Of a DNA stretch of 64,000 bases, positions 1 to 64,000 are shown one piece after another (position 1 is the first letter of the stretch; each line of letters begins with the position of its first letter). A program made the translations under genes and the position numbers. The notes beneath the pieces were generated by a model that saw only the letters and a program-made list of their open reading frames with translations, was not told the origin of the DNA and did not search any database. This stretch comes from Alphaproteobacteria bacterium (GTDB taxonomy: Bacteria > Pseudomonadota > Alphaproteobacteria > JANQMY01): assembly GCA_028289425.1 (NCBI GenBank), contig JANQPL010000004.1, forward strand, positions 372,001-436,000. Direction: 5' to 3'.

Positions 1-2618
1 TAGCAGGCGATGGCTTCTTTCTGCAGCACCTCCCGGTCATCGGTGGCCGGCAATCGCTTGGGCACAAAACCACCCTTGGAGCCCACGGGCACAATGACAC
101 TGTTCTTGACCTGTTGCGCTTTCACCAGACCCAAGATCTCGGTACGGAAATCCTCTGGCCGGTCGGACCAGCGCAAGCCCCCGCGCGCAACTTTACCGAA
201 CCGCAAGTGCACGCCTTCGACCCGCGGGGCGTAGACGAACACTTCCACATATGGCCGCGGTAGCGGCATATCGGCGATGGCGTTACTGTCGATCTTGAAC
301 GCCACATAGTCTTTAGGCTGACCGCTTTCGTCCATCTGATAGAAGTTTGTGCGCAGCGTGCTTTCGATCACATTCAGAAAACTGCGCAGGATGCGATCTT
401 CATCAAGGCTTTCCACCCGGTCCAATTCGGTTTGAACCGCATTGCGCACGGAGCTAATGCACGTATCGCGGTCGCCGATATCAGGCGCAAAGCGAGCGGC
501 GAACAGCGCCGTCAAAAGCTTGGCGGCATGGGGGTGCCGCTGCAGCGTTGCCACCAGATAATGCTGCGAATAGGCGACGCCAATCTGCCGCAGATACTTT
601 GCAACGCCGCGCAGGATGACCACATCCCGCCAAGGCATGGCTTCGGCGACCACCAGTGCATTGAAGCCGTCGGCCTCGGCGCGGCCTTGCCACACGGCCA
701 AGAAAGTTTCTTCGAAGGTGTCCTGAATGCGGTCGAGATCAAGGCTCGTTTGGTTCTTGAGCTCGAACCGGAACGTATGAAGGGAGACGGGGGACGCCAA
801 ACGGATGGGATAGGACTGTTCGTCGAGAACCTTGAGGCCCATATCCTCCAGGATCGGCAGATAGTCGCTCAAGACCAGCAAGGGTCCCACATGGTACAGG
901 CGCAATCTGAACACTTCCGGCTCGTCCACCGAGCGGTGATGCAGTCGGGCGCCAATATCCCCATCGCCCTCCAAGGTCTCGATCTTGATGATGTCGTCGA
1001 CGGCACCGTCGGGCTCGATCCCCTCTCGATAGGCCGCGTTGAAAGCGTTGCCATATTTGGAGAATAGTGTCCGTGCGGTATCCGGATCGAAGCGTTCGGC
1101 CAACGCTTGACGCAATCGGTCTTGCCATGAGCGCGCGGCCTCCACAATCAGGGCTTCCACGTGGGCGCGGTCGGGCATGACGTCCAGCATGGGATCGCGC
1201 GAAATGGTGAAATAGATGCGGGCCAGCGGCTCGTCCGTAAAGCGCGGATAGAACGACAGCAAGCGTCCGCCATAGGTGTCGCACAAAATGTCGCCGATCT
1301 TGAGACGTAGCTCAGTGGCGTAACGGTCACGCGGCACGTATACGATTGCGGAAACGAACCGATCGAACTGATCGCGCCGTACAAAGAGTTTTGTCTGGGG
1401 GCGTTCCTCCAGGTTCAACATACCAAGGGCCGTGTCGTATAATTCGGCTTCCGACACTTGGAACAGCTCGTCCCGCGGATAATTCTCAAGAATGTTGAGG
1501 AGCGCCTTGCCGTCATGGCTCGCAGGGCTGAAGCCCGCTTTGACCAGCGTGTTGGAGACTTTGCGGCGCAAAAGCGGAATATCCAGCGGGCTGCGGTTAT
1601 ACGCTGCCGAGGTGAAGAGCCCCACAAACCGGCGCTCGCCGATCACGCGCCCCGCATCGTCGAATTTCTTGATGCCCACATAGTCCATATAGACCGGCCG
1701 GTGCACGGTCGACTTGGCATTGGCCTTTGCGATCACCAGCGGATAGGGCGACAGCATGTGATCGATAAGATCCTTGCGTGTGATGGTGCCCTGATCGTCG
1801 CGCCAAACCACGCGCTTGTGAGTGTCATGCAAAAGGCCCAAACCACTTTCGGCAATTGGTGCGAAGTAAGGTCCATCGGCGCCCTCACGCACTTCGTAGT
1901 CGCGGCAGCCAAGGAACGTAAAGTGATTGGCCCGAAGCCAGTTCAGAAAGTCGACGACTTCATTCAATTCAATCCCATCCAGCGCCGTCTCCGACCGTAC
2001 AAGGTCTTCTGTCGACCGATCGATTGCGGCCAGCATGGGCTGCCAATCCGCGACCGCGCTTTCCACATCCGTAAACACGGAGCGGATCGCGTGAGACAGG
2101 CCGGACAACCGTTCCGGGTCGAGGATTGGTTCCACGTGAATCTGGATGAGAGATTCTCGCTGGGCGCTTTCGTCGCCATTGGCGCCCAGTTCTGAAAAGC
2201 GCCCTTCGGCGTCGCGCTTCATGGGCATCACCGGGTGGATGACTTTTTGAATTTCCACTTCGTTCTCGTTCAAGACCGCCAAAAGCGAGTCGAGCAAGAA
2301 CGGCATATCCAGTCCGACCGTTTCCACGATCGTGTCGGAACAATATCCACCGCGGTCCTCGGGCGTTACATTGTAGACCCGTACCAGCCGCTCGGAAGGC
2401 GCGCGCGTTTGCGCAAAAGTCCAAAGCGACTTCGCCGCCTCTAGATCTTCGGCCGTGACTTCCCCGTCGACATCGCTTCGACCGTCCGTGATGGTTTGTA
2501 GGTAAGCAGCGTAAAACGCTTCGAAGGCGGCACCCTCAAATGAGACGTCTGGCGTGTTCGAAACACCGTTGGGCTGATCGACCGAATTGTTTTGCGCGGG
2601 GACTGGGTTCTGGCTCAT
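1..2618 (-). CDS. gdhZ: NAD-specific glutamate dehydrogenase, large type (N-terminal part, runs off window)
   Basis: Oxidative deamination of glutamate to 2-oxoglutarate with NAD+. The frame read back from the ATG at 2616-2618 is open wherever I translated it, through to position 1. It gives about 872 residues of a family that is usually near 1600, so the C-terminus lies outside the window. Family-typical stretches are GLDMPFLLDSLLAVLNE near the N-terminus, YATELRLKIGDILCDTYGG in the middle and KGGFVPKRLPATDREVLQ at the window edge, the last being the start of the dehydrogenase domain. Smaller reading frames over this region are in other frames; no frameshift was found. It is preceded by a palindromic element and is divergent from the O-antigen ligase gene. 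The symbol follows usage for this class. Confidence 0.93.
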   Translation of the reverse strand, partial: MSQNPVPAQNNSVDQPNGVSNTPDVSFEGAAFEAFYAAYLQTITDGRSDVDGEVTAEDLEAAKSLWTFAQTRAPSERLVRVYNVTPEDRGGYCSDTIVETVGLDMPFLLDSLLAVLNENEVEIQKVIHPVMPMKRDAEGRFSELGANGDESAQRESLIQIHVEPILDPERLSGLSHAIRSVFTDVESAVADWQPMLAAIDRSTEDLVRSETALDGIELNEVVDFLNWLRANHFTFLGCRDYEVREGADGPYFAPIAESGLGLLHDTHKRVVWRDDQGTITRKDLIDHMLSPYPLVIAKANAKSTVHRPVYMDYVGIKKFDDAGRVIGERRFVGLFTSAAYNRSPLDIPLLRRKVSNTLVKAGFSPASHDGKALLNILENYPRDELFQVSEAELYDTALGMLNLEERPQTKLFVRRDQFDRFVSAIVYVPRDRYATELRLKIGDILCDTYGGRLLSFYPRFTDEPLARIYFTISRDPMLDVMPDRAHVEALIVEAARSWQDRLRQALAERFDPDTARTLFSKYGNAFNAAYREGIEPDGAVDDIIKIETLEGDGDIGARLHHRSVDEPEVFRLRLYHVGPLLVLSDYLPILEDMGLKVLDEQSYPIRLASPVSLHTFRFELKNQTSLDLDRIQDTFEETFLAVWQGRAEADGFNALVVAEAMPWRDVVILRGVAKYLRQIGVAYSQHYLVATLQRHPHAAKLLTALFAARFAPDIGDRDTCISSVRNAVQTELDRVESLDEDRILRSFLNVIESTLRTNFYQMDESGQPKDYVAFKIDSNAIADMPLPRPYVEVFVYAPRVEGVHLRFGKVARGGLRWSDRPEDFRTEILGLVKAQQVKNSVIVPVGSKGGFVPKRLPATDDREVLQKEAIAC

Positions 2619-2636
2619 GGTTTTTTTCCTACCGCC

Positions 2637-2748
2637 TGGAGCTGTTTTGCGTTTGATGGAATCGCAAAACACCTCCAGATTCTTTGTCTTGCGCGTTTCC
2701 GGACGGTGAACCGCCAACATTCATTTTTGGCACTTCACCTGGAAACGC
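2637..2748. repeat. RIME-like two-hairpin intergenic element
   Basis: It consists of two adjacent stems. The first has 15-nt arms at 2637-2651 and 2663-2677 (TGGAGcTGTTTTGCG against its complement, 14 of 15 paired) around an 11-nt loop. The second runs from GCGTTTCC at 2693 to GGAAACGC ending at 2748, with a partly paired interior. The arrangement and the words TTTTGCG and GCGTTTCC resemble, from memory, the palindromic mosaic elements common between genes in Rhizobiales. It lies between divergent genes in a 386-bp gap (2619-3004) in which I see no gene. Confidence 0.6.
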
Positions 2749-3004
2749 TTTTGCGGCCACCAAAATGGTTTTTCTGGACATGCCGTGTTGAACGTGGTTT
2801 CCCACTCTTAACCGTAAATCGAAAAACTCCGTTAAATCGCTCACATCGTGATGACGTTTTGTTAACCAATCTCCAGAAAATCTGCCCAATCCGGCGGTTT
2901 TTCGGCCAACCCGCTCTTTCATCCAAGTCAGGCGTTTCTTCCCATAAAAGGGGCGTCTTGGCTGACGGTCCCGCCGGTGACAGGGTGAGACATATTCGAA
3001 CGTT

Positions 3005-4321
3005 ATGACGTCGTCGCCAATGGAAAATTCGCAGGCCGCAAACTCGATGCCGGCAGCCTTTTGGTACGCCCTGCCCTTGTGGGTTGGATATGGGGCGCTA
3101 GCGCCCGTTGCAGTCTATTCCTTCGTCAATTTGGTGGTGGTGCTGATTGTGTGCGCCTTGAGCGTTCATGGCCTGCCGGGGCTCGCACGGACGGCGAAAG
3201 ACGTCCGCGACGAAATCGGCCCCGAGCTGATGATTGCCCTATCGGCTTGGGCGGCGCTGACCTGTTTTTGGGCGCTGGACCGGGCCGACGCCTTTGCCAC
3301 GATCGCTAAGCTGTTCGCGCTCTTCCTTGCGGGTATTGCCTTGTGGTCGGGGATCACCAGTCTGACCCACCGACATTTGCGTCGGCTCCAAACAATCATC
3401 ATTGCCTCCGGTCTGTTGCTCGCCGCGCTTTATGTGTTTGAACTGGTGTTCGGGGCGCCGATTGCAGCCGCGATCAAAGAAATCCATGTGGGCGATCTAG
3501 ACCCCCAATTGCCCCAACAGACCTGGCAAGAACTCTATGAACAACGCGCCCATCAAAAGATCGCACGGGGCGTCGTCGCGCTTGGGGCATTGACGTTTCC
3601 CGTGGGTTACTTGATTTGGCGCCGGTCCAAAGATGCCCGCCTTGCCATCGCCTGGGTGGCGCTGTGCTTCGTGATCGCTCTGTTTGCGCACATGTCGTCC
3701 GTGCCCGTCGCTTTGGGTGCGGCGCTCCTGGCGATGGCTTGGGTTTGGGCTTACCCCAGATACGGCCTGATTCATCTGAGTGTGGCGGCCGTGCTGTTTG
3801 CGATGTTGCTGCCGTTGATCGCGCTTCAAATCGACAGTGCCGAGCGGTTGGGAATCGACAGCAAGATCCTGGACACGTCGAGCCAACACAGAATTCAGAT
3901 CTATCATTACACGTCCGGCCTGATTGCCGACCGACCCTTGTCAGGGTGGGGCTTTCGAGCCGCCCGGAACCTGAGCGACAAGGCCCCCAGCTTCGTTGCC
4001 GCGGGCTACGCCCAGCCCTTCAATGAAAAGCAGACCATTCTGCCGCTTCATCCGCACAATATGGTGCTGCAGCTCTGGCTTGAGACCGGCTTTATCGGCG
4101 TTGTGTTGTTCGCGGTGATTTTGCTGATCGTCACCGCACGGATCTGCCGCTCACGCCTTGCCAAAAGTCAACGGCTGCTGATCGGCGGCACGGCCGTCTT
4201 TTTGTTCGCGATCGCCAATCTCAGTTTCGGGATTTGGCAATTCCACTGGGTGTCGCTGATGATGCTCAGCGCCGGGGCGGTGCTGGCCTGCTGCCACCGC
4301 CCCAAACGCAGTTTTGGTTAG
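3005..4321 (+). CDS. O-antigen ligase / Wzy-type polymerase family membrane protein
   Basis: This is a 438-residue polytopic membrane protein with about ten or more hydrophobic segments and one larger polar region. The C-terminal half carries [19 protein letters not shown], the signature of the Wzy_C / O-antigen ligase fold (WaaL, Wzy and related glycan ligases of the inner membrane). The glycan it acts on cannot be told, and no polysaccharide genes are adjacent. The ATG at 3005 is the first in frame; an ATG at 3020 is possible. Its last 4 bases overlap the end of pnp on the opposite strand. Confidence 0.8.
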
Positions 4322-6450
4322 CCGGTGCTTTCGGCTTTTTCCGGCTGGATTTCTTCGCCGGTTTCTTGATCGACCACTTTCATGGACAAGCGCACCTTGC
4401 CCCGGTCGTCGAAACCAAGAAGCTTGACTTTGACCGTGTCGCCTTCGTTCACCACATCCGTAACTTTGCCCACCCGCTGCGGCGCAAGCTGGCTGATGTG
4501 GACGAGCCCATCCTTTGGCCCGAAGAAGTTCACGAAGGCACCGAAATCGACCACCTTGACCACCTTGCCGTCGTAGATTTCGCCCACTTCCGGCTCGGCC
4601 GTAAGGCCTTTGATCCATTTGAGGGCGGCTTCGATGGAAGCCCCGTCGGAGCTGGCCACCTTCACCGTGCCGTCATCATTGATGTCGATCTTGGCGCCGG
4701 TGGTTTCGACAATTTCGCGGATGACCTTACCGCCGGAGCCGATCACATCGCGGATCTTGTCGACCGGGATCTGAATGACCTCAATGCGCGGCGCATGTTC
4801 ACCCAGCGATGCACGAGATTCGGACAAAGCTTTGGCCATTTCGCCCAGAATGTGGATGCGGCCGCCATGGGCCTGTTCCAAGGCCTGCTTCATGATCTCT
4901 TCGGTGATGCCGGTGATCTTGATGTCCATCTGAAGCGAGGTGACACCCTGTTCCGTGCCGGCGACCTTAAAGTCCATATCGCCCAGATGGTCCTCATCCC
5001 CCAGAATGTCGGACAGAACCGCAAACCGGTCGTCTTCCTTGATCAAGCCCATGGCGATGCCGGCCACCGGCCGCTTAAGCGGCACGCCCGCATCCATCAT
5101 GGCCAGGGACGAGCCGCACACGGTCGCCATGGAGGACGAGCCGTTCGATTCGGTGATTTCGGAGACGATCCGTAACGTGTACGGGAATTGTTCCGCATCC
5201 GGAACAACTGCCTTCAGCGCCCGCCAGGCAAGCTTACCGTGCCCGATTTCCCGGCGGCCCGCGCCACCCAAACGGCCGGCTTCGCCCACCGAATAGGGCG
5301 GAAAGTTGTAGTGGAGCATAAAGCGCTCGCGGTAGGTGCCTTCCAAGGCATCGACGAACTGTTCGTCATCGCCCGTGCCCAGCGTTGTGACTACCAAGGC
5401 CTGGGTTTCGCCGCGGGTAAACAGGGCCGAGCCGTGGGTGCGGGGCAGAATGCCCACTTCGCTCACGATCGGCCGAACGGTCACCAGATCGCGCCCGTCG
5501 ATGCGCTTGCTGGTATCCAAGATGCTGTTACGGACAATGTCTTTTTCGATTTCCTTGAACACCTTGCCCAGTGTCGAAGAATCGATCGCATCTTCCTTTT
5601 CTTCATCGCCCAGGGTTTCGACCGCTTTGTCCTTTGCGGCCGCGACTTTGTCCTGACGCAAGGTCTTCTGAGGTTCGGTGTAGGCTTGCCGCAAATCCGC
5701 TTCGATCAATTCGCGCACTTGCCGCGTTTCGTCGTCGTAGGATTCTTCCACCAACTCCCACGGCTCTTTGGCGCATTCTTCCGCAAGCGAGATGATCGCA
5801 TCGATCACCGGCTGCATTTCCCGGTGGCCGAACATGACGGCCCCCAGCATTATTTCCTCGGTCAGTTCTTTAGCTTCGGATTCCACCATCAGAACGGCAT
5901 CGGGCGTGCCCGCAACCACCAGGTCAAGGCTGGTTTCGCCCATATCGTCAACATACGGATTAAGCTTGTACTCGCCGTCGATGTACCCGACCCGGGCAGC
6001 CCCAATGGGCCCCATGAAGGGAATGCCCGAAATGGTCAGCGCGGCAGAGGCCGCCACCATGGCCACCACATCCGGGTCATTTTCCATATCGTGGCTTAAA
6101 ACGGTGAGGATGACCTGGGTTTCGTTCCGGAAACTTCCGGGGAAGAGTGGTCGAATGGGCCGGTCAATGAGCCGGGAAACAAGGGTTTCCTTCTCGGTTG
6201 GGCGCCCTTCGCGCTTGAAATAACCGCCCGGGATCTTACCGGCGGCGAATGTTTTTTCTTGGTAATTCACGGTCAGGGGGAAGAAATCGATCCCCGGTCT
6301 GGGTGATTTTGCGGCCACCGCGGTAGCCAGAACTGTCGTCTCCCCATAAGTGGCCAGAACCGCTCCGTCGGCCTGTCGGGCCATACGCCCTGATTCAAGA
6401 ATGAGCGGCCTTCCGCCCCAAGTGATTTCCTTCTTACAAATATCAAACAT
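4318..6450 (-). CDS. pnp: Polyribonucleotide nucleotidyltransferase (PNPase)
   Basis: A phosphorolytic 3'-5' exoribonuclease and degradosome component of 710 residues, full length for the family. It has two RNase PH-like domains (about 1-220 and 300-540), a KH domain with [15 protein letters not shown] (about 555-610) and a C-terminal S1 domain with [19 protein letters not shown] (about 620-690). The N-terminus [16 protein letters not shown] is typical. AAGGAA lies just upstream of the ATG. It follows rpsO in the classical order with a 205-bp gap, so cotranscription with rpsO is likely. Confidence 0.98.
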
Positions 6451-6487
6451 CTATCGTTCCTTCGACGATCAGTCTCTGATCAAATGA

Positions 6488-6507
6488 CGGCAGCCCCATT
6501 GCTGCCG
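6488..6507 (-). other. Stem-loop between rpsO and pnp
   Basis: CGGCAGC and GCTGCCG form a 7-bp stem with a 6-nt loop in the 205-bp rpsO-pnp spacer. The stem lacks a clean U-run on the minus strand. It may therefore be an RNA processing site, as at the rpsO-pnp junction of other proteobacteria, rather than a terminator. The function is inferred from position only. Confidence 0.35.
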
Positions 6508-6655
6508 CAAACGTGATGCGTGTTTTGATCCGCGCCCGGACATGTTGCAGCCGTTTTGCCGGCCACCATTCGGGCAATAAAGGCGCGCACGCCAAATGGC
6601 GCGGCCAGGCGGTCGTGCCTGATCGTGCTTATGCGCTTTGTTGCCGTCATGAGAT

Positions 6656-6925
6656 TTAGCGCCGTATGCCAAGCCTTTTGATCAGGTCCTGGTAGCGCTT
6701 TTCGTCCTTCGCCTTCAGATAATCCAAAAGGCGCCGACGCTTACTGACGAGTTTCAGAAGTCCGCGCCGGGAATGATTGTCTTTGGCGTGGGACTTGAAA
6801 TGTTCGGTCAAATTGTTGATCCGCTCGGACAGAATGGCCACCTGAACTTCGGGAGATCCCGTATCGTCCGCCTTGGCAGCATATTCGCCGATAAGTTCCT
6901 TTTTTCGTTCAGCCGTAATCGACAT
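6656..6925 (-). CDS. rpsO: 30S ribosomal protein S15
   Basis: An 89-residue protein, the exact family length. It binds the central domain of 16S rRNA and starts platform assembly. [24 protein letters not shown] and [13 protein letters not shown] are the diagnostic S15 segments (each quoted in part elsewhere in the family as the H45/D48 region). AAGGAG stands 5 nt before the ATG. The truB stop is 9 bp upstream and pnp lies downstream, so the gene belongs to the rbfA-truB-rpsO-pnp series. Confidence 0.98.
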
Positions 6926-6934
6926 CGTGTCTCC

Positions 6935-7867
6935 TTAGTCGTTTTGGAGATTAAACACACGGACGGGCCGAATAGAGCCCTGCTCGTATTTGCAGAGCGC
7001 AACCGGCCGACCTTTTCCTGACTTGCAAAGCACAAGGGCCTCCATGTCTGAAGACCTACTTTCCCTTGCCTCTACACGCTGGGTAATCGCCTGCCCGTTT
7101 CTCAAACGGGCCGCTTCGGTGTCGGCCACGGCCACAGCCGGGATGTCGTCCAGCGGGGTCTCGACCGGCAGCAAATGCGTTTCGGCGGCGGCACTATGGC
7201 CCAAAGCATCTAATTTATCCAGCGCTATTGCGTTTTTCTCCGTGAAAGGGCCCACGCTCAGCCGCCGGAGCGCGGAGACATAGGCCACAGTGCCCAGTTT
7301 TTCAGCAATATCCACCGCCAGGCTGCGAATATAGGTGCCCTTGCCGCAATCCGTCTCGAACGTGGCTTCGACGCCCTCGACCCAGGAGGTCAGCTCAAGC
7401 CGATAGACTTGCACCTTGCGCGGCTCTAAGTCGGGAATTTCACCGGCGCGGGCCAAGGCGTAGGCCCGCTGCCCGTCGACTTTAAGCGCCGAATAAGCCG
7501 GCGGAACTTGGTCGATCGTGCCGACAAACCCGGCCAACGCCGCCCGGACATCTGCTTCATCCGGCCGGACATCGGAGGTGTCCGTGATTTCCCCTTCCGC
7601 ATCCGCCGTATCTCGCGCTTCTCCCCAACGCACCGTAAACCGGTACGATTTGCGCGCGTTCATGAGGTAGCCTGCTGTTTTTGTCGCCTCGCCAAGGGCC
7701 ACCGGCAAAATTCCCGTGGCGAGAGGGTCCAAGGTGCCGCCATGCCCTGCTTTTTGAGCGTTCAGGGCGCGGCGCACGCGTCCCACGGCCGACGAAGATG
7801 AAATCCCCGCCGGTTTATCCAAACATATCCAGCCGTGAACGGGATCGCCCTTGCGCTTACGAGCCAT
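6935..7867 (-). CDS. truB: tRNA pseudouridine(55) synthase
   Basis: Isomerises U55 in the T-loop of tRNAs. It has 310 residues with the motif GHGGTLDPLATGILPVALG, whose Asp is the catalytic residue. The frame is open for 39 further codons upstream, but the first sensible start is the ATG at 7865-7867 (MARKRKGDPVHGW). That start overlaps the rbfA stop by 11 nt, pointing to translational coupling. The longer version would overlap rbfA by about 130 nt with an atypical sequence. Confidence 0.95.
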   Translation of the reverse strand: MARKRKGDPVHGWICLDKPAGISSSSAVGRVRRALNAQKAGHGGTLDPLATGILPVALGEATKTAGYLMNARKSYRFTVRWGEARDTADAEGEITDTSDVRPDEADVRAALAGFVGTIDQVPPAYSALKVDGQRAYALARAGEIPDLEPRKVQVYRLELTSWVEGVEATFETDCGKGTYIRSLAVDIAEKLGTVAYVSALRRLSVGPFTEKNAIALDKLDALGHSAAAETHLLPVETPLDDIPAVAVADTEAARLRNGQAITQRVEARESRSSDMEALVLCKSGKGRPVALCKYEQGSIRPVRVFNLQND

Positions 7868-8300
7868 CCTTGGCCTGATCGGACGGAGGTTGGTCTTCCG
7901 CCTTGTCCAGATCATCCGCAACCGTGGGCGACCGCAACAAGGCGTCGATGTTTTCCGCGTAGTCGAAAGTGGTGTCGAGCTCAAATTTCAGGACCGGGGT
8001 ATACCGCGTTGTCAGCTCACGCCCCAACAGCCCACGTATGGGCGCGCGCACCCGATTGAGCGCATCGATGACTTTTTCCGCATCCACACCCCCTAGCGGC
8101 AAACAATAGGCGGATGCATTCTTTAGGTCCGGGCTGATCCGCACTTCCGAGACGGTCACCGACACGCCCGCAAGTTCGGGCGCGTGGATATCGCCGCGCA
8201 TCAGGAGTTCCGACAGGATTTGCCGGATCGACTCCCCCATGCGGAGCTGGCGCTGGCTCGGCCCTTTGGCACTTTGATGGTTGCGCGATTTACGAGACAC
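7857..8300 (-). CDS. rbfA: 30S ribosome-binding factor
   Basis: A late 30S maturation factor with a KH-like fold. It has 147 residues. The family core is visible as RQLRMGESIRQILSELLMRG and VSVTVSEVRISPDLKNASAY. The C-terminal tail is acidic and polar (PPSDQAKDGS). It starts with GTG. It is located between infB and truB, as in most proteobacteria, and its stop overlaps the truB start. Confidence 0.95.
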   Translation of the reverse strand: MSRKSRNHQSAKGPSQRQLRMGESIRQILSELLMRGDIHAPELAGVSVTVSEVRISPDLKNASAYCLPLGGVDAEKVIDALNRVRAPIRGLLGRELTTRYTPVLKFELDTTFDYAENIDALLRSPTVADDLDKAEDQPPSDQAKDGS

Positions 8301-8374
8301 AGGCTCTGAGCTCCAAACGCGGTGTCGGCGAGCGCGGCTGACCGCACCCGGAATTCCACCTTACGCTGACGGTC

Positions 8375-10933
8375 TTACAGGGTGCGGGCAACTTCCTCGA
8401 CGCGGAAACATTCGATCACGTCGCCGGGCTGCATGTCCTGATAGTTTTCGAAGGCCATGCCGCATTCCTGACCGGAATTGACTTCCTTCACCTCATCCTT
8501 AAAGCGCTTGAGGGTGCCAAGCGTGCCTTCATGGATGACCACATTGTCCCGAATGAGCCGCACTTTGGCGCCGCGTTCCACATTGCCTTCCGTAACCCGG
8601 CAACCGGCCACCTTGCCGGCCTTGGAAATGTTGAACACTTCCAAAATCTCGGCATTGCCCAGGAAGGTCTCGCGCAATGTGGGATCCAGCATTCCCGATA
8701 GGGCGGCTTTGATGTCGTCCACCAAATCGTAGATGATCGAGTAATAGCGGATCTCGATGCCGGACGCGCGGGCATGATCGCGCGCTTGGGTGTTGGCCCG
8801 CACATTAAAGCCGATAATCGGCGCCTGGCTGGCTTCCGCCAGAACCACATCCGATTCCGTGATGCCGCCAATGCCCGCATGTAGAACACGCACCGACACT
8901 TCGTCCGTGCCCAGCTTCTCGAGCGCGCCCACAATCGCTTCCGCCGAGCCCTGCACGTCCGCCTTGATGACGATCGGCATTTCTTTGGCGTCGTTGGATT
9001 TAATCTGCGACAGCATCTGCTCGAGCGATCCGCGGCCACCCGGCTGTGCGTGGGATTCGCGCATTTTGCGTTCGCGATATTCGGAGATTTCGCGGGCGCG
9101 GGCTTCGGTTTCGACCACGGCGAACACATCGCCGGCTTCCGGCGGCGCGCTGAGCCCCAAGATTTCCACGGGCACGGTGGGGCCCGCTTCCTTGACGGAC
9201 TCGCCCTTATCATTAATCAGGGCACGAACTTTACCCCATTTTGAGCCGGCCACAACGATATCGCCGACCTGCAATGTGCCTCGCTGGACCAGCACGGTGG
9301 CGACCGGACCACGCCCTTTATCGAGCTTCGCTTCGACGATGACACCATCGGCATCGCGATTGGGATTGGCCTTCAGTTCCAGAATCTCGGCCTGAAGCAC
9401 GATCGCCTCCTGGAGCGCCTCCAGGTTCGTTTTTTGCGTGGCGGATACTTCGATCGCCTGCACCTCGCCGCCCATTTCTTCGACGATGATTTCGTGCTGC
9501 AGCAGTTCCTGCTTCACTTTGGTTGCATTGGCGTCCGGCCGGTCGATCTTGTTGATCGCAACGATGATCGGCACTTCGGCCGCCTTGGCGTGTGAGATCG
9601 CCTCAATGGTTTGCGGCATGACGCTGTCATCTGCTGCAACAACCAAAATGACAATGTCGGTGGCTTTTGCACCCCGCGCCCGCATGGCCGTGAAGGCCGC
9701 GTGACCCGGTGTATCCAGGAAAGTGATTTTGTCGCCCGATTCCAGCTCTACCTGATAGGCACCGATATGCTGGGTAATACCGCCTGCCTCTCCAGATACC
9801 ACATCGGTCGCGCGCAGGGCATCCAGCAAGGACGTCTTGCCGTGGTCCACATGGCCCATAACCGTGACGATCGGGGCGCGCGGCTGCAAATCGTCTTCTT
9901 TGTCCTCGTCGCCCTCGATGCCCACTTCGATATCGGCTTCCGACACACGCTTGACCGTGTGACCGAATTCTTCAGCAATCAGCTGCGCCGTATCGGCGTC
10001 GAGCACATCGTTGATGGTGGCCATGTTGCCCTGCTCCATCAGGACCTTGATGACATCGACGGACCGTTCCGTCATACGGCTGGCCAGTTCCTGGACGGTG
10101 ATGGCGTCCGGAATGGTCACCTCGCGATAGATCTTCGTGCCCGCAGAGGATTCGCCGCGCGCTTTGCGCTTCTCGCGTTCCTGCGCCCGGCGGATGGACG
10201 CAATGCTCCGTGTGCGTTCTTCCTCGTTAAGGGCGTTCGCAATGGTAAGCTTGCCGGCGCGGCGGCGGGGTTCGCCCTTGCGCGCCGACGGTGTTTTGGG
10301 CGCAGGCCCCGGTTTTGATTTCTTGTTTCTGGTGGCTTCTTCTTCCGGTTCCGGCGCACCGACGGCCGCGGCGCGGGCCGCCGCCGTGGCTTTTGAACGC
10401 TCTTCGGCTTGCTGGCGACGCGTGGCGTCGTCTTCCGCCCGCTGTTTGGCGTCTTCTTCGGCCTGCCGACGCGCTTCCTCTTCTTCCTTACGCTTGGCCG
10501 CCTCTTCTTGCTCCTTGGCAAGCTGTTCCTCTTCGGCGGTGCGGCGCTTTGCGTCTTCTTCCGCCTGCTTGCGCGCTTCGACTTCGGCGATTCGGTGGTC
10601 TGATAGAGCGCGGGCCCGCGCTTCTTTCTCCTCTTCGGTAAGCGTGCGCAGCACCATGCCGCTCTTGGCAGGCGCCTCTTTCGTTTCCGCAGGCGGTTCG
10701 GCGGCCGGCTTTTCGACGGTTTCGACGGCAGGTGCCGCTTCGGCCGCCGGCGCTTTCGCCGCGCGTCCGCTAGGGCTCGCAATGCGACGCTTGCGCTTGG
10801 TCACCACCTCGACCGTTTTGGAACGACCATGCGAAAAATTCTGCCGCACGGTCCCCGAATCGACCGAGCGTTTGAGGCTCAAGGTGCGTCCTCCGCCTGA
10901 TTTTCTGCCGCTTGTTTCTTTTTCTTCGCTCAT
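8375..10933 (-). CDS. infB: Translation initiation factor IF-2
   Basis: A GTPase that places fMet-tRNA on the 30S subunit, 852 residues. The first ~270 residues are highly charged and low in complexity (Ala/Glu/Arg-rich, probably helical), then comes an IF2_N segment. G1 is GHVDHGKTS near residue 358, G3 is DTPGHAAF, and G4 is NKID. The C-terminal tRNA-binding domain ends with [16 protein letters not shown]. The order nusA-ylxR-infB-rbfA is the classical operon. Confidence 0.98.
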
Positions 10934-10943
10934 TCTTTGCCTT

Positions 10944-11687
10944 TTACCCGGCGCCGTCCCTTAAAGCCATAGGCCTTTTGCTCCATTCCACCGGCATAAG
11001 CGGGCGAAATCCATGCAGGCGATTACATTCCTCAAGGATGCGGGCCGAGACACCACCGTCTTTGAGGGCAGCATGTACCACATTTTCGCGGCCCAATGCC
11101 AAACTCAATTCCCCGCTGGTGAAACACCCAACAACCAGGGGTCCATCCGTTGGATCAATGACCCGCAGCAAGCGGTTTCGGCCATCTTCCGCCCCATCGG
11201 ACGCTTCAAAAAGGGCCGCTGCCTTGTTTGCGCGCAAAAGTCCGTCAACTTTTGCAAATCCCTGTTCCACATGACCGCCCCGGCGGGCGAGGCCCAACAA
11301 ATTGAGCACTTGCTTGGCAAGGAGTGATTCCACCTGATCCGGCAGCCCGGACTCAACTTGGACATTCTGCTTGGCCGCACGCGAAAAAGCCTTTGCCTGC
11401 ATGGCCTTTTCGAGCTTTTCACGGTCGGCTGTCACCCAGCAGCCGCGGCCGGGAAGCTTAGCGTGCACGTCGGGCACCAGCTTGCCATCGGGCGCAACGA
11501 CAAATCGCACCAATTGCGACGGGTCTTTTCGCTCGCCGGTTATGACACAGCGGCGAACCTTAGCCTTGGCGTTCGATCCGGCATCTTGAAGGGCAGCCTT
11601 ATTCAGTCGTCGGTTCCCCTTCTGCTTCTGCCGAGGCGTCGGCTTCCTCCGATGCTTCCGAGTCTTCTGCGGCCGGTTCCGGCTCAT
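10944..11687 (-). CDS. ylxR: YlxR-type RNA-binding protein fused to an L7Ae-like domain
   Basis: The N-terminal YlxR (DUF448) domain contains [19 protein letters not shown] and [16 protein letters not shown]. The second half ([40 protein letters not shown]) resembles an L7Ae/L30e-like domain, a combination common in alphaproteobacteria. The role is probably RNA binding coupled to transcription and translation. The start is uncertain. The ATG at 11687 gives 247 residues and overlaps nusA by 89 nt. A CTG at 11604-11606, 9 nt after AAGGGG and overlapping the nusA stop region, would give 220 residues and fits the spacing better. Confidence 0.85.
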
Positions 11688-13233
11688 CGTCGAACCAATG
11701 GGCGCGGGCCGCCATGATGATGGCGTCAGCATCTTCCGCGGAGACGCCGAAGCCATCCAGAATTCCGGGAACCCTCTGCTTTTCACCATCGATGATTTCA
11801 ATGCTGCCGATCAATTCATCGCGCGCAAGATCGCCCAAATCGTCCAGTGTTTTGACGCCATTCTCGCCCAGCGTCACCAGCATGGCCGGGGTCAGGCCGT
11901 CGAGCTGCAACAGATCGTCTTCCACGCCCAGTTCGCGGCGGCGGGCGTCGAACTTGGCTTCCTGCTCTTGAAGATATTCACCGGCACGCAACTGCAGCTC
12001 TTGCGCCGTCTCCTCATCGAAGCCTTCGATTTCGGCAAGTTCCGACAACTCCACATAGGCCACCTCTTCCATCGTCGCGAACCCTTCGGAGGTGAGAAGC
12101 TGGGCGATCACTTCGTCCACATCCAGGCATTCGGTGAACATGGCCGTGCGCTGACGGAATTCTTCCTGGCGCCGCTCCGATTCTTCCGCTTCGGTCAGGA
12201 TGTCGATGTCCCAGCCGGTGAGCTGCGAGGCGAGGCGCACATTCTGGCCGCGGCGGCCAATCGCCAGGCTGAGCTGTTCGTCCGGCACCACCACTTCGAT
12301 GCGCTGGGTTTCTTCATCCAGCACCACTTTGGCCACTTCGGCCGGCGCCAATGCATTGACGATGAAGGTGGCGGCGTCCGGCGACCATTGAATGATGTCA
12401 ATTTTCTCGTTTTGCAGCTCGTTGACCACCGCTTGCACCCGGCTGCCGCGCATGCCCACGCAAGCACCTACGGGGTCGATAGACGAATCATTGGAAATCA
12501 CAGCGATTTTCGCTCGGCTGCCCGGATCGCGGGCGACGGACTTGATTTCGATGATGCCGTCATAGATTTCCGGCACTTCCTGACCGAACAATTTGGCCAT
12601 GAATTGCGGGTGAGAACGGGAGAGGAAGATCTGCGGGCCGCGCTGTTCGCGCCGGACGTCATAAATATAGGCCCGAATGCGGTCGCCCTGGCGGAAGCTT
12701 TCCCGCGGCAGCAACTCGTCCCGGCGGACGATGGCTTCCGCGCGCCCCAAATCCACCACCACATTGCCGTATTCGGTCCGCTTCACGATGCCGTGGATAA
12801 TCTCGCCGATACGGTCTTTATATTCTTCATACTGACGCTCCCGCTCGGCATCGCGCACCTTTTGCACGATCACCTGCTTGGCAGTCTGCGCTGCAATGCG
12901 CCCATAATCCACCGGCGGCAGGGGGTCGGACAGGAAATCGCCCACCTGGGCTGCGGGGTTTTTGGCATGCGCATCTTCAAGCAAGATCTGCGTGGCGTCG
13001 TCTTCAACGATCTCCACCACCTGCATGAATCGGTTGAGCCGGATTTCGCCGGTCTTGGGGTCGATCTCTGCGCGGATGTCGTTTTCGGCGCCATAGCGCG
13101 ACCGCGCGGCCTTTTGGATTGCTTCTTCCATGGCCTCGATCACCACATTGCGGTCGATCGATTTTTCCCGCGCCACCGCATCGGCGATCTGGAGCAATTC
13201 CAACCGATTGGCGCTGATTGCTGGACTTCCCAT
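11599..13233 (-). CDS. nusA: Transcription termination/antitermination factor NusA
   Basis: Binds RNA polymerase and nascent RNA and modulates pausing and termination. It has 544 residues: an N-terminal RNAP-binding domain ([20 protein letters not shown]), an S1 domain (about 135-200, [20 protein letters not shown]), two KH domains ([18 protein letters not shown] and [16 protein letters not shown]), and C-terminal helix-hairpin-helix repeats ending in a strongly acidic tail. GAGGTAACC precedes the ATG. It lies downstream of rimP by 56 bp. Confidence 0.98.
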
Positions 13234-13289
13234 TGGTTACCTCGTTCTCGTCCTTATCTGATCGATCCGTCTACGGATCGGTATCACAA

Positions 13290-13820
13290 CTAATGCAGTT
13301 CCGGCGTTTCCGCTGACTGGGCCTTTAGCGCTGCTTCCATCAGCGCATCGGTCATCACCAGCTTCGCTTCGGCAATTTGGTTGAACGGCAGCCGGGCGAT
13401 TTGCCCATCCATATCGAGCAACACGTCGCTGCCGTCGGATCCTTTCAACAGGCCGCGAAATCGCTTACGGCCGTCGATCATATCGATCATCTCAATTTTC
13501 GTTTCGTACCCGGCGAACCTGTCGAAATCGTCTTCGCGCACCAAAGGGCGGTCGATCCCGGGAGACGACATCTCAAGCATGTATTCGCCCGAAATCGGGT
13601 CTTCCACATCCAGCAAGGCCGACACGGCGTGGCTCAGTTCGGCGCAATCGTCCACCGTCATCGTGCCATCGAACCGCTCCGCCATGATTTGCAGCGTCTG
13701 CGGTGCGCCACCGATAATCCGCACACGCACGACCCTGTAGCCCATGGCCTCCGCCGTTGGTTCCACAATTCCTCTTACCTGGCCAATAAGGCCCGTTTGC
13801 TGCCCAGGAAGTTGGCGCAT
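13290..13820 (-). CDS. rimP: Ribosome maturation factor RimP
   Basis: Needed for 30S maturation. It has 176 residues with YMLEMSSPGIDRPLVREDDF and MTVDDCAELSHAVSALLDVE, typical of the family. The frame continues upstream to 13871, but those codons run across the terminator-like hairpin of the leader. The start is therefore placed at the ATG at 13818-13820 (MRQLPGQQTGL). It is first gene of the rimP-nusA-ylxR-infB operon. Confidence 0.94.
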   Translation of the reverse strand: MRQLPGQQTGLIGQVRGIVEPTAEAMGYRVVRVRIIGGAPQTLQIMAERFDGTMTVDDCAELSHAVSALLDVEDPISGEYMLEMSSPGIDRPLVREDDFDRFAGYETKIEMIDMIDGRKRFRGLLKGSDGSDVLLDMDGQIARLPFNQIAEAKLVMTDALMEAALKAQSAETPELH

Positions 13821-13844
13821 ATTTCTCAGACGCTTCGGGTACCC

Positions 13845-13871
13845 AAATAAAAAAGCGGGCCCGAAGCCCAC
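13845..13871 (-). terminator. Intrinsic terminator/attenuator in the rimP leader
   Basis: On the minus strand, GTGGGC-TTCGG-GCCCGC (13855-13871) forms a 6-bp stem including one G-U pair. It is followed at once by TTTTTTATTT. It lies 25 nt upstream of the rimP start and after trmB. It can end trmB transcripts, act as an attenuator of the rimP-nusA-infB operon, or both. Attenuation by NusA level is an inference from position. Confidence 0.7.
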
Positions 13872-13975
13872 TCCTCAGCGGCGGTTCAATCAAGATCCGC
13901 CGGTAATCCAAATTGACAACGCTTCTATTTTAGCTCGAATGGGCAACACTTCAAGGGTGAAATCCCGCAGAGTCG

Positions 13976-14677
13976 TTAAGGTTTTCGGCGAAATCTCAGG
14001 TAAACGGGTGTTCGGCCCTGCCGGCGGGCCTTCTTCTCATACCGCGTTTCCGGCCAATCCGGTGGGCGCTCCCGCCAATCGGCGGGCCGTTCCGCAAGCC
14101 AGTCGAAGCAATCCGACCGCAGAACATGGTTGAGGGTCCACCGGCAGTAATCGGGAATATCGGTTGCCACCCGGAATTCCCCGCCCGGCCTGAGCACCCG
14201 CGCGACTTGGGGAAGCGTTTCATCGCTGATAAAGCGCCGCTTGTGGTGACGTTTTTTAGGCCAAGGATCGGGAAACAAGAGCATGACACGGCCCAATGAG
14301 AAGTCGGCCAGCTGGTCCAGCACGTCCCGGGCATCCCCTTGGTGGATGCGGATATTGGTAAGGCCCATGCGGTCTATTTTGACGAGCAGCTTGGCCACAC
14401 CATTAACGAAAGGTTCGCAGCCCAAAAAGCCGGTCTGGGGATTTTCCGCTGCAAGGGTAGCCAGATGTTCGCCGCCGCCGAAACCGATTTCGAGCCAGAG
14501 ATCCTCGATTTCTTGATCGAACGGGCTGCCCAGAGAGAGCAAATTGCTCGGATCAACGGATAGTTTCGGCAGCAGTGTGCGCAGAAGCTCTTGCTGCCCC
14601 TTTCGGAGCTTGTGCCCGTGGCGGCGGCCATAGAGCAGCCGCCGGTGGGCATTGGCATCCTGGTCATGATCGGACAA
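13976..14677 (-). CDS. trmB: tRNA (guanine-N7-)-methyltransferase
   Basis: Uses SAM to methylate G46 of tRNA. It has 233 residues. The SAM site is LWLEIGFGGGEHLATLA, and the family motif LLFPDPWPKKRHHKRRF holds the catalytic Asp and the substrate loop. A TTG start at 14675-14677 is supported by GGAGG six bases upstream. It is 27 bp downstream of metK, the enzyme that makes its cofactor, and probably cotranscribed with it. Confidence 0.96.
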   Translation of the reverse strand: MSDHDQDANAHRRLLYGRRHGHKLRKGQQELLRTLLPKLSVDPSNLLSLGSPFDQEIEDLWLEIGFGGGEHLATLAAENPQTGFLGCEPFVNGVAKLLVKIDRMGLTNIRIHQGDARDVLDQLADFSLGRVMLLFPDPWPKKRHHKRRFISDETLPQVARVLRPGGEFRVATDIPDYCRWTLNHVLRSDCFDWLAERPADWRERPPDWPETRYEKKARRQGRTPVYLRFRRKP

Positions 14678-14704
14678 TCAGGCCTCCGATCAAGGGGCGT
14701 CAAA

Positions 14705-15874
14705 TCAAGCGAACGCGGACTTCAACGCGTCCACAAGATCGGTCTTCTCCCAGCTAAAGCCGCCATCCGGCTCGGGCGCCCGGCCGAAATGGCCATAGGC
14801 TGCCGTGCGCGCATAGATGGGCCGGTTGAGTTGGAGATGCTCGCGAATGCCGCGGGGCGACAGGTTCATCACATCCATCAGAACGGATTCGAGCTTGTCT
14901 TCGTCCACTTGTCCCGTGCCGTGCAGGTCCACGTAAATGGACAAGGGCCGTGAAACACCGATGGCGTAGGACAGTTGAATGGTGCACTTGTCCGCAAAAT
15001 CGGCGGCCACCACGTTTTTGGCCAGATAGCGGGCCGCGTAGGCTGCGGACCGGTCCACCTTAGTCGGGTCCTTGCCTGAGAACGCGCCGCCGCCATGGGG
15101 CGCCGCACCTCCATAAGTGTCCACGATGATTTTGCGGCCCGTGAGGCCGGCGTCCCCATCGGGACCGCCAATGACGAAATTGCCTGTGGGATTTACGTAG
15201 AACTGGTCTTCCGGGCACATCCAACCTTCGGGCAGGACGTTCATTACGAAAGGCCGGACAATCTCACGCACTTCATCCTGGGAGACATTTTCGGTGTGTT
15301 GCGTCGACACCACCACCGATGTGGCGCGCACGGGCTTGCCGTTTTCGTATTGCAACGACACTTGGCTCTTGCTGTCGGGCCCTAGATCCGGCTGAGCACC
15401 CGAATGGCGGGCCTCGGCCATGGACCTTAGAATTTCGTGGGAGAAGTGAATGGGTGCCGGCATAAGTTCCGGCGTTTCCCGGCAGGCATAACCGAACATG
15501 ATGCCCTGGTCGCCGGCGCCCTCGTCCTTGTTGCCGGACGCATCAACGCCTTGTGCAATGTCAGCAGACTGAGCATGGACGTGTACCGCGACGTCGGCCT
15601 TTTCCCAGTGAAAGCCGTCTTGCTCATAGCCGATATCTTTAATCGCATGGCGGGCCACGCTTTCGAGCTTCTCTGCGGTGATGCTGCTCGGCCCCCGCAC
15701 TTCGCCGGCCAAGACGACCCGGTTCGTGGTGCAAAGCGTTTCCACGGCGACCCGCGCTTCCGGATCGGCGGCAAGGTAGGTGTCGACAACACTGTCCGAA
15801 ACCCGGTCGCAAACCTTATCCGGATGGCCCTCGGAAACGGATTCACTTGTGAATAGGTAATTGCCCCTTGGCAC
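14705..15874 (-). CDS. metK: S-adenosylmethionine synthetase
   Basis: Makes SAM from ATP and methionine. Full length at 389 residues. Hallmarks are [19 protein letters not shown] at the N-terminus, [12 protein letters not shown] (the adenine-binding GAGDQG loop) and [19 protein letters not shown]. Two GTG codons compete for the start. The second (15872-15874, MPRGNYLF) is 8 nt from AAGGAG and matches the usual N-terminus; the first (15880) has only 2 nt spacing. A structured leader lies upstream. Confidence 0.96.
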
Positions 15875-15895
15875 AGTCACGACTCCTTACAAAAA

Positions 15896-15944
15896 GGTGA
15901 GCGATGAGACCCGCGCCGTCCCGCCGAAAAGGCGGACGCTCGCC
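15896..15944 (-). promoter_or_regulatory. Structured 5' leader of metK
   Basis: On the minus strand, GGCGAGCG (15944-15937) can pair with CGCTCACC (15903-15896), 7 of 8 bases. Between them is a perfect inner hairpin, CCGCC-TTTTC-GGCGG (15935-15921). The structure ends about 12 nt before the AAGGAG of metK. I do not recognise it as a known SAM riboswitch class. It could instead be an unrelated stem in the lnt-metK gap. Confidence 0.35.
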
Positions 15945-16031
15945 GATCTTTGAAAATGCTTGGCTTTTATGGGTGCCGTCGCCGATCCCCTCGAAAAAGC
16001 GCAGGCTTTGTTGCAGGCTTTCCTTGCAACG

Positions 16032-17612
16032 TCAAGCGGGCCGAACCCGCACCGCCGGCCGCCCAGAGACAAAAAATGCCCACAAGCCAGTTCCGAAGAT
16101 TAGGCTCAGAAAGCTAACGTCCCCATAACGCCCATAGACCGTAGCGGGCCGGACATCCGGCACCGATACGGTCAAAGGAGCGGTGTCATCCGGTGACGCC
16201 ATCGTGGTGATGCGGCCGACGCCGTCAATCACGGCGGAATATCCGGCTACTGCGGCACGAACAACCGGAAGCCCTTCCTCAACCGCCCGCACGCGGGCAT
16301 GGGCCAGTGACTGTTTCGGGCCGCCGGCGCTAAGCCAGGTTTCGTCCGCCATGTGAAGAAGCCATTGGGGCCGCCGCGTGTCGTCGACCACGGCGCCTGC
16401 AAAAGCGCCGTCGATACCGATAAGGGCGCCGAATTCCGGCACGGCCCCCGGGGCGAACGTGCGTTGCCCGCCCGCCGCAAGGCGCGACGTACCGGGCGCA
16501 AACCAAAATAGGCCGGCATCGCGCAAGGGCATCCCATGGGCCTTGTCATAGGTGGCGCGAATGCGCTGGTCCCCATCGATGATATGGATCGCTTCAAACA
16601 CATCGTCCTTGGCGCGCCGCTCGCTGTGCACCGCCGCCAGCTGTCCGGGCGCCAAAGACGCCGACAGGGTCGCTAAGGTGTCGCCGTTTTCCGAGAGGAA
16701 CCGGTTCTCGCAGCGCAGCCCCGGCACCAAGAGAAGGCTTGGGGGTTCGGCATCGCCCTCGTTGGCGTTTTTGAGCGGCCGGCCAAAACAATGGTCCGTT
16801 CCGGCGGCAAGTAACCGCACCTCTGTGCTACTCTGCACATCCGCCGCCGCGGCAAGGCGGGCCAGGCCGGCGAAGAGAAGAAGGGCTGTGGCAAGCAGGG
16901 CTGCCCCGGGCCATTTTGTGGCGGCAAACAAGTTGCTTCGCGCCGTGGTGATTTCCAGCGACAGGCTCGGGTTTGGCAGCCCCGCAACGAATGCCAACGC
17001 CAACAAGACCGTGATGAGCGACAGGCCGTAAATGCCGGTCCACCCAGTCACCTGGAGCATGGCTTCGTTATGCGCCCAGGCATAGCCCAGCGCGGCCCAA
17101 GGAAACCCCATCAGACTGCCGGTGATCCACTCGGCAAGGCACCAGGCCACAGCCAACACCAACACACGCTCAGGCCCCGCCGTCCAAAACCCGTGAGCCG
17201 CCGCAACGGCGAGAGCAGGCCCCAGAGCGAGCATGGCGAGCAAGGCTGCCGCCGAGACCGGACCCGCCGCCAACACGGCGGGGGTGCCCGCAGGAATGAG
17301 CCAAATCCAGTGCAGGACAACGCCGAAATAACCGATGCCAAAGAACCAGCCGACAATGGCGGATTGCAGGCGTCCCTGAGGCGTTTCGTCGATGCCGTCG
17401 AGCACCCATACCAGCAGGCCAAAGCCCAATACCAGGCCGGGCAAGGCATAGACGGGGGGCTGGGCCAGACCACACAGCGCCCCGGCAACACCACACAGAA
17501 GCGCCCGCCGCCAGCCGCTCACAAAAGCGGCACGCCAGGCAAGCCGGTTCAGCCCTTGAAAGACTTCCTCCACAAGGCGCTCGCCGCCGTTCGATTCCGA
17601 TGGTCTACCCAT
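16032..17612 (-). CDS. lnt: Apolipoprotein N-acyltransferase homologue lacking catalytic residues
   Basis: Lnt N-acylates the lipid-modified cysteine of lipoproteins in the inner membrane. This 526-residue homologue has the N-terminal membrane domain (LAQPPVYALPGLVLGFGLL, MGFPWAALGYAWAHNEAMLQ) and a nitrilase-like periplasmic domain. The catalytic Lys is kept in YDKAHGMP. The Glu of the usual WPES motif is Gly here (LLLVPGLRCENRF), and the nucleophilic Cys of ICYE is Gly (ALIGIDGAF, codon GGT). Fold landmarks around them (ADETWL, ARVRAVEEGLPVVR) are intact, so this is not a frame error. It overlaps corC by 8 nt and has GGGAGGGGA before its ATG. Family membership is clear but classical activity is doubtful. 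Confidence 0.9.
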   Translation of the reverse strand: MGRPSESNGGERLVEEVFQGLNRLAWRAAFVSGWRRALLCGVAGALCGLAQPPVYALPGLVLGFGLLVWVLDGIDETPQGRLQSAIVGWFFGIGYFGVVLHWIWLIPAGTPAVLAAGPVSAAALLAMLALGPALAVAAAHGFWTAGPERVLVLAVAWCLAEWITGSLMGFPWAALGYAWAHNEAMLQVTGWTGIYGLSLITVLLALAFVAGLPNPSLSLEITTARSNLFAATKWPGAALLATALLLFAGLARLAAAADVQSSTEVRLLAAGTDHCFGRPLKNANEGDAEPPSLLLVPGLRCENRFLSENGDTLATLSASLAPGQLAAVHSERRAKDDVFEAIHIIDGDQRIRATYDKAHGMPLRDAGLFWFAPGTSRLAAGGQRTFAPGAVPEFGALIGIDGAFAGAVVDDTRRPQWLLHMADETWLSAGGPKQSLAHARVRAVEEGLPVVRAAVAGYSAVIDGVGRITTMASPDDTAPLTVSVPDVRPATVYGRYGDVSFLSLIFGTGLWAFFVSGRPAVRVRPA

Positions 17613-18633
17613 TCCCCTCCCGCTGAGATGACGCCGCCTCAGCGTGGGTGTCGGAGCTTCGTTTTTCAGCCGGTTCGCCCGGATCGTTCTTTTTGGAATC
17701 GATTGGATCGATCAGGTGTATACGGATCTTTTTGACCCGCCGTGGATCGGCATCGATGATCTCGAATTCAAGGCCCCCCGGATGACGGATCAATTCGCCG
17801 CGCTGGGGCACGCGGCCAACCAGCGAAAATATCAAGCCGCCAAGCGTGTCGATATCTTCTTCGCGGTCTTCGGAGAGCAAATCGATTGCCACTTTGTCTT
17901 CAAGTTCGCCCACGGGCACCCGCGCGTCCGCATCGAAGCCGCCGCCTTCCCTCTGGATCAGAACGGGGGCTGCATCGGTGTCGTGCTCGTCTTCGATTTC
18001 GCCGACGATTTGCTCGACCAGATCCTCGATCGATACCAGCCCGTCCGTGCCGCCATATTCGTCGATAACGATCGCCAAATGAATATGGGTCTTCTGCATA
18101 CGGATCAATAAATCTAATGCCGGCATGGAGGGCGGTACGAACAGTACGTCGCGCCGAAGTTTGTTGAGGATATAGCCGTTATGGGCCACCGCCCTGTCCG
18201 CATCGCTGTCTGGACCGGGCGATACGATGGCAATGACGTCCTTGATGTGGACCATGCCGATGGGGTCATCCAGCGTTTCCCGATAGATGGGCAGGCGCGA
18301 ATGCGCGGCATCCCGAAACACTTCGAGAATGTCGTTCAACGACGTCGAAACATCGACGGCGATAATGTCCGCCCGCGGCACCATCACATCATCGACCCGT
18401 AGGCCGCCGAAGCTGAGTATGTTCGACAGCATCATGCGCTCTTCTTTGGAAAGCGCCGCCATCTCTTCGGTGTGATGGGAATGAAGCGTTTCTTCCAGAC
18501 TTTCCCGCAGGGACCCGTTGCCATTGGCTTTGCGAGAAAACCAAGGAAGCCGGGTCAAAAAGTCGGTGAGTTTTGACGGCCGCGTCTCGCCATTCGCCGG
18601 CCGCCTATCGAATCTCGTCCCTGTTTGCGCCAT
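17605..18633 (-). CDS. corC: CorC/HlyC-family CBS-domain protein
   Basis: A 342-residue soluble CorC/YbeX-type protein. Known relatives act in Mg2+/Co2+ efflux and in ribosome-related functions. It has a charged N-terminus, then MLSNILSFGGLRVDDVMVPR, which opens the CBS pair (about 70-200, ending IHLAIVIDEYGGTDGLVSIED). The C-terminal CorC_HlyC domain has EDIDTLGGLIFSLVGRVPQRGE. It sits between ybeY and lnt, as in most proteobacteria. The precise biochemical role is not settled for the family. Confidence 0.93.
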   Translation of the reverse strand: MAQTGTRFDRRPANGETRPSKLTDFLTRLPWFSRKANGNGSLRESLEETLHSHHTEEMAALSKEERMMLSNILSFGGLRVDDVMVPRADIIAVDVSTSLNDILEVFRDAAHSRLPIYRETLDDPIGMVHIKDVIAIVSPGPDSDADRAVAHNGYILNKLRRDVLFVPPSMPALDLLIRMQKTHIHLAIVIDEYGGTDGLVSIEDLVEQIVGEIEDEHDTDAAPVLIQREGGGFDADARVPVGELEDKVAIDLLSEDREEDIDTLGGLIFSLVGRVPQRGELIRHPGGLEFEIIDADPRRVKKIRIHLIDPIDSKKNDPGEPAEKRSSDTHAEAASSQREGNG

Positions 18634-18663
18634 CGTTGTGTCTATGAAAGGCCCTTCAACAGT

Positions 18664-19170
18664 CTACCTGTCGTCCAGCTCATACGGATTGGCCAATCCC
18701 AGCTCCGCCATCGCTGCTATCTCAAGAGCCTCCATTTGCGCCGCATCATCTTCACTTTGGTGATCATAGCCCAAAAGATGAAGGAATCCGTGCATAATAA
18801 GGTGAATTGTATGGGCGGAAAGGCTTGTTTTTGCCTTTTTTGCCTCTAATGCCACGGTTTCCCCCGCTAAAACGATGTCCCCTAGGGACCAAGCAGCCGG
18901 AACGACGGGTTTTGGCTGGGGAAATGACAGCACATTTGTGGGGCTGTTCTTGCCCCGGTGGCTCAGATTCAGGTCCTGGGATACCGAATTGTCCGCAAAA
19001 TAGACACAAACTTCCAATTGTCCGGAGACGCTGAACTGATCCGCCGGCAGAATTCCCACAACTGCCCCGATCGCCTGGTGGCATATGCCATCAAAATCCT
19101 CCAGGTCTGTCCAGGCGCCGGCAATTGCCCTCTGCGCAATCTCAACAGGCGGAGTCGGTTTAGGTGTCAT
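18664..19170 (-). CDS. ybeY: Endoribonuclease YbeY, rRNA maturation factor
   Basis: A zinc-dependent RNase acting in 16S rRNA 3'-end processing and quality control. It has 168 residues. The metal site is IMHGFLHLLGYDH, the HGxLHLxGYDH signature, and KNSPTNVLSFP is the second family motif. The ATG at 19168-19170 (MTPKPTPPVE) overlaps the phoH stop by 11 nt. A longer open frame reaches 19242 but would overlap phoH by over 80 nt. Confidence 0.95.
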   Translation of the reverse strand: MTPKPTPPVEIAQRAIAGAWTDLEDFDGICHQAIGAVVGILPADQFSVSGQLEVCVYFADNSVSQDLNLSHRGKNSPTNVLSFPQPKPVVPAAWSLGDIVLAGETVALEAKKAKTSLSAHTIHLIMHGFLHLLGYDHQSEDDAAQMEALEIAAMAELGLANPYELDDR

Positions 19171-20227
19171 TTTTCTCCGGCGAACCGGTTCGCTTTTTGC
19201 CGTCGCCGCGCCGACGTTTGTCACGCTTGTCATAGGCGGCAACGATCCTTGTCACCAGGCCATGGCGCACCACGTCTTTCGCGGTAAAGCGGCAGACGGC
19301 CACGCCCTCGAGCCGCTCGATGATCTCCAACGCATCGGCCAAACCGGACTGAATGCCGGGTGGCAAATCCACTTGGCTCGGATCGCCGGTGATTGTCATG
19401 ATCGATCCTTCGCCCAAACGGGTCAGGAACATCTTCATTTGCATCGGGCTTGTATTCTGTGCCTCATCCAGGATGACGAAGGCGTTGCTCAGTGTACGTC
19501 CTCGCATGAACGCCAGTGGGGCGATTTCGATTTCGCCGGTTTCCAGCTTCCGGTCCACCTGATCGGCGGGCAGCATGTCGTAAAGTGCATCGTAAAGCGG
19601 GCGTAGATAGGGATCCACCTTGTCGCGCATATCACCAGGCAAAAATCCAAGCCGTTCGCCCGCTTCCACGGCCGGGCGGGATAAGATCAGCCGGTCGACC
19701 TTGCCTTCCAGCATCATGGAAACCGCAACGGCAACGGCAATATATGTTTTGCCCGTGCCCGCAGGGCCGAGCCCCAGGGTCAGATCCGATGTCCGAAGCG
19801 CATCGATATAGGCCGCCTGGTTGGGCGACCGGGGCGTGATCATGCGTTTGGTGGTGCGGATCGATTGTTTGCTGTTCGCCTTGCCATTCACCACATTTTC
19901 CAACGGCCCTTCGGCCATCCGAATGGCCGCTTCAACATCGGCTGCGATCACCTCGTGACCATCCTGCAGCCGTGCGTAAAGGCCGTTGAGCACCACGACC
20001 GCGCGCGCCGCATTGTCGGGGGCGCCTTTCACGGAGACCCTGTTTCCGCGCGGCGTAATCACGACGCTTAGCTTTTGTTCGATCAGCGCCAGGTGCCGGT
20101 CATGTTCGCCAAAGAGAGATTTGGCAAGACGATTGTCCGTGAAGTCGATCACGTCGACCACTTCAAGCTTCCCAGGCGCGGTTCCCACCGCGCGCAGCCC
20201 GCCTTTGCCTCCAGAACGCGGCGTCAA
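19160..20227 (-). CDS. phoH: PhoH-family ATPase
   Basis: A P-loop ATPase/putative RNA helicase-like protein that commonly travels with ybeY. It has 355 residues. Walker A is LGPAGTGKTYIAVA near residue 150, Walker B is AFVILDEAQNTSP, and ITGDPSQVDLP follows. The start is a TTG at 20227 with GAGG about 8 nt upstream; an ATG inside that spacer is out of frame. It lies 10 bp after miaB. Confidence 0.94.
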   Translation of the reverse strand: MTPRSGGKGGLRAVGTAPGKLEVVDVIDFTDNRLAKSLFGEHDRHLALIEQKLSVVITPRGNRVSVKGAPDNAARAVVVLNGLYARLQDGHEVIAADVEAAIRMAEGPLENVVNGKANSKQSIRTTKRMITPRSPNQAAYIDALRTSDLTLGLGPAGTGKTYIAVAVAVSMMLEGKVDRLILSRPAVEAGERLGFLPGDMRDKVDPYLRPLYDALYDMLPADQVDRKLETGEIEIAPLAFMRGRTLSNAFVILDEAQNTSPMQMKMFLTRLGEGSIMTITGDPSQVDLPPGIQSGLADALEIIERLEGVAVCRFTAKDVVRHGLVTRIVAAYDKRDKRRRGDGKKRTGSPEKNDT

Positions 20228-20237
20228 CGATACATCC

Positions 20238-21587
20238 TCAAGAGGTCACCTCTGACGTGCAAAGTGTTCCGGACAGGCTGTTGGACAGCGCCGCCACCAC
20301 TTGGGTATCGCGGATTTCACCGAAGAGGTCATTTTTCGCAGCCACATGAACCGGCTGCAGGTACGGGCTGCGTCCAATGGATTGGCCGGGCTTGCGTCCC
20401 TTGCCTTCGAACAAAACCGGCAGTTTGGCCCCCACACAGGCTTGATTGAAGGCGATCTGTTGTTCGTTCAACAGTTTCTGAAGTTCGGTCAACCGTTCGG
20501 CTTTTACGTGTTCTTCAATTTGCTGCGGCAAGGCGGTCCCCGGCGTGCCTGGACGCTCACTGTATTTGAAGGAAAAGGCTTGCGAATAGGTTACATCGCG
20601 TATCAGCCGCAGGGTTTCCTCAAAATCCCGGTCCGTTTCGCCCGGGAACCCGACGATAAAATCCGATGACAGGGCAATATCGGGCCGCGCCATGCGGATT
20701 TTGTCCACCAAGCGGCGGTATTCATCCGCCGAATGACCCCGGTTCATGGCGTCGAGAATGCGGTCGGATCCCGACTGAACGGGCAGATGCAGATAGGGCA
20801 TCACCTGTGGGACATCGCGATGGACGGCGATCAGCTCATCCGTCATATCGCGGGGATGGCTGGTGGTGTAGCGCAAGCGGTCAAGGCCGTCGATCTTGGC
20901 CAAATGCGTGAGGAGCTGGGCAAGCGACCATGATGAGTCCCCGGGCCCTTGACCACGATAGGCATTGACGTTTTGCCCAAGCAACGTGATTTCGCGCACG
21001 CCAGCGGCCACGAGCGCACGCGCCTCTTTCTCGATGGAAGCCACATCACGCGAGAATTCGGCACCCCGTGTGTAAGGCACAACGCAGAAAGAACAGAACT
21101 TATCGCACCCCTCTTGGATGGTCAGGAATGCGGTGACGCCGGTTTGCGACGTCGGTTCCGGCAAGTGATCGAATTTGTCCTCAACCGGAAAATCCGTATC
21201 AAGAACACCGCCCCCGTCGCGCACCGCGCGGGCCACCAACTCCGGCAGCCTGTGATAGGTCTGCGGGCCGAACACCATGTCCACCACCGGTGCCCGGCGC
21301 ATGATCTCGGCTCCCTCTGCCTGCGCTACGCAGCCGGCAACGGCCACCAGCATACGCCCCCCATTGGACTGCTTTTGTTCCTTTAGCGGACGAATGCGGC
21401 CCAATTCCGAATAGACCTTTTCCGCTGCCTTTTCTCGGATATGGCAGGTGTTCAAAATCACCAGATCGGCGTCGTCAGGGTCTTCTGTCACCCCATAGCC
21501 GATGGGCGCCAAAACGTCCGTCATCCGCTCGGAATCGTAGACGTTCATCTGACAGCCATAGGTTTTGATAAATAGCTTCTTGCTCAC
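20238..21587 (-). CDS. miaB: tRNA-2-methylthio-N6-dimethylallyladenosine synthase
   Basis: A radical-SAM methylthiotransferase acting on A37 of tRNAs. It has 449 residues. The auxiliary cluster cysteines are in [15 protein letters not shown] and [10 protein letters not shown]. The radical SAM CxxxCxxC is in [16 protein letters not shown], and a C-terminal TRAM domain follows. The start is a GTG ([13 protein letters not shown]). It is the head of the miaB-phoH-ybeY-corC-lnt series. Confidence 0.97.
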
Positions 21588-21688
21588 ACAACAAACCTGG
21601 TTTGGCAGCTCACACGCGCGTAGATCGCGCCCAATCCGCCGTCAAATTTCGGGTAGATATGTGTCAAATCCCTGCCACTTGCAAGGCA

Positions 21689-22558
21689 TCACGAGCGCAG
21701 GGCGGCGGCCACCGCTTGATCGGTTTCGGCATCTCCGCTGGCCTCTTCCCGCCCATCGCGCCAGGGGGCCCGGCCGGCCAGCATGGCCGCGACCCCGTCG
21801 GCCACCAACGATTGGCAATGATGCGTCAGTTCCTTGCGGGATTGAAACTGATCGATCGTCACCGGTTCGTGGTAGCGCAACTGAACGTCGATTGGCCCAA
21901 TGCAGAACATTTCCCAGAGATGAGGCACCAGATCCATATCGCCATACCAAGCAAACCAGGGCCGGTAGTAGCGCCCCATGGGAAGACCGTGCAGATCCGT
22001 ATAGGCCACCGATACGGGCTGCACTTTTACCTTGGTCGACCCAAGGCCTTGGCGCACATCCCGTTGGGCAACGCTCATCAACGCGCTGTTGAACGTAAGC
22101 ACCCGATTGCCGTCGCCCGATGTCCCTTCGGGAAACAATACAAGCGTATCGCCCGCCGCCAGCCTCTCATGGATGCGATCCCGGTGCTCTGCCGTTTGGT
22201 GGCGACGCTTGCGCTCCACAAAAACGGTGCGCTGGAGCCGGGCTAGGGTGCCGAAGAACGGCCAGCCGCCCACTTCGCTTTTGGCAACGAACGAGCACGG
22301 GACAACGGACGACAGGATTGGAATATCAAGCCATGAGGTGTGGTTGGCCGCGATCAGAACCGGCTGCTCGCCCGACAGGGGCACGCCGCTCACATGGACC
22401 CTTGTGCCGATGAGCCGGCAAACAAGACCATGATAAAACCGCGGAATACGGGCTGCCATGCGCTTGCTCACGCGCAATGCTGCCCACTGGACGGGAATCA
22501 GCAGCACAGTCAGCGTAAAAAACCCCGCCAACAGGCAGGTGCCGCGCACTTGCTTCAT
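21689..22558 (-). CDS. plsC: 1-acyl-sn-glycerol-3-phosphate acyltransferase
   Basis: Acylates lysophosphatidic acid to phosphatidic acid at the inner membrane. It has 289 residues with an N-terminal hydrophobic segment (CLLAGFFTLTVLLIPVQWAA). Motif I is ANHTSWLDIPIL (HX4D) and motif III is VLFPEGTSGDG. GGAGGAATC precedes the ATG. It lies between fur and miaB. An OlsA-like second acylation in ornithine-lipid synthesis is possible because olsB is in the window, but the position suggests the housekeeping PlsC. Confidence 0.92.
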   Translation of the reverse strand: MKQVRGTCLLAGFFTLTVLLIPVQWAALRVSKRMAARIPRFYHGLVCRLIGTRVHVSGVPLSGEQPVLIAANHTSWLDIPILSSVVPCSFVAKSEVGGWPFFGTLARLQRTVFVERKRRHQTAEHRDRIHERLAAGDTLVLFPEGTSGDGNRVLTFNSALMSVAQRDVRQGLGSTKVKVQPVSVAYTDLHGLPMGRYYRPWFAWYGDMDLVPHLWEMFCIGPIDVQLRYHEPVTIDQFQSRKELTHHCQSLVADGVAAMLAGRAPWRDGREEASGDAETDQAVAAALRS

Positions 22559-22632
22559 TACGATTCCTCCAGAAAACCTGAGGCAGCTATCCCAGTTCCC
22601 GCCGCCAACATCTCATGGGCGCTTTTTAAGGC

Positions 22633-23064
22633 CTATTTGTTTCCGTCACCCGAAGATTTGTCTTCAAGCGGCACACCATACAGTTCCAGGCGGTGATCTA
22701 CCAGCTTATAGCCCAAACGGCGAGCCACTTCTGTTTGCAGCTGCTCGATTTCATCATTGGTAAATTCCACAACTTTGCCGCTTTGCAGGTCGATCAAATG
22801 GTCATGATGGCTGTCCGATACCTGCTCATATCGCGAGCGGCCATCGCGGAAATCGTGCCGTTCTAGGATGCCTGCCTCTTCGAAAAGGCGCACGGTCCGG
22901 TAGACTGTGGCGATCGAGATCTTGTCGTCCACCTCAGCCGCGCGCCGATAGAGCTCTTCCACATCGGGGTGGTCGTGCGACTGCTCAAGGACGCGGGCAA
23001 TGACACGCCGTTGCTCAGTCATGCGCATCCCTTGCTTTACGCAGCGGTCTTCTATTCCAGTCAT
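22633..23064 (-). CDS. fur: Fur-family metal-responsive repressor
   Basis: A DNA-binding repressor of 143 residues. It has a winged-helix domain (MTEQRRVIARVLEQSHDHPD, ISIATVYRTVRLFEEAGI) and the metal-binding dimerisation segment DSHHDHLIDLQSGKVVEF. There is no C-terminal CxxC pair. The start at 23062-23064 (MTGIEDRCVKQG) has AAGGA upstream; the frame is open further but has no support. In alphaproteobacteria this family includes the Mn-sensing Mur, so iron versus manganese specificity is open. Confidence 0.92.
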   Translation of the reverse strand: MTGIEDRCVKQGMRMTEQRRVIARVLEQSHDHPDVEELYRRAAEVDDKISIATVYRTVRLFEEAGILERHDFRDGRSRYEQVSDSHHDHLIDLQSGKVVEFTNDEIEQLQTEVARRLGYKLVDHRLELYGVPLEDKSSGDGNK

Positions 23065-23163
23065 TTTCGCATTCCTTTGCTCGGGGAAAGGCGTGAAGTC
23101 CCAAGCGTGCCGAATCATAGTGCGAATCGGGGAAAACCGCCAGAAAATGCGGCCCGAATTCGC

Positions 23164-23649
23164 CTAGCGGCCACCGGGTGTCCATTTCATGATAAGGGCA
23201 TCTACCCGGTCGCCACCCTTTTCCCGATAATATCTGGGTCGTTTGCCCGCAATGACAAATCCCAACCTGTCATAGAGGGCCTTGGCGGCGCTGTTGTTGC
23301 TCGCAACCTCAAGAATAATCGGCACGCCCCGGCCTTGCGCTGCCCTAATTACAGCCCCCATGAGCGCGCGTCCGACGCCCTGACGCCGGACCCTCGGGCG
23401 GACCGCAATTGTTAACACCTCGCATTCTTCCCCAGAATCCCGGACCAGGGCAAAGCCGTGCAGCGCCTCATCCGGGCTTGGGTCAGAAGTTTCCGGGTTT
23501 TCGGCAAGCCAAATTTTTACGCCCGGCTGCCCGATCAGTGCGTCGAAGGCATCTTCCGGCCAAGGGGTGTCGAATGACTGCTCATGCACCCTGGCAAGAT
23601 AGTCAGAAATCCCGTCCACGCCCGGAAGGCCTCTAATCCGCACGGCCAT
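23164..23649 (-). CDS. rimI: Ribosomal protein S18-alanine N-acetyltransferase (GNAT)
   Basis: A GNAT acetyltransferase of 161 residues. The acetyl-CoA loop is VRPRVRRQGVGRALMGAVI, followed by ILEVASNNSAAKALYDRLGF. Its ATG overlaps the end of tsaB by 17 nt, the usual tsaB-rimI pairing, which supports the RimI assignment over a generic GNAT. The segment FDTPWPEDAF near the N-terminus is typical of RimI. Confidence 0.9.
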   Translation of the reverse strand: MAVRIRGLPGVDGISDYLARVHEQSFDTPWPEDAFDALIGQPGVKIWLAENPETSDPSPDEALHGFALVRDSGEECEVLTIAVRPRVRRQGVGRALMGAVIRAAQGRGVPIILEVASNNSAAKALYDRLGFVIAGKRPRYYREKGGDRVDALIMKWTPGGR

Positions 23650-24349
23650 GTTTTCCGATCACTTTGGCAAATCGAGAGGGGGCCTGCGGCTTTGCATCGG
23701 GGGGCCGCAAGTATAAGGGAGCCACGCCTTGTGGGATTTCCTTGGTCGGGATGCGCGATGCGACCAGCGCGACCTCGCGGGCCGACGGTTGTATGTCCGT
23801 ATCGTCAATTGTCAGGTGATCGGGAAGCGTGTCCAACGTCCCCCGGACGATGGCGGCCGCGCTGCCCATGAGCAGTGTGCGGCGACCATCAGCGAGCACC
23901 GCGGCAAGATCGCCGGCGGCGGTGTCGGCCGGAATCGCCCCCGCATCGCTTAAGGACGCCAAACTACCGTCGAATATTTGAAAGTAGATCTGCCCGCGGC
24001 GGGCATCCACCGCGACCGCAATGGCCTCATACCCGTCGGGCGCCTGGGCCGCCAGCGTCTGCAATGTGGAAATGCCGATCAAGGGTTTCCCAGTAGCGAG
24101 CGCGATCGCTTTTGCGGTGGCCAGGCCCACGCGCACACCTGTGAAAGTCCCTGGGCCAATCGTAACCGCCAGCCGGTCGGCCTCGGTGATCGACACACCG
24201 GATTGCTGCTCGACCTGCGCGATACGGTCCATCAGCACTTCCGCATGGCCGCGCGGCATAGGCTCAAAAAAAAGGCCCCGCTCGACGCCATCTTCGATGC
24301 ACGCCACCGAGCAGGCGCCCATAGCCGTATCAAACGCAAAGACGATCAT
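23633..24349 (-). CDS. tsaB: tRNA threonylcarbamoyladenosine biosynthesis protein TsaB
   Basis: Partner of TsaD and TsaE in t6A37 synthesis. It has 238 residues with an ASKHA-type N-terminus (VFAFDTAMGACSVACIEDG) and LAVTIGPGTFTGVRVGLATA. It lacks the metal-binding histidines of TsaD, as expected for TsaB. It overlaps rimI at its 3' end. Confidence 0.94.
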   Translation of the reverse strand: MIVFAFDTAMGACSVACIEDGVERGLFFEPMPRGHAEVLMDRIAQVEQQSGVSITEADRLAVTIGPGTFTGVRVGLATAKAIALATGKPLIGISTLQTLAAQAPDGYEAIAVAVDARRGQIYFQIFDGSLASLSDAGAIPADTAAGDLAAVLADGRRTLLMGSAAAIVRGTLDTLPDHLTIDDTDIQPSAREVALVASRIPTKEIPQGVAPLYLRPPDAKPQAPSRFAKVIGKHGRAD

Positions 24350-24379
24350 GGGCAGGGTGCCGCAGGGTGCATCAAACCG

Positions 24380-24973
24380 CTAGAGAATTTGGCAGGCGTC
24401 TTCAAAACTAAGGCGGGGCGACCGCTCGAAAACGCCTTTGGGATCGCCATAGCCAAGCGCACAGATGAAATTGGATCTGACCTGGCCGTCCGGAAAAAAC
24501 TCCCCATCCACGCCGGCATTGTCGAACCCCGACATGGGCCCGCAATCGAGCCCCAGCGCGCGGGCGGCAATGATCAGATAGGCCCCTTGCAAGCTGCCGT
24601 TCCGAAAGGCGGTGGTTTCGGCAAGCGCCGCGTCTTCGGCAAACCAATCCTTCGCACCGGGATTATGGGGGAACAGCTCGGGAATGCGGTCAAAAAACTT
24701 GAGATCATGGCCGATGATAACAACGGAAGCGGCTGTTCTTGCTTTCTCCACATTGGCGCCTAGCAGATGGGGTACAAGCCGCTCTTTGGCTTCGGGCGAT
24801 GACAGGAACAGGAACCGGGCGGGCGAGCAATTGGCCGATGTGGGGCCCCACTTCATCAAGTCGTAAACCGCCCGCAGGAGAGTGTCGCTCAACGGCGTGT
24901 CTTGCCAGGCATTTTGGCTGCGGGCCTGACGAAAAATGATATCGAGGCCTTGGTCGTTTACCGCTTTCCCCAC
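24380..24973 (-). CDS. RutE-like nitroreductase-family (malonic semialdehyde) reductase
   Basis: A 197-residue FMN-dependent nitroreductase-fold protein. MKWGPTSANCSPARFLFL, ETAFRNGSLQGAYLI, ALGLDCGPMSGFDNAGVD and PRLSFEDACQIL closely match E. coli RutE as I recall it, which reduces 3-oxopropionate in pyrimidine breakdown. No other rut genes are nearby, so the physiological substrate may differ. A GTG start at 24973 has AGGGAGCC upstream. Confidence 0.85.
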   Translation of the reverse strand: MGKAVNDQGLDIIFRQARSQNAWQDTPLSDTLLRAVYDLMKWGPTSANCSPARFLFLSSPEAKERLVPHLLGANVEKARTAASVVIIGHDLKFFDRIPELFPHNPGAKDWFAEDAALAETTAFRNGSLQGAYLIIAARALGLDCGPMSGFDNAGVDGEFFPDGQVRSNFICALGYGDPKGVFERSPRLSFEDACQIL

Positions 24974-25012
24974 GCAGGCTCCCTTTTTATCTAGGCTGGG
25001 TGATCGGCGCCG

Positions 25013-25567
25013 CTAGACCGCTTCGACGCCCGTCACCTCTGGTATGTAATGGCGCAGCATGTTTTCGATGCCATGCTTCAGGGTCATGGTTGACGACGGG
25101 CAGCCGGCACAGGCGCCCCGCATGCTCAGAAACACAACCCCTTCTTCATAGCCCCGAAAGGTGATGTCGCCACCGTCTTGGGCCACCGCCGGACGCACCC
25201 GCGTGTCCAAAAGCTCTTTGATCTGCGTCACAATTTCCCCATCCGGCCCGTCATGGTCCGCATGACCGTCCGCCGTTTCTGACTGATCGGTCATTAACGG
25301 GGCGCCGGAGACGAAATGGTCCATAATGGCGCCCAAAATTGCGGGTTTTAGGTGCTGCCATTCGCCCGAAGATTTGGTGACCGTGATAAAATCGCCACCG
25401 AAGAATACGCCTGAGACGTGTTCGATGGTAAAAAGCTGGGATGCCAAAGGCGAACGGGCGGCCGCTTCGGCATCCGGAAAGTCGATGGCGCCGGTCCCCA
25501 AAACGTCACGCCCGGGCAGAAACTTTAAGGTGGCCGGGTTTGGGGTTTCCTCGGTCTGGATAAACAT
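25013..25567 (-). CDS. nfuA: NfuA/NifU-like Fe-S cluster carrier
   Basis: Carries and delivers Fe-S clusters to target proteins. It has 184 residues: an N-terminal Nfu scaffold domain (MFIQTEETPNPATLKFLPG), a short acidic linker, then the NifU C-terminal domain with GACAGCPSSTMTLKHGIE, whose CxxC binds the cluster. The start at 25565-25567 has GGAG 9 nt upstream. It is divergent from the adenylate cyclase gene with a 55-bp gap. Confidence 0.94.
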   Translation of the reverse strand: MFIQTEETPNPATLKFLPGRDVLGTGAIDFPDAEAAARSPLASQLFTIEHVSGVFFGGDFITVTKSSGEWQHLKPAILGAIMDHFVSGAPLMTDQSETADGHADHDGPDGEIVTQIKELLDTRVRPAVAQDGGDITFRGYEEGVVFLSMRGACAGCPSSTMTLKHGIENMLRHYIPEVTGVEAV

Positions 25568-25622
25568 GAGGCGATGCTCCATATGTGCACAATTCGGCAA
25601 TCTGCGCCGTACGAGGGTATAG

Positions 25623-26897
25623 ATGGATCAGCAAACCGATAAGATCAAGCGCGCGACCGGCAACGGCGCCGCCGAATCGGCCCTCGATGCGCCAAAAGGG
25701 CCGCAAAGCCAGGATTTCAGCTGGTCCCGATCGCGGATCGCGTCATGGCTCGCCGACCATGACGGGGTGGCGATCCACCCCACGGAGCTCATCAGCGCCT
25801 TGTGCGAACGGCTGGTTTCTTCAGGTTTCCCGGTATTCCGGGTCTACGCCACGTTGCGCGACCTGCACCCCCAAATCATGGCCCGTACCTTTCTTTGGGA
25901 ACGGGACAAGGGTAGCGAAGAAATCGATCGTTTTTTCGATGAAATCAACTCGAAGGATTATCTGGAAAGCCCGGTCTATGCGATGGCCCAATCGGGCGCC
26001 TCCGGCTTCCGCCAGCGCCTGGATGGATCGGACAAGGAATTTCCCTTTCCGATTCTTCACGACATCAAGGCGGCGGGCGCCACCGACTATGTGGCGATGC
26101 CCCTTCAGTTCACGGACGGTTCGCGCCACTTTTGGTCTTGGGCAACCGACGCGCCCGGCGGGTTCACCACCGACCAACTGACCTTCCTGTACGATTTGAT
26201 GCCGTTGATCTGCCTGCGGCTGGAACTCGAGAATTCGCAGCACGTGTTGCAGCATCTGCTGGAAACGTATCTTGGCGTGGATGCGGCGCGGCGGGTTGTG
26301 GGCGGATCGATCCGCCGCGGTGAAGGCGAAGAGATCAACGCCATCGTTTTCTTTTCCGATTTGCGCGGCTTCACCCGCCTTGCGGATTCATCCGAGCCCG
26401 CAGATGTGGTCCGTGTACTGAGCGCCTACTACGAAGCCGTCGCCACGCCTGTCAAACAATTCGGCGGAGACATTTTGAAACTGGTGGGCGACGGACTGCT
26501 CGCCATCTTCCCCCTGGACCGCGAAGACGTAGACGTCAACCATGTGGGCTGTGGGGCCGTGGCCGCGGCGCGCCAGGCGACCAAGCGATTGGCCGAAGTA
26601 ACCGCCGATGAACTGCCCGCTGGCGTGGAGCAATTGAGGGCCGGCATCGCCTTGCATACGGGCAAGGTCACTTACGGCAATGTGGGGGCCCATGACCGAT
26701 TGGATTTTACCGTGATCGGCGCAACGGTTAATGAAGCGGTCCGCGTGGAGCAACTCAGTAAGCGCTTGGAACGGCCGGTCCTGGTGACGGCGGCCTTCGC
26801 CAATCTGGAATGCACCCAAGATCTTCTATCGCTCGGCTTTCATGCTCTGCGCGGCGTGCGCGAACCCAAAGAGATTTTCACACTGGCTGACCTTTAG
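25623..26897 (+). CDS. Class III adenylate cyclase
   Basis: A predicted cytosolic cyclase making cAMP, 424 residues. The N-terminal ~200 residues form a sensor-like region without clear membrane segments. The catalytic domain runs from about 220 to 400. The two metal aspartates lie in VFFSDLRGFTRLAD and ILKLVGDGLLAIF, and the transition-state Asn/Arg in NEAVRVEQLSKR. Lys in ILKLVGDG with Asp in RLDFTVIG fits ATP rather than GTP. GAGG is 6 nt before the ATG. Its last 4 bases overlap the UspA gene on the other strand. Confidence 0.9.
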   Translation: MDQQTDKIKRATGNGAAESALDAPKGPQSQDFSWSRSRIASWLADHDGVAIHPTELISALCERLVSSGFPVFRVYATLRDLHPQIMARTFLWERDKGSEEIDRFFDEINSKDYLESPVYAMAQSGASGFRQRLDGSDKEFPFPILHDIKAAGATDYVAMPLQFTDGSRHFWSWATDAPGGFTTDQLTFLYDLMPLICLRLELENSQHVLQHLLETYLGVDAARRVVGGSIRRGEGEEINAIVFFSDLRGFTRLADSSEPADVVRVLSAYYEAVATPVKQFGGDILKLVGDGLLAIFPLDREDVDVNHVGCGAVAAARQATKRLAEVTADELPAGVEQLRAGIALHTGKVTYGNVGAHDRLDFTVIGATVNEAVRVEQLSKRLERPVLVTAAFANLECTQDLLSLGFHALRGVREPKEIFTLADL

Positions 26898-27373
26898 GCC
26901 AACACGTCGATCGCATCGTCCGTCAGTGTTCCGGGCACGATCGTCACCGGGATGGGAAAGGCGCCGGTAGGGTCCTTGGCCAGCAAGCTGACCAGCGGGC
27001 CCGGGCCTTCTTTGTTCGACGCGGAGCCCAAAACCAGAACCGCAATATCCCGGTCTTCATTGATGAGATTGACGATTTCTTCCCGCGTCTTGCCTTCGCG
27101 GATGATCACCTCCGGTATGCAGCCGGTGGCCGCATTTACCTCCCCCGCCAATTCGTGAACCAGGCCTTCGGCCTCTTCCAGCGCCTCTTCACGCATACGC
27201 TGTTCCACGGCCATCCAATGCTGAAAATCCCCGGGGGTGAGGACCCGCAAGATGGTGACATGCCCGTCCGTATGCACCGCCCGGCGCGCCGCGAATCTCA
27301 GCGCAACGCGGCATTCCGGGGAATTGTCCGCGATCACCAGGAACTTCCGCGAACGTTGGGCCGTCGTATTCAT
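26894..27373 (-). CDS. Universal stress protein (UspA family)
   Basis: A single UspA domain of 159 residues. It begins RKFLVIADNSPECRVALRFAA and contains HVTILRVLTPGDF and IAVLVLGSASNKEGPGPLV. The last segment resembles the ATP-binding G-2x-G-9x-G(S/T) loop, but the final part is altered (GPGPLVSLLAKD). The exact role is unknown. It lies downstream of trpS on the same strand with a 51-bp gap. Confidence 0.85.
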   Translation of the reverse strand: MNTTAQRSRKFLVIADNSPECRVALRFAARRAVHTDGHVTILRVLTPGDFQHWMAVEQRMREEALEEAEGLVHELAGEVNAATGCIPEVIIREGKTREEIVNLINEDRDIAVLVLGSASNKEGPGPLVSLLAKDPTGAFPIPVTIVPGTLTDDAIDVLA

Positions 27374-27424
27374 GCCATTATGCTGCCATTGGTTGCGGCA
27401 TTCGGCAAGCGCGCGATTTTACCG

Positions 27425-28441
27425 TCACCCCCGAATGAATCCGACCACATCATAGACGTCCCGCAATATGGGCTCTGCCAATTCTCGGGCGCGCCCGGCG
27501 CCTTTGGCCAAAATGGCGTCTATTTCAGACGGGTCCTGCAAAAGCCGGTTCATTTCATCCGTAAGCGGAACAAGTGTTTCGACGGCGACATCCGACAGGG
27601 CTTTCTTGAAATCGGAAAATTGGGCGCCGCCAAAATCGCGCAGGACGTCTTCGGCGCTTTGGTCTGACAGGGCCGCATAGATGGACACGAGGTTCTCCGC
27701 CTCGGCCCGGCCTACAAGGCCGGCCGGCTCCGACGGCAGGGGGTCCGGGTCGGTGCGTGCTTTGCGCACTTTGAGTGCGATGGCGTCCGCATCGTCGGTC
27801 AGATTGATCCGCGAGTAATCGGACGGATCCGATTTCGACATTTTCTGGGTGCCGTCACGCAGAGACATAACCCGGGTCGCCGGGCCCGTGATCACCGGTT
27901 CGGGCAGCGGGAAGAAGTCCGGCACGCCGTAATCCGTGTTGAACTTTTGGGCGATATCCCGCGACAGTTCCAAATGCTGCTTCTGGTCCTCGCCCACCGG
28001 CACATGGGTTGCCTTGTACGCGAGAATGTCGGCGGCCATCAGGTTGGGGTACACGAACAATCCCGCACTGGCATTCTCCCGGTTCTTGCCGGCCTTTTCC
28101 TTGAACTGGGTCATGCGGTTGAGCCAGCCGATCCGGGCAACGCAATTAAAGACCCACGCCAGTTCCGCATGGGCCGAAACCTGGGATTGGTTGAACACGA
28201 TGTGTTTTTCAGGATCGATGCCCGAGGCAATGTAAGCCGCCGCCGCCGCGCGAATGCTGTCCCTCAGTTCCTTGGGATCTTGGAACACGGTGACCGCATG
28301 CAAGTCGACAATGCAATAGAGGCACGGATGGGTTTCTTGGAGCTTCACCCAATTGCGGATGGCGCCCAGATAATTGCCCAGGTGCAGATTCCCTGTGGGC
28401 TGCATGCCGGAAAAAACCAAGGGCGAATGCGCCGGTGCCAT
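27425..28441 (-). CDS. trpS: Tryptophanyl-tRNA synthetase
   Basis: Charges tRNA-Trp. It has 338 residues of class I fold. The HIGH-type motif is in [14 protein letters not shown] and the KMSKS loop is [19 protein letters not shown]. The ATG at 28439-28441 has GGAG six bases upstream; an in-frame TTG four codons earlier lacks one. It follows murJ by 84 bp. Confidence 0.96.
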
Positions 28442-28525
28442 GAGGTGCTCCAAATCATCTTGATGCCGCGAAATAGATCGGGGGTTATTGCGTGGAGGCC
28501 GTTGGATTGCAAGGGCAAATAGGGC

Positions 28526-30076
28526 TCAGCCGCCCCGGGAAAGGGCTGCTCTCAGGTCCGAAACGGTCAGGGCGCGCACGGCGACCGCCGCGACCCCGTA
28601 AGCCGCGAGCCCGCCGCCCACAAGGATCAACAGGCTGGCCCAGCGCTCGACCAGATCTCCGTCAAATCCGGGGGCGAGCCATCCGTCGGCCGTCCACAGC
28701 ACGGCCCCCATCAATCCCGAGGCGAGCAAGATGCGCGGCAGTTTTGACGCCAACCGATTGTCCGCACGGAAATGACCGAGCTGATAGAGCCGCGCGCCCA
28801 GCAAAACGGCATTCACCCAGCCGGCAAGGGAGGTGGCAATGGCAATGCCCAAATAGCCAAGCTCCAGCGGAAAGAACAGGATGAGGCTCGCCACCACATT
28901 GAGCCCGGCATTGACCATCGAAAAATAGAGCGGCGTCTTGGTGTCTTCGCGGGCGAAAAAGCCCGGCGAAAAGATCTTGATCAACACAAAAGCCGGCAGA
29001 CCGAACGCAAAGATCTGCACCGCGAGGGCAACCTTCTGGGCCGCCTCGGCCGTGAAAGCACCATTCTGAAAGAGCACGGACACGATCGGCAACGGGATCA
29101 CCGCCAGCGCCACGGCGGCCGGCACCGTAAGTCCCATGGAGAATTCGAGGGACCGGTTTTGACTGTCCAGCGCGCCCGACTCATCGCCCCCACGCAGACG
29201 CCGGGTGATTTCGGGCAGTAAGACGACACCCATGGCGATGCCGATCATGCCAAGAGGCAATTGATAGATGCGGTCGGCAAAGCCCAGCACGGCCCGGGCG
29301 CTTTCCTCGAATGACGCGATCGCGTGTCCGATAAACAAGTTGATCTGGGTAATGCCGCCGGCGATCGCCCCCGGAATGCCGAGCTGAATGAGACGCCGTA
29401 CGCCCGGTGTCATGCGGGGGCGCGGCAGGCGTAAGGCCATGCCCTGGCGCGAACAGCCCCACAATAGCAGCAGGAACTGTAACACCCCGGCCACCGCCAC
29501 GCCCCACACCAAAGCATGTCCAGGCGTGGGTACCGCCGGCGTCACATAGACAATGAAGACGATCAGGGTCACGTTCAACAGAACCGGCGCAGCGGCCGCC
29601 ACCGCATAGCGCCGCAGCGAATTGAGAACGCCGCTCAACATCGCCGTCAGCGACATAAACATCAGGTAGGGAAAGGCAATCCGTGTAAAGAGCGTCGTGG
29701 TGGCGAACTTTTCCGGATCGTCCGCGAAACCGGGGGCGATGATATAGGTGAGCAGGGGCATCGCCATTTGCGCAAGGATCGTCAGCACCACCAGGGTAAT
29801 GAGCAGCATGCCCAATATTTCTTCCGCAAATCTCTTGGCGGCCGCTTCGCCGTTCTCCTCCAACTGTCGGGAGAACAAGGGCACAAAGGCTGAATTGAAC
29901 GCCCCTTCCCCGAACAGGCGGCGAAACAGATTGGGAAACGCAAAGGCCGCGAACCAGGCATCCGCAATGGGCCCCACACCGAGATATCGGGCGATCAGGA
30001 TATCCCGGATGAATCCCAATATGCGGCTTGCACCGGTCCAGCCGCCGACGGTGGCGAAGGATTTAAGCAGGTTCAT
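28526..30076 (-). CDS. murJ: Lipid II flippase MurJ
   Basis: Flips lipid II across the inner membrane for peptidoglycan synthesis. It has 516 residues with about 14 membrane segments. The N-terminus VGGWTGASRILGFIRDILIA and FPNLFRRLFGEGAFNSAFVP are the MVF-family signature. Its ATGA overlaps the glnD stop by 4 nt, so it is coupled to glnD. Confidence 0.95.
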   Translation of the reverse strand: MNLLKSFATVGGWTGASRILGFIRDILIARYLGVGPIADAWFAAFAFPNLFRRLFGEGAFNSAFVPLFSRQLEENGEAAAKRFAEEILGMLLITLVVLTILAQMAMPLLTYIIAPGFADDPEKFATTTLFTRIAFPYLMFMSLTAMLSGVLNSLRRYAVAAAAPVLLNVTLIVFIVYVTPAVPTPGHALVWGVAVAGVLQFLLLLWGCSRQGMALRLPRPRMTPGVRRLIQLGIPGAIAGGITQINLFIGHAIASFEESARAVLGFADRIYQLPLGMIGIAMGVVLLPEITRRLRGGDESGALDSQNRSLEFSMGLTVPAAVALAVIPLPIVSVLFQNGAFTAEAAQKVALAVQIFAFGLPAFVLIKIFSPGFFAREDTKTPLYFSMVNAGLNVVASLILFFPLELGYLGIAIATSLAGWVNAVLLGARLYQLGHFRADNRLASKLPRILLASGLMGAVLWTADGWLAPGFDGDLVERWASLLILVGGGLAAYGVAAVAVRALTVSDLRAALSRGG

Positions 30077-32934
30077 TCAGCGGCCTTTGTACGGCCTTTT
30101 GTGGCGGATTTAAGGGGCTTTTTCTTGGGCGACAGGCTCTCAAGAATGGTGGCTTCAATATAGGCCAGCCTCTCATCGTGGACGATCTTCAGACCGTAGC
30201 CATCCTTTACATAAAAAACGTCAACAGCGCGTTCGCCATAAGTGGCAATCCGGGCGGCCCCGATGGTGAGGCTAAGTGAAAACAGGGCGCGCGTGATGTC
30301 GTGTAACAGGCCGGGGCGGTCGCGCCCATTCACCTCGATCACGGTGTAGGTGTCGGACGCGGCGTTATCGATCACCACTTGGGGTTCGACCGTAAAGGCG
30401 CGCTGTCGCCGCGCCGCCTTCTTATCGGCAATCAATTCATGGGCCAAAATATCGCCGCTGAGGGTTCGGCGAATGGTGTCTTGCAGACGTTTCAGCCGGC
30501 CTTCGTCATCGAATGCCCGGCCGTATTGGTCCTGGACTGTGAAAACGTCCAACGCCATGCCCTGATGGGTGGTGAACACGCTCGCCGACGTGATGTTGGC
30601 GCCGGCCACGGCAAACGCGCCGGCGAGCCTCGAGAACAGGCCCGGATGGTCGGCGGTATAGACGGTGACTTCGGTTGCCGCTTGAAACGCGTCGGCTTCC
30701 GTTTTGACGGTCAGCAAGTCGCCGGAATTTTCGCAATCGCGAATCCATTCTGCATGCTTCACCTGGTTGTTGATGTCGACACTCAACCAATACGGATCGT
30801 AATGGCGTGCCAAAGCCGCCTCTCGGTCTTCCGGAGACCAAGACGAGAGGCGTTCCGCCAATTGGTCTTTTGCTGCCGCCACCCGCTCCTTACGGCTAAC
30901 CGTGGAATGGCCCCCTTGGAGCACGCTTTCCGTCTCGAAATAAAGATCCCGCAGAAGCTGACCCTTCCAGCCGTTCCAAACGCCCGGCCCCACAGCCTTG
31001 ATGTCGGCGACGGTAAGGATCAACAGCAAGCGCAGCCGTTCGGGGCTTTGGACGATATCCGCGAAATCCCGCACCGTTTTGGGATCGGAAATATCCCGCC
31101 GCTGGGCACAGTCACTCATTACCAGATGGTTGCGCACGAGCCAGGCAACCGTTTCCGTCGCCGCCGCCGACATGCCCAGGCGCGGACACAGATTATGCGC
31201 AATCTCTTCGCCCTCTTCCGAATGATCCTGATCGCGCCCCTTGGCAATGTCGTGCAACAGCACGGCCATGTAGAGGGTTTCGCGGCTTTGGATTTTCGTT
31301 ACCAGTTCATCCGCCAACGGATGTTCGCTGCCCAGCTCGCGGCGTTCGATACTGGCCAAGATGCCGATCGCCCGGATCAGATGCTCATCCACCGTGTAGT
31401 GGTGATACATGTTGAACTGCATCATGGCGACGATGCGCCCGAAGTCGGGAATGAAGCGCCCCAGGACACCGGCTTCGTTCATACGGCGCAGCGTGCCTTC
31501 CGGGTCATTGCGGCTGCACAGCACATCGAGAAAAATCTTGTTGGCCTCTTGGTCGGCCCGCAGCGCATCGTCCACAAGCCGAAGAGACCGTGTCACTTGC
31601 CGCAGCGCGTTCGGATGGATGAGCACGCCGTGTGTGTCCGCCAACTGAAACAAGCGCAGCAGATTGACCGGATCCTTTTCGAAGACGCCGTCATCGGTGA
31701 TCGAGACCCGGCCCCCTTCCAACACAAAGTCGCCGAATTTCTGGCGGCGGCCGAAATTGGGCAGGATACGGCTCCAACTCGGTCTTTTCTTGAGATTGCC
31801 CACTTCCAGGCCGGCGCAAAAGATGCGGGTCAAATCGCCGACCCGCTTGGCCATCAAGAAATAGTGCTTCATGAAGCGTTCGACATCCCGCAACCCCCCA
31901 TGGGAGGTGTAGCCCAGCCGCTTCGCCAATTCAGGTTGCACATCGAAGGACAGGCGTTCTTCGGCCCGTCCCGTCAAGAAGTGAAGGTGACAGCGCACGG
32001 TCCAGAAATAGGCTTCCGCTTTGGAAAACCGGTCATATTCCTGCGGCGTGTACACGCCGTGTCCGACCAATTCGGAACTGTGTTCTACTTGAAACAGATA
32101 TTTGCCGATCCAAAACAGCGTGTGCAGGTCGCGCAGGCCCCCTTTGCCGTCCTTCAGATTGGGTTCCACCAGATAGCGGCTTTCGCCGCTGCGCATATGG
32201 CGGTCATCCCGTTCCGAAAGCTTTGCTTCCACAAAATCCTGCCCGTCGCCCGACGATACGATCTGGGTACGGAATTTTTGCACCAACTCTTCAAAGAGCT
32301 GTTTATCGCCCCAGACGTAGCGCGCTTCTAAGATGGAAGTGCGAATGGTCATGTCGCGCTTTGACATGGAGATGCATTCGTCGATCGAGCGCGTGGCATG
32401 CCCCACCTTCTGGCCAAGGTCCCACAGGAAGTAGAGCATGTATTCGAGGACGTTCTCACTCCACGGCGTCTTTTTGTAAGGGCGCACAAACAACAAATCG
32501 ATGTCGGACCCGGGGGCTAACGCCGCCCGGCCATAGCCGCCGACGGCAATGATGCTCAAACGCTCGGACTCTGTCGGATTATGGATCGGGTAGACATGTT
32601 CGATCGTGTAATCGTGCAAAATCCGTATGATGATGTCTTCGAGGACGGATAAATCCCTGGCTGTCGTAAGGCCGTCGACTTCCCCGGCCTCGAGGCGCGC
32701 CCGCGCGGCCTTGCGGCCGTCATCCAAAGCTTGTTTGACCAACTCCAAGATGCGCGGCCGAGCCTTCTCCGGCTGAAAATCGAGTCCCGATGTGAGCTCG
32801 GAAATCGCCGCCTTCAAGGCGTCCGCGTCGATCAGCGGTTCCTTGTGGAAGTCCCGCAACCGAATAGCTCTCAAGGGGCGGTTTTTGTTCTTCGGCGCCA
32901 TCTCTAACTGTTCACATTTATTCGCGTCCGGCAT
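30073..32934 (-). CDS. glnD: Bifunctional PII uridylyltransferase/uridylyl-removing enzyme
   Basis: The nitrogen sensor that uridylylates PII at low glutamine and deuridylylates it at high glutamine. It has 953 residues. The nucleotidyltransferase site is GGYGRAALAPGSDIDLLFV (near 130) and the HD domain is LLHDIAKGRDQDHSEEGEE (near 490). There are two C-terminal ACT domains (TADHPGLFSRLAGAFAVAGA and NGRDRPGLLHDITRALFS). The ATG at 32932-32934 has AAGGA 6 nt upstream. A perfect inverted repeat lies directly before that site. It precedes murJ in an operon. Confidence 0.96.
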   Translation of the reverse strand: MPDANKCEQLEMAPKNKNRPLRAIRLRDFHKEPLIDADALKAAISELTSGLDFQPEKARPRILELVKQALDDGRKAARARLEAGEVDGLTTARDLSVLEDIIIRILHDYTIEHVYPIHNPTESERLSIIAVGGYGRAALAPGSDIDLLFVRPYKKTPWSENVLEYMLYFLWDLGQKVGHATRSIDECISMSKRDMTIRTSILEARYVWGDKQLFEELVQKFRTQIVSSGDGQDFVEAKLSERDDRHMRSGESRYLVEPNLKDGKGGLRDLHTLFWIGKYLFQVEHSSELVGHGVYTPQEYDRFSKAEAYFWTVRCHLHFLTGRAEERLSFDVQPELAKRLGYTSHGGLRDVERFMKHYFLMAKRVGDLTRIFCAGLEVGNLKKRPSWSRILPNFGRRQKFGDFVLEGGRVSITDDGVFEKDPVNLLRLFQLADTHGVLIHPNALRQVTRSLRLVDDALRADQEANKIFLDVLCSRNDPEGTLRRMNEAGVLGRFIPDFGRIVAMMQFNMYHHYTVDEHLIRAIGILASIERRELGSEHPLADELVTKIQSRETLYMAVLLHDIAKGRDQDHSEEGEEIAHNLCPRLGMSAAATETVAWLVRNHLVMSDCAQRRDISDPKTVRDFADIVQSPERLRLLLILTVADIKAVGPGVWNGWKGQLLRDLYFETESVLQGGHSTVSRKERVAAAKDQLAERLSSWSPEDREAALARHYDPYWLSVDINNQVKHAEWIRDCENSGDLLTVKTEADAFQAATEVTVYTADHPGLFSRLAGAFAVAGANITSASVFTTHQGMALDVFTVQDQYGRAFDDEGRLKRLQDTIRRTLSGDILAHELIADKKAARRQRAFTVEPQVVIDNAASDTYTVIEVNGRDRPGLLHDITRALFSLSLTIGAARIATYGERAVDVFYVKDGYGLKIVHDERLAYIEATILESLSPKKKPLKSATKGRTKAAE

Positions 32935-32945
32935 TAGTGTCCTTA

Positions 32946-33000
32946 CGAATCCGAAGTTCGTAAGGAGCAAGCTGCATTAATACAACGAACTTCGGATTCG
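32946..33000. promoter_or_regulatory. 16-bp perfect inverted repeat ahead of glnD
   Basis: CGAATCCGAAGTTCGT at 32946-32961 is exactly complementary to 32985-33000, with a 23-nt loop. It ends just upstream of the AAGGA and start codon of glnD in the mutS-glnD gap. No U-run follows on either strand. It could be an operator, an RNA hairpin in the glnD leader, or a repeat element. The rest of the 226-bp gap shows no gene. Confidence 0.45.
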
Positions 33001-33160
33001 GGACACCAGACCTTATGCGTCAACACTTGTGTAGATCGTTGCAGAAGATGGGGATTTCACCAAATGTTCTAGGGCACCGGGAACGAAATACATTAAAGAA
33101 ATCAACATTCTGCGGCGGAACGACCGAATTATTCCCCCGATTTATCCACAGACTGTCTTT

Positions 33161-35905
33161 CTAGATCTTTGATCGTAGCTGATAGAGCAATTCCAACGCG
33201 GCCTTTGGGGTGAGGTCATCCGGATTGATGTCCGCCAACATGTCCAAAGCTTCATGGCGGGTGGGGGGCCCACTGGCGCTGGGCGCCGCCGCCTGCGTGG
33301 CCTGAAACAGGGGAAGATCATCCACCAGCGTTGCCGCACGCCGGCCCGTATCTCCCTGCTCAAGGGCTTCGAGAACTTCCTTGGCGCGGCCGATCACGGC
33401 GTCCGGCAGCCCTGCCAGTTTCCCCACTTGAATGCCGTAGGACCGGTCGGCAGCGCCAGGCATCACTTCATGAAGGAAGACCACATCGCCCTCCCATTCC
33501 TTCACCCGCATGGTCACACTGGCAAGACCGTTCAGCCGTTCCGAAAGCGCGTTGAGCTCATGATAATGAGTGGCGAACAAGACGCGCGCCCGGTTGATGT
33601 CGTGCAGATGCTCGACCGCCGCCCAGGCGATGGACAAACCGTCGAACGTGGCCGTTCCGCGCCCGATTTCGTCGAGGATAACAAGCGATCGGGGGGTTGC
33701 CTGATTGAGAATGGCGGCCGTTTCGACCATCTCCACCATGAAGGTGGACCGCCCGCGCGCAAGATCGTCCGCCGCGCCGACACGGCTGAACAAGCGATCG
33801 ACGATGCCAATATGGGCCGATCGGGCCGGCACAAAAAATCCGGCCTGCGCCAAGATGGCGATCAATGCGTTTTGCCGAAGAAATGTGGACTTGCCCGCCA
33901 TGTTAGGGCCGGTGACCAGCCATAGACGCGCTTCATCGCTTGCATCGCCGTTCAACCGGCAATCATTGGGAATGAAAGGGCCGTCGGTCGCTTTTTCGAG
34001 TGCCGATTCCACGACCGGATGGCGGCCGCCGTCTACGTCGAAAACGGCATCCTCACTCATCCGTGGGCGAATGAAATGACGTTCTGATGCCAACCGCGCC
34101 CACGCCGTACTCACATCCAAAACCGCAAGCGCCGCTGCCGCTTGCTGCACCGCTGATGCCTTGTCGATCACCAGGGCGGTCAGCTCTTGAAAGATCCGCT
34201 GTTCAAGCTCGATCGATAAGGACGCGGCGCGCGAGATCCGGCTGTCGAGATCGCTCAAGTCTGTGGTCGTGAAGCGCACCGCCCCCGCCATGGTTTGCCG
34301 GTGGATGAAGTCGGCATTGTGCGGCGGTCCCAACAGTTTGTCCGCATGGGTGGCGGTTACCTCAATGAAATAGCCGAGCACATTGTTATGCCGGACCTTG
34401 AGGCTTTGAATTTCGGTTCTCTCACGAAACTCCGTTTCCATGCCGGCGATGACCCGCCGGCTTTGATCCCGCAAGGACCGCGCGTCGTCCAGTTCGGCGT
34501 CGTAGCCTTCCGCGACGAAGCCGCCGTCCCGTGTGTGCGCGGGCAACTCCGAGGCAAGCGCCCGCCCAAGTCCGTCCACAAGTTCATCATGGCCGTGAAG
34601 ACTTGCCAGGGCGGCAGCCACCTCGTCCGGCGGATCCAGCAGAGGGTCCTCCGGGCGAGCGAACAGCGCGCCGATCTTTCCGGCGGCGGTTAGACCGTCG
34701 CGAATGGCCGCCAAATCCCGCGGGCCGCCGCGTCCGACAGACAGGCGGCCTAACGCCCGTCCCAAGTCGGGAGCGGCCTTCAGGGCCTCGACGAGCGAGT
34801 CTCTAAGTCGGGACGACCCATCGAAATAGGCAATCGATTCGTGACGCCGGCATATCTCCGCCAAATCCGTCAGGGGACTGATAAGCCGCTCCAGAAGCAG
34901 GCGTCCGCCGGCCCCCGTCACGGTCCAATCCACATCGGCGAGCAGACTGCCGGCACGCGCACCCGACAAGGTTTGCGTGATCTCTAGGCTTGCGCGGGTT
35001 GCCGGGTCGATCAGCATACGCGAGCCGCGGTTTTCTTTAACAGGCTTTGCGATCGACGGCAGACGGCCTTTTTGGGTGAGGTCCACATAATCGATCAGGG
35101 CGCCCAGCGCCGAGGCATCGGCCCGCGTCAACGCAGCGACGCCATCCATGTCCCGCAGCCCGAACAAATCCTGCAGCCGCCCACGACCCGCATCGCTGTC
35201 AAACACCCGCGCCGGCAAGGGCGTTTGAACCGCCGGTGCTTCGTCCAGCAGAGCGCTGAGTTCTTGATCCTCTAATAGTGCTTCCGAAACCAGGATTTCG
35301 CCCGGGGCGATTCGCGCCAGATCGGGCGCAAGCTGGCTTGTAAATGTTTCCGCTACCCGAAACTCACCGGTGGAAATGTCGAGCCAAGCGATCGACATGG
35401 CCGCGTCGGCCGACCGGCCGCCCACACGGGCGAGCGCCGCGAGATAATTGTGCGACCGTGATTCGAGCAGCGTCTCTTCGGTAATTGTGCCGGGTGTCAC
35501 CAGGCGCACCACCTCACGGGCAACCACGGCCTTGGACCCGCGCTTCTTCGCTTCGGCCGGATCTTCCATCTGCTCGCAGACGGCAACGCGAAAGCCCTTG
35601 CCGATCAGCCGTTCCAAATAGCCTTCTGCCGAATGGACCGGCACCCCGCACATGGGAATGTCGGCGCCCGCATGTTTGCCCCGTTTGGTCAGCGCAATAT
35701 CCAGGGCGGAAGATGCCGCCACGGCATCTTCGAAGAACAACTCATAAAAATCACCCATGCGATAGAACAGGAGATAGCCGGGATGGGCGCCGCGAATCTC
35801 CATGTACTGGGCCATCATGGGTGTTGCCGCAGCACTCTCCTTTTTGCGGCGCGACGGCGTATCTTTCGTGGTTTCATTGCCGGATGCAGGCAGGGGGCGA
35901 GACAT
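33161..35905 (-). CDS. mutS: DNA mismatch repair protein MutS
   Basis: Recognises mismatches and starts repair with MutL. It has 914 residues. The mismatch-binding N-terminus contains MMAQYMEIRGAHPGYLLFYR and MGDFYELFFEDA (the F-x-E motif is in the YELFFEDA region). The ATPase has Walker A LVTGPNMAGKSTFLRQNA and Walker B SLVILDEIGRGTATFDG. The frame is complete and AGGG lies 8 nt before the ATG. Confidence 0.97.
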   Translation of the reverse strand: MSRPLPASGNETTKDTPSRRKKESAAATPMMAQYMEIRGAHPGYLLFYRMGDFYELFFEDAVAASSALDIALTKRGKHAGADIPMCGVPVHSAEGYLERLIGKGFRVAVCEQMEDPAEAKKRGSKAVVAREVVRLVTPGTITEETLLESRSHNYLAALARVGGRSADAAMSIAWLDISTGEFRVAETFTSQLAPDLARIAPGEILVSEALLEDQELSALLDEAPAVQTPLPARVFDSDAGRGRLQDLFGLRDMDGVAALTRADASALGALIDYVDLTQKGRLPSIAKPVKENRGSRMLIDPATRASLEITQTLSGARAGSLLADVDWTVTGAGGRLLLERLISPLTDLAEICRRHESIAYFDGSSRLRDSLVEALKAAPDLGRALGRLSVGRGGPRDLAAIRDGLTAAGKIGALFARPEDPLLDPPDEVAAALASLHGHDELVDGLGRALASELPAHTRDGGFVAEGYDAELDDARSLRDQSRRVIAGMETEFRERTEIQSLKVRHNNVLGYFIEVTATHADKLLGPPHNADFIHRQTMAGAVRFTTTDLSDLDSRISRAASLSIELEQRIFQELTALVIDKASAVQQAAAALAVLDVSTAWARLASERHFIRPRMSEDAVFDVDGGRHPVVESALEKATDGPFIPNDCRLNGDASDEARLWLVTGPNMAGKSTFLRQNALIAILAQAGFFVPARSAHIGIVDRLFSRVGAADDLARGRSTFMVEMVETAAILNQATPRSLVILDEIGRGTATFDGLSIAWAAVEHLHDINRARVLFATHYHELNALSERLNGLASVTMRVKEWEGDVVFLHEVMPGAADRSYGIQVGKLAGLPDAVIGRAKEVLEALEQGDTGRRAATLVDDLPLFQATQAAAPSASGPPTRHEALDMLADINPDDLTPKAALELLYQLRSKI

Positions 35906-36064
35906 GAGCGCACCCTAACTTCTCGAAGAGGCTTTGCAAGCCTTTCAAAGCGCGGCGAAATCTCTTAGGCGGCGGCCTTGAGCCCGGCGAACCGGCAAGG
36001 TAATGATCAGCCAAACAAGTCGGGCACGGTCCCGCGTTTCTCATTCCGACGGGGTAATGGCCTT

Positions 36065-38341
36065 ATGACCAATCGCAAACAGCAATTCACCGACGAAGAA
36101 GCGCTGCTGTTCCATATGCAAGGCAAGCCGGGCAAGGTGGAAATCCGACCGACCAAGCCTATGGCTACCCAGCGCGATTTGAGCCTCGCCTATTCGCCGG
36201 GTGTTGCCGTGCCCGTGCGCGCCATCGCCGATGATCCGAACACGGCTTATGACTACACCGCGAAAGGCAACATGGTCGCCGTGATTTCCAACGGCACGGC
36301 CATTTTGGGCCTGGGCGATTTGGGCCCGCTGGCCGCCAAGCCGGTGATGGAAGGCAAGGCCGTATTGTTCAAGCGCTTTGCCGATGTGGACTCCATCGAC
36401 ATTGAGGTGGACACGGACGATGTGGACGAATTCGTCAACTGTGTCCGCTTTTTGGGGTCGACCTTTGGCGGCATCAATCTGGAAGACATCAAAGCGCCCG
36501 ATTGTTTCATCATCGAGCAGCGCTTGCGCGAGGCCATGACCATTCCGGTGTTTCACGACGATCAGCACGGCACCGCCATTATCGCCGCGGCCGGTTTGAT
36601 CAACGCGCTGGAGCTCACTGGGCGCAAAATCGAGGAAACCAAAATGGTGGTGAACGGCGCAGGGTCCGCCGGCATCGCCTGCTTGGAGCTCGTCAAAGCC
36701 ATGGGCATGCCCCACAACAATGTCATCCTGTGCGATTCCCGCGGCGTGATTTATCAGGGCCGCGAAGAACGGATGAACCAGTGGAAATCGGCCCATGCGG
36801 TGGACACACCCATGCGTACCCTCGAGGAAGCCATGGAGGGGGCCGACGTATTCTTCGGCCTGTCGGTCAAGGGGGCGCTGACGCCGAAGATGGTGATGTC
36901 CATGGCCAAGGAGCCGGTCATCTTCGCCATGGCCAACCCGGACCCGGAAATCACCCCGGAAGAAGTGGCCGAATTGCGCGACGATGCCATCATGGCCACG
37001 GGCCGGTCGGACTATCCAAACCAGGTCAACAATGTGCTTGGCTTCCCGTACATCTTTCGCGGCGCGCTGGATGTACGGGCGACGACCATCAACGAAGATA
37101 TGAAGATTGCCGCGGCCGAGGCGCTGGCGGAACTGGCTCGCGAAGACGTGCCGGATGAGGTGGCGGAAGCCTATGCGGGCACCCGCCCCAAATACGGGCC
37201 CGGCTATATCATTCCGGTGCCGTTCGACCCGCGGTTGATCAGTTGTATTCCCATTGCGGTGGCCAAGGCGGCCATGGATTCGGGCGTGGCTCGGCGGCCC
37301 ATTATCGATCTGGACGGCTATAAGAATGAGCTGTCCCGGCGCCTGGACCCGACCGCCGCATTGCTGCAAATGATCACCGACCGGGTGCGCGCCAATCCCA
37401 AGCGCGTGGTGTTCGCGGAAGGCGAGGAAGAAGCCGTCATCCGCGCCGCGATCGCCTTCCGTGCCAATGGCATGGGCACGCCCGTGCTGGTGGGACGCGA
37501 GGACCGTATTTTCAGAACCATGGACAATATGGGCCTGTCGCGGCTCGAGGATCTTGAGATCCACAATGCCAGCAAGTCGGAAGACGGGCCCGAATATGTG
37601 GAGGCACTGTACGCGCGCATGCAGCGCAAAGGCATGCTGCACCGGGACTGCATGCGCCTGGTGAACAACGACCGGAACGTTTTTGCAGCCTCCATGGTGA
37701 TGACCGGCAGGGCCGATGCCATGGTGACCGGCGTCACCCGAAATTATGCCGTGGCATTCGACGATGTCTGCCGTGTGGTCGACCGGGTGGAAGACGATCA
37801 CGTGATCGGTGTGTCGATCGTGCTTGCCCGTGGCCGCACCGTTTTTGTCGCAGACACCAACATCCACGAAATGCCCACGGCCACGGAATTGGCAGGCATT
37901 GCGGAACAAACCGCGGCGGTTGCCCGGCGGATGGGGTATGAGCCGCGCGTGGCGTTCCTGGCCTATTCCACCTTTGGCCAGCCCGAAGGGGAACGCTCCA
38001 CCCGGGTGCGCGAGGCAGTGGATATTTTGGGCGCCCGCAATGTGGACTTCGAGTATGACGGCGAAATGGCGGTGGATGTGGCGCTGGATGAAGATGCGCG
38101 CAATCTCTACCCCTTCTGCCGCCTGAGCGGCCCGGCCAATGTACTGATCATGCCTGCCATTCACTCAGCGTCCATCGGCACCAAGCTGTTGCAAACGCTG
38201 GGCGGCTGCACGGTGCTGGGGCCGTTTCTGGTGGGCTTGTCCAAACCGGTTCAAATCGCGCCGTTAGGTGGCACCGTTTCCGACATCGTGACCATGGCGG
38301 CCATGGCCGCGTTCGATGCCTGCGATCAGTCCAACAGATAG
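36065..38341 (+). CDS. maeB: NADP-dependent malic enzyme, MaeB type
   Basis: Decarboxylates malate to pyruvate with NADP+. It has 758 residues: an N-terminal malic enzyme domain (LSLAYSPGVAVPVRAIADDP, FHDDQHGTAIIAAAGLINAL, VVNGAGSAGIACLELVKAMG) and a C-terminal phosphotransacetylase-like domain (from about 430; VFAEGEEEAVIRAAIAFR, DGEMAVDVALDEDARNLYP). In this family the C-terminal domain is usually regulatory rather than a working Pta. The start at 36065 (MTNRKQQFTDEEAL) is chosen over an open extension from 35978. Confidence 0.95.
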   Translation: MTNRKQQFTDEEALLFHMQGKPGKVEIRPTKPMATQRDLSLAYSPGVAVPVRAIADDPNTAYDYTAKGNMVAVISNGTAILGLGDLGPLAAKPVMEGKAVLFKRFADVDSIDIEVDTDDVDEFVNCVRFLGSTFGGINLEDIKAPDCFIIEQRLREAMTIPVFHDDQHGTAIIAAAGLINALELTGRKIEETKMVVNGAGSAGIACLELVKAMGMPHNNVILCDSRGVIYQGREERMNQWKSAHAVDTPMRTLEEAMEGADVFFGLSVKGALTPKMVMSMAKEPVIFAMANPDPEITPEEVAELRDDAIMATGRSDYPNQVNNVLGFPYIFRGALDVRATTINEDMKIAAAEALAELAREDVPDEVAEAYAGTRPKYGPGYIIPVPFDPRLISCIPIAVAKAAMDSGVARRPIIDLDGYKNELSRRLDPTAALLQMITDRVRANPKRVVFAEGEEEAVIRAAIAFRANGMGTPVLVGREDRIFRTMDNMGLSRLEDLEIHNASKSEDGPEYVEALYARMQRKGMLHRDCMRLVNNDRNVFAASMVMTGRADAMVTGVTRNYAVAFDDVCRVVDRVEDDHVIGVSIVLARGRTVFVADTNIHEMPTATELAGIAEQTAAVARRMGYEPRVAFLAYSTFGQPEGERSTRVREAVDILGARNVDFEYDGEMAVDVALDEDARNLYPFCRLSGPANVLIMPAIHSASIGTKLLQTLGGCTVLGPFLVGLSKPVQIAPLGGTVSDIVTMAAMAAFDACDQSNR

Positions 38342-38365
38342 TCCGTGATCTGACGAATTGAGTGT

Positions 38366-39211
38366 CTAGTTCTTGGCGAACTTCGACCGGTAGCGGTCGT
38401 TGAGCTGGGTCACCGGGAACAGGATCAACACGTCGGTTGTGCCGAATTGCCGGTCGATCACAGCGCCATCGCCGATATAGGCGCCTGCGCGCACATACCC
38501 CTTGATGAGCGGCGGCAGGGCGCGTACCGCATCTTTCACGCTGATGTCTTTCTCCGCCATCAGATTCATATCGACCCGCAAATGGTCGAGGGCCCGCACG
38601 CTCCACTCATCCGGCGCAAGATAAGTGTGATAGAGGAAGCTCAGAGGCAAGGCGAGGTCTTGCGGGTTGGTGCCGGTAAACGACGCGCAGCCAAACATCA
38701 CATCCATATTATGCCGCGCCACATAGGTCATGATCCCGTGCCACAACAGTTCGATCGTGTGCTTTGTGCGGTACTCCTTCAGAACACAGGAACGGCCCAG
38801 CTCCAAAAACCGGGTTGTGTCGGGCGCATTGCTGAGCAGACGGTCAATGTCGTATTCCCGTGCCGTGTAAAACCCGTTATGGGCTTCGGCGACATCCTGC
38901 CGAAGCAGCCGGTAGGTGCCGACCACAGCCGCATCCCGTGGCGCATTGTGGTCGACCACCAAGAGGTGGTCGCAGTAATCGTCATATTCGTCGAAATCGC
39001 GCTTCAGCGCCGCCATTTCCGGTGACGCGGTCGCCGACATTTCTTCATAAAAGACGCTGTAGCGCAGCCTCTGCGCCGCCGCGATTTCGTCGGCCGAGGT
39101 GGCCAGGCGCATTTCCAGCGCGCCGCTGCGGGCATAAGACAAGCCCAAAGCGTCTTCAGGGTGATCCGTTTGTACCGATTGACTGAGCCCGCTTGAGACT
39201 ATCGTGGTCAT
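38366..39211 (-). CDS. olsB: Ornithine-acyl[acyl carrier protein] N-acyltransferase (OlsB type)
   Basis: Probably makes lyso-ornithine lipid, the first step of phosphorus-free membrane lipid synthesis. It has 281 residues of hemolysin-like GNAT fold. AAQRLRYSVFYEEMSA, RDFDEYDDYCDHLLVVDH and VVGTYRLLRQDVAEAHNGFY are the family signature, followed by RFLELGRSCVLKEYR. The start at 39211 has AAGG 7 nt upstream; a GTG at 39286 would add 25 residues. No olsA is adjacent. The substrate is inferred from the family. Confidence 0.82.
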   Translation of the reverse strand: MTTIVSSGLSQSVQTDHPEDALGLSYARSGALEMRLATSADEIAAAQRLRYSVFYEEMSATASPEMAALKRDFDEYDDYCDHLLVVDHNAPRDAAVVGTYRLLRQDVAEAHNGFYTAREYDIDRLLSNAPDTTRFLELGRSCVLKEYRTKHTIELLWHGIMTYVARHNMDVMFGCASFTGTNPQDLALPLSFLYHTYLAPDEWSVRALDHLRVDMNLMAEKDISVKDAVRALPPLIKGYVRAGAYIGDGAVIDRQFGTTDVLILFPVTQLNDRYRSKFAKN

Positions 39212-39326
39212 CCTCAGGCCTTGTGCCTTTACCTTTCCCCGCCAGTCGGGGACGCTACTTTCGGGATCTGCGCGGGGAACCGTCACACCCCCACCAGCGC
39301 CGAACTATCCAACCCTGCGCCTTAAT

Positions 39327-39398
39327 CCTTTGTTAAAGGTTAACAAAGGAGCGGGGAGTGTAACCAGTGCCACCCATTTAATCAATTAACGACACTGG
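39327..39398. promoter_or_regulatory. Stacked palindromes between olsB and the AmpG-like gene
   Basis: CCTTTGTTAA-AGG-TTAACAAAGG (39327-39349) is a perfect 10-bp inverted repeat. Downstream, CCAGTG (39364-39369) and CACTGG (39393-39398) flank a central TTAAT-CA-ATTAA (39378-39389). The AT-rich symmetric sites sit in the intergenic region of a divergent gene pair, where operators are expected. No known box was matched. Confidence 0.45.
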
Positions 39399-39532
39399 AG
39401 CACTTCTAGGCCTCAATAATGGCCAACTTTGGGCGCTTTTTCGGATGATGTTCATGTTTGCAGGGGCATGTTAGGGATTCACCGACGGGAATCACCACAC
39501 CCCTGATTCCCAAAAACAGGAAGTTGGCGGCG

Positions 39533-40924
39533 ATGGCGGGCAACCCAAACCATAATCCCTCTTCAGGCGCAGCGCCCCAAATGACCTGGCGGGAATCCGT
39601 CGAGATCTACATGAACTGGCCGGTCATCGTCATGCTGGTGCTCGGCTTTTCCGCCGGCCTGCCGATCCTGCTGATTTTTTCGACGCTGTCTTTCTGGCTG
39701 CGGGAATTGGAGGTCAGCAGAACCGAGATCGGGTTCCTTAGTTGGGTGCTGTTCATGTATTCCATCAAGGTGGTGTGGGCACCCTTTGTGGACCGAATCT
39801 CGCTGCCGGTGCTGACGCCGCTGCTGGGAAAACGCCGAAGTTGGATGCTGGTGGCTCAGGCCGGAATCATTTGCGGCTTGATCGCCATCTCGTCCACGAG
39901 CCCAGCCGAACAGATCGGCCTTGTAGCGGTCCTGGCGCTGACAACCGCCTTCTTCTCCGCAACCCAGGACATTGTTATCGACGCCTACCGCATTGAAGCG
40001 GCCGAGAAGGAACTTCAAGCGGCCATGGCGGCGACGTATCAACTAGGATACCGCATCGCTCTGATCGTTGCGGGGGCCGGTGCTCTGTACACGGCGGAAT
40101 ATTTCTCCTGGCCCGCAGCCTATGTGGCGATGGCTTTGTGCATGGGCGTCGGCGTGGCGATGGCACTGATCATCAAAGAGCCGGACCACACCATGTCGAA
40201 AGAAACGGCCGAGCGCGAAAAGGCGCTGGAAGCCGCCTTGTTCGGCAGCGGTGAAGGCCGCCTGAAGCGCCTGGCAGCGTGGTTTTCGGGCGCGGTCGTT
40301 AGCCCGATTGCCGACTTCTTCCAAAGAGCCGGCTTTATGCCCGCCCTCTTGATTCTGTTGCTGATCGGTCTTTACCGGGTGAGCGACATCACCATGGGGA
40401 TCATGGCAAACCCCTTCTATGTGGATATGGAATACACCAAGACGGAAATCGCCAACATCATCAAGATCTACGGTGTCATCATGACCATTGTGGGGGCCTT
40501 GGCCGGCGGCATTCTGGTGGCGCGCTATGGGATCATGCGGCCACTTTTGTTCGGTGCCATCTTGGCCGCAGCCGCCAATCTTGTGTTTGCCTATCTCGCG
40601 CTTGTTGTGCCGGGCATGGAAAGCAACACAAACAAATTGTGGCACCTCACATTGACCATCTGCGCCGACAATTTCAGCGGCGGCCTATCTGGTGCCGCAC
40701 TGATTGCCTATATGTCCAGCCTGACGAATTCCGCCTATACCGCCACCCAATACGCGCTCTTCTCATCCCTCTATTTGTTGCCGGGCAAGTTCATCGGCGG
40801 CTTTTCCGGGCTCTATGTGGACACGTTCGGCTATGTCAGCTTCTTCACCGGCGCCGCGATTTTGGGCATTCCGGCGATCTTGCTTACGATTGTGTTAATG
40901 CGGCGCGCGATCGAAGAAGAATAG
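39533..40924 (+). CDS. AmpG-like MFS permease
   Basis: A polytopic inner-membrane protein of 463 residues with about 12-14 segments. LGFSAGLPILLIFSTLSFWL and VLFMYSIKVVWAPFVDRISL are typical of the AmpG / acetyl-CoA transporter branch, whose best known members import anhydromuropeptides for cell-wall recycling. FFSATQDIVIDAYRIE is the second family motif. The ATG at 39533 has AGGAAG 9 nt upstream; an earlier in-frame start at 39458 adds an unlikely N-terminus. The muropeptide substrate is inferred. Confidence 0.85.
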   Translation: MAGNPNHNPSSGAAPQMTWRESVEIYMNWPVIVMLVLGFSAGLPILLIFSTLSFWLRELEVSRTEIGFLSWVLFMYSIKVVWAPFVDRISLPVLTPLLGKRRSWMLVAQAGIICGLIAISSTSPAEQIGLVAVLALTTAFFSATQDIVIDAYRIEAAEKELQAAMAATYQLGYRIALIVAGAGALYTAEYFSWPAAYVAMALCMGVGVAMALIIKEPDHTMSKETAEREKALEAALFGSGEGRLKRLAAWFSGAVVSPIADFFQRAGFMPALLILLLIGLYRVSDITMGIMANPFYVDMEYTKTEIANIIKIYGVIMTIVGALAGGILVARYGIMRPLLFGAILAAAANLVFAYLALVVPGMESNTNKLWHLTLTICADNFSGGLSGAALIAYMSSLTNSAYTATQYALFSSLYLLPGKFIGGFSGLYVDTFGYVSFFTGAAILGIPAILLTIVLMRRAIEEE

Positions 40925-41073
40925 CCGTGCCCGGCAGTGCCCGCGCCGGCACCGTCCGTCAGCAAGGCGGCTGCGCCTGCGAATAAATGATCCCATTGCG
41001 TTAACCGCTTATCCAGAAGACTGCAGTCTAATAGGCGTTGAACACGCCCAAATTCGACGTTTGGCACAGTCTT

Positions 41074-43329
41074 ATGGTTAAAGAAAAATCGGCCGCGCTC
41101 AGCATCGCCCTGATCGGCATCTTCATTCTTGCGCTGGCGGTGGTCGACCAAATCCTGCGCGACACCCCGCCGACCCAGGAAGGCCTCTTCCTGGCGGGCA
41201 TCATGGTCATGGGGGCGGGGCTCTTGTGCTACGCCTTCCTCGACCAGCGCGCCAAGCTGCGCAAGATGCGGGCACTCGGCGCGCGGCTGCGCCGCAGCGA
41301 AGCGCGCTTCCGCAGCTTGGTGACAAGCCAAGGGGACGTCATCGTCCGCTGTGACACCCAGGGCCAGCTTACGTTCGTCAACGACATTTTCTGCTCCACC
41401 TTCGGGCTGCAGGCCGATGCGGTGCTGGGCCGCCATTTCTATCCCAAAACCAAGGCGGACGAGTCCGACAGTGCCACCCATTCCTGGTGCTTTCTGCCTG
41501 AAGGCAGCGACCGTCTGCGGACGGATCAGTTCGTTCAAACCGTCAATGGTTGGCGCTGGTTCGCCTGGGAACGCTGCGCCATTCGCGACCGACTGGGGCA
41601 AATCATCGAGGTGCAGAGCATCGGCCGCGACATCACCCAGCGCAAGGAGCTTGAAGAACAGCTTGAGGAAGCGCGCATCGGGGCCGACAAGGCCAACCGC
41701 GCCAAAAGCCGGTTCCTGGCCACCATGAGCCATGAAATCCGTACACCGATGAATGGCATTCTGGGCATGGCGGGTCTGCTGCTTGAATCGAAACTGTCCC
41801 CCGACCAGCAAACCTATGCGTCGGCGATCCAGCAATCGGGCGAAGGTCTGCTCACGCTGATCAACGACATTCTAGACTATTCAAAGATCGAGTCCGGCAA
41901 GATCGGCCTGAACCCCATCGGCGTGGACATACGCTTCTTGGCCGAACGTATGGCCGAGCTGCTGGCGCCGCGGGCCTTCGACAAGGGCGTGGATTTTTCC
42001 GTCCATGTGGCCCCCAACGTGCCGCCTTTGGTGTTGGCCGATGAGGGCCGCCTGCGCCAAGTGCTTTTTAACCTGGTGGGCAATGCGCTGAAGTTCACCA
42101 CGGAAGGCGGTGTCTTCGTTCAGATCGACCGCGAAGTCACCATTCACGAAAGCAAGGTCGCCTTGCGGTTCTCGGTACGCGACACCGGGCCCGGCATTGC
42201 GCCGGACGATCAGGAGCGGTTGTTCGAGGAATTCGAACAAGGCGAACTTTCCCCCGAACAGGCCCAGGGCAGTACCGGCCTGGGGCTTGCCATTTCCAAA
42301 CGCATCATCGAAGCCATGGGCGGCAATATCGGCGTTGAAAGCACCCATGGCGAGGGCTCCACATTCTGGTTCGAGGTCATTCTGCCGTGCGTCAATGACG
42401 GCCGCAAAGGCGTCTCCAGCGATGCGCTCAAGGGCCACCATGCCCTTATCGTCGGCGCGCCGCGCATTACAACCGAAGGCCTTGAGCGTGACTTGCGTGC
42501 CCTTGGCGCCAAAGTCTCGTTCGTTCCCAAAGGCGACGACGTCATTGCCACCATGGACGCGTTGAACGAAGCGGGCGGCCGCTATTCCGCCATCATCTGC
42601 GATGGGGATGTGGCGCCGGCCATCGGCCGCAGCCTGTGCGACCATGCCGCCGAAATCGCGAAAGCCACCGACACGGTGACGCCGCGCCGGCTAATCCTGC
42701 TGCCGCTCGGCGACCAATCGAAACTGACCGCTGTCGAGGAATTCGGCTTTGACGGCTATCTGCTCAAGCCTGTCCGCCAGCGCTCGCTGCTCTTGCAGCT
42801 CCAGGGCAACGGGCCGGTAGACGGCACCCGCCTTAACCGGCCGGCGGCGGCAGAGCCCGGCGCCGACGGCGCTGCGGAAAACACCGTCCGCATTCTTGTC
42901 GCCGAGGACAATCAGGTAAACGCACTTCTGGCCAAAACGCTGCTCACCCGCGAGGGCCATGCGGTGGACATTGCCGAGAACGGCATCGAAGTTTTGGCGG
43001 CCGTCGAAAACCAAGCCTACGACCTGATCCTGATGGACCTTCACATGCCCAAAATGGATGGGTTGGAGACCACGCGCAAACTGCGCGAGGGCGCTTATGG
43101 CCATATTCCCGTGGTTGCCCTCACGGCCAACGCCATGATGGACGATCAGGACCGGTGCAAAGACGCGGGCATGGACGATTACCTTTCCAAGCCCGTCGAC
43201 CCCGTGGCGCTGTCGGAAACTGTGCGGCGCTGGACCGAACAGGGCCGCGAGCCCGCGCCCGAGGCGCAAGACACGTCCGACCAGGACAGCGCGCCGCCCT
43301 TGAGCGCGGATGCCGACCAACGGGCCTGA
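41074..43329 (+). CDS. Hybrid sensor histidine kinase with pseudo-receiver and receiver
   Basis: A membrane-bound hybrid kinase of about 751 residues. Two membrane segments ([17 protein letters not shown] and [19 protein letters not shown]) are followed by a PAS domain (about 80-190), HisKA with [19 protein letters not shown], and HATPase_c ([30 protein letters not shown]). A first receiver-like domain lacks the N-terminal acidic pair (HALIVGAPR) but keeps KP. The final intact receiver has [23 protein letters not shown] and LSKPVD. No response regulator is adjacent. The start is ambiguous with a TTG at 41038. Confidence 0.9.
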
Positions 43330-43334
43330 GGCGC

Positions 43335-43607
43335 TCTAGAGCGCTTCATTGTCATATTGAATCGTTCTGACGGCGCGATTTTTTGCCAGGACAAGGAGGG
43401 CGCCGATGAGCGTAGTGGGGCTACGGTCGAGGCGGCCGACGCTGTCCTGGTAAAAAAGCGCCCGTCCCTGCGGGTTGCCCAGCGGTGAGCGTCCGCGTCG
43501 TTGTGGTCCTTACGAGATGCCCCACATCGCGTTTCGGACCACGCCTAGCGGAAACACTCACCGCTGGACAACAGAACTGTTTCAATATGACAATGAAACG
43601 CTCTAGA
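43335..43607. repeat. Multi-stem inverted-repeat element, 273 bp
   Basis: The outer arms at 43335-43361 and 43581-43607 pair over 27 bases with one mismatch (TCTAGAGCG.TTCATTGTCA...). They continue as GTTCTG/CAGAAC. Inside are two branches. Branch A is an imperfect stem from 43369 to 43465 containing CCAGGACA/TGTCCTGG, capped by CGTAG-tgggg-CTACG. Branch B is CCAGCGGTGAG (43479-43489) with CTCACCGCTGG (43557-43567), enclosing GTGGTCC/GGACCAC. It lies between convergent genes; its right end supplies the TAG stop of the next gene. There is no open frame of its own. Confidence 0.7.
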
Positions 43608-44328
43608 ACTTCAGCCGCCAGCCCATCATCACTTCGTGCTGTCGCTGACTTGACGTTAGCGAGTCGGTAAGTGCCAGCAACGATGCCGACGGCCTTAGGC
43701 TTGGGTCGGTGAATTTGATGTAGCGGTAGAACACCTGAAGCTCCGACATTTCGCCCGACAGAAGCGACAGACCCGCCGTGCCTTGGAACTTGATCACTGC
43801 CTTGGGATCGGTAATGACGATCAGCCTGTTGTGCCCTTCATCCGCGTAGGATTGGGTGAGCGCCAAGCTACCGCCCACAAAGGGCTGAAGCCGCGCCTTC
43901 TGATCGCCGAACACGGCGAGCACCGGCAACTGAGCCGTTTCGATGCCGTTGATCAGTCCCAGCTCTTCAAGCGATGCGATGTCCCGGCGAAAGATGGGAT
44001 CCGTATCTTCAGAGGTCAGACGAATGAACGGCGATTTACCCGTGCCCAGCGGCGCGGCGCCTCCCATCGCGCCATGGGCCAAGCCGCCCGTCACCGGGAT
44101 GGAATAGGACGTGGCCGCAACAGGCGCGGCGGCTTCCGGTGAGGCGCTTGTTGCCGGCTGGCGCGCGCCGCTCAGCGTATCCGCCACCAGCGCCCCGGCC
44201 GTCGGGCCATAGGCCGGCAGGGTCAGCAGCGCAACGAAGCAGGTAGACACGGCCGCCAGGCGCACCGGCTGGCTTGCCAACCTTTGGCGCAACCAAGCAT
44301 GCCCCGTCTGCCTCACTGTCCAGTCCAT
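43603..44328 (-). CDS. Putative outer-membrane beta-barrel protein
   Basis: I do not recognise a family. The 241-residue product has a hydrophobic segment LAAVSTCFVALLTLPAYG after a basic N-terminus, an Ala/Pro-rich linker, then about 130 residues rich in alternating polar/hydrophobic stretches (RLQPFVGGSLALTQSYA, ELQVFYRYIKFTDPSL). It ends HEVMMGWRLKF with a terminal Phe, the pattern of outer-membrane barrel proteins. FIRLTSEDTDPIFRRDIAS could be a periplasmic link. A GTG at 44394 is an alternative start. The stop codon lies in the right end of the inverted-repeat element. Confidence 0.6.
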   Translation of the reverse strand: MDWTVRQTGHAWLRQRLASQPVRLAAVSTCFVALLTLPAYGPTAGALVADTLSGARQPATSASPEAAAPVAATSYSIPVTGGLAHGAMGGAAPLGTGKSPFIRLTSEDTDPIFRRDIASLEELGLINGIETAQLPVLAVFGDQKARLQPFVGGSLALTQSYADEGHNRLIVITDPKAVIKFQGTAGLSLLSGEMSELQVFYRYIKFTDPSLRPSASLLALTDSLTSSQRQHEVMMGWRLKF

Positions 44329-44550
44329 ACGCCGCCCCAGCGTTCCCAGCGTTCCCGCGATGGTAGTGAGTGTGCGGGGGCGGCGTTTAAGCACCTGTTA
44401 AGGAGACAATTTGAACGATTTTCCTGGTTAACGGGCCGGTCACGGTGTTTCCGGGACCGCCAGGACGGCCGCCAAGAGATGGGTGCATGGGGTTCATCCA
44501 TTGTTTGAACACCCGGCCACCCACTCCCCCTCCCAACCACCTGTTTCGTC

Positions 44551-44597
44551 ATCCCAAGGAGCGGCCCAAAACCCACATTGGGCCGCGAGCTTGGGAT
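44551..44597. repeat. REP-like hairpin
   Basis: ATCCCAAG...GCGGCCCAA (44551-44569) pairs with TTGGGCCGC...CTTGGGAT (44578-44597) around a short loop, a 17-bp stem with a small interior mismatch. The layout GTCATCCC...GGGATCCAT is that of dispersed extragenic palindromes common in alphaproteobacterial genomes. Confidence 0.65.
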
Positions 44598-44684
44598 CCA
44601 TACACCGCAGCGCCAGTTGGGCGGGGGCCGGTGATTTGAACTTGAAAGACCGCCGTGCTCACAACAAGCGGCTGTGTTTATGGT

Positions 44685-44714
44685 TCCCAGATAGGCCCTG
44701 CGGGCCTTCTGGGA
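44685..44714. repeat. REP-like hairpin
   Basis: TCCCAGA-t-AGGCCC-tgc-GGGCCT-TCTGGGA forms a 13-bp stem with one bulged base. It is followed by CGACA, as in REP units. It belongs to the same repeat cluster. Confidence 0.65.
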
Positions 44715-44935
44715 CGACAAATAGAGTTTGCGGTACAGCGGGACCCCATTCATGCCCTCAGAAGATGGGTGCATGGGGTTCATGCAAGTTCTTGCGCTGG
44801 GGCCAGGCTTTAGATTGGGCGACGTGCAGGTACCAGGCGCGCCGGAACATCCAACGCAGCAAAAGCTTACCCTATTCACCTGTCAAAGAGCGTCCGCATT
44901 ATATTGGATAAACCTATTAACCAAAAGCACTTCTT

Positions 44936-45613
44936 TCAAACCCGCACGGTAAGCTCGAAGCCGCCGTCGAACGGCACCGTCATGGTGCGCAGATCGTTTT
45001 TGGGATCGTTGACGTATTCGAAATAGTCTTTGTACGCATCACCGAAGGATGAGGTGTTGTCGGTGGCGACGATGGCGCCGGTGCGCAAATGGGGCGCGAC
45101 CAGTTCCAGCGCCGGGCGCGCCACGTTCCAAATATCCACCAGAACAAAGTCGATGGGTCCATCGATCTCTTTGAGCGTTTCGCGCAAATCCCCTTCGCGT
45201 AGATCTATGTAATCGGCAAGCCCTGCTTCTTCGAAATTGGCGCGCGCCGCTTTCGCTTTTTCGGGCTCCATCTCCGTGGCCGTCACGGCGCCGGCCTGAG
45301 CGCCATTGTCCCGCAGGGCCGCCGCCAGATAGAGGGTCGAGACACCGAACGAGGTGCCGATTTCGACGACTCGCTGTGCCCGCAGCGCGCGGCACAACAG
45401 ATAGCAATATTCGGATTTGTCTTTTTCCAGGGCGACCATCTTGTCGGCAAAAAAGGCCAACGCCTCATCATCGAATTTGGTCATGTCGGTGAGGGAGCCT
45501 TCTTCCACGCGCTTTTGAAAATAGGCATTGGCCGCTTCTTCCTGAGCCGCGCTTTGGGCGTGAAGGCGGTCGAGCAGGGCTTCCAGTTTGGGATCTTGCA
45601 AGGGGCTGGGCAT
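44936..45613 (-). CDS. Class I SAM-dependent O-methyltransferase
   Basis: A 225-residue Rossmann methyltransferase. Motif I is VVEIGTSFGVSTLYLAAAL, then VTATEMEPEKAKAARANF, YIDLREGDLRETL and IDFVLVDIWNVARPALEL. The pattern fits the O-methyltransferase_3/Methyltransf_24 group; the acceptor is unknown. It is divergent from the AraC-type regulator gene with a short shared promoter region, so that regulator probably controls it. An ATG at 45628 is an equally possible start. Confidence 0.82.
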   Translation of the reverse strand: MPSPLQDPKLEALLDRLHAQSAAQEEAANAYFQKRVEEGSLTDMTKFDDEALAFFADKMVALEKDKSEYCYLLCRALRAQRVVEIGTSFGVSTLYLAAALRDNGAQAGAVTATEMEPEKAKAARANFEEAGLADYIDLREGDLRETLKEIDGPIDFVLVDIWNVARPALELVAPHLRTGAIVATDNTSSFGDAYKDYFEYVNDPKNDLRTMTVPFDGGFELTVRV

Positions 45614-45655
45614 GGTCGGATCTTCCATTGTTCGTGTGAGAACCGATCATGACCT

Positions 45656-45673
45656 GAATGAGAGTCGTCATTC
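45656..45673. promoter_or_regulatory. Putative operator in the methyltransferase/araC intergenic region
   Basis: GAATGA-gagtcg-TCATTC is an 18-bp perfect dyad. It lies between the divergent starts at 45613 and 45704. CATAAT at about 45688-45693 may serve as a -10 box for the regulator gene. The assignment to the adjacent AraC-type protein is inferred. Confidence 0.4.
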
Positions 45674-45703
45674 TTGCGATATTCGGTCATAATATATCGT
45701 GAA

Positions 45704-46540
45704 ATGGCCAAGCCCGACCCTTTAGACACGCCCAAGGATGTTGAAGTGAGCCCAGCGATCCGCGACCTGGAGCGGATCGACCGTCCGGTAGTGGGCTTTG
45801 CTCATGATTATCCAAGCGGCTATCGCATTCCCCGGCATCACCATGGTAAAGCACAATTGATTTACGCCTCGCGCGGGATCATGACCGTGACCACCCAGTC
45901 GGGCGCCTGGGTGGTGCCGCCCCAGCGCGCGGTTTGGGTGCCGGCGCGCGTCACCCATCAGATTGCCATGTCGGGCAACGTATCCATGCGCACGCTTTAC
46001 GTGGATGGGGCCGCCGTCGGGCGTATGCCCGACGCGTGTTGCGTGGTGACCGTGCCGGATTTAATGCGTGAACTGATCTTAGCCGTTGTGGGCTTCGTGC
46101 TGCCTTATCCGCGCGAGGGGCGCGAAGCCCGCTTGGTGCAAGTATTGCTGGATGAGCTGGCCACCATTCCCGTCGCGCCCTTGTTCGTGCACATGCCGCA
46201 AGACAGGCGCGCCCAAGAGATTGTGCGTGTGCTGAGGAAAGATGCCGCCGACCCCCGGTCGCTTACCGACTGGTCGCGCGACGTGGGGGCGAGCCCCCGG
46301 ACGCTGGCGCGCATCTTCGTCAAAGAAACGGGCCTTACCTTTGGCCGCTGGCGGCGGCAGTTGAGGCTGCTGGCGGCACTGGAGCAGCTTGCCGCCGGCG
46401 CGTCCGTCACCTCCGTGGCGCTGTCCCTGGGCTATGACAGCCCCAGCGCCTTCATCTCCGTGTTCAAAAAACATCTGGGCGCGACGCCCGCGCAGTATTT
46501 TGCGGCTACCGAGGCGCGTGCCGAGGGCGGCGGAAGCTGA
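45704..46540 (+). CDS. AraC-family transcriptional regulator with cupin domain
   Basis: A 278-residue regulator. The N-terminal cupin has RIPRHHHGKAQLIYASRGIM, with candidate ligand-binding histidines. The C-terminal AraC DNA-binding domain has RTLARIFVKETGLTFGRWRR and VALSLGYDSPSAFISVFKKH. The ATG at 45704 is preferred to an upstream TTG. It is divergent from the methyltransferase gene. Its last codons and stop lie inside a 32-bp sequence duplicated from the comM 3' end. Confidence 0.9.
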   Translation: MAKPDPLDTPKDVEVSPAIRDLERIDRPVVGFAHDYPSGYRIPRHHHGKAQLIYASRGIMTVTTQSGAWVVPPQRAVWVPARVTHQIAMSGNVSMRTLYVDGAAVGRMPDACCVVTVPDLMRELILAVVGFVLPYPREGREARLVQVLLDELATIPVAPLFVHMPQDRRAQEIVRVLRKDAADPRSLTDWSRDVGASPRTLARIFVKETGLTFGRWRRQLRLLAALEQLAAGASVTSVALSLGYDSPSAFISVFKKHLGATPAQYFAATEARAEGGGS

Positions 46541-46556
46541 GGGCCTCGGCGATGTG
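46525..46556. repeat. Direct repeat copy A: relic of the comM 3' end
   Basis: 32 nt identical at 31 positions to 47302-47333, where the sequence codes for the end of ComM. On the minus strand copy A still reads HIAEALSFRRPRHAPR and a TAG stop at 46506-46508. The single difference (GAG/GAA) is synonymous in that frame. The araC stop codon lies within it. Confidence 0.8.
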
Positions 46557-46566
46557 CCGTCGCTCC

Positions 46567-46791
46567 CTATTCTTTTGCAAATTCGCGGTCGAGCTTATCT
46601 AAGACCTTCAACCCCTTTTTGCGATCCCCTCGGCGCGCCCTGGCGCGAAATCTGGTTTCTGTGTCGAACTCAGACAACGCCTTGGTCGTGAACTCCTCAA
46701 ACAATTTGTTCATACTCACGCCGCGATGGGCCGCAAGCGCCTTAAGCCGCTCATGCTGGTCTTTTGCCAATCGGATCGTCAGTGTGCTCAT
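46567..46791 (-). CDS. Ribbon-helix-helix antitoxin
   Basis: A 74-residue protein beginning MSTLTIRLAKDQHERLKALA, then RGVSMNKLFEEFTTKAL: the beta strand and two helices of an Arc/MetJ-type DNA-binding fold. A basic, lysine-rich C-terminal tail probably binds the toxin. Its start overlaps the PIN toxin stop by 4 nt (ATGA), with the toxin gene first. It ends 26 bp from the convergent araC gene. Confidence 0.82.
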   Translation of the reverse strand: MSTLTIRLAKDQHERLKALAAHRGVSMNKLFEEFTTKALSEFDTETRFRARARRGDRKKGLKVLDKLDREFAKE

Positions 46792-47219
46792 GTTTCACTC
46801 CATTCCCTCAGGAATTCAACCGCGGTTTGAACCTTCAAATTCGGAAACGCGATTTCACCGTGGTCTACGTGTTTCTTAATTCCAGTAATGATTGCCGTCG
46901 CTCCGCCAGCGATTGCCAATACAATGAGGTGGTTGTCGCCTTCATCCGGTAGGTTCGGGCGCCACAAAAAGTAAATGGGCACCCACTCGCACACACTCAA
47001 CATGGCATCGAGCAGAGTCTCGCGTTCAACTGCCGAGATAGGTGCATTCGCGAACAGGTCCTTGCGCGCTAAGACATCCTCGTATTCACAAAACAGCGCA
47101 TTACCGATGACCGGGAGCACTTTTCTTTCCAAAGCCAGACGGAGTATTGACCGCGGTGCTCCGTGTTTCTTCATGATCGCAGAGACCAAGATATTCGTAT
47201 CAATCACTACGCGATCCAT
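46788..47219 (-). CDS. PIN-domain toxin (COG1569-like)
   Basis: A predicted ribonuclease toxin of 143 residues. It starts MDRVVIDTNILVSAIMKKHG, whose first Asp is the conserved PIN metal ligand. It continues with GNALFCEYEDVLARKDLF and NLPDEGDNHLIVLAIAGGA. At the usual TGDxxLL position it has ITGIKKHVDHGE, so the last conserved Asp is not in its normal place. The ATG follows the promoter palindrome by 2 nt without a ribosome binding site. It pairs with the downstream RHH gene. Confidence 0.85.
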   Translation of the reverse strand: MDRVVIDTNILVSAIMKKHGAPRSILRLALERKVLPVIGNALFCEYEDVLARKDLFANAPISAVERETLLDAMLSVCEWVPIYFLWRPNLPDEGDNHLIVLAIAGGATAIITGIKKHVDHGEIAFPNLKVQTAVEFLREWSET

Positions 47220-47221
47220 AC

Positions 47222-47254
47222 TCGTATGATAGCATATATGCTATCATACGACAA
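47222..47254 (-). promoter_or_regulatory. Palindromic promoter/operator of the toxin-antitoxin operon
   Basis: A perfect 30-bp palindrome, 47222-47251, with half-site TCGTATGATAGCATA. On the minus strand TTGTCG (47254-47249) and TATCAT (47231-47226) are 17 nt apart, a good sigma-70 arrangement. The ATG begins six bases after the -10 box. Transcription should therefore start at or next to the start codon, giving a leaderless mRNA. Binding of the RHH antitoxin to the palindrome is inferred. Confidence 0.75.
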
Positions 47255-47282
47255 GCTTGGCCCTTGGTATCCTCAGCGCTCC

Positions 47283-48812
47283 TTACCGCAGCGCCTGCAG
47301 TGGGCGGCGGAAGCTGAGGGCTTCGGCGATGTGGGAGCGGGCGATTTGTTTGACGCTCTCAAGATCGGCAATGGTGCGGGCGACCCGCAACACCCGGTGA
47401 TACCCCCGGGCGGAGAGGCGCATGGTCTCGGCCGCACGGGTGAGCAGCGCCAGGCCATCTTCCGTGGGCGCGGCCACTTTATCAAGCAAGTCGCCGTCGA
47501 TTTGGGTATTCATGCGGATGTCCGTATCGGCGCCTAGTTCCTCCGTATACCGATCAATCTGGGTCTGGCGTGCGGCGGCGATGCGCGTGGCGACCTCTGC
47601 CGAGGTTTCGCAGTCCCGCGGCAGGGACAGGTCTGACGGCTTTACCGCGGCCACCTCCACATGGAGGTCGATGCGGTCAAGCAAGGGCCCCGAAATGCGC
47701 GCCTGGTAGTCCGCCGCACATTTGGGCGCCCGGCTGCAGGCCATGGCGGCATCCCCCAGATAGCCGCACCGGCAGGGGTTCATGGCGGCGATCAACTGCA
47801 CCCGCGAAGGGTAGGTCACATGGGCGTTGGCGCGGGCCACCACCGCCTCGCCCGATTCCAGGGGCTGGCGCAAGGAATCCAAGGTTTGCCGGGCGAATTC
47901 GGGCAGTTCATCTAGGAACAAGACGCCGTTGTGGGCCAACGAGATCTCCCCCGGCTTGGCGCGAATGCCACCGCCCACCAGGGCCGCCATGCTGGCCGAA
48001 TGGTGCGGCGCACGGAAGGGCCGGTCGCGGCTGATGCGCCCTTCGGTCAATAGTCCGGCTAAGGACGAAATCATCGACACATCCAGCGCTTCCCGCGCCG
48101 TGAGCTCCGGCAGCAGTCCCGGCAAGCGCTGCGCGAGCATGGACTTGCCCGAGCCCGGCGGACCGATCATAAGCAGGTTGTGCCCGCCGGCCGCGGCGAT
48201 TTCGAGCGCGCGCTTGGGCGTTTCCTGGCCCTTGATGTCGGCAAGGTCCGGCACCACGGACCGGGCCACCGATGCGTGCGGCTTGGGCGGCGTGAGCACC
48301 GACAAGCCTTTGAAATGATTAATCAGTGTGAGGAGCGATTTGGGGGCCAAAACTTCCACCGAGCCCGCCCAGGCCCCTTCGGGCCCGCAGGCTTCGGGAC
48401 AGATCAGGCCCCGGTCCTGTTCCGCCGCCGCAAGGGCCGCGGGCAGCACGCCGATTACCGGCGCGATGGCCCCGTCGAGGGCGAGCTCCCCCAAGGCCAC
48501 ATATCCTTCCAGATCCGACGCGGAGAGGACACCGGTCGCCACCAGCAGACCGAGCGCGATGGGCAGATCGAAATGGCTGCCTTCCTTGGGCAAATCCGCC
48601 GGGGCCAGATTGACCACGATCCGCTTATAGGGCAGGGCAAGACCGATGGCCGATAGAGCCGCGCGCACCCGGTCCCGTGCTTCGCCCACCGCCTTATCCG
48701 GCAGACCCACCACCTGAAAGGCCGGCAGCCCCTGGTCGATATGCACCTGCACATCGACCTTCCGGGCCTCGATGCCGTGAAACGCCACTGTGTACACATG
48801 GGCGACGGTCAT
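47283..48812 (-). CDS. comM: ComM/YifB-family Mg-chelatase-like AAA+ ATPase
   Basis: Relatives act as helicases in branch migration during natural transformation. It has 509 residues: an N-terminal Lon-protease-like ChlI domain (VYTVAFHGIEARKVDVQVHI, YKRIVVNLAPADLPKEGSHF), AAA+ with Walker A MIGPPGSGKSMLAQRLPGLL, Walker B NGVLFLDELPEF, a Cys-containing segment NPCRCGYLGD, and a C-terminal lid ending EALSFRRPLQALR. The last five codons lie beyond the 32-bp repeat, so they may derive from the inserted toxin-antitoxin cassette. Confidence 0.93.
   Translation of the reverse strand: MTVAHVYTVAFHGIEARKVDVQVHIDQGLPAFQVVGLPDKAVGEARDRVRAALSAIGLALPYKRIVVNLAPADLPKEGSHFDLPIALGLLVATGVLSASDLEGYVALGELALDGAIAPVIGVLPAALAAAEQDRGLICPEACGPEGAWAGSVEVLAPKSLLTLINHFKGLSVLTPPKPHASVARSVVPDLADIKGQETPKRALEIAAAGGHNLLMIGPPGSGKSMLAQRLPGLLPELTAREALDVSMISSLAGLLTEGRISRDRPFRAPHHSASMAALVGGGIRAKPGEISLAHNGVLFLDELPEFARQTLDSLRQPLESGEAVVARANAHVTYPSRVQLIAAMNPCRCGYLGDAAMACSRAPKCAADYQARISGPLLDRIDLHVEVAAVKPSDLSLPRDCETSAEVATRIAAARQTQIDRYTEELGADTDIRMNTQIDGDLLDKVAAPTEDGLALLTRAAETMRLSARGYHRVLRVARTIADLESVKQIARSHIAEALSFRRPLQALR
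47302..47333. repeat. Direct repeat copy B within the comM 3' end
   Basis: The functional copy of the 32-bp repeat (31/32 with 46525-46556), coding in frame for HIAEALSFRRP of ComM. Together the copies bracket 745 bp that contain the toxin-antitoxin operon, its promoter and the final codons of comM. Confidence 0.8.
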
Positions 48813-49059
48813 GGGCGGCCCTTTCGCGGGGTTGATCTACGGTATCAGTCTAGTTGCGCGCCTAGAGTGTGGCCAGCGCTGATTGAACACTCCCCCGACA
48901 GACCGCAATGCCGGACGTGCATGGCTGCCCCGTCCGCACCCTTCACCGCATCGTGAAGGTGGGAAGGGCATGACAACGCCCGGCCGGCAACGGTAGGGTA
49001 CGCCTATGGCGCGGCCGCCCGCCTCCACTCAAGCCGCGCCCAAAAGAGGGAGCTTTGCC

Positions 49060-49476
49060 ATGAAACACAGCCCGCGCATTCTCGGGAGCCTGTTTGCCAT
49101 ATTGTTGGCCGGGTGCGCCGCATCCGCCGAGGGGGACGCCGCCGACGGCAACGACATCGATGCGGAGATTGCGGCCCGCCAAGGCGAGGAGGTGGACCGG
49201 GTGTGTTTCGCGCGTTCCATCAATGGCTGGCGCAGCTTGGGCCGGCGCTCCATCCTGATCGAGAAAGGGGTGAACGACTGGTACAAATTAGACCTGATCG
49301 GCACCTGTGATCCCCAATGGGCGTTCGACGCCATCGCCATCCGCACGCGGCCGGCGGGCGCATCCTGCCTAAGGCGCGGGGACCGCATCGACACCCCCGA
49401 CCGCTCGGTTTCCGGCAGTTGCGCCATTACCAAGATTTACCGGTGGAACGAGGCGGCGGACGAGAAGCGCAATTAG
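49060..49476 (+). CDS. DUF6491-like lipoprotein
   Basis: A 138-residue predicted lipoprotein. MKHSPRILGSLFAILLAGC is a signal peptide with lipobox LAGC. The mature part has VDRVCFARSINGWRSLGRRS, NDWYKLDLIGTC and GASCLRRGDRIDTP, a pattern I associate with the DUF6491 family of unknown function. The ATG at 49060 has GAGGGAG 6-7 nt upstream; the frame extends to 49006 without support. The 247-bp gap before it shows only a short CCTTCAC/GTGAAGG stem. Confidence 0.78.
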   Translation: MKHSPRILGSLFAILLAGCAASAEGDAADGNDIDAEIAARQGEEVDRVCFARSINGWRSLGRRSILIEKGVNDWYKLDLIGTCDPQWAFDAIAIRTRPAGASCLRRGDRIDTPDRSVSGSCAITKIYRWNEAADEKRN

Positions 49477-49569
49477 AGCGCACCTGACCGGCTTCGCCAC
49501 CGGCGCCTGATTTGCACCGCCAAATCCACCTGATAAAATGCCACCCCCGGTTGTTTCAGGGAGGGGGAA

Positions 49570-49989
49570 ATGCGCTGGCGCGAACTGGAAGACGTTCAAG
49601 TTCCCGTAAAGATCAAACTGTCGCTGCTGTGGGCGGCACTGATGGGCCTGTACATCTATAACGACTATTTCGTTCTGTACTTGCCCGGCACAATCGACGG
49701 CATGTCCGCTGGACAGATGGGGCCGATGGGCCCCGCGACGGATTTGGTATTGGTGGGCATGTCGATGATGCTCGCCGTTCCGGCGCTGATGATCTTTCTG
49801 TCGGCGGTGCTGCCGCCGCCGGTCAACCGGTGGCTTAATGTGGTGCTCGGTGCGGTGTACACCGTCTTACAGGCGCTCACAATGATCGGCGCGGCGCCGT
49901 TCTACCAAATTGTCGTGGTGCTCGAGATCATGATCACATTGTCCATCATTTGGATCGCCTTGCGCTGGCCCCGCCTGACCCATTTGTGA
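49570..49989 (+). CDS. DUF6326-like four-helix membrane protein
   Basis: 139 residues with four predicted membrane segments (IKLSLLWAALMGLYIYNDYF, LVLVGMSMMLAVPALMIFL, LNVVLGAVYTVLQALTMIG, IVVVLEIMITLSIIWIALRW). The start VPVKIKLSLLWA and the PxLMIFLS segment fit the DUF6326 family. The function is unknown. AGGGAGGGGG precedes the ATG. Confidence 0.75.
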   Translation: MRWRELEDVQVPVKIKLSLLWAALMGLYIYNDYFVLYLPGTIDGMSAGQMGPMGPATDLVLVGMSMMLAVPALMIFLSAVLPPPVNRWLNVVLGAVYTVLQALTMIGAAPFYQIVVVLEIMITLSIIWIALRWPRLTHL

Positions 49990-50084
49990 TGCCGGCAGGA
50001 CGAACGAAGCGTGAGGCGACGCCGGCCTTTCGTTTCTTCGAGACATCCCTTGATGTTTCCGGGTGAGGGCCTTACCTCTTACTC

Positions 50085-50360
50085 ATGTCCTCCGACTCCG
50101 ATGGTTTTCAATCGGACACCCCTGCTTATCTGCGTTTCGGCCGCCGCAAAATTCCGGTGCCCCGCACCAAGCTCATGCGCACGGTGGTGGGCACGTCGAT
50201 CGTGGTGGTGGGTGCCTTGCCGGTGCTGCCGGCTGTGGCCGCCGTGCCTGTGGGGCTGACCTTGCTGTCGATCGACTACCCCCACATTCGCCGCCACCGC
50301 CGCCGGATCACCGTGTGGGGTGGCCGCCGGATTCAGGAGTGGAGCCGCCAGCGGCGCTGA
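50085..50360 (+). CDS. Small PGPGW-like membrane protein
   Basis: 91 residues with one hydrophobic core, TSIVVVGALPVLPAVAAVPVGLTLLSID, broken here as a hairpin-like double segment (each half under 20 residues). It is flanked by very basic ends (PHIRRHRRRITVWGGRR, EWSRQRR). The layout resembles small PGPGW-type transmembrane proteins. The function is unknown. It could be the first gene of the 50-52.5 kb group or a single gene. Confidence 0.55.
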   Translation: MSSDSDGFQSDTPAYLRFGRRKIPVPRTKLMRTVVGTSIVVVGALPVLPAVAAVPVGLTLLSIDYPHIRRHRRRITVWGGRRIQEWSRQRR

Positions 50361-50412
50361 AATCAGGTCCGCCTCTTTGCCCTGGATCGCACCTCCTCAA
50401 ACAACCAGAATG

Positions 50413-50463
50413 AGTGTTGTGTTTTGTTATAACACTGAAAAGGAGAGATTTCCCTTTTCTTAA
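50413..50463. promoter_or_regulatory. Dyads ahead of the repeat-protein pair
   Basis: AGTGTT-N12-AACACT (50413-50436) contains TTATAAC, a possible -10 region. It is followed by GAAAAGG-N9-CCTTTTC, which with the trailing T-rich stretch could terminate the upstream small gene. This is the only candidate control region before the two secreted repeat proteins. The evidence is weak. Confidence 0.3.
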
Positions 50464-50520
50464 CCAAGGCCTCCGCGTATGGGTTGGTTCAGTTTGGGAC
50501 TGTTACGACTGAGACGCGCC

Positions 50521-51402
50521 ATGAAACATCTTTGGCTTGCCGCCGCGTGCGCCGCGGCCCTGTTTGCCCCCGCCATTGCGGCTGCCGACCCTATTCCCGA
50601 TTTCCAGCTCGGCAACATCACCATCAATGCGGGCGCCGACAATAATTGGGGCTTCGATAATTCGGGGTCCAACAATGCCGGTATCGGCAATGGCAGCCTA
50701 GGCAATAAGGGCATCAATAACGGCAACAATGCCACCACCGACGGCGAGGGGCGTGCCGGCGAAAACAACAAAGGCATCAATAACGGCAACGATGCCACGG
50801 CGACGACACCCGACGGCGGCACGGCGACCGCCGGCAACGGCAACAAAGGCATCGGCAACGGTAACGGCGCGAGCGCGCAAGGACGGAACGGTGGCACAGC
50901 CGACGCCGGCAGTGATAACGCGGGCGTCGACAACGGCGCAAACACGACAGCAAATGGCCGTCGCGGTGGAACGGGCACTGCCGGCTCAGGCAATAAGGGC
51001 GTCAACAATGGAATGTCCGCAAATGCGTTTGGATCTAATTTTGGGCAATCCGCTGCCGGCAGCGGCAACAAAGGGGTTGGCAATGGTTTTGCCGCCGGAG
51101 CCCAGGAAGGCGATGCCGGCAATGATAATTTGGGGGTCGACAACGCCACCGATGTGTTCGCCGCCGCCAACAGAGTCGGAAACGGCAATAAGGGTGTGGG
51201 CAACGCGAGCGGGTCAAGTATTACCGGAGGCCCGTCCGCCGACGTGGCCAATGGCAATATCGGGGTGTTCAATGGAGCGGGGATTGATCCTGGGGAAGTC
51301 CCGGTGCCCATGCCCTTGGGCAATATGAACATTGGTGTGGGTCAGCAACTGCCGAACGGCGCGGTGGGTGTGCAGAGCTTCAGCATTCCGGCGCTGCCTT
51401 AA
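50521..51402 (+). CDS. Secreted Asn/Gly-rich 25-residue-repeat protein 1
   Basis: I do not recognise a family. It has 293 residues with a clear Sec signal (MKHLWLAAACAAALFAPAIA, cleavage before DPIPDF). A conserved block follows, FQLGNITINAGADNNWGFDN. The rest is repeats of 20-25 residues beginning AGxxNKGxxNGN: AGENNKGINNGNDATAT, AGNGNKGIGNGNGASAQ, AGSDNAGVDNGANTTAN, AGSGNKGVNNGMSANAF, AGSGNKGVGNGF. There are no Cys in the mature part and very few aromatics after the conserved block. Regular Asn/Gly spacing suggests a beta-solenoid. An adjacent paralogue starts 19 bp later. The function is unknown; a surface or matrix protein is one possibility. Confidence 0.85.
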   Translation: MKHLWLAAACAAALFAPAIAAADPIPDFQLGNITINAGADNNWGFDNSGSNNAGIGNGSLGNKGINNGNNATTDGEGRAGENNKGINNGNDATATTPDGGTATAGNGNKGIGNGNGASAQGRNGGTADAGSDNAGVDNGANTTANGRRGGTGTAGSGNKGVNNGMSANAFGSNFGQSAAGSGNKGVGNGFAAGAQEGDAGNDNLGVDNATDVFAAANRVGNGNKGVGNASGSSITGGPSADVANGNIGVFNGAGIDPGEVPVPMPLGNMNIGVGQQLPNGAVGVQSFSIPALP

Positions 51403-51420
51403 GACTAGGGGGATTATCGG

Positions 51421-52512
51421 ATGGGTCTTAAAGCAAAACTCCTCAGTACCGTGATTGTTGCGGGAATGGCGGCCCTGGCCGGCCCCGTGCAGGCGGACCC
51501 TATTCCCGACTTTCAGTTGGGCGATATCACCATCAATGCGGGCGCGGATAACAATTGGGGCTTCGATAACTCGGGCGCCAACAATGCCGGCATAGGAAAC
51601 GGCAGCCTGGGCAATAAGGGCATCAATAACGGCAATGGCGCCATTGAAGGCGGTGGCCCCGCCGGCGAAAACAACAAGGGCATCAATAACGGCAACAATG
51701 CGTCTACCACACTCATCGACAGCGGCGATCCGGTCGCCGGCTCCAACAATAAGGGCATCGGCAACGGCAACAATGCGGACGCGTTCGTTATCAACGGTGA
51801 AGCCACCGCCGGCAGCAACAATTGGGGCGTGAACAATGGTTCCACGACCGAAGCCAACACCTCGGATATTGGAGAAAGCCGCACCGGAAGCGGCAATCGC
51901 GGTATCGGCAACGGGAACTTTGCCTTTGGCAGAAGCGGAGATGCGGGCAATGACAACAAGGGCTACGGCAACGGCAACAATACGAGTGCGAACGGCTTTG
52001 ATGGTGGGACCGCGAACGCTGGCGAAAACAATAAGGGCCTCGGTAACGGCAATGATGCGACTGCCGCGGGGATAGGCGGCAACAGCGCCGCCACCGCTAG
52101 TAGCGACAATGCCGGAATCAATAATGGCAATCGCGGGATTTCGGTCGCTCTCGACATGGAAAACTCCGCGGGCTCCGGCAATAAGGGTTTTGGGAACGGC
52201 AATGACACTCTTGGCGCTTTCGGCGACGCGGGAAGCGGCAATGTGGGTGTCGACAACGCAAATGACGTAACCGCCGCCGGCAATGCTGTGGGAAACCGAA
52301 ATATAGGACTGGGCAACGCCTTCGGATCGCAGACTCGCGCTGGCCCCAGCGCGGACGCCGCCAACGGCAATATCGGCGCCTTCAATGGGGTGGGAATTGC
52401 TCCCGATGGACAGCTCCCATCGCCCGTGGGCAACATGAATGTGGGCGTAGGCCATCAATTGACCAACGGCGCCATCGGCAAGCCGCCCGTCGTCCTTCCG
52501 GCGCTGCCGTAG
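51421..52512 (+). CDS. Secreted Asn/Gly-rich 25-residue-repeat protein 2
   Basis: A paralogue of the preceding gene, 363 residues. The signal peptide MGLKAKLLSTVIVAGMAALA ends with VQA before DPIPDFQLGDITINAGADNN, nearly identical to protein 1. The repeats include AGENNKGINNGNNASTT, AGSNNKGIGNGNNADAF, TGSGNRGIGNGNFAFG, AGNDNKGYGNGNNTSAN, AGENNKGLGNGNDATAA and AGSGNKGFGNGNDTLG. Both proteins end similarly (GNMNVGVGHQLTNGAIG here). AGGGGGAT precedes the ATG. It is probably cotranscribed with protein 1. It ends 12 bp from the convergent nitroreductase gene. Confidence 0.85.
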   Translation: MGLKAKLLSTVIVAGMAALAGPVQADPIPDFQLGDITINAGADNNWGFDNSGANNAGIGNGSLGNKGINNGNGAIEGGGPAGENNKGINNGNNASTTLIDSGDPVAGSNNKGIGNGNNADAFVINGEATAGSNNWGVNNGSTTEANTSDIGESRTGSGNRGIGNGNFAFGRSGDAGNDNKGYGNGNNTSANGFDGGTANAGENNKGLGNGNDATAAGIGGNSAATASSDNAGINNGNRGISVALDMENSAGSGNKGFGNGNDTLGAFGDAGSGNVGVDNANDVTAAGNAVGNRNIGLGNAFGSQTRAGPSADAANGNIGAFNGVGIAPDGQLPSPVGNMNVGVGHQLTNGAIGKPPVVLPALP

Positions 52513-52524
52513 TTTATCGAACAC

Positions 52525-53142
52525 TCAGATCGACTGTTCTCCCCAGCGGTTCCAGAAGGTGACTTCGGATGCGGGGACACGTTTGGCGCGGCGCAGGGTT
52601 GCGCCCTTGAGATGGGCCACGGGAAACATCACCGTCAGCAGGGTCTGTTCCGGCATGCCCAGAATGCGTGCCACTTCTTCCTGACGTGCACTGAGCAATG
52701 ACGTCCATGTGGTGCCCAGATTGCGTGCGCGCAGGGCCAGCATGAGCGACCAAGCCGCCGGCAAGATGGAGCCGTAAAATCCGATCTGACTGGCCGGCTC
52801 CTCGTCGGCCGGCACCCCATCCACACAAACGAAAATCATCGCCGGGATTTCGTGCAGCCGGTCGGAAAGTGCCCGGTGGGTGGGCTTCATTTCCATGCCG
52901 CGCTCTTTGAAAATGCGCCGCAGAATTTCGCGGTAGAGTTCGGCGATTTCCTGCTTTGGTTTTGGGTCTTCCACCACCAGAAACCGCCAATTTTCGCCAC
53001 CTAAGCCCACCGGCGCTTGGACCGCCACATCGATACAGTCGAGCAGATCCTGACGGTCCACGGGCCTGTCGAAATCGAGATTCTTGCGGACCGAGCGGGC
53101 GGTTGAGAGCACCTCGTCTACTTGATCCACGTCGATGTTCAT
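52525..53142 (-). CDS. Nitroreductase-family oxidoreductase
   Basis: A flavin-dependent reductase of 205 residues. TARSVRKNLDFDRPVDRQDL and AVQAPVGLGGENWRFLVVED are the nitroreductase N-terminal motifs (the second replaces the usual PSxxNxQ-type loop). It also has GFYGSILPAAWSLMLALRAR and LGTTWTSLL. The substrate is unknown. It lies downstream of gshB but separated by a large palindrome, so cotranscription is uncertain. Confidence 0.85.
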   Translation of the reverse strand: MNIDVDQVDEVLSTARSVRKNLDFDRPVDRQDLLDCIDVAVQAPVGLGGENWRFLVVEDPKPKQEIAELYREILRRIFKERGMEMKPTHRALSDRLHEIPAMIFVCVDGVPADEEPASQIGFYGSILPAAWSLMLALRARNLGTTWTSLLSARQEEVARILGMPEQTLLTVMFPVAHLKGATLRRAKRVPASEVTFWNRWGEQSI

Positions 53143-53168
53143 GAGGGCCTCTTTTTATTGTTTTGCCC

Positions 53169-53243
53169 GGCCAGCCCGCTCCCCCTCCCAACCACCCGCC
53201 AGGGTACCGTATCCGGGTGGTTGGGATGGGGAGCGGGCCGGCC
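53169..53243. repeat. Large palindromic REP-like element
   Basis: Arms of 30 nt (53169-53198 and 53214-53243) pair at 28 positions around a 15-nt loop. The core word is CTCCCCCTCCCAACCACCCG. The same word, slightly changed, occurs in the repeat cluster near 44.5 kb. There is no U-run after either arm, so a simple terminator role is not supported. Confidence 0.75.
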
Positions 53244-53260
53244 AGGTCACCAATCAAATG

Positions 53261-54202
53261 CTACCCCGCCTTGGCCTCGATCGCATCCCAGATGAGGGCG
53301 GCCACATTGGTGCCGTCGAAGCGTTCCATTTCGCGGATGCCGGTGGGCGATGTCACGTTGATCTCGGTGAGGTAATCGCCGATCACGTCGATTCCCACGA
53401 ATATTAATCCGCGGGCGGAGAGTTCAGGCCCGATGATCGCACAAATTTCTTCTTCGCGCGGCGTCAGGTCCGACTTCACGGCCTGGCCGCCCACATGCAT
53501 GTTAGAGCGGGCTTCGCCTTCCGCCGGAATGCGGTTGATGGCGCCCACAGGCTTGCCGTCCACCAGAATGATGCGCTTGTCCCCGTCTCGCACCTCGGGC
53601 AGATATTTCTGCACGATGAAGGGCTCGGGATAGGTGCCTTCGAACATTTCCAACAGCGAGTTCAGGTTTTCGTCCCCCGGCTTGATGTGGAACACACCCG
53701 CGCCCCCATTGCCGAACAGGGGCTTCACGATGATGTCTTTGAACTCGTCCCGGAAGCCTTCGATTTCGTAGCGGTCGCGGGAGATAAGCGTGGGCGGCAG
53801 CACCCCTTCAAAGCGGGTGACGAACAGTTTCTCGGGCGCGTTGCGCACTTCCTTAGGGTCGTTCACCACCAGGGTCTTGGGGTGGATGTGTTCCAGCAAA
53901 TGGGTCGCCGTGATGTAGCCCATATCGAAGGGCGGGTCTTGGCGCATGAGCACCACCTGCACATGGGAGAGATCGACGATCTGCTCGTCCCCCAGGGTCA
54001 CGTGATCGCCTTCAACATCGCGGATTTCTGCGGAAAAACAGCGGGCCGAGACCCGCCCGTCGCGATAGGTGAGGTCGTTGGGCACATAGACCATCAGGGT
54101 ATGGCCGCGCGATTGCGCCTCCAGCATAAGGGCGAAGGTACTGTCGCCGCGAATGTCGATCGCGTGAATGGGGTCCATTTGGACGGCGATGGAAAGTGCC
54201 AT
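53261..54202 (-). CDS. gshB: Glutathione synthetase
   Basis: Joins gamma-glutamylcysteine and glycine with ATP. It has 313 residues, full length. It starts [20 protein letters not shown], with [55 protein letters not shown] in the ATP-grasp fold and [20 protein letters not shown] at the end. It is 17 bp downstream of the SirB1-family gene in the rsmI-yraN-SirB1-gshB group. Confidence 0.97.
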
Positions 54203-54219
54203 ATTCTTCTGCCTACTGA

Positions 54220-55053
54220 TTAATTAAGTTTCGTGCGCAATGCCTGGAGCGCCGCGTCGGCATTGGCCGCAAGATCCGTGTCGGGGGCAAGTTCCCCCAC
54301 CTGACCGAAGGCCGCCATGGCCGCGCGTAAATTGCCCGCCGCCTGGGACGCCGCCCCGTAATCCGACCACAAGGGCGCCGATTGGGGGGCGATCAACACC
54401 ATGCGGCGCAATATTTCCGACGTACGCTGAGCATCACCGCCTTGGGCCGCCCGCATGCGCTGATTGTTCATGAGCCGGATGAGCACGTCCCGGTCGTTCA
54501 TGCCCGACAGCCGAATGGGTTCGTCTTCGCTGCCTTCCTGTCCCGCTTGCTGGGCAAGCGCCACCACATCGTCGGGTGTCAAGGTGCGGCCCTGGTGAAA
54601 CGGATCGAAAATCACCGGCGTGTCGCTCTCACCCGCGGCCAGCACGAAATGGCCCGGCAGGTTGACGCCGAAAACGGGCCAGCCACAGCCCCGCGCCACA
54701 TGCAAATAGAGGACGCCCAGGGCCACCGGCAGCCCTTTGCGCCGGTCGATCACCCGGATGAGGTCGGCATTTTCCGGCGCATCGTAATCGTCCGCATCGC
54801 CGCGATAGCCATATTGCATCGCCAGGGTTTCCGATAATCGGCGAACTATCTCCTCGGGCGCCAGCTGTTCATCCGGACCGGCCTTGGCCACCAATTCGGC
54901 GCCATGCTCTTCGTAAGCCCCCATATCAGCATCGCCGTGATCAAGCGCCGAGGCCGCCAAAGCCGCCGCGAAGAGGGGAAAGTCGCCCGACGCCTCTTGG
55001 CCCGCCGCTTTCAGCAGGCTGTCATGCCGTTCTTTGTCGCCCGAAGAAGTCAC
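54220..55053 (-). CDS. SirB1-family transglutaminase-like/TPR protein
   Basis: 277 residues. The SirB1 core has [40 protein letters not shown] and [20 protein letters not shown]. The C-terminal ~80 residues form TPR-like helices ([39 protein letters not shown]). The biochemical function is unknown, although relatives are encoded near prmC or gshB. A GTG start lies 24 bp after yraN. Confidence 0.86.
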
Positions 55054-55077
55054 ACACCACTCTTAGAATTGAAGGGG

Positions 55078-55443
55078 CTACCACGCATTGGGAATGTGGC
55101 GCAGCCAAAGCCCTTTAATGACGAACACTGCATCGTATCTTAACGCATATTTGGGGCCCGGCGGGTGCCGTTGCAAATACCATTCTGCGGCCTGGGCAAT
55201 GCGCTGGCGCTGCCGGACAAGGATCGATTGGGCGGCGTCTTCAAGGTTTTGGCGCCGTTTTACCTCCACAAAGGCGATGACCGGGGGCCGCCACGGCGCC
55301 CAGGACCGGACGATCAAGTCGATCTCCCCTACCGGCGTTTTGAACCGCGATTCCAGAACTAAATAGCCGCAGAGCATGAAATAGAGCTTGGCCAAAAGCT
55401 CAGCGCGGCGCCCTTTGGCATCCGACGAGGCTGCGTTCGTCAC
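55078..55443 (-). CDS. yraN: UPF0102 family protein YraN
   Basis: A 121-residue endonuclease-fold protein of unknown role. The family motif is AELLAKLYFMLCGYLVLESR, then TPVGEIDLIVRSW and VIAFVEVKRRQNLEDA (the E-x-K of the PD-(D/E)XK-like fold). Its GTG start overlaps the rsmI stop as GTGA, the usual pairing of these two genes. Confidence 0.93.
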   Translation of the reverse strand: MTNAASSDAKGRRAELLAKLYFMLCGYLVLESRFKTPVGEIDLIVRSWAPWRPPVIAFVEVKRRQNLEDAAQSILVRQRQRIAQAAEWYLQRHPPGPKYALRYDAVFVIKGLWLRHIPNAW

Positions 55444-56309
55444 ACCTGGTCCTGTTCTTTGAGCGCCACGGCGCGTGCGTAGACCCGGCGGCGAGGCAGG
55501 CCCAGCTCGGCGGCGATTTGAGTGGCCGCTTCCTTGACGCTCAAACTCTTGAGGGCGGTTGCCAAGGCCGCGTCCACCTCTGCTTCCGTGGCGGCAGGCT
55601 TCTCGGGCGGCGGCCCGACGACGATCACGATCTCGCCTTTGGGCGGGCCCTGTTTTTCGAAGTGCGCCGCCAGCGTCTCTAGGTCGCCCCGGCGCACTTC
55701 TTCGAATTTCTTGGTGAGCTCTCGGCAGACCGAGGCCGGGCGGTTTTCAAACGCTGCCGCCATGTCCGAAAGGCAAGCCGCCAAGCGCGGTCCTGTTTCC
55801 AGAAAGATGAGAGAGGCATCGATGGCTTTCACGCCGGACAAGACGGATTTCCGGGCGCCCGTCTTGGGCGGCAGAAAGCCGCAAAACAAGAAACGATCTG
55901 TCGGCAAGCCGCTGACGGCGAGCCCCGCCAAGACCGACGACGCGCCCGGAATGGGGAACACATCGATCCCTGCAGCGGCCGCTTCGGTCACCAAACGATA
56001 GCCCGGGTCCGACACAAGCGGTGTGCCCGCATCGCTCACCAGCGCATAGGCGCCACCGTCCACCAGCTTCTCCAAGATCCCCGGACGCACGGCGCGGGCA
56101 TTGTGTTCGTGATAGGGGCTGAGCTTGGCGTCGATCCCGTGGATGGCCAGCAGCCGGCTGGTCACCCGCGTGTCCTCACACAACACCACATCGGCGGCCG
56201 CCAGCACATCCAGCGCCCGCAAGGTAATGTCGCGCGCGTTGCCGATGGGCGTGGACACCAAATAAAGGCCGGGCGCCAAATTGGCTGCGCTTGTTTGCGA
56301 ATTCGTCAT
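55440..56309 (-). CDS. rsmI: 16S rRNA (cytidine(1402)-2'-O)-methyltransferase
   Basis: Methylates C1402 of 16S rRNA using SAM. It has 289 residues. LAPGLYLVSTPIGNARDITL, VLCEDTRVTSRLL, YALVSDAGTPLVSDPGYRLV and IPGASSVLAGLAVSGLPTDR are the family signature. It is divergent from the LppC-type gene with a 209-bp gap that shows only short stems such as CGTGGC/GCCACG. Confidence 0.96.
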   Translation of the reverse strand: MTNSQTSAANLAPGLYLVSTPIGNARDITLRALDVLAAADVVLCEDTRVTSRLLAIHGIDAKLSPYHEHNARAVRPGILEKLVDGGAYALVSDAGTPLVSDPGYRLVTEAAAAGIDVFPIPGASSVLAGLAVSGLPTDRFLFCGFLPPKTGARKSVLSGVKAIDASLIFLETGPRLAACLSDMAAAFENRPASVCRELTKKFEEVRRGDLETLAAHFEKQGPPKGEIVIVVGPPPEKPAATEAEVDAALATALKSLSVKEAATQIAAELGLPRRRVYARAVALKEQDQV

Positions 56310-56518
56310 GAAATTGCCTGATTAAGCCCCAACCTTAGCAGGTCTCGAATTTACTTAAACTGCCGGTGGCGGGGGCGTAGCGTGGTTCCATTTCGTTCCA
56401 ACCTGCTCTACTGTCGCCGGGTCTCTTGGGGGGTTTGCTCCGGCGTGGCGCCGCCACGCAGTGGGGAGTACCGAGAATTCTTGCCGGAGTGTCGTTTGCC
56501 ATGATGTGTTCGTCTCGC

Positions 56519-57736
56519 ATGAAACTGGGCTCGGCTTTGAAGAAGCTGGCCGTGGTTTTGACCTTAGGCGCGTTTGTCGCCGCCTGCGGCGGGGGCGGGA
56601 CCGGCCCGCAGCGTGGACCCGATTACGGGCGGGGTCCGACGGGCGACGGTCAAGTGAGCGAAGACGGCGCTTTGCGGCCCCATCACATGAGCGGGCGCGA
56701 GCCCATTCGGGTGGCCATGCTGCTGCCTCTGTCGGCGCCCACAAAAGACGCTCAAGACGTGGCGCAGGCCCTGCTGGATGCAGCCCAGTTGGCCATCTTC
56801 GATGCGTCGAACCCGAGCCTGCTGCTGATCCCGAAAGACACCCAAGGTTCCGACGCCGGCGCCAAAGCCGCCGCGCGGCAAGCCATCGACGAGGGCGCAG
56901 AGATCATTTTGGGACCGCTCTTTTCCAGCTCCGTTGCGGCGGTAACCCCCGTCGCCACCAAGCGCGGCGTGCCGGTGGTGGCCTTCTCCACGGACCGGGA
57001 TGTGGCGCGGCCGGGCGTTTATTTGCTGAGCTTCCTGCCTGAATACGAAGTGGACCGTATCACCCAATACGCCGTGGTGAGTGGCTATTCCCGCTTTGCC
57101 GCCATGATCCCGCAAACCGCCTACGGCCAGCGGGTGCTCAATGCCTTCGAGCAATCGGTGGTCGGCAGCGCCGCCTATCTCATTCAGACCGAACAGTATT
57201 TCCAATCGGTGGATGCCATGTTCGAACCGGCGCGACGGCTCGCGGCAATCAACGATTTCGATGCGGTGCTGCTGCCGGAAGGCGGCACCAATTTGAGGGG
57301 CCTGGCGCCCTTGCTTCCTTATTTCGACGTGGATCCGCGGGAAGTGAAGTTTCTGGGCACGGGCCTGTGGGATGATCCAACCCTGGGCCGGGAGCCGTCT
57401 TTGGTCGGCGGCTGGTTTGCCGCCCCGCCGCCGCAAGCGCGCACCGCCTTTGCCGAGCGGTTCGAAAGCGCTTTCGGGCGCATGCCGCCGCGGATAGCAA
57501 GCCTGGGCTATGATTCCGTGGGTCTAGCGGCGGCCCTTGCCGGCCAGCTCGACAGCACCGACCGTTTCAGCGAGGCAGCGCTGACGAATCCCAATGGCTT
57601 TACCGGCGTGGACGGCATTTTCCGCTTCTTACCCGACGGCTCCACCGAGCGGGGCCTTGCGGTGATCGAAGTGACGCCCCGGGGGTTTTCGGTGATCGAC
57701 CCGGCCCCCACCACCTTCGAACAGCCGGCGTTTTAG
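56519..57736 (+). CDS. Penicillin-binding protein activator (LppC/LpoA-like lipoprotein)
   Basis: An outer-membrane lipoprotein thought to help PBPs. It has 405 residues. LAVVLTLGAFVAAC is a signal with lipobox VAAC, followed by a Gly-rich linker. The periplasmic-binding fold (type 1) contains PIRVAMLLPLSAPTKDAQDV, AEIILGPLFSSSVAAVTPVA and GVPVVAFSTDRDVARPGVYL. The order beside rsmI is common in proteobacteria. No Shine-Dalgarno is clear; the ATG at 56501 is an alternative start. Confidence 0.9.
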   Translation: MKLGSALKKLAVVLTLGAFVAACGGGGTGPQRGPDYGRGPTGDGQVSEDGALRPHHMSGREPIRVAMLLPLSAPTKDAQDVAQALLDAAQLAIFDASNPSLLLIPKDTQGSDAGAKAAARQAIDEGAEIILGPLFSSSVAAVTPVATKRGVPVVAFSTDRDVARPGVYLLSFLPEYEVDRITQYAVVSGYSRFAAMIPQTAYGQRVLNAFEQSVVGSAAYLIQTEQYFQSVDAMFEPARRLAAINDFDAVLLPEGGTNLRGLAPLLPYFDVDPREVKFLGTGLWDDPTLGREPSLVGGWFAAPPPQARTAFAERFESAFGRMPPRIASLGYDSVGLAAALAGQLDSTDRFSEAALTNPNGFTGVDGIFRFLPDGSTERGLAVIEVTPRGFSVIDPAPTTFEQPAF

Positions 57737-57789
57737 GACACGAATAGATCCGCTCGGATCTTCACCCATTTCAGCCCCCCTCCTGGCCT

Positions 57790-57862
57790 CCCCCCGCAAG
57801 CGGGGGGAAGAAGAAACTCGGAACGCTCAAACGGATTGCCCTCCCCCGCCTGCGGGGGAGGG
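57790..57862. repeat. Two GC-rich hairpins (REP-like pair)
   Basis: CCCCCCG-CAAG-CGGGGGG at 57790-57807 and CCCTCCCCCGC-CT-GCGGGGGAGGG at 57839-57862 lie in the 155-bp gap between convergent genes. The tail GGTTGGGTGGGGG echoes the CCCAACC words at 44.5 and 53.2 kb. It may serve as a two-way termination block, but there are no U-runs. Confidence 0.6.
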
Positions 57863-57891
57863 TTGGGTGGGGGCATGAGCGCGCGCGAGCC

Positions 57892-58674
57892 TCAGCCATT
57901 GGCTTCCAATTGCACGGCTTCCGACAAGCGCCGGGGTTGGTTGCCGTCACGGTCCCGACCGCCGCGGCCGGGCCGGCCATCCGTAGGCTGAACGATTTCC
58001 TGCTTCACCACGACCCACTCATCCGCTTGGGTGGTGGCTTCGGCCCACTCCTGCTCGCGTAATTCGTCCAGCAAATATTGCTCCAGGCCGGGCGCCAACG
58101 GCATGGCGCCGATCTTGAGCTGAATGGGATTGCGCATGTAGAGCAAGTACCATTTGGCCGCCGCGACCCGGTCCAGGGGCACCACGTCGCCTTCCAAATA
58201 GAGCGCCGCCAGCTTGCCTTGCGCATCGGCATTGTTGGAATTGCCGGCCTTCAGCAGCCAATAAAACCCGTGGACCTCGTGCAGCACGGCGCCTTCCCCG
58301 TTCTCGTCTTCCGCCGCCAATGTCAGCAAGCAATCGCCCAAATGGTACTGGGCAATCTCATAACCATGACCCCGTTCCGCCAGGCGCTTGAGCAAGGGTA
58401 CGGCTTCCTCGCAGGCCCCCTCGTTCTTGAGGGCTAGGGCCTTGCTGTAGGAGAAATCGCCGGCGCTCTGCCGCGGGCCACCGCCGCCCCGTTTGGCGAA
58501 ATCGCCCTGTGCGCCGGGAGGGCCGCGCCGGTCGCCGCCGCCGGGACCGCCAGGCCCCCCTGGGCCGCGGCCGCCGCCCGGTCCGGCACAAGCCGCCGTA
58601 AAAAGAACGATCACGCTCCAACACATCAGTGTGCGGAGGGTTCGAAATCGTGCTTGAGGATTACTGGTCAACAT
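57892..58674 (-). CDS. Sel1-repeat-type lipoprotein
   Basis: 260 residues. LMCWSVIVLFTAAC is a lipoprotein signal with lipobox TAAC. A Gly/Pro/Arg low-complexity linker follows (GPGGGRGPGGPGGPGGGDRR). Sel1/TPR-like helices come next (EGACEEAVPLLKRLAERGHG, YEIAQYHLGDCLLTLA, ADAQGKLAALYLEGDVVPLD). The C-terminus is basic. The ATG at 58674 has GGAGG six bases upstream. The role is unknown. Confidence 0.8.
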   Translation of the reverse strand: MLTSNPQARFRTLRTLMCWSVIVLFTAACAGPGGGRGPGGPGGPGGGDRRGPPGAQGDFAKRGGGGPRQSAGDFSYSKALALKNEGACEEAVPLLKRLAERGHGYEIAQYHLGDCLLTLAAEDENGEGAVLHEVHGFYWLLKAGNSNNADAQGKLAALYLEGDVVPLDRVAAAKWYLLYMRNPIQLKIGAMPLAPGLEQYLLDELREQEWAEATTQADEWVVVKQEIVQPTDGRPGRGGRDRDGNQPRRLSEAVQLEANG

Positions 58675-58794
58675 AAGCGGCCTCCGTGCAGTGAACGATG
58701 GTCCCTTAGGAATTACCTCGCCACAGGAAATTGCGGAATCACGGGATTGTCCCAAGCCGTCCCAGCCGCGCAGGCTGACATAGTTGGATACAAA

Positions 58795-59943
58795 TTAGTG
58801 GAGAGACGCGATCACATGGTTGAGGACGAGGCGCCCTTTGGCCGTCGCGGCAAGGCGGTCGCCCTCTTCCTGCAGGAGGCCTTGATCGATTAGACCGTCT
58901 TTCGCCGCCGCATCGAGTCCGCGTCCCGAAAGGTCCCGGTAGCGGGATTGGGAGATCCCTTCGGTGAGGCGCAGCCCCATCAGCAGGAACTCGGATGCTT
59001 GATCAGCTTGCGGCACCGGCTCTTGGACCGTCAGGCCGTGACCCGCTTCGCCCACCGACCGCAGCCAGGCCTCGGGGCTCTTTTCCGTCAGCGTGGCGGT
59101 GAGGCTGCCGTCAACCAACAATCGGCCATGGGCGCCGGGACCGATCCCCGCATAGCGGCCATAGCGCCAATAGATCAGATTGTGCCGGGACTGGGCGCCC
59201 GGCGCTGCGTGGTTGGAGATTTCATAGGCGGGCAGGCCCGCACGCTCGCACAGCTCTTGCGTCACCTCATAAAGCGCCGCCGCGTCGTCTTGGCCCGGCA
59301 CGGTGAGCTTGCCCGCGTCATAAAGATCGCGGAAGGGCGTGCCCTCTTCCAAAGTGAGCTGATAGAGGGAGAGATGATCGGGCCCGAGATTGAGCGCCTG
59401 ACCCAACTCTCGCCGCCATCCATCGACGGTCTGGCCGGTACGGGCGTAGATCAGGTCGAAGGACACCCGGTCGAAAGTAGAGCGCGCCACATCCAGCGCC
59501 GCCATGGCTTCGGCCACGGAATGCTGCCGGCCCAGGAATTTGAGATCTTGATCGTTGAGGGCCTGCACCCCCAGCGACACCCGGTTTACGCCCGTGGCGC
59601 GATAGCCGGCAAACCGGTCCGCTTCCACGCTGGTGGGGTTGGCCTCGAGGGTCACCTCCAGGCCGGATGACGCCCCCCACAATTCGGTCGCCCGATCGAT
59701 CACGGCAGCCACGGTCTCCACCGGCATCAAGGAGGGTGTGCCGCCACCGAAAAAGATGCTGTCGAGCGGCGGCGGTTCGCCAAGCCGATCCATATGGGCA
59801 AGTTCCTTGAGCAAGGCGCCCCGGAACGCCTCTTGATCCACCTCGCGTGCCACATGGGAATTGAAGTCGCAATAGGGGCATTTGGCCAAGCAAAACGGCC
59901 AATGCACGTAAAGACCAAAACCGGCAGGGTTGTCGTATGCCAT
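58795..59943 (-). CDS. hemW: Radical SAM HemW-family heme chaperone
   Basis: 382 residues. The N-terminus has FGLYVHWPFCLAKCPYCDFN with the CxxxCxxC of HemW (formerly called HemN-like). FFGGGTPSLMPVETV, VTLEANPTSVEADRFAGYRA and GVNRVSLGVQALNDQDL follow, then the HemN C-terminal domain. Relatives bind heme and are not coproporphyrinogen oxidases. It follows rdgB across a REP pair. Confidence 0.94.
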   Translation of the reverse strand: MAYDNPAGFGLYVHWPFCLAKCPYCDFNSHVAREVDQEAFRGALLKELAHMDRLGEPPPLDSIFFGGGTPSLMPVETVAAVIDRATELWGASSGLEVTLEANPTSVEADRFAGYRATGVNRVSLGVQALNDQDLKFLGRQHSVAEAMAALDVARSTFDRVSFDLIYARTGQTVDGWRRELGQALNLGPDHLSLYQLTLEEGTPFRDLYDAGKLTVPGQDDAAALYEVTQELCERAGLPAYEISNHAAPGAQSRHNLIYWRYGRYAGIGPGAHGRLLVDGSLTATLTEKSPEAWLRSVGEAGHGLTVQEPVPQADQASEFLLMGLRLTEGISQSRYRDLSGRGLDAAAKDGLIDQGLLQEEGDRLAATAKGRLVLNHVIASLH

Positions 59944-59990
59944 AGAGCGTCATTCTACATCAGCCGCTGATGGAAGGAATTAACCGGAAA

Positions 59991-60100
59991 CCGTCATCAC
60001 GAGGAGCCCAACGGGCGACGAAGTGATCCAGGGGCCGCTTGCTCTGAGCTTTTTTTGTTCTGGATCGCCGCGCCGCCCTTCGGGCGGCTCGCGATGACGG
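59991..60100. repeat. Inverted REP pair (BIME-like)
   Basis: One unit, CCGTCATCACGAGGAGCCCA..., runs from 59991 to about 60032. An inverted unit ends CTCGCGATGACGG at 60100. Both match the widespread GTCATxxCGAGGAGC...GATCCAGG type of alphaproteobacterial repeat. The pair ends 2 nt after the rdgB stop codon. An AGCTTTTTTT run lies between the units. Confidence 0.7.
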
Positions 60101-60102
60101 AT

Positions 60103-60720
60103 TCATTCCTGGAAGCACGCGTCAACCAGTTGATTGAAGGCAACGGCCCGGTGGGAGATTTCGTGCTTTTTGGCGGGCGCCATCTCGCCGAACGTGATGT
60201 CGTGCCCCTTCATCACGAACATGGGGTCATAGCCGAAGCCTTTGTCCCCCCGGGGCGGCCAAATGAGGGTACCGTCGACGCGTCCTTCGAAACATTCCGT
60301 ATGCTGATCGGGCCAGGCGAGGCACAGGGCGCAGACGAATTGGGCATGCCGGTCTTGTGCGCTTGTGGCGCTTTTCTCCTGAAGCGCCTTTTCGACCTTT
60401 TCCATGGCCAAATTAAAGTCCCGCTCGGGCCCGGCCCAGCGTGCGGAATAAAGCCCCGGATCGCCGTTAAGCGCCGTCACGGCCAAGCCGGAATCATCCG
60501 CCAGCGCCGGCAGGCCGCTTGCCGTTGCCGCCGCCAAGGCTTTCAATTTCGCATTTCCGACAAACGTGGTTTCGGTTTCTTCAGGCTCGTCCAGGTTCAG
60601 GTCGCCGGCGGAGACCACTTCCAGCCCGAAGGGCCGCAAAAGATCGCCGATCTCGCGCACCTTGCCTTGATTGTGGCTTGCCACCACAAGCTTCCGTTCC
60701 GTGAATTTGCGCACGCCCAT
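60103..60720 (-). CDS. rdgB: RdgB/HAM1 non-canonical purine NTP pyrophosphatase
   Basis: Removes dITP and XTP from the nucleotide pool. It has 205 residues. [20 protein letters not shown] at the N-terminus, [20 protein letters not shown] with the catalytic Asp, and [13 protein letters not shown] are characteristic. The ATG at 60718-60720 starts 4 nt after the rph stop (TAAGGCC precedes it). An open extension into rph is rejected. Confidence 0.95.
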
Positions 60721-60724
60721 GGCC

Positions 60725-61447
60725 TTACGCGACCGTTTCCTTCTGTAGGCTGATGAGTTCGCCAATGCCCTTCTTAGCAAGGCGCATTAGGTCCATGAAA
60801 TTCTCTTCCGAGAACGGATCGCCTTCGGCCGTGCCTTGGATTTCCACAATGCCGCCATCCCCCGTCATGACGAAATTGGCATCCGTTTCCGCATTCGAGT
60901 CCTCAGGATAATCCAAATCCAACACCGGCATGCCTTCATAGATGCCGCAGGAAATGGCCGCGACCTGAGTGGTGATGGGGCCGGCGCCTTCCGCCGGCAG
61001 CAGGCCCTGGTCGCGCATCCATTCGATGCATTGGTGAAGCGCCACCCAGCCGCCGGTGATCGATGCCGTGCGCGTGCCGCCATCGGCCTGGATCACGTCG
61101 CAGTCGATGGTGATCTGACGCTCACCCAGCTTTTTCATGTCCACCACCGCGCGCAGGGAGCGGCCGATCAACCGCTGGATCTCCAGCGTGCGCCCCGATT
61201 GCTTGCCCGCATTGGCCTCCCGGCGCATCCGCTCATTGGTGGAGCGCGGCAGCATGCCGTATTCCGCCGTCACCCAGCCCGACCCGCTGTTGCGCAGAAA
61301 TGGCGGCACGCGATCCTCGAAGCTTGCGGTGCACAACACATGGGTATCGCCGAATTTCACGAAGCACGAGCCCTCCGCATTCTTGGCAACGCCTTTTTCC
61401 AGGGTGACGGCACGCATAGCACTGGGGTCCCGGCCGGATGGGCGCAT
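60725..61447 (-). CDS. rph: Ribonuclease PH
   Basis: A phosphorolytic 3' trimming enzyme for tRNA precursors, 240 residues. [60 protein letters not shown] and [18 protein letters not shown] are diagnostic. The start at 61447 has AAGGAAT 6 nt upstream. It is divergent from hrcA and first in the rph-rdgB-hemW series. Confidence 0.96.
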
Positions 61448-61544
61448 GAGCAAATTCCTTATTCGTGTTTCGGAAAACGGTTGGTCTGTAAGCAGGCTTG
61501 TATCGACCACAGAACGCCGGTGAAGGAAAGGAAAAACTCACGAA

Positions 61545-61573
61545 TTGACGTCAGAGTGGCCCATCAATAAATT
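61545..61573 (+). promoter_or_regulatory. Candidate promoter of hrcA-grpE
   Basis: TTGACG (61545-61550) and TAAATT (61568-61573) are 17 nt apart, about 40 nt upstream of the hrcA start. No CIRCE element (TTAGCACTC-N9-GAGTGCTAA) is visible in the rph-hrcA gap, so autoregulation by HrcA at this promoter is not supported by the sequence. Confidence 0.45.
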
Positions 61574-61615
61574 GCCAAGCCATTTCAATGCCTTTGCGCA
61601 ATTAGGGTGTGTCTT

Positions 61616-62674
61616 TTGACTGACAATAACGGCAATTTGGTCGAAGCGCTGAATGAGCGCAGCCGGAGCCTGTTCCGCAAGATCGTCGAAAGCTATTTGG
61701 AAACCGGCGAGCCGGTGGGCTCGCGCACCCTGTCGCAAACCTCGGGCCTTGGCCTGTCGGCCGCCTCCATCCGCAACGTGATGGCCGATCTGGAGCAGAT
61801 GGGCTTGCTGATGGCGCCGCACACCAGTGCCGGGCGCCTGCCGACCCATACGGGCTTGCGCCTTTTTGTCGACGGTCTGTTGGAAGTGGGCGACTTATCG
61901 TCGGACGAGCGGCAGGCGATCCAAGAGCAGATCTCTGGGTCCGCGCACGAAGTTGAAGACGTGCTCACCCAAGCCTCGTCCCTTCTGTCCGGCCTGTGCG
62001 GCGGCGCGGGCCTCGTGACCGCCGAAAAGGCGGATATGAGCCTTAAACACATCGAGTTCGTGTCGCTGAGCCCCGGTCAAGCGCTTGCCGTAATGGTTGC
62101 CGAAAACGGGGACGTGGAAAACCGGGTCATTCAAGTGCCGGCGGGCATGCCCCAATCGACGCTGGTCGAGGCCACCAATTACGTAAATGCCCGCCTGCGC
62201 GGGCAGACCTTGGATGAAGCCCGCGACCGCATCCGGGCGGAAATCGAAAACCAGCAGGCGGAGCTGGACAGCCTGGCCGCACAAATCGTGGAGCAAGGCC
62301 TGGCTACCTGGAGCGGGCCCGAGGGTGGTGCGCCGCAGCTCATCGTGCGCGGGCGCGCCAATTTGCTCGACAACGTCACCATTACGGAAGATCTGGAACG
62401 CATTCGCATGCTGTTCGAAGACTTGGAAACCAAGAACGAGCTCATCCAATTGCTCGAGCTTGCCAAAGATGCAGAGGGTGTGCGCATATTCATCGGCGCC
62501 GAGAACAAGCTGTTCAGCCTGTCGGGTTCATCCGTCATCGCGGCGCCCTATATGAACAATGCCCAAAAGGTGGTCGGCGTGATCGGCGTGATCGGGCCGA
62601 CGCGGCTCAACTATGCCCGGGTCATTCCCATGGTGGATTACACCGCAAAGCTGATCGGCCGGGTAATCAAGTAA
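61616..62674 (+). CDS. hrcA: Heat-inducible transcription repressor HrcA
   Basis: Represses groE/dnaK-type operons at CIRCE. It has 352 residues. The winged helix has ETGEPVGSRTLSQTSGLGLS and ASIRNVMADLEQMGLL, then PHTSAGRLPTHTGLRLFVDG. The C-terminal regulatory domain ends GVIGVIGPTRLNYARVIPMV. The TTG at 61616 is preferred since AGGG lies 8 nt upstream; a GTG at 61607 overlaps that site. grpE follows by 53 bp. Confidence 0.94.
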   Translation: MTDNNGNLVEALNERSRSLFRKIVESYLETGEPVGSRTLSQTSGLGLSAASIRNVMADLEQMGLLMAPHTSAGRLPTHTGLRLFVDGLLEVGDLSSDERQAIQEQISGSAHEVEDVLTQASSLLSGLCGGAGLVTAEKADMSLKHIEFVSLSPGQALAVMVAENGDVENRVIQVPAGMPQSTLVEATNYVNARLRGQTLDEARDRIRAEIENQQAELDSLAAQIVEQGLATWSGPEGGAPQLIVRGRANLLDNVTITEDLERIRMLFEDLETKNELIQLLELAKDAEGVRIFIGAENKLFSLSGSSVIAAPYMNNAQKVVGVIGVIGPTRLNYARVIPMVDYTAKLIGRVIK

Positions 62675-62727
62675 GGGGCCGCACCGGCCCCGCGAGAGAA
62701 AACGGAATTGGTGAAGATTGAAACGTC

Positions 62728-63363
62728 ATGAGCGATCAGGACATTCCAAACGATAACGGTCCCGAAAAGGCCGAGCCCCCTGCAAATGAGGAGGCTGAGG
62801 CCCTGGCAGAGGCGGAGGCCCAGGCCGCCGAGGCCGCCGCGGAAGAGCTGAAGCAGCCGCCCACGCTGGAAGAAGAAAACGCCGCACTAAAGGACCGGCT
62901 GTTGCGCACCATGGCGGAGTTGGAGAACACCAGGCGCCGCGCCGAGAAAGAACGCGCGGAGGCGTCCTTGTATGGGATCACGAAGTTTGCGCGGGACATG
63001 TTGTCGGTGGCCGACAATCTGCGCCGGGCGATTGACGCGGTCCCTGCGGAAGTGCGCGAGACCGACGAGGCCGTTCAGAACCTGTTGAACGGCGTAGAAC
63101 TCACCGAAAAAGAGCTGCTTTCCGGACTTGAGAAGAACGGGGTGAAGCCGGTCAATCCGAAGGGCGAGAAATTCAACGCCCATTTCCACCAGGCCATGGC
63201 GGAAGTCCCGGGCACCGGCCAGCCGGCCGGTACCGTGGTCGATGTGGTGCAGACCGGCTACATGATCGGCGAGCGCCTGCTGCGGCCGGCTATGGTGACG
63301 GTTGCCAAAGGCGGCGACGGCGAAAGTGGCGGCCCCGGCAGCACGGTCGACACGACGGCTTAG
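62728..63363 (+). CDS. grpE: Nucleotide exchange factor GrpE
   Basis: Cochaperone of DnaK, 211 residues. The acidic, Ala/Glu-rich N-terminal ~50 residues lead to the coiled coil (ALKDRLLRTMAELENTRRRA) and then FARDMLSVADNLRRAIDAV. The beta domain has FNAHFHQAMAEVPGTGQPAG and VVDVVQTGYMIGERLLRPAM. It is placed directly after hrcA. Confidence 0.97.
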   Translation: MSDQDIPNDNGPEKAEPPANEEAEALAEAEAQAAEAAAEELKQPPTLEEENAALKDRLLRTMAELENTRRRAEKERAEASLYGITKFARDMLSVADNLRRAIDAVPAEVRETDEAVQNLLNGVELTEKELLSGLEKNGVKPVNPKGEKFNAHFHQAMAEVPGTGQPAGTVVDVVQTGYMIGERLLRPAMVTVAKGGDGESGGPGSTVDTTA

Positions 63364-63397
63364 CGACGTGACGTAGGGCGTATTAGGCGAAGCTAAA

Positions 63398-63478
63398 AAG
63401 GGGACACAATACTTAATTCCATCCAAGCCTGACCAAGCTGGATTTCACACATTCTTGAATTAAGTATTGTGTCCCCTT
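63398..63478. repeat. 22-bp perfect inverted repeat (GGGGACACAATACTTAATTC type)
   Basis: The arms at 63398-63419 and 63457-63478 are exact complements around a 37-nt loop that contains a smaller ATCCA/TGGAT stem. The arm word AAGTATTGTGTCCCC recurs, as far as I recall, in many genomes next to REP-associated tyrosine transposases. No transposase is present here. It lies between the convergent grpE and DUF1848 genes. Confidence 0.65.
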
Positions 63479-63510
63479 AATTGCCCTGCATTACCCTTCG
63501 CTAATGCATC

Positions 63511-64000
63511 CTACGCCCCGAGCAACGGCTGGTCGGGTTGATGGTCGGCGTAAGCGCGTTTCGCCTTGTCGGCGTTCCGCACGGCATAGCAATACACGCA
63601 GCCATGGGGGCAGGTGTCATAGGCGCCGATGTCGCGAGATTGGGCGCACAGGCATCCGGGCCGGTTGCCCTTCTGAGGTGCCGTCAAGGGCCGGCCCGCG
63701 ATGGCCGCCAGGCGCTCCGCATCCACGCATTTGGCGCCGATTACTCCGTCTACCAACAAATCGGGCTGGGCGCAGACCGTGAGCGCCATGCCGTATTCCG
63801 CCGCAAGATCGCGCAAGCGGGACAGCAGCGCTTTCTTTTCGTCCGCGGTCGGGTCCCACCATCTAAACCCGTCGCCGATGCCGTCGAGCCGGCGCTTGGT
63901 TTTCGCATAAGGCGTGGCAAAAGAGACCACGCATTCATCGACGGCACCCTTCAGATCGCGGGCGATCCGTTCAAAGATGAGCAGGTGCTGCGCCACCGGC
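63511..64000 (-). CDS. DUF1848 protein (C-terminal part, runs off window)
   Basis: About 163 C-terminal codons are present; the frame continues past 64000. It ends with a Cys-rich segment, RPGCLCAQSRDIGAYDTC then PHGCVYCYA, typical of DUF1848, a radical-SAM-like family of unknown function. QHLLIFERIARDLKGAVDEC and CVVSFATPYAKTKRRL are other recognisable parts. The GTG at 63994-63996 is an internal codon, not the start. Confidence 0.85.
   Translation of the reverse strand, partial: PVAQHLLIFERIARDLKGAVDECVVSFATPYAKTKRRLDGIGDGFRWWDPTADEKKALLSRLRDLAAEYGMALTVCAQPDLLVDGVIGAKCVDAERLAAIAGRPLTAPQKGNRPGCLCAQSRDIGAYDTCPHGCVYCYAVRNADKAKRAYADHQPDQPLLGA

Follow-up and report, generated by a model that had tools for sequence, protein, structure and literature searches.

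The window (the whole 64,000-nucleotide stretch that was analysed) carries two adjacent genes on the + strand whose products, of 293 and 363 residues, begin with Sec signals and continue as Asn/Gly-rich repeats. A first-pass annotation had described them in these terms and had taken them for a pair of beta-solenoid surface or matrix proteins of unknown family. This raises the questions of what kind of protein they encode, whether they stand alone, and what they may do for the cell. Both open reading frames were found as annotated, but the word pair proved too narrow: the genes belong to a dispersed, previously undescribed family of about 15 secreted Asn/Gly-rich repeat proteins in this genome, and the lead genes of the family have a common element upstream.

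Anatomy of the gene pair and of the repeat

The gap between gene 1 and gene 2 is 18 nt (Table 1). As read from the sequence, both N-termini are basic over a short region and then hydrophobic, with an AxA-type site ahead of DPIPDFQLG. After the signal both proteins read DPIPDFQLG[N/D]ITINAGADNNWGFDNSG, the mature N-termini being DPIPDFQLGNITINAGADNN in protein 1 and DPIPDFQLGDITINAGADNN in protein 2. This start had been called nearly identical, and over a block of 47 residues the proteins are indeed 96% identical, with 14 silent codon differences between the genes. The block gives a dN of 0.028 against a dS of 0.80, which argues that it is under selection and, because the differences are mostly silent, that the repeats are not an artefact of composition. 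Over the entire alignment of proteins 1 and 2 (P1 and P2), dN is 0.28 and dS 1.08. An alternative start of gene 1 at 50479 is unlikely, as it falls within the conserved upstream element.

Protein 1 has 12 copies of the core [GAS]xxNxGxxN and protein 2 has 16; in 5000 residue shuffles the means were 0.8 and 1.1, respectively, and the maximum was 6. There are about 9 units in protein 1 and about 12 in protein 2, with lengths mostly of 20 and 25 residues. The annotated periodicity of 20-25 residues and the difference in repeat number between the copies were thus borne out, and the annotated count of 8-10 repeats holds for protein 1 and is slightly low for protein 2.

Table 1. Features of the gene pair and of its upstream region (positions are those of the window)
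Feature	Position	Strand	Basis or reading
GTTATAAC palindrome, -95 from gene 1	50426..50433	+	
Shared upstream element of lead genes (cCTTcTcTTAACCA ... [CA][CG]TA ... GTTTGGGA ... GACTGgGG ... ATG)	50435..50523	+	alignment of ten upstream regions
TTAACC box, -61 from start codon	50460..50465	+	
GTTTGGGA box, -29	50492..50499	+	
NG-repeat gene 1	50521..51402	+	293 aa ORF
Protein 1 Sec-type signal peptide, residues 1-22	50521..50586	+	read from sequence; MKHLWLAAACAAALFAPAIAAA
Protein 1 N-terminal cap (DPIPDFQLGNITINAG..., 3 xGxxN pentapeptides)	50587..50691	+	motif reading, dN/dS
Protein 1 repeat units, lengths 21, 25, 25, 25, 25, 20, 20, 23	50692..51243	+	
Protein 1 C-terminal region, final residues IPALP	51244..51399	+	
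AGGGGGA ribosome-binding-like site before gene 2	51407-51413	+	
NG-repeat gene 2	51421..52512	+	363 aa ORF
Protein 2 Sec-type signal peptide, residues 1-25	51421..51495	+	read from sequence; end = GPVQA
Protein 2 N-terminal cap	51496..51600	+	
Protein 2 repeat units, lengths 20, 25, 24, 25, 20, 20, 31, 24, 20, 20, 23	51601..52356	+	
Protein 2 C-terminal region, final residues LPALP	52357..52509	+	

A regular grammar was found in 18 sequences of the family. In the repeats, xGxxN pentapeptides follow one another directly in twos, rarely in threes; in the N-terminal cap there are three or five in a row. The remainder of each unit is a variable loop rich in Ala, Thr, Ser and Gly. Units are of about 19-20, 22, 25, 27 or 33 residues depending on the protein, and a chain has between about 5 and 18 of them across the family. 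Leu-Pro stands at the exact C-terminus in 14 of the 15 proteins of the source genome, in the form [LI]PxLP in 11; the exception is the protein on contig C7, which terminates in SPSPP. If any part of the chain acts as a sorting or capping signal, this LPxLP at the very C-terminus is the likeliest. At the variable core positions the likeness between repeats is about 0.25-0.45 within a protein and 0.17-0.25 between proteins; this fits a local duplication of coils. The anatomy of the chain is well supported.

A dispersed family with a common upstream element

A search of the same genome (5.4 Mb, 20 contigs) gave family matches on six contigs. The 15 genes occupy five or six places: two are in the window, five are in tandem on C20, four are at an end of C4, two at an end of C14, and C7 and C19 have one each. 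All 15 reading frames are open. The DNA pattern for GxxNxGxxNGN had 71 matches genome-wide, 70 of them inside family genes, and the reversed control pattern had one. Contig C14 breaks off within a family gene and its last ~48 bases are identical to the first bases at the end of C4; the two ends very probably form a single six-gene array inside which the assembly broke. This array was read from both contig ends, with no sequence joined. Divergent members, of the 33-residue and 22-residue types, follow one another at L009:7678-12092 with gaps of about 30 nt, in an operon-like manner.

The family has a narrow distribution. Among 59 related genomes matches were found solely in a genus-mate (G001), and among 289 genomes of the class in this genus-mate and, as one gene, in a member of another family (G184). 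Counts of the core motif over 385 class genomes were 71 in the source, 6 in G184 and 5 in the genus-mate, with at most 2 in 382 of the 384 other Alphaproteobacteria sampled. A profile of nine closer rows, run against a collection of 84,980 species, retrieved one locus, in a relative that stems from a coral skeleton (PMC9868349); this genome and G001 are taken here as one. Viral contigs and plasmids gave no family match in a search whose low-complexity filter may hide short GN-rich proteins. The G184 gene (L037:1793-2773, - strand) is a lone, very regular relative with 21-residue repeats and an LPTLP end, without the shared element, and its neighbours look phage-like by reading.

The coral-skeleton relative has one repeat gene, in a third repeat arrangement, at the syntenic site of the window. 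The neighbour order is common to both: ComM-like ATPase, DUF6491-type small protein, small membrane protein, repeat gene, nitroreductase and glutathione synthetase. In the tree P1 and P2 are sisters (98/98) and the coral gene falls in the same group. Because the relative has one gene at this site and P1 and P2 are sisters, the window pair is best read, from synteny and tree, as a tandem duplication in the source lineage; less simply, the relative may have lost a copy. The repeat gain and loss that the first-pass annotation had proposed fits the differing number and length of units, the third arrangement in the relative and the 98/98 grouping of P1 with P2. Upstream of the pair (window 49006-50360) are the genes for the DUF6491 protein and the small membrane protein, both of which the coral relative also has next to its repeat gene. 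In the window a DUF6326 gene (49570-49986), not seen in that relative, separates the two. Horizontal acquisition of the window locus was considered and rejected, its GC content being unremarkable and the locus syntenic in the relative.

When the upstream regions of lead genes from the dispersed loci are aligned, they match along some 85 nt that reach to the ATG. CCTTCTCTTAACCA comes first and is followed at a constant spacing by [CA][CG]TA; GTTTGGGA lies near -29, and the part ahead of the start codon is GACTGGGG. A TTAAC[CT] box was present at -60 to -72 in all 13 units checked; in nine of these there is a second TTAA[CT][CT] box, absent before the window pair, either 49 or 59-60 bp further upstream, two spacings that lie one helical turn apart. 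The GTTTGGGA box is found at -28 to -34 in 9 of the 13 upstream regions, and one further region has GCGTGGGA. The palindrome GTTATAAC also occurs at -101 to -106 upstream of the orthologue in the coral MAG, C20a and C20b, and GATATAAC is at -106 upstream of C14b. The element was also seen upstream of lead genes in L009, L010, L011, L012, L013, L039 and L040, so that the majority of the family's transcription units have it.

A sequence-only model of the element was trained on ten regions, eight from the source genome and two from the coral-skeleton relative. Across the whole source genome it recovered 8 of 8 of its own training sites and only two further good sites. One of these (C14:344263, E 7e-12) is the start of a gene cut by the contig end. 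The other (C20:98560, E 5e-6) precedes a secreted protein of 195 residues in which no repeats can be recognised; its signal peptide and 'DDGLLSMTGPGA' stretch resemble those of the C4 genes. This protein (L071:5974-6558, - strand, G000:C20) gave no match in a Pfam search and is probably a degenerate family member. Since neither site was used in the model, they are an independent test of the element, which is well supported. It precedes both known repeat genes of the coral-skeleton genome, although both sites were in the training set; it stands at only these two units there, possibly because that assembly is broken at the repeats. The model missed a diverged element seen by eye before C14a, and in G184 it did not find the element. 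Weak sites at C4:198405 and C19:335070 and four in the relative had no family gene on reading and were judged to be chance matches.

A conserved RNA fold in the leader was not convincing (consensus energy -1.5 kcal/mol, six pairs), a sigma-70 scan gave no promoter-like site, and no secretion gene was located behind the element. The TTAACCA boxes sit at fixed places before the lead genes, and TTAACCAT is listed among variant CtrA sites (PMC6180460); membership of the CtrA regulon would call for CtrA to bind there or at TTAA-N7-TTAA sites. It is possible that CtrA acts on the element, a lead that comes from the short resemblance of TTAACCAT. The family genes are probably switched on together as a set.

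Predicted fold and relation to known repeat systems

AlphaFold was run in two ways. The full window protein, with three full-length rows, reached a pLDDT of only 42. An in-phase repeat alignment, made from stretches of both window proteins and of the orthologue in the coral relative, with the most regular part of that orthologue as its first row, gave a pLDDT of 66.5 overall and 75-82 in the central coils, with a pTM of 0.61; pLDDT is about 80 over residues 71-130 and strands recur in every coil. The annotated beta-solenoid is supported by the in-phase model but not by that of the full protein. Foldseek found no significant match in the PDB, the best being the Lolium ice-binding protein 3ult (E 0.09). 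A second aligner ranked CsgA from Pontibacter korlensis highest (8c50, Z 10.7, rmsd 3.5, 165 aligned), level at Z 10.7 with the head of UspA1 (115 aligned), neither being significant; it gave the Lolium protein a Z of 9.8 over 105 residues. The leading structural neighbours of the model are all solenoids, and the family proteins are probable beta-solenoids on a model of moderate confidence.

The description of the family as unknown also stood: searches of Pfam, NCBIfam and PDB sequences gave no match, and no literature on NxGxxN or AGxxN secreted repeats was found. DUF6160 (PF19657) reached 15.9 bits, below its cut-off of 27, over the signal and cap region only. Among the closest known systems are curli CsgA/CsgB, which also are Sec-exported, with Asn/Gly repeats of about 20-25 residues, X-G-X-X-N turns and a variable repeat number, and which polymerise as left-handed two-sheet solenoids; CsgA is in addition the best-covered structural neighbour of the model, and in curlin conserved Asn residues form ladders at the turns (PMC10192328). 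However, the curlin kernel N-x5-Q-X-G-X-X-N (PMC10192328) is absent from the family, with 3 to 4 matches in 7137 residues (X6QX10Q once, QxGxxN four times) against 284 of the family core. The two turns are contiguous in the family and 11 residues apart in curli, and the conserved LPxLP end belongs to the family and not to curli. Curlin_rpt (PF07012) was found neither in 16 members nor in the whole genome, with a positive E. coli control, and CsgG (PF03783) is absent from the genome, with positive controls in E. coli and Caulobacter. Many alphaproteobacterial curli loci are reported without recognisable accessory genes (PMC3521004).

Secreted, expanded families with NxGxx pentapeptides are also known from mycobacteria, as PE/PPE_MPTR, from which the first-pass annotation had set the repeats apart. 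The distinction was upheld: MPTR proteins have long uninterrupted NxGxx runs, whereas here there are runs of two per unit (three or five in the caps). Pentapeptide_2 (PF01469), a profile of eight copies, scored at best 8.7 bits against a cut-off of 26.4, Pfam found no PE or PPE domain, and the signal is of Sec type while MPTR proteins use type VII secretion. The pentapeptide-repeat proteins (PRP), which include YjbI, resemble the family in their five-residue periodicity within the unit and in being extracytoplasmic in an alphaproteobacterium (PMC12864828), but of their A(D/N)LXX motif not even three are contiguous in the family, where membership needs at least 8, and Pfam gave no match. Trimeric autotransporter heads (UspA1, EibD, BoaA) share the solenoid fold (Z up to 10.7), but their YadA-type anchor was not found by Pfam. 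A single GGxGxD in 18 proteins was seen in place of the arrays of RTX beta-rolls. The Knotted Solenoid proteins of Brevundimonas were set aside, being mostly of 100-160 aa and nearest to pentapeptide-repeat proteins, with no NxGxxN reported (PMC13123833). By the tests made, the family falls outside the curli, MPTR and PRP families as far as sequence can place it.

Tandem triplets of short secreted GNxNxGAFNGN proteins were seen in two other Alphaproteobacteria (L056, 7488-9046; L057, 7901-9756). They share with the family a Sec-type signal and xGxxNGN turns, and the family profile matches the two sets with E values of 1.6e-7 and 1.2e-14. They differ in being about 120-220 aa long, in another N-terminus, in having no LPxLP end and in lying near two-component/response-regulator genes. 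These sets have the turn motif and not the ends in common with the family, and a wider class of secreted xGxxNGN proteins is conceivable.

Possible roles of the proteins

Our preferred, still tentative reading is that these are lineage-restricted, co-regulated and Sec-exported Asn-ladder solenoids that may serve as surface or matrix subunits, a function that we infer. By sequence, each chain consists of signal peptide, conserved N-cap, repeat units and a C-terminal segment whose end is usually [LI]PxLP. Each unit is probably one solenoid coil, in which the columns of conserved Asn would form ladders where the chain turns, and the small hydrophobic residues beside the central Gly would point to the core. 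After Sec export the solenoids could stack via their conserved caps and so build fibres or a coat of the extracellular matrix or cell surface. Tandem gene duplication with coil gain and loss would diversify the set, and a single regulator, possibly CtrA-like, might switch all of it on. No gene for a dedicated exporter was identified next to the clusters that were read or downstream of the element, and for a T2SS there are only remote secretins, below the GspD cut-off; with CsgG absent as well, the lack of a recognised way across the outer membrane counts against this reading. A more specific version, in which the proteins form a fibre- or coat-forming solenoid system independent of curli, lacking the curlin glutamines and having its own N-cap, an LPxLP export or docking signal and a dedicated regulon, all in an alphaproteobacterial lineage that is poorly sampled and known from coral skeleton, is unlikely in that full form.

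The solenoids might instead be surface decoys or adhesins, rods displayed singly, with variable loops that would make contact with phages or with a host (coral, sponge or alga). Many copies would then supply variants, by a logic comparable to that of PE/PPE_MPTR. The numerous paralogues with divergent loops and repeat numbers, the origin of one relative in a coral skeleton (PMC9868349) and the likeness of the model to the adhesin heads UspA1, EibD and BoaA all suit this idea, which we nevertheless consider rather doubtful, since Pfam found no membrane anchor, LysM or autotransporter domain and the common element argues for simultaneous and not one-at-a-time expression. A role as envelope-stabilising or stress proteins, which would stay in the periplasm or at the outer membrane like Caulobacter YjbI, would agree with Sec-type signals that have no recognised dedicated exporter, and an alphaproteobacterium is known to secrete a quadrilateral beta-helix that acts in the envelope (PMC12864828). 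It is quite improbable, however, given that the PRP motif is missing, that the mature chains have no conserved cysteine pairs and that 15 genes exceed a housekeeping need of the envelope.

Little speaks for ice- or mineral-binding solenoids with a flat Asn/Thr face on ice or carbonate. Foldseek ranks the Lolium ice-binding protein first and the relative inhabits a carbonate skeleton, but that match is not significant, there is no ice in a reef habitat and no periodic Thr array is present, so that such a function is very unlikely. Drift of low-complexity repeats without a selected product could explain Asn/Gly-rich, variable repeats for which no function is assigned; it is barely credible against the strong purifying selection (dN/dS), the ends kept in nearly all copies, an upstream element conserved in two species and frames that are intact throughout.

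Biofilms and contacts with hosts are shaped by secreted repeat solenoids, curli and MPTR proteins among them, and most of the work on these has dealt with a few motifs. The family reported here is an undescribed one with a very regular grammar of two pentapeptides per coil and fixed caps. It has expanded strongly in one lineage and its promoters have a recognisable element in common, so that gain and loss of coils, joint regulation and assembly can each be put to a direct test, and it offers an entry point to the surface biology of this coral-skeleton lineage.
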